The position numbers and the translations under genes were made by a program. DNA of 10,490 bases from an uncultured Prevotellaceae bacterium (lineage in GTDB: Bacteria > Bacteroidota > Bacteroidia > Bacteroidales > Bacteroidaceae). Under the pieces are notes generated by a model that was given only the letters and a program-made list of their open reading frames with translations, searched no databases and was not told the DNA's origin. Shown piece by piece: positions 1 through 10,490 of this stretch; the stretch's first letter is position 1, and each line of letters begins with the position of its first letter. The stretch spans positions 1 to 10,490 of the forward strand of contig CAMJNN010000038.1 in the NCBI GenBank assembly GCA_946407325.1, given 5' to 3'.

Positions 1-691
1 TAGCAGCTTCCAAAGCACGGATGTTACGACCTTCACGACCAATGATACGTCCTTTGATTTCATCAGAGTCTATATGGAATACCGTAACAGAATTTTCTAC
101 AGCTGTTTCAGTGGCCACACGTTGAATGGTTTGTACCACAATACGTTTTGCCTCTTTGTTTGCATTCATCTTAGCATCATCCATGATCTCATTGATGTAA
201 GATTGGGCCTGCATTTTTGCCTCCTCTTTCAGCGACTCAATCATACGTTCTTTAGCCTCTTCAGCCGATAAGCCCGAGATGGCTTCCAGTTTCACGATTT
301 CCTGTTGCTGCAGTTTGTCCAGCTCTTCTTTTTTCTTTTCTATAACCCCCAACTGATTGGTAAGGTTATCGCGAATGGCATCGTTCTCAGCTTTCTTGTG
401 CAGCAAGTCTTCCTGACGCTGATTGAGTACCATTTCACGTTGTTTGAGTTTGTTTTCAACCTGTTGGATTTTCTGGTTGCGTTGAGCCACTTCTTTTTCC
501 AACTCTGCCTTTTTGTTGAGGAATTTCTCCTTTACCTCCAGCAGTTTGTTCTTCTTGATAACCTCTGCTTCGGCATTTGCCTCTTTCAGTATGGTATCAG
601 CCTTCGATTTCAGAAAAGTCTTCTGAATGAAGAACATGATGGTAAGACCTATCAACAAGCCTACCACGCAGAATACTATATTTACTACCAT
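1..691 (-). CDS. rny: Ribonuclease Y, N-terminal part (cut by window edge)
   Basis: RNase Y is a membrane-anchored endoribonuclease that starts mRNA decay. The 230 codons visible here read from an ATG at 689-691 leftward off the window. Residues about 2-22 form one hydrophobic membrane segment. Residues about 25-160 are a long, charged Lys/Glu/Gln-rich coiled coil. The last 20 or so residues enter the KH domain, with the family-typical run [20 protein letters not shown] containing the GxxG-type loop GREG. The catalytic HD domain lies outside the window; family members are usually about 510-520 residues, so a little under half is seen. The gene follows zapA on the same strand after a 107-base gap holding a structured element, so it is probably read from the promoter at 1419-1449 and possibly also from the gap. 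Identification is firm from the coiled coil plus KH start. Confidence 0.95.
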
Positions 692-707
692 AGTCGTTAA
701 ATTAAAA

Positions 708-771
708 TATATAATAAAAACGCACTGAAAACCAACTTGCTACTTGCGTCTCAAGCGGGTCAACAGTGCGT
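708..771 (-). terminator. Structured element with T-tract between zapA and rny
   Basis: Read on the minus strand, an 8-bp outer stem (ACGCACTG at 771-764 with CAGTGCGT at 727-720) encloses a second stem of nine positions (ACCCGCTTG with CAAGTTGGT, one C-T mismatch and one G-T pair) with a 12-base terminal loop. TTTTTATTATAT follows at once (719-708). This has the shape of an intrinsic terminator but is larger and more branched than the others in the window, and it lies 28 bases before the rny start. It could be an attenuator, a processing site or a small RNA end. The structure was read by eye; its function is inferred. Confidence 0.55.
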
Positions 772-798
772 GTGTGTCCTTAAAAAATCAAATGGCCA

Positions 799-1089
799 TT
801 ATCTGTTGATGCATTCATCAATCAGCTGTGCCAGTTCTTGCATCTTGTCGGCATAAGGGGTTGTCTCATTGCGTCCTTTCTCCTTCAGTCCTTCCAATGA
901 CAGCTGGTAAGCTACCATCTGCAAGATGCGCACCTCAGGTAGTTCAGGATAATGCTCCTTATACGCATTTGTCAAGTTGTCAACCTGTCTGGCAGCTTTG
1001 CGTACCGTCTCTTCATCGCTTCTGCGAATGGTGAGAGGGAAGGGGTTGTTGCCAATGGTCAACTGTATTTTTATCATATCATCGTCCAT
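799..1089 (-). CDS. zapA: Cell division protein ZapA
   Basis: ZapA binds FtsZ in the cytoplasm and promotes bundling of protofilaments at the division ring. The 96-residue product has the ZapA layout: a short N-terminal beta-rich head (residues about 1-25, MIKIQLTIGNNPFPLTIRR) followed by a helical C-terminal part (VRKAARQVDNLTNAYKEHYPE, then a helix ending in LAQLIDECINR). The length fits the family's roughly 100 residues. The ATG at 1087-1089 is preferred over an in-frame TTG nine bases upstream because it gives the usual acidic start MDDD. The gene begins 12 bases after the stop of the coiled-coil gene at 1102-1398 and precedes rny, a gene order I recall from other Bacteroidetes. It has no promoter of its own that I can see. 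Confidence 0.85.
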   Translation of the reverse strand: MDDDMIKIQLTIGNNPFPLTIRRSDEETVRKAARQVDNLTNAYKEHYPELPEVRILQMVAYQLSLEGLKEKGRNETTPYADKMQELAQLIDECINR

Positions 1090-1101
1090 ACATCTCAAGT
1101 G

Positions 1102-1398
1102 TTATGATTGGTTCAACATAGCGATGCATTTATCGACTTCACGCACTATTTTTGACAATCGCTGTTTGGTTTCGCGAACATCGCCACCATCTAAGCTCAT
1201 TGTCATGGCAGACTTCAAGTCCACATATGACTGGTTCAACTTGTCATATTCAGAATGTAACTTCGAAAAAGCTTCTTCTTTATCAAGTAAAAGCTTCTGT
1301 AGTTCGGCATGGTCGCGTCTCAGTTTATCATGCAGATAAATCAGATGGCGAAGACTTGTCTCGAAGTCATTGAGCTGTTTTTTCTCTTCGTCTGTCAT
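1102..1398 (-). CDS. Small coiled-coil protein upstream of zapA (ZapB-like by position)
   Basis: The product is a 98-residue, highly charged soluble protein with no signal peptide or membrane segment. Heptad-like spacing of leucines, with Lys/Glu between, runs through residues about 5-65 (FETSLRHLIYLHDKLRRDH and onward) and again in the last 25 residues, so it should be mostly alpha-helical coiled coil. A short glycine-containing break (SLDGGD) separates the two parts. It is the first gene of the cluster with zapA and rny and has an excellent promoter 21 bases upstream. Position and coiled-coil nature suggest a partner of ZapA at the division ring, comparable in role to ZapB, but no sequence signature proves this. 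The ATG at 1396-1398 gives the whole helix. Confidence 0.75.
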   Translation of the reverse strand: MTDEEKKQLNDFETSLRHLIYLHDKLRRDHAELQKLLLDKEEAFSKLHSEYDKLNQSYVDLKSAMTMSLDGGDVRETKQRLSKIVREVDKCIAMLNQS

Positions 1399-1418
1399 TT
1401 ACTACATCTAATTTGCTA

Positions 1419-1449
1419 CAAAATTACAACTTTCTCTTATTTCTCCAAA
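1419..1449 (-). promoter_or_regulatory. Promoter of the coiled-coil / zapA / rny cluster
   Basis: On the minus strand a -33 TTTG (1449-1446) is followed by 19 bases and then a -7 TAATTTTG (1426-1419), a full match to the Bacteroidetes TTTG/TAnnTTTG consensus. Transcription should start around 1412, leaving a leader of about 13 bases before the ATG at 1398. Confidence 0.8.
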
Positions 1450-1489
1450 TAAAAGTTTAGAAAAAGTGACTAAACCACATCATTTTCTT

Positions 1490-2122
1490 TTATTTGCCGT
1501 TCTCAGTCTGTTCGTTTTTGCTGCGTTTTTCTTTCTTAGCCAGCATGACCACCTTATATACGAACTCGCTCATCCATTGTTCTGAGTATTCCAAGCGTTC
1601 CTTATAAGTGCGAATCTGCATAGCAGTCTTTTGCTCGTCATCTTTCTTGAACACCGGCTTGGTGCAGATGTCGTGGACGGTTTCTTCCACAGCACTTTTG
1701 ATAACGCTGCCAAACATTGAAGGTACACGCAACTTCCACTGCATCAGGTTGGTGATCATCATCATCAGGTCACCAGTGAAGCCTTGGTACATAAACATAT
1801 ACGACTGCACCTGATTCTGATTGCGTACATGTTTCTTGATAGAGCTGTCGATTTCCTTGAAGAAATTCTCGCTCAGACCGTAGTCCTGAATCAACATCTT
1901 CTTAGATGCCGTTTTCTCACCTTGTCCCAACTTGCCACCAGTGGTGGGGATTTTGAATAATCGCTTGAAGTTGGCTACATCCGGAATAGCACGTATATTC
2001 GTAATGCCCAGATTTACTGCCAGTACCGACTGGAAATATACACGCACCAATGACATAAAATCTTCAGCACCTTGTGCTGAAGCATTATTTTTCTTACCGA
2101 AAAGTTTAGAAAATATACTCAT
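1490..2122 (-). CDS. Conserved-looking hypothetical protein, 210 residues
   Basis: I do not recognise a named family. The product is a cytoplasmic-looking protein without signal peptide. It starts MSIFSKLFGKKN, has an alpha-helical middle containing a Met-rich hydrophobic patch (residues about 108-127, MFMYQGFTGDLMMMITNLMQ), and ends in a strongly basic and polar tail (KKEKRSKNEQTENGK). The hydrophobic patch is short and flanked by polar residues, so a membrane segment is unlikely. The gene stands alone, divergent from the phosphodiesterase lipoprotein gene, with 91 bases to the next minus-strand gene, which has its own promoter. The uninterrupted reading frame, normal composition and a promoter at 2151-2158 support a real gene. 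Confidence 0.75.
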   Translation of the reverse strand: MSIFSKLFGKKNNASAQGAEDFMSLVRVYFQSVLAVNLGITNIRAIPDVANFKRLFKIPTTGGKLGQGEKTASKKMLIQDYGLSENFFKEIDSSIKKHVRNQNQVQSYMFMYQGFTGDLMMMITNLMQWKLRVPSMFGSVIKSAVEETVHDICTKPVFKKDDEQKTAMQIRTYKERLEYSEQWMSEFVYKVVMLAKKEKRSKNEQTENGK

Positions 2123-2150
2123 TGTGTAAATTTGTTACTGTTTAGCGATG

Positions 2151-2158
2151 CAAAAATA
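2151..2158 (-). promoter_or_regulatory. -7 element for the hypothetical gene at 1490-2122
   Basis: The minus strand reads TATTTTTG here, matching TAnnTTTG, 28 bases before the ATG. No clear TTTG lies about 20 bases upstream, so the -33 part is weak. The region overlaps the promoter of the divergent gene. Confidence 0.5.
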
Positions 2159-2167
2159 AGAATAATA

Positions 2168-2199
2168 TTTGTCTTTATGGCATCTTTCCCTTATTTTTG
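2168..2199 (+). promoter_or_regulatory. Promoter of the phosphodiesterase lipoprotein gene
   Basis: TTTG (2168-2171), 20 bases, then TATTTTTG (2192-2199) matches the Bacteroidetes consensus completely. The start of transcription would be near 2206, about 22 bases before the ATG at 2228. Confidence 0.8.
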
Positions 2200-2227
2200 T
2201 GGATAAATAACTTCAAAACCTGATACA

Positions 2228-3145
2228 ATGAAAAAGTTTTTCTTTCTTTCCTGTCTGGCAGTTCTTGCATGGGTAGGCAATTCGTGTAGTGGTGAGCAAC
2301 AGCAGTTACAACCTAAGGCTAAGCATGTAGTGATGGTGGGCGTCGATGGATGGGCAGCTCATGATCTTGAGTCTGCTCAGGACATCCCTAATATCCGTGC
2401 TTTGATGGCCAATGGCAGCTATACGTTGCATAAGCGTTCTGTATTACCCTCAGCATCAGCCATTAACTGGGCTTCTATTTTCATGGGAGTACCTACTGAG
2501 GTGCACGGATATACGAAATGGAACTCCAAGGTTCCCGATATTCCAGCTTCTTATGTAAACAATCACAACATTTTCCCTACCATTTATTCAATCATACGTG
2601 AGCAGCAGCCAGAGGCAGAGACAGGATGTACCTTCGACTGGGATGGGGTAAAGTATGTAATTGATACCCTGGCTATCAGCCATTGGGAGTATATCCCTGA
2701 TAGCTACGTTGATATTAATAAGAATTGTACGATAGCCGAGAATTATATCAAACAGTATAAGCCCTTTTTCTATACAGCCTATTTCGGTACGTTGGATGAG
2801 AGTGGTCATGATCATGGCTGGTACACTCCCGAGTATTATGCGACATTATCGGAAGTTGATATGGCTGTGGGACGCATCATTCAGGCGTTGAAAGATGCAG
2901 GTATCTATGATGATACCATTATTATTGTAACGTCCGATCACGGAGGTATCAACAAGGGGCATGGAGGCATGACATTGGAAGAATTAGAGACTCCGTTCAT
3001 CATTAGTGGCAAGGGAGTGAAGAAAGGTTATGAGTTTGCAGATGCCATGATGCAGTATGATACACCAGCTACCATTGCCTATATCCTTGGCATTCAGCCT
3101 CCACAACCTTGGGTAGGCAGACCTGTCATGAGTATCTTTGAGTGA
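2228..3145 (+). CDS. Phosphodiesterase / nucleotide pyrophosphatase-type alkaline phosphatase superfamily lipoprotein
   Basis: The 305-residue product belongs to the metal-dependent alkaline phosphatase superfamily, type I phosphodiesterase/nucleotide pyrophosphatase branch, whose members hydrolyse phosphate mono- or diesters with two zinc ions. A lipoprotein signal runs to Cys20 (lipobox GNSC), so it should be anchored in an envelope membrane facing the periplasm or surface. Visible metal-site motifs in order are VGVDGW (Asp40), GTLDESGHDHG (Asp190, His194), TSDHGG (Asp237, His238) and KGHGG (His245). The nucleophile would be a Ser in LPSASAINW (Ser75 or Ser77; by alignment to the usual P-T-x-T pattern Ser77 is likelier), where many relatives have Thr. 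The length fits single-domain members. It is monocistronic with its own promoter, and the substrate cannot be read from the context. Confidence 0.88.
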   Translation: MKKFFFLSCLAVLAWVGNSCSGEQQQLQPKAKHVVMVGVDGWAAHDLESAQDIPNIRALMANGSYTLHKRSVLPSASAINWASIFMGVPTEVHGYTKWNSKVPDIPASYVNNHNIFPTIYSIIREQQPEAETGCTFDWDGVKYVIDTLAISHWEYIPDSYVDINKNCTIAENYIKQYKPFFYTAYFGTLDESGHDHGWYTPEYYATLSEVDMAVGRIIQALKDAGIYDDTIIIVTSDHGGINKGHGGMTLEELETPFIISGKGVKKGYEFADAMMQYDTPATIAYILGIQPPQPWVGRPVMSIFE

Positions 3146-3157
3146 TTAAAAAAAATA

Positions 3158-3174
3158 CCACATAAACTATGTGG
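3158..3174 (+). terminator. Short hairpin after the phosphodiesterase gene
   Basis: CCACATA (3158-3164), a 3-base loop and TATGTGG (3168-3174) form a 7-bp stem 12 bases after the stop codon. The downstream run CTATTT is weak as a T-tract; on the opposite strand the hairpin is followed by a better run of T. It may be a weak terminator. Confidence 0.4.
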
Positions 3175-3192
3175 CTATTTCGAAATATTGTG

Positions 3193-3200
3193 TAATTTTG
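3193..3200 (+). promoter_or_regulatory. -7 element for the MaoC-like gene
   Basis: TAATTTTG matches TAnnTTTG, 55 bases before the ATG at 3256. No clean TTTG is present about 20 bases upstream, so the -33 part is degenerate. Confidence 0.5.
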
Positions 3201-3255
3201 CAGCCAAAATGTTTCACAAAAACGTTTGCTTTGTGCAGAATTAAGTAATAATAAC

Positions 3256-3726
3256 ATGAGTACAAAAGTAGTAGTGAATAACTTAGCCGAGTTTCAGGCT
3301 TTAGAGGGTCATCGCATCGGTGAGTCTGATTATTTAGAAATGACACAAGAACGTATCAATATGTTTGCTGATGCCACACTCGACCATCAGTGGATACATG
3401 TTGATCCAGAACGTGCCAAGGTTGAAAGTCCTTATAAGACCACTATTGTACATGGCTATTTCACCTTATCGGTATTACCCTATTTGTGGGGACAGATCAT
3501 AGAGGTAAACAACCTCAAGATGATGGTCAACTATGGCATGGATAAGATGAAGTTTGGCCAACCTGTACTATCTGGTCAGCGCATCCGTCTGGTGGCAGAC
3601 ATGAAGTCGGTACTTAACCTTCGAGGTATTGCTAAGGCTGAGATCAATTTCTATATTGAGATTGAAGGAGAAAAGAAGCATGCCCTTGAAGGCATAGCAA
3701 CCTTCCTTTACTATTTTAATAATTAA
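3256..3726 (+). CDS. MaoC-like (R)-specific hydratase / dehydratase family protein
   Basis: The product (156 residues) has the hot-dog fold signature of MaoC dehydratases, which hydrate or dehydrate enoyl-CoA-type thioesters. The hydratase motif is clear: FADATLDHQWIHVDPERA with the catalytic pair Asp43 and His48, followed by the conserved turn VHGYFTLSVL (His66, Gly67). Length fits single-domain members (about 150 residues). An in-frame TTG at 3226 would add ten residues, but the ATG at 3256 gives the normal N-terminus MSTKVVVNN and is preferred. The gene follows the phosphodiesterase after 110 bases with its own -7 box and ends 16 bases before the convergent minus-strand gene. No fatty-acid or polyhydroxyalkanoate genes lie next to it, so its substrate is open. 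Confidence 0.88.
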   Translation: MSTKVVVNNLAEFQALEGHRIGESDYLEMTQERINMFADATLDHQWIHVDPERAKVESPYKTTIVHGYFTLSVLPYLWGQIIEVNNLKMMVNYGMDKMKFGQPVLSGQRIRLVADMKSVLNLRGIAKAEINFYIEIEGEKKHALEGIATFLYYFNN

Positions 3727-3742
3727 AACTGCGAGGTTAGGG

Positions 3743-4573
3743 TCATAGGATGTCCTTTTCGCCTAACATGTAGTTTAATATCGGTCTGCATTTCTGTTCA
3801 CAGGCAGGATAGAAATGACCATGAATGCGTTCCTCGTTTTTGGGTGAGTTGCCCCACCAGAATTCAGCCATCGCTATAGGTTGTAGTTTATTGAGGAAAG
3901 CATATTGTAATAGTTTCGGAGCAGCACATTCCCCGGCACCGCCTGGTGGCATGTGCTGCTTTTGTTGTCCCTGAAAGATTTCAATCAGGTTCTTACGTTC
4001 GCCTCGGCTGTTCAGCATTACAAACTGCTCGAATAGCCAGTTCTGCAAAGTCTCCGATCGTCTCTTCCGTTCTTTTTTAAGCTCGAGGATTTCCTCAGAT
4101 GAGGAGGACGTGTTTTCTGCTTCTAATTCTTTGATGTGGGCATTGATGAGGCTTATGGCTCTCTCTTCGGTTTTGAAATGGCCATTGGGATTCAGCATGT
4201 CATACACTGCAGGAACAAAGTAGGGGAGGCTATTCTGCTTGTTCAGCAAACCAGAAAAGGCAGCCAGAAAGCCCAATTGTCCCATTGCGTTTTTCACCAC
4301 TAACACACCAAACATCTTGCCCTGCTGCAGTTCGTCGTGCCATTCTGGGTGAGTATTGATATAACACATCACCTCATCCGCCGCTAATTTGCAGAGCGGA
4401 TGAGGTGTGTAATTAAATGGGTCAGTAAATTCCGTTGGCAGTTCAATCCCTTCAGTGCTTTCGCTGAATCGGTGCAATCGACTTACCTGTTTTTTGCCCA
4501 ACTTAAGAGCCTGCAGGGCATTACGCTTTGCCTCGTATTCAGCATAGTGCTTCTCTAAGAAATTGTCGGCCAT
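3743..4573 (-). CDS. Stand-alone N-terminal domain of the Bacteroidetes RluA-type pseudouridine synthase family
   Basis: The 276-residue protein resembles the N-terminal half of large (about 550-residue) RluA-family proteins of Bacteroidetes as I remember them. Shared stretches are DPFNYTPHPLCKLAADEV (51-68), GKMFGVLVV and GFLAAFSG, the coiled-coil spacer (about 140-185), PPGGAGECAAPKLLQYAFL (209-227), AMAEFWWGNSP and HGHFYPACEQKCRPIL (251-266). The catalytic pseudouridine synthase domain that would follow is absent: the frame closes with TGA at 3743-3745, and beyond it lies only the antisense of the MaoC gene. Cys216, Cys258 and Cys262 plus nearby His could form a metal site; this is inference. 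It starts 9 bases after the stop of the M48 protease gene, so the two are probably co-transcribed. It could be an intact split form or the remnant of a deletion. Domain assignment is from memory and not searched. Confidence 0.7.
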   Translation of the reverse strand: MADNFLEKHYAEYEAKRNALQALKLGKKQVSRLHRFSESTEGIELPTEFTDPFNYTPHPLCKLAADEVMCYINTHPEWHDELQQGKMFGVLVVKNAMGQLGFLAAFSGLLNKQNSLPYFVPAVYDMLNPNGHFKTEERAISLINAHIKELEAENTSSSSEEILELKKERKRRSETLQNWLFEQFVMLNSRGERKNLIEIFQGQQKQHMPPGGAGECAAPKLLQYAFLNKLQPIAMAEFWWGNSPKNEERIHGHFYPACEQKCRPILNYMLGEKDIL

Positions 4574-4582
4574 GAACGCATC

Positions 4583-5398
4583 CTATTTCTTCGTAGTAGT
4601 AGAGGTCTGCCCATACTGTTTCTTGATTTCTGGCAGGTTCTTCTGGATGTCGCTGATACGAGTCTGGTCGCTTGGGTGCGTACTCATGAACTCAGGTACC
4701 GATGACTGTCCGCCGCCTGACATCTTCTGCCAGAAGCCTACAGCCACATCAGGATTATAGCCAGCAATGGTCATTAGTATCAAGCCCATATAGTCAGCCT
4801 CCGACTCATGCTTGCGAGAAAATGGCAGCATCATACCATATTGTGCGCCGATGCCATATACATTGCTGGCCAAGCTCCTTACAGCCGCACTTTTGTTTGA
4901 CAAAGCACCACTTACCACTTGAGCTCCATACTGTGCCAATAGCTGTTGACTCATACGTTCGTTGCTGTGCTTAGCTACAGCATGCGCAACCTCATGTCCC
5001 AGTACCACAGCCAGTTCGTCATCAGAAGAAATGATCTTCATCAATCCTTCATAAACAACAATCTTACCGCCAGGCATGCAAAAAGCATTCAACTGGTCGT
5101 CTTGTACCAAATTAAATTCCCATGAGAAATTCTTTACCTCATCAGACAAGCCGTTGGCATTCAGGTAGTTTTCTGTTGCCTGCGCAATCTTCTTTCCTAC
5201 GCGGGTCACCATCGCACTTTGGGTAGTGTTGGCGCTCTTCTTGGCACCTTGCATATAAGAGTTGTATTCTGTCAGACTGGAAGAAAGAATCTCTTGATCT
5301 GACACTAGGTTCAGCTGTTTGCGTCCTGTAATAGGTACCGAGCCACAGCTTGAAAACAGCAATGCTGCCGTCATGAATGCGAAAATTAGTCTTTTCAT
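4583..5398 (-). CDS. M48 family zinc metalloprotease lipoprotein
   Basis: A 271-residue envelope peptidase of the M48 family (Ste24/HtpX-related, like the LoiP/YcaL/BepA type), expected to act on misfolded envelope proteins. The lipoprotein signal is MKRLIFAFMTAALLFSSC with Cys18 as the lipid anchor, followed by the group-typical VPITGRKQLNLVSDQEI. The active site HEVAH gives His135, Glu136 and His139, and the third zinc ligand is Glu200 in ESEAD. The conserved HPSDQTRI (241-248) closes the catalytic domain. There is no TPR extension of the BepA kind; the protein ends in a Thr/Lys-rich tail. It has its own promoter at 5428-5459 and lies 9 bases before the downstream RluA-N-like gene, suggesting a two-gene operon. 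Confidence 0.93.
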   Translation of the reverse strand: MKRLIFAFMTAALLFSSCGSVPITGRKQLNLVSDQEILSSSLTEYNSYMQGAKKSANTTQSAMVTRVGKKIAQATENYLNANGLSDEVKNFSWEFNLVQDDQLNAFCMPGGKIVVYEGLMKIISSDDELAVVLGHEVAHAVAKHSNERMSQQLLAQYGAQVVSGALSNKSAAVRSLASNVYGIGAQYGMMLPFSRKHESEADYMGLILMTIAGYNPDVAVGFWQKMSGGGQSSVPEFMSTHPSDQTRISDIQKNLPEIKKQYGQTSTTTKK

Positions 5399-5427
5399 AA
5401 TCTTCAGTTCTTAAAGTTTTGATGATA

Positions 5428-5459
5428 CAAATGTAAACTAAATAGAAGATATTGCCAAA
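5428..5459 (-). promoter_or_regulatory. Promoter of the M48 protease gene
   Basis: On the minus strand TTTG (5459-5456), 20 bases, then TACATTTG (5435-5428) matches the Bacteroidetes consensus in full. It lies directly downstream of the rpmE2 terminator, so the two units are insulated. The leader would be about 24 bases. Confidence 0.8.
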
Positions 5460-5460
5460 T

Positions 5461-5504
5461 AATACACAAAAAAAGGAACCCTCTTGCAAAAAAGAGGGTT
5501 CCTT
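5461..5504 (-). terminator. Intrinsic terminator of rpmE2
   Basis: A perfect 13-bp stem (AAGGAACCCTCTT at 5504-5492 with its complement at 5485-5473, 6-base loop) is followed on the minus strand by a run of seven T ending in GTGT. It begins 22 bases after the rpmE2 stop. There is no T-tract on the plus side, so it works for the minus strand. Confidence 0.9.
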
Positions 5505-5526
5505 GATACTTTCACAAAGAAGTTTT

Positions 5527-5778
5527 TTACTTCTTCACATGACCGTAGCGGCTCATGAAGCGGTCCACACGACCAGCTGTGTCCACCAACTTGCTCTTAC
5601 CAGTGTAGAATGGATGAGAGGTGCTAGAGATCTCGAGCTTTACTAATGGATAAGTCTCACCTTCGAACTCAACAGTTTCAGTGGTCTTGCATGTAGAACG
5701 GCTCAGGAACATGTCACCGTTTGACATATCCTTGAATACTACAGGACGGTAATTTGTAGGATGAATACCTTCTTTCAT
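5527..5778 (-). CDS. rpmE2: 50S ribosomal protein L31, type B
   Basis: The 83-residue product is the large-subunit ribosomal protein L31 of the zinc-free type B form. It begins [17 protein letters not shown] and contains [18 protein letters not shown], with the typical [24 protein letters not shown] toward the end. The CxxC zinc motif of type A L31 is missing (only Cys30 is present), as usual for type B. The upstream frame stays open for 37 more codons, but the ATG at 5776-5778 is clearly the start by family length and by the promoter lying inside that extension. It is transcribed alone, divergent from fba, with a strong promoter and a strong terminator. Confidence 0.96.
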
Positions 5779-5847
5779 TGTTGTTATCTTTTTAAATTTT
5801 AAATCAAAATATGTAATTGTAAAGTGTAATGGTCTTGTTAGCGACCG

Positions 5848-5876
5848 CAAAGGTAATACTTTTCTCTGAAACCAAA
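5848..5876 (-). promoter_or_regulatory. Promoter of rpmE2
   Basis: Minus-strand TTTG (5876-5873) within a T-run, 17 bases, then TACCTTTG (5855-5848), which continues into GCGGTCGC. The -7 box is a full match. The predicted leader of about 60 bases is longer than for the other genes here and could carry control signals, but I see no clear structure in it. Confidence 0.75.
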
Positions 5877-5928
5877 AAAGATTTTGCAAAAATAGTGCAA
5901 CTTTTTTTATTTTTTGAAATAGAATGTG

Positions 5929-5936
5929 TATTTTTG
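5929..5936 (+). promoter_or_regulatory. -7 element for fba
   Basis: TATTTTTG matches TAnnTTTG, 41 bases before the fba ATG. At the -33 position there is only a T-run (5902-5908) without the G, so recognition may rely on the A/T-rich context. Confidence 0.6.
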
Positions 5937-5977
5937 CGGTTGAAAGAATAGATTAGTAACTTAATATAGTAAACAAA

Positions 5978-6985
5978 ATGGTTAATTACAAAGAATTAGG
6001 CTTAGTAAACACCCGTGCGATGTTTAAGAAGGCCATCGAAGGCGGCTACGCCATTCCTGCATTCAACTTCAACAACATGGAGCAGCTGCAGGCTATCATC
6101 AAAGCTTCTTCAGAGCTGAAGTCACCGGTCATCCTGCAGGTCTCTAAGGGTGCCCGCAACTACGCTAACCCTACACTGCTGCGCTATATGGCACAGGGTG
6201 CTGTAGAGTATGCTAAGGAACTGGGATGCGCTCATCCTGAGATCGTTCTGCACCTCGATCATGGCGATAGCTATGAACTCTGCAAGAACTGCATCGATTT
6301 GGGCTTCTCTTCTGTAATGATTGACGGCTCTTCTCTGCCTTATGAAGAGAACGTAGCTCTTACCCGCAAGGTGGTAGAATATGCACATCAGTATGATGTA
6401 ACCGTTGAAGGTGAGCTGGGCGTTTTGGCAGGTGTTGAAGATGAGGTACAGGCTGAGGAATCTCACTATACCAAGCCTGAAGAGGTAATCGACTTCACTT
6501 CTAAGACTGGCGTTGATAGCTTGGCTATCTCTATCGGTACTTCTCACGGTGCTTACAAGTTCAAGCCAGAGCAGTGCACCCGCGACCCGAAGACTGGCAA
6601 GCTGGTTCCTCCTCCATTGGCATTCGACGTGCTCGACGCTATCATGAAGCAGTTGCCTGGTTTCCCAATCGTGCTCCACGGCTCTTCTTCTGTACCACAG
6701 GAGTATGTTGACATCATCAATGCTAACGGTGGTAAGTTGCCTGATGCAGTAGGTATTCCAGAGGAGCAGCTGCGCCTTGCTTCTAAGAGCGCTGTTTGCA
6801 AGATCAACATCGACTCTGACTCTCGTCTGGCATTCACCGCTGCTGTTCGCAAGGTGTTTGCTGACAAACCAGGTGAGTTCGACCCACGTAAGTACTGCGG
6901 TCCTGCTCGCGACCTGATGGAAGAACTCTACAAGCACAAGATTACCGATGTGCTAGGTTCTGACGGCAAACTGGCTCAGTGCTAA
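5978..6985 (+). CDS. fba: Class II fructose-1,6-bisphosphate aldolase
   Basis: This zinc enzyme interconverts fructose-1,6-bisphosphate with dihydroxyacetone phosphate and glyceraldehyde-3-phosphate in glycolysis and gluconeogenesis. The 335-residue sequence shows the class II signatures: VILQVSKGARNY near the front, LHLDHGDSYE with Asp94 as catalytic acid and His95 as zinc ligand, EGELGVLAGVEDEV (144-157) with the zinc-site Glu, IGTSHGAYK with His190, IVLHGSSSVP with His234, and INIDSDSR (277-283) binding substrate phosphate. Codon choice is biased toward C-ending codons and CGC/CGT Arg, unlike the neighbours and in keeping with high expression. It has its own promoter and a very strong terminator at 7007-7042. 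Start and length fit the family. Confidence 0.97.
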   Translation: MVNYKELGLVNTRAMFKKAIEGGYAIPAFNFNNMEQLQAIIKASSELKSPVILQVSKGARNYANPTLLRYMAQGAVEYAKELGCAHPEIVLHLDHGDSYELCKNCIDLGFSSVMIDGSSLPYEENVALTRKVVEYAHQYDVTVEGELGVLAGVEDEVQAEESHYTKPEEVIDFTSKTGVDSLAISIGTSHGAYKFKPEQCTRDPKTGKLVPPPLAFDVLDAIMKQLPGFPIVLHGSSSVPQEYVDIINANGGKLPDAVGIPEEQLRLASKSAVCKINIDSDSRLAFTAAVRKVFADKPGEFDPRKYCGPARDLMEELYKHKITDVLGSDGKLAQC

Positions 6986-7006
6986 TAATCAACTAATGAT
7001 TCAATC

Positions 7007-7042
7007 ACGGGGACTGTGCATGTTGCAGTCCCTGTTTTTTTT
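7007..7042 (+). terminator. Intrinsic terminator of fba
   Basis: A 10-bp stem (ACGGGGACTG at 7007-7016 with CAGTCCCTGT at 7026-7035, one G-T pair) with a 9-base loop is followed by eight T (7035-7042). It ends only 16 bases before the start codon of the next gene. Confidence 0.92.
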
Positions 7043-7058
7043 CTGATTCAAAGCAAAA

Positions 7059-8369
7059 ATGAAAAAACTATTATTCTTGGTGGCTATAGCCGCAATGGTG
7101 GTTGCCTGCCAACCTAAAAAGAAAGGCTATACCTTGCCCGATCCCCACGATGTCATCATGTATGAGGTCAACCCCTTGGTGTTTGCACAAGAGGGAGCGT
7201 TCAATGTCATCGCCAACCGTCTTGACTCTATACGAGCCCTGCATGTCAATGTCATGTGGTTCATGCCTACCTACGAGCAAGGAGTCCTGAAAGCCCAAAA
7301 CTCACCTTATTGTATCAAGGACTATAAGTCTGTTAACCCTGCCTATGGTACCCTTGACGATTTCAAGAACCTTGTCAATCTGTGTCATGAGAAAGGTATG
7401 AGTGTTATTATGGACTGGGTGGCTAACCACACCTCATGGGATCATGCCTGGGTGAAGGAGCACCCTGATTGGTACACCCAAGATGAGGAGGGCAATATCA
7501 TTTGGCCAGCTACCACCAACTGGGATGATGTGGCCGACCTGAATTTCGACAATGCCGAAATGCGCCTCGCCATGATTGACGCCATGAAGTTCTGGGTGAA
7601 TGAGGTGGGCATTGACGGTTATCGTTGCGATGCAGCCGACTTTGTGCCGTTCGACTTCTGGAAGCAGGCTGTTGACTCTATGCGGGCTATGCCTAAGCGA
7701 CTGCTTATGTTGGCAGAAGGCAAGCGTGCCGATCATTTCGATGCAGGCTTCGACATGAACTACTCTTGGGACTATATGGAAGCCAACCGCGATGTGTTCC
7801 AGCGCGACAGCAGCGCCCTGAAGTTGCTGCAGACCGACTATATGGAATATGACACCATCCCCAACGGAAAAGTGAAGCTACGCTTCATTACCAACCACGA
7901 CGAGGCTTCCAAACAGTCACCGGTGCAGGAGTATGGTGGCGTTCGTGCCTCTATGGCTGCCTTTGTCGAGACCATCTTCCTGCGTGGAGGTGCCTTGCTC
8001 TATGCAAGTCAGGAAGTGGCTTATCCAGAGCCCCTGAACTTCTTTCACTGGAAGCCCATCGATTGGATGTCCAACCCTGAGGTCTATAACGAATACAAGA
8101 CCCTTCTCACCTTATATAATAAATATGGTGCATTGAAGTGGGGACAGCTGGTGGCTTATCCTGCTCTTGATGCTATGATCTTCGAGAAGCGTTACGAGAA
8201 ACAGGATTTCCTGTTGCTGGTGAATGTGCGCAACCGTGAGGTAAATGCTTTCATCCCCCAGGAATGGAAAGGCCAGAAGGTGAAGGATATGATGCGAGAC
8301 AGCAAAATGGAACTCCCTTCTACGGAATTGACACTTCAGCCCTACGAGTATTTCATCTTGAAGAAGTAG
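7059..8369 (+). CDS. GH13 alpha-amylase family glycosidase, lipoprotein
   Basis: A 436-residue glycoside hydrolase of family 13, which cleaves or transfers alpha-glucosidic bonds in starch-like glucans. The lipoprotein signal MKKLLFLVAIAAMVVAC makes Cys17 the lipid anchor, so the enzyme is membrane-bound in the periplasm or on the surface. The four GH13 regions are present: I, DWVANH (119-124); II, GYRCDAADF with nucleophile Asp191; III, MLAEGK with acid/base Glu220; IV, ITNHDE with Asp281. The catalytic triad is therefore complete. Domain B is short, and a small C-terminal beta domain (about 350-436) follows, so this is a compact member. There are no susC/susD-type genes beside it, so it is not in a normal polysaccharide utilisation locus within this window. 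The exact specificity cannot be told. Confidence 0.93.
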   Translation: MKKLLFLVAIAAMVVACQPKKKGYTLPDPHDVIMYEVNPLVFAQEGAFNVIANRLDSIRALHVNVMWFMPTYEQGVLKAQNSPYCIKDYKSVNPAYGTLDDFKNLVNLCHEKGMSVIMDWVANHTSWDHAWVKEHPDWYTQDEEGNIIWPATTNWDDVADLNFDNAEMRLAMIDAMKFWVNEVGIDGYRCDAADFVPFDFWKQAVDSMRAMPKRLLMLAEGKRADHFDAGFDMNYSWDYMEANRDVFQRDSSALKLLQTDYMEYDTIPNGKVKLRFITNHDEASKQSPVQEYGGVRASMAAFVETIFLRGGALLYASQEVAYPEPLNFFHWKPIDWMSNPEVYNEYKTLLTLYNKYGALKWGQLVAYPALDAMIFEKRYEKQDFLLLVNVRNREVNAFIPQEWKGQKVKDMMRDSKMELPSTELTLQPYEYFILKK

Positions 8370-8384
8370 TTTTTATTTAAATAA

Positions 8385-8416
8385 TTTGCTTATATAAAAG
8401 ATAATGCCGATATTTG
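8385..8416 (+). promoter_or_regulatory. Promoter of the aquaporin gene
   Basis: TTTG (8385-8388), 20 bases, then GATATTTG (8409-8416), one base off TAnnTTTG. The ATG is 40 bases further on. A second TATTTG follows at 8424-8429 but is not correctly spaced as a -7 box. Confidence 0.55.
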
Positions 8417-8455
8417 ATGTGTTTATTTGACGCTTTAACTTAAAACTAAATAGTT

Positions 8456-9130
8456 ATGAAGAAGTATTTTGCTGAACTGGTAGGTACATTCGTACTTACA
8501 TTCCTGGGTTGCGGCGCAGCTGTTGCCCTGGGTTGCGGCTCTGACACCGCATCAATTGTTGGCACAGCCATCGCTTTTGGTCTGGCTGTAGTAGCTATGG
8601 CTTATACCATTGGTGGCATTTCAGGTTGCCACATCAATCCTGCCATTACCTTGGGTGTTTTCCTCAATGGCGGCATCAGTGCTAAGGATTGTGGCATGTA
8701 TATGCTGTTCCAGGTAATCGGTGCTATCTTGGCTGCTGCTGTATTGGCAGGCATCGTAGCTACCGACCCAGCTGCTGTGATTACCACCGCTACAGGTGCT
8801 AATGCTTGCACCTACGGAGCTACTAACGGTTTGGTGGTAGAGATTGTGCTCACGGCATTGTTCGTGCTGGTAGTACTGGGCGCTACTTCAAAGACCAACG
8901 GCGCTACCAACAACTTCGCAGGTTTGGCTATCGGCCTTTCACTGATTCTTATTCACCTGGTGGGCATCCACTTCACCGGCACATCAGTGAACCCAGCCCG
9001 TTCTATCGGTCCTGCTCTGTTCCAGGGTGGCAAGGCTTTGGCTGATCTGTGGGTATTCATCGTTGGCCCATTGGTAGGTGGTGCTATCGCAGCATTCATC
9101 TGGAAGGCCATCAAGCCCGAAGAGAAGTAA
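8456..9130 (+). CDS. aqpZ: AqpZ-type aquaporin (MIP family water channel)
   Basis: The 224-residue inner-membrane channel has six membrane helices and the two half-helices with NPA motifs, HINPAIT (Asn61-Pro62-Ala63) and SVNPARS (Asn179-Pro180-Ala181). The selectivity filter can be read off: Phe41, His167, Thr176 and Arg182, the water-selective set of E. coli AqpZ (Phe43, His174, Thr183, Arg189), not the glycerol-facilitator set. The His/Thr/Arg spacing equals AqpZ exactly. Length is normal. The gene is alone between its own promoter and terminator. Like fba it uses many GCT, GGT and GGC codons, suggesting good expression. It probably serves osmotic water exchange. Confidence 0.95.
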   Translation: MKKYFAELVGTFVLTFLGCGAAVALGCGSDTASIVGTAIAFGLAVVAMAYTIGGISGCHINPAITLGVFLNGGISAKDCGMYMLFQVIGAILAAAVLAGIVATDPAAVITTATGANACTYGATNGLVVEIVLTALFVLVVLGATSKTNGATNNFAGLAIGLSLILIHLVGIHFTGTSVNPARSIGPALFQGGKALADLWVFIVGPLVGGAIAAFIWKAIKPEEK

Positions 9131-9152
9131 CAGGCTACGTCTTGAGTAATTT

Positions 9153-9186
9153 AGGAGGGAGAGACTTTTCAGCCTCTCCCTCTTTT
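9153..9186 (+). terminator. Intrinsic terminator of the aquaporin gene
   Basis: GAGGGAGAG (9155-9163) pairs with CTCTCCCTC (9174-9182) over a 10-base loop and runs into TTTT (9183-9186). The stem starts 24 bases after the stop codon. Confidence 0.88.
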
Positions 9187-9275
9187 AATAATATAATAGG
9201 TACTGAAGAAAAGGGAAATGCATTAATTTTAGATAAAATAGGCTTCGCCTCGGAAATAAAAATAAATGCTTTTAT

Positions 9276-9307
9276 TTTGTATTTCTCTCGGCTTGCACTA
9301 TTTTTTG
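9276..9307 (+). promoter_or_regulatory. Promoter-like sequence in repeat copy 1
   Basis: TTTG (9276-9279), 19 bases, then TATTTTTTG (9299-9307), one T longer than the consensus -7 box. A transcript from here would carry the second palindrome in its leader. Confidence 0.45.
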
Positions 9308-9350
9308 ATAAATTAAGCTGCGCTTCAACAGAAAAAATAATCAAGTTTAT

Positions 9351-9381
9351 TTTGTTCTGTCTTCGGCTTGCATTAATTTTG
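9351..9381 (+). promoter_or_regulatory. Probable promoter of the ECF sigma factor gene, in repeat copy 2
   Basis: TTTG (9351-9354), 19 bases, then TAATTTTG (9374-9381) is a full consensus match. Transcription would begin near 9388, with a leader of about 34 bases. The G of the -33 box is the bulged base of the palindrome at 9328-9360, so the palindrome covers the -33 region. An 8-base direct repeat TTCTAAAT (9392-9399 and 9413-9420) lies in the leader. Confidence 0.75.
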
Positions 9382-9421
9382 CAAAAAAGTTTTCTAAATG
9401 CACGCAGTAGTGTTCTAAATT

Positions 9422-10024
9422 ATGGATTTAAGAGGTGTAAGGCGACTGGAAAAGCAAACTCTCACCGAGCAAGAGCTGGTGGAAGGGTGCAGGCGAGGCG
9501 ACGATGTGGCCCGCAGGCAGCTCTATGAACGCTATGCAGGCAAGATGATGGCCATCTGCATGCGATACATGGGTAATCGCGAAGAGGCTGAAGACTTGCT
9601 GCACGATGGATACATCAAGCTCTATGGTTCGTTCGATAAGTTTGATTGGCAGGGTGAGGGAACCTTGCCAGCCTGGATGGCACGCGTGATGGCCAACCTT
9701 GCACTGCAACGGCTCCGCAAGAACGATGTGATGAGTCAGACGGTGGAACTGGAGAACACTGCCGAACTGCGTGACGATGTGGACAGACCTGACGAAGGCC
9801 CCGACATCGAGACCATACCCAAGAAAGTGCTGATGCAATTCATTGAGGAACTGCCTCCTGGCTATCGTGCCGTGTTCAATATGCACGTCTTTGAGGGCAA
9901 GAACCACATAGAGATTGGCAAGGAGCTGGGCATCAACAACAAGTCGTCTGCCTCTCAATTGGTAAGGGCGCGAGCCATACTGAAAGAACGAGTGAATGAG
10001 TGGAGAAGACAAAATGGATTATGA
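9422..10024 (+). CDS. ECF-type RNA polymerase sigma-70 family factor
   Basis: This 200-residue alternative sigma factor should direct RNA polymerase to a specific set of promoters. Region 2 spans about 31-101 (RQLYERYAGKMMAICMRYMG, then EEAEDLLHDGYIKLY, the core-binding part, and LPAWMARVMANLALQRLRKN for the -10 contact). An acidic linker (about 108-131) follows, then region 4 at about 134-192 with IEELPPGYRAVFNMHVFEG and the helix-turn-helix HIEIGKELGINNKSSASQLV. There is no region 1.1 or 3, as in ECF factors. The stop codon overlaps the start of the next gene by four bases (ATGA), indicating coupled translation with a likely regulatory partner. It is not followed by susC/susD genes within the window, so this is not clearly a polysaccharide-locus sigma. 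The start at 9422 fits the nearby promoter. Confidence 0.93.
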   Translation: MDLRGVRRLEKQTLTEQELVEGCRRGDDVARRQLYERYAGKMMAICMRYMGNREEAEDLLHDGYIKLYGSFDKFDWQGEGTLPAWMARVMANLALQRLRKNDVMSQTVELENTAELRDDVDRPDEGPDIETIPKKVLMQFIEELPPGYRAVFNMHVFEGKNHIEIGKELGINNKSSASQLVRARAILKERVNEWRRQNGL

Positions 10025-10490
10025 AAACTACAAAAGATATGAAAGAAAACGATGACATATGGCTGAAGCAATGGAAGGACTGCCTCGAGGATTACGAGGA
10101 AGAAGTTCCTGTGAATGGCTGGGAGCGACTGCAAGCCGATCTGCAAGCCAATGACAGTGGTCAACGTTCAATGGTCAACGGTCAGGTCATTCCCTTTCGT
10201 CGATGGAAGGTAGTGGCAGCTGCAGCTGTGGTAGTACTCGTTGCTGGTGCCGGCATCTGGTTCCTGGCATCCGACCAAGCGCCACAAGTGCCTTCCGTTG
10301 AATCCCCCTTAGCACAGTTGTCACAAAATGACATTCCTGAACCTGAAACGCCTTTGGATACCATCGAGTCAGAACAAGAAGATGATGAGGAAGAACCCAT
10401 TGCCACGTTTGTTTCTGAAGAGCTGTCACCTGCGGATGCTGACATTACTGAACAACCAGCCCCAGCAGTTCAGAAGTCCACGAAGGCATC
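10021..10490 (+). CDS. Single-membrane-span protein coupled to the ECF sigma factor, putative anti-sigma (cut by window edge)
   Basis: The 156 codons seen run open to the window end. The N-terminal part (about 1-60) is cytoplasmic-looking and acidic, with DDIWLKQWKDCLEDYEEEVP and WERLQADL, a pattern I recall in Bacteroidales proteins coded directly after ECF sigma genes. Residues about 64-82 (VVAAAAVVVLVAGAGIWFL) form one membrane segment after the basic stretch FRRWK. After it comes a long Pro/Glu/Asp-rich spacer (about 85-150). Such proteins often end in an outer-membrane beta-barrel-like domain, which would lie beyond the window. The His-x3-Cys-x2-Cys motif of zinc anti-sigma factors is absent. 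The start overlaps the sigma stop (ATGA); an alternative ATG six codons later (10039) is possible. An anti-sigma role is inferred from position and topology. Confidence 0.75.
   Translation, partial: MKTTKDMKENDDIWLKQWKDCLEDYEEEVPVNGWERLQADLQANDSGQRSMVNGQVIPFRRWKVVAAAAVVVLVAGAGIWFLASDQAPQVPSVESPLAQLSQNDIPEPETPLDTIESEQEDDEEEPIATFVSEELSPADADITEQPAPAVQKSTKA

Follow-up and report, generated by a model that had tools for sequence, protein, structure and literature searches.

Tandem hairpins at a sigma factor promoter belong to a dispersed family of putative mobile promoter elements in Bacteroidales

The tandem repeat found upstream of an ECF-type sigma factor gene in the window, that is, in the whole stretch of 10,490 nucleotides that was analyzed, is one member of a large dispersed family of DNA hairpins of about 75 bases in rumen and gut bacteria. 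It probably represents a mobile hairpin that is non-coding, carries a promoter, and is present here in two tandem copies. Such units would insert in a single direction, directly after the TTT of a -7 box that is already there, leaving the old box upstream, while the unit's own box, completed by the host G, would become the box closest to the gene. Tandem arrays may be produced by repeated insertion at one box or by slippage and, judging from its sequence, the new promoter is predicted to work.

In the window (Table 1), the sequence-only reading had described two ungapped copies of 75 bases. These copies start at 9220 and 9295 (9220-9294 and 9295-9369) and are identical at 52 of 75 positions; when the intergenic region was re-sampled 40 times with a first-order Markov model (spacings of 40-110), the best 75-base match reached only 40 of 75. 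A partial third copy, consisting of the first 20 bases of the repeat, begins at 9369. Tandem Repeats Finder does not report the array in the window because, going by the description of this tool, the copies fall below about 70% likeness. The four compensating changes that had been read in the palindrome are all present (pair 34-66 from G-C to A-T, 35-65 from A-T to C-G, 37-63 from A-T to G-C, and 38-62 from T-A to A-T, in copy coordinates), the bulged G at copy position 60 is retained in both copies, and this G is indeed the final base of the -33 TTTG. Two features had been missed, namely, the insertion into a -7 box and an outer stem that contains this box. The seven pairs of the outer stem are also compensated between the copies (AAAATAG/CTATTTT in unit 1 versus AAATTAA/TTAATTT in unit 2), and the 3′ arm overlaps the -7 box in both. 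Both copies fold as long hairpins that contain a single bulge, with z-scores of -2.67 and -2.89 on the + strand and -4.29 and -3.19 on the - strand.

Table 1. Features of the repeat and of the neighboring genes in the window
Feature	Coordinates	Strand	Remarks
Upstream gene, major intrinsic protein (aquaporin)	8456..9130	+	Pfam MIP; outside the element
Left -7-type box TAATTTT	9224..9230	+	Single box in element-free relatives
Hairpin unit 1	9231..9305	+	75 bases; register taken from insertions in relatives
Unit 1, outer arms	9235-9241 and 9298-9304		
Unit 1, -33 TTTG	9276-9279		
Unit 1, own box TATTTTT	9299-9305	+	Canonical G position without G
Hairpin unit 2	9306..9380	+	Covariance-model match 9305-9381, 93.4 bits; the window unit was one of the 12 from which the model was built
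Unit 2, outer arms	9310-9316 and 9373-9379		
Unit 2, -33 TTTG	9351-9354		
Unit 2, own box TAATTTT	9374-9380	+	Followed by host G at 9381
Sigma-proximal -7 box TAATTTTG	9374..9381	+	19 bases 3′ of the -33 TTTG
Downstream gene, ECF-type sigma factor	9422..10024	+	Pfam Sigma70_r2, Sigma70_r4_2, and Sigma70_ECF above cut-off

The left box of the window is read as the box of an older promoter or as the remnant of a further unit. The nearest genome examined, G001, shares 50% of the sampled 31-letter words of the window, and its locus matching the repeat is 98% identical; an aquaporin-type gene adjoins the sigma gene in seven close orthologues. Two other observations concern the neighborhood. An inverted repeat at 9155-9182 (GAGGGAGAGACT/AGCCTCTCCCTC, then CTTTTAA), 3′ of the aquaporin gene, is probably the terminator of this gene. 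After the sigma gene, a frame at 10021-10490 that starts with MKTTKDMKEND has no match to a Pfam family and contains one strongly hydrophobic stretch, which, going by its predicted product, might be like that of an anti-sigma factor.

The proposal that selection acts on the pairing itself was borne out well beyond the two copies. In three alignments, 94.7%, 94.4%, and 92.1% of the pair cells are indeed paired, against 37-50% when the partners are slid by 1-3 columns. Both-sided changes are observed at 20, 19, and 17 of the 22 pairs, and none of 500 shuffles reached the observed value in any covariation measure. The first alignment has 63 matches (56 distinct); the second has 91 matches from 80 further stretches, taken non-randomly from the higher-scoring matches among relatives; and the third has 28 matches from other families of the order and one fecal scaffold. 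Alignments A2-A4 were fitted to the model, which biases them toward the structure, yet the gap is wide. Five of the A4 units (in L058, L368, and L369) are shared with A2 or A3, and unit 1 of the window is absent from A2 because units with a two-base overlap are discarded by the model search.

The suspicion that the repeat might belong to a dispersed Bacteroidales family was likewise correct. The window locus matches 14 places in G001, its own counterpart included, and a covariance model built from 12 units finds at least 35 matches in this genome at E ≤0.1, 32 of them at E ≤0.01. Among 61 related genomes, 24 carry matches, with up to 37 per genome as a lower bound; of these carriers, 22 (counting G001) are among the 37 genomes of the same genus and two belong to other families, and G002 and G003 have one borderline match each. 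In an order-wide sample, at least 13 of 198 genomes were matched under a stricter limit, and the same unit layout is found in other families of the order. All these counts are minimum values, since scoring covered a part of the candidates (150 of 1992 in G001, 79 per genome in the relatives, and 24 in the order sample). Across the family, unit length varies from about 65 to 90 bases, compared with 75 in the window. Rfam 15 has no match at E ≤1 over the window element, and an Rfam scan of 10 element loci gave one tRNA and nothing else. The element has no match among plasmid records, and phage records contain matches in four scaffolds from human feces. One of these scaffolds, filed as a bacteriophage (L362, MT835658.1), has a tandem pair of units, 19 bases ahead of a frame of 258 aa, which we take to resemble a hydrolase; this scaffold may be bacterial DNA rather than phage.

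The 3′ half of each unit has the layout of a Bacteroidota promoter, for which the sigma-ABfr consensus is TAnnTTTG at -7 and TTTG near -33 (PMC7366714). The -33 TTTG lies in the inner stem and the -7 TAnnTTT forms the 3′ side of the outer stem, while the 5′ half is an imperfect complement of the 3′ half. When one array is counted per locus and strand in the second set, TAnnTTTG forms the end of 79 of the 83 arrays, and an ATG-started frame begins no more than 160 nt downstream of 72 of them (median 27.5), against 42 of 83 in the opposite direction; the exceptions are 11 arrays without a near start and four without the terminal TAnnTTTG. Single matches end in TAnnTTTG in 49 of 63, 83 of 91, and 21 of 28 cases in the three sets; these tallies also count units from the interior of tandem arrays, where the G is often missing. 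Promoter motifs and gene orientation are consistent with putative mobile promoter elements. As for the window, the repeat had been placed at the promoter of an ECF sigma factor gene. The site was right; the sigma gene itself is incidental, since units also precede genes for dehydroquinase II, Cpn10, an ETF subunit, TP_methylase, and many others. By Pfam, the genes behind units also include those for an Asp-Al_Ex permease, a redoxin-like protein, an NlpC/P60 protein, and a ribosome-binding-type GTPase.

Some copies depart from this layout. In the first set, L031, L034, L037, and L039 have a TTTTC-like end without TAnnTTTG and point at distant genes or at the 3′ ends of genes, and there is no near start ahead of L053 and L057. 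The TTTTC-ending variant, seen in addition at L035 and L303, has several copies that follow gene 3′ ends and may be a non-promoter subfamily or a terminator. Separately, a nested repeat occurs inside the upstream unit at L041, L141, and the region of L016:1460, that is, in two genomes (G001 and G028) and at different genes; this second, small palindrome reads CTCCCCCG...CGGGGGAGAG or CGGAGGAGAG and has CAACAG after it.

The insertion point, which is observed as directly as the family, its paired structure, and its orientation, comes from the comparison of filled and empty sites among near relatives. Twelve loci were compared, and eight were interpretable: those of the sigma, dehydroquinase, permease, ETF, TP_methylase, redoxin-like (L020), and NlpC/P60 (L023) genes and, in a different family, that of the GTPase gene. 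At every one of the eight, unit-free relatives have one TAnnTTTG, and carriers have a box, the unit, and a box. For instance, the empty permease site of G090 reads TCACTATCTTT/GCAG, where the slash marks the junction, and the filled site of G001 reads TCACTATCTTT/AGATAAGTTAG...CACTAACTTT/GCAC. For the ETF gene, the empty site is TACCTTTGCAGCC (G090 and G028) versus CTACCTTTGGATAAGTTAC...CGTAACTTTGCAGCC when filled (G001). At the window locus, unit-free relatives retain TAnnTTTG followed by a GCAAAAAAG-like sequence. A paralogous empty site in G001 also has the right-hand junction in common with a filled one. The last box at filled sites is the unit's own; consequently, any target duplication amounts at most to about TTT. 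The left box generally lacks the G of TAnnTTTG, often still reads TAnnTTT, and is degraded at L020 and, for the GTPase gene, in the copy of G058. The ends of the unit are not terminal inverted repeats of each other, as the left arm begins some 4 bases in from the end. Four of the 12 loci have no interpretable empty site: L022, where G028 reads TATCTTCG and the other relatives have diverged, L025, and two genes that we take to be M23-like and HAD-like.

These junctions bear on the idea that no mobility is involved and that an ancestral hairpin architecture at promoters has spread only by tandem slippage and gene conversion. Local expansion does occur, as identical neighbors in tandem arrays show (e.g., L366 and L370). 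Nevertheless, close relatives are unit-free at the same promoter at the eight loci, and the genomes that are filled differ from locus to locus, which makes an immobile architecture very improbable. At the GTPase gene, G058, G299, and G300 have units of different kinds at the same promoter, and four relatives have a bare box. At the window locus, the relatives have two units, one, one decayed, a diverged version, a remnant, or none.

It is also conceivable, if unlikely, that the hairpin functions in place and its dispersal is secondary. In that case, it would be a cruciform or protein site at the promoter, or a stem-loop that stabilizes or regulates the mRNA; transcripts from the left box would start near the foot of the outer stem and so carry a 5′-terminal stem-loop. 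Left boxes do frequently remain TAnnTTT, and, by eye, units at orthologous sites differ by paired changes. In stem 2 of the Asp-Al_Ex permease (antiporter) units, GCC/GGC corresponds to ACC/GGT; in the dehydroquinase units, GCC/GGC corresponds to GTC/GAC, with an additional outer change from G-C to A-T; and in the ETF units, GTC/GAC corresponds to ATC/GAT. However, the G of TAnnTTTG is usually lost from the left box, and the transcript that a single unit would give from its own box excludes the hairpin. Moreover, the flanks at the antiporter gene are similar whereas the inner hairpin has many differences, which looks like replacement of the unit by a different copy, and such an exchange would explain some of the paired differences at orthologous sites. 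The sequence-only reading had implied that the palindrome arms stay complementary at orthologous sigma loci, and here the outcome is mixed. At L073, the outer stem persists, with one compensating change, but the second stem is disrupted; the left arm has decayed at L071, L072 has diverged, L076 is a remnant, and L074 and L075 lack the element.

The outer stem offers a candidate for target recognition. Its 5′ arm complements the box of the unit itself, and it also matches the host left box at a mean of 5.68 of 7 positions versus 5.26 when permuted (n = 38, p = 0.0008). The signal comes from box positions 1 (p = 0.0014) and 4 (p = 0.0005), and, of four shifted registers, three are null and one gives p = 0.03. 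For this comparison, 88 distinct contexts were stripped of likely tandem remnants, leaving 47, and then of probable orthologues, leaving 38. An earlier test that kept some tandem cases gave p = 0.0002 (n = 45), and an earlier form with all loci ranged from p = 0.0002 to 0.0026 as the tandem-remnant filter was tightened; in the smallest filtered subset, of five loci, the signal is gone (p = 0.41). This complementarity supports, but does not prove, a target choice by base pairing such as that of IS608. The distance from the left box to the arm is 4 nt in 24 of the 38 cases and 8-13 nt in most of the others. Given that the box is intact 8-13 nt before the arm in some genomes, the left end is not fixed and lineages differ. 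In G019 and G031, for instance, the left box is intact (TATCTTTG or nearly so) about 12 bases before the arm, and the left end consists of the box, a variable stretch, and then a AAGCGAAGATAAGC-like sequence; left ends of this type occur at L048, L049, L068, L233, L241, L242, L264, and L283.

A tentative mechanism can be drawn from these features. The unit would move in single-stranded, folded form once some enzyme had cut it after its TTT. The 5′ arm of the outer stem would initially pair with the box of its own unit and later with that of the target, like the guide of IS608, while the target is perhaps melted by RNA polymerase. Joining would then leave the old box upstream and the unit's box beside the gene, so that insertions before housekeeping genes may be tolerated because a promoter is put back. 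It is possible, though far from assured, that the element is thus a single-stranded hairpin whose 5′ arm is a DNA guide to -7 boxes, that it swaps active promoters, and that its enzyme lies outside the known families of hairpin transposases.

A more ordinary non-autonomous element would be a REP sequence moved by a Y1 transposase (RAYT), or a MITE of a DDE insertion sequence with a preference for T-rich sites. The element is in fact small, intergenic, palindromic, and dispersed, and eight of the 24 element-bearing genomes have a Y1 match. Yet such matches are also found in 20 of the 37 genomes without the element, whereas G008 and G058, two genomes of 99% completeness with 37 and 26 element matches, respectively, have none. 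In addition, none of 30 Y1 loci (85,366 bases; eight of the 30 in element-bearing genomes) has a unit at E ≤1. The Y1 transposase does not track the element, and a REP/RAYT link is unsupported both by its distribution and by these unit-free loci. As to a MITE, the ends are not terminal inverted repeats of one another and any target duplication is at most about TTT, which may speak against it. An origin of this ordinary kind is quite doubtful.

Other possibilities were examined as well. None of 15 carriers has an integron integrase over the TIGR02249 cut-off, so this link was dropped; weaker matches, seen in 15 of 15 carriers and 14 of 14 controls, indicate no more than the presence of other tyrosine recombinases, which may still be involved. 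The searches for Y1 transposases and integron integrases thus found no mobilizing enzyme. For a larger autonomous version, a pattern search in G001, G028, and G009 gave 27 left ends, 24 of which coincide with known units. An apparent cassette array at L069 (contig 14 of G001) has four copies between genes, after reverse-transcriptase and bAvd-like genes; no cassette is claimed there because the block that is alike exceeds the unit and other stretches of the locus are duplicated too. The two genes themselves (L069:2511-4150; Pfam bAvd and RVT_1) are adjacent and lie upstream of the four near-identical variant units, in what we take to be an arrangement as in a diversity-generating retroelement.

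If the preferred reading of a promoter-carrying mobile hairpin is correct, the family would be a mobile element aimed at the core promoter that restores a promoter, which would explain why it is tolerated before housekeeping genes. It would also be a source of promoter turnover that can be traced in Bacteroidales, give DNA-guided target choice a second setting, and point to a new recombinase. The family may represent an undescribed route by which bacterial gene control is rewired, and the covariance model, together with the filled and empty junctions, makes each part of the proposal testable.

No description of this hairpin element was recognized among the open-licence papers that the literature searches listed, although several known systems share features with it. 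The attC sites of integrons are imperfect hairpins with an extrahelical base and a recombination point at the outer stem, and they form arrays of repeated sites. The bulged imperfect hairpin, the junction at the outer stem, and the tandem repetition are all found here too, but without an integron integrase over the cut-off in the 15 carriers, and the units are dispersed promoters rather than one array. REP and REPIN sequences associated with RAYTs are also short, dispersed, intergenic palindromes that are often paired or clustered, but they are reported to have 20-40 bases rather than about 75 (PMC3733652, PMC3116915). The present units, in contrast, sit at promoters, carry promoter sequence, and do not track Y1 genes.

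Two repeats come from the same order. BrickBuilt of Porphyromonas gingivalis is a dispersed intergenic Bacteroidales element with internal tandem repeats and promoter activity, for which its authors raise the idea of a putative mobile promoter; however, its repeats are of 23 nt within a MITE-like leader and tail, its promoters are bidirectional and lie 49-591 nt from genes, and the available portion of the source describes neither a covarying hairpin unit nor insertion at a -7 box (PMC4596501). PINSR of Prevotella intermedia is a dispersed intergenic repeat without terminal inverted repeats (177 and 184 copies), but it is 188 bp long and the word promoter does not occur in the text of its description, by which, rather than by sequence, it is set apart here (PMC4755523).

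A further likeness is to the IS200/IS605 family and its member IS608, which inserts 3′ to a short fixed target recognized by guide pairing near the foot of a hairpin (PMC5934647). Shared with this family are the end hairpin and the short fixed target kept in the left flank, and recognition of the target by base pairing may be shared too; insertion 3′ of a fixed short target without a long duplication was found at eight of the 12 loci. In contrast to IS608, many carriers here lack a Y1 transposase, the unit is one gene-free hairpin, and the signal for guide pairing is a statistical one. The target differs as well, and it is in this respect, that is, in where the units sit, at -7 boxes, that the present family is new.
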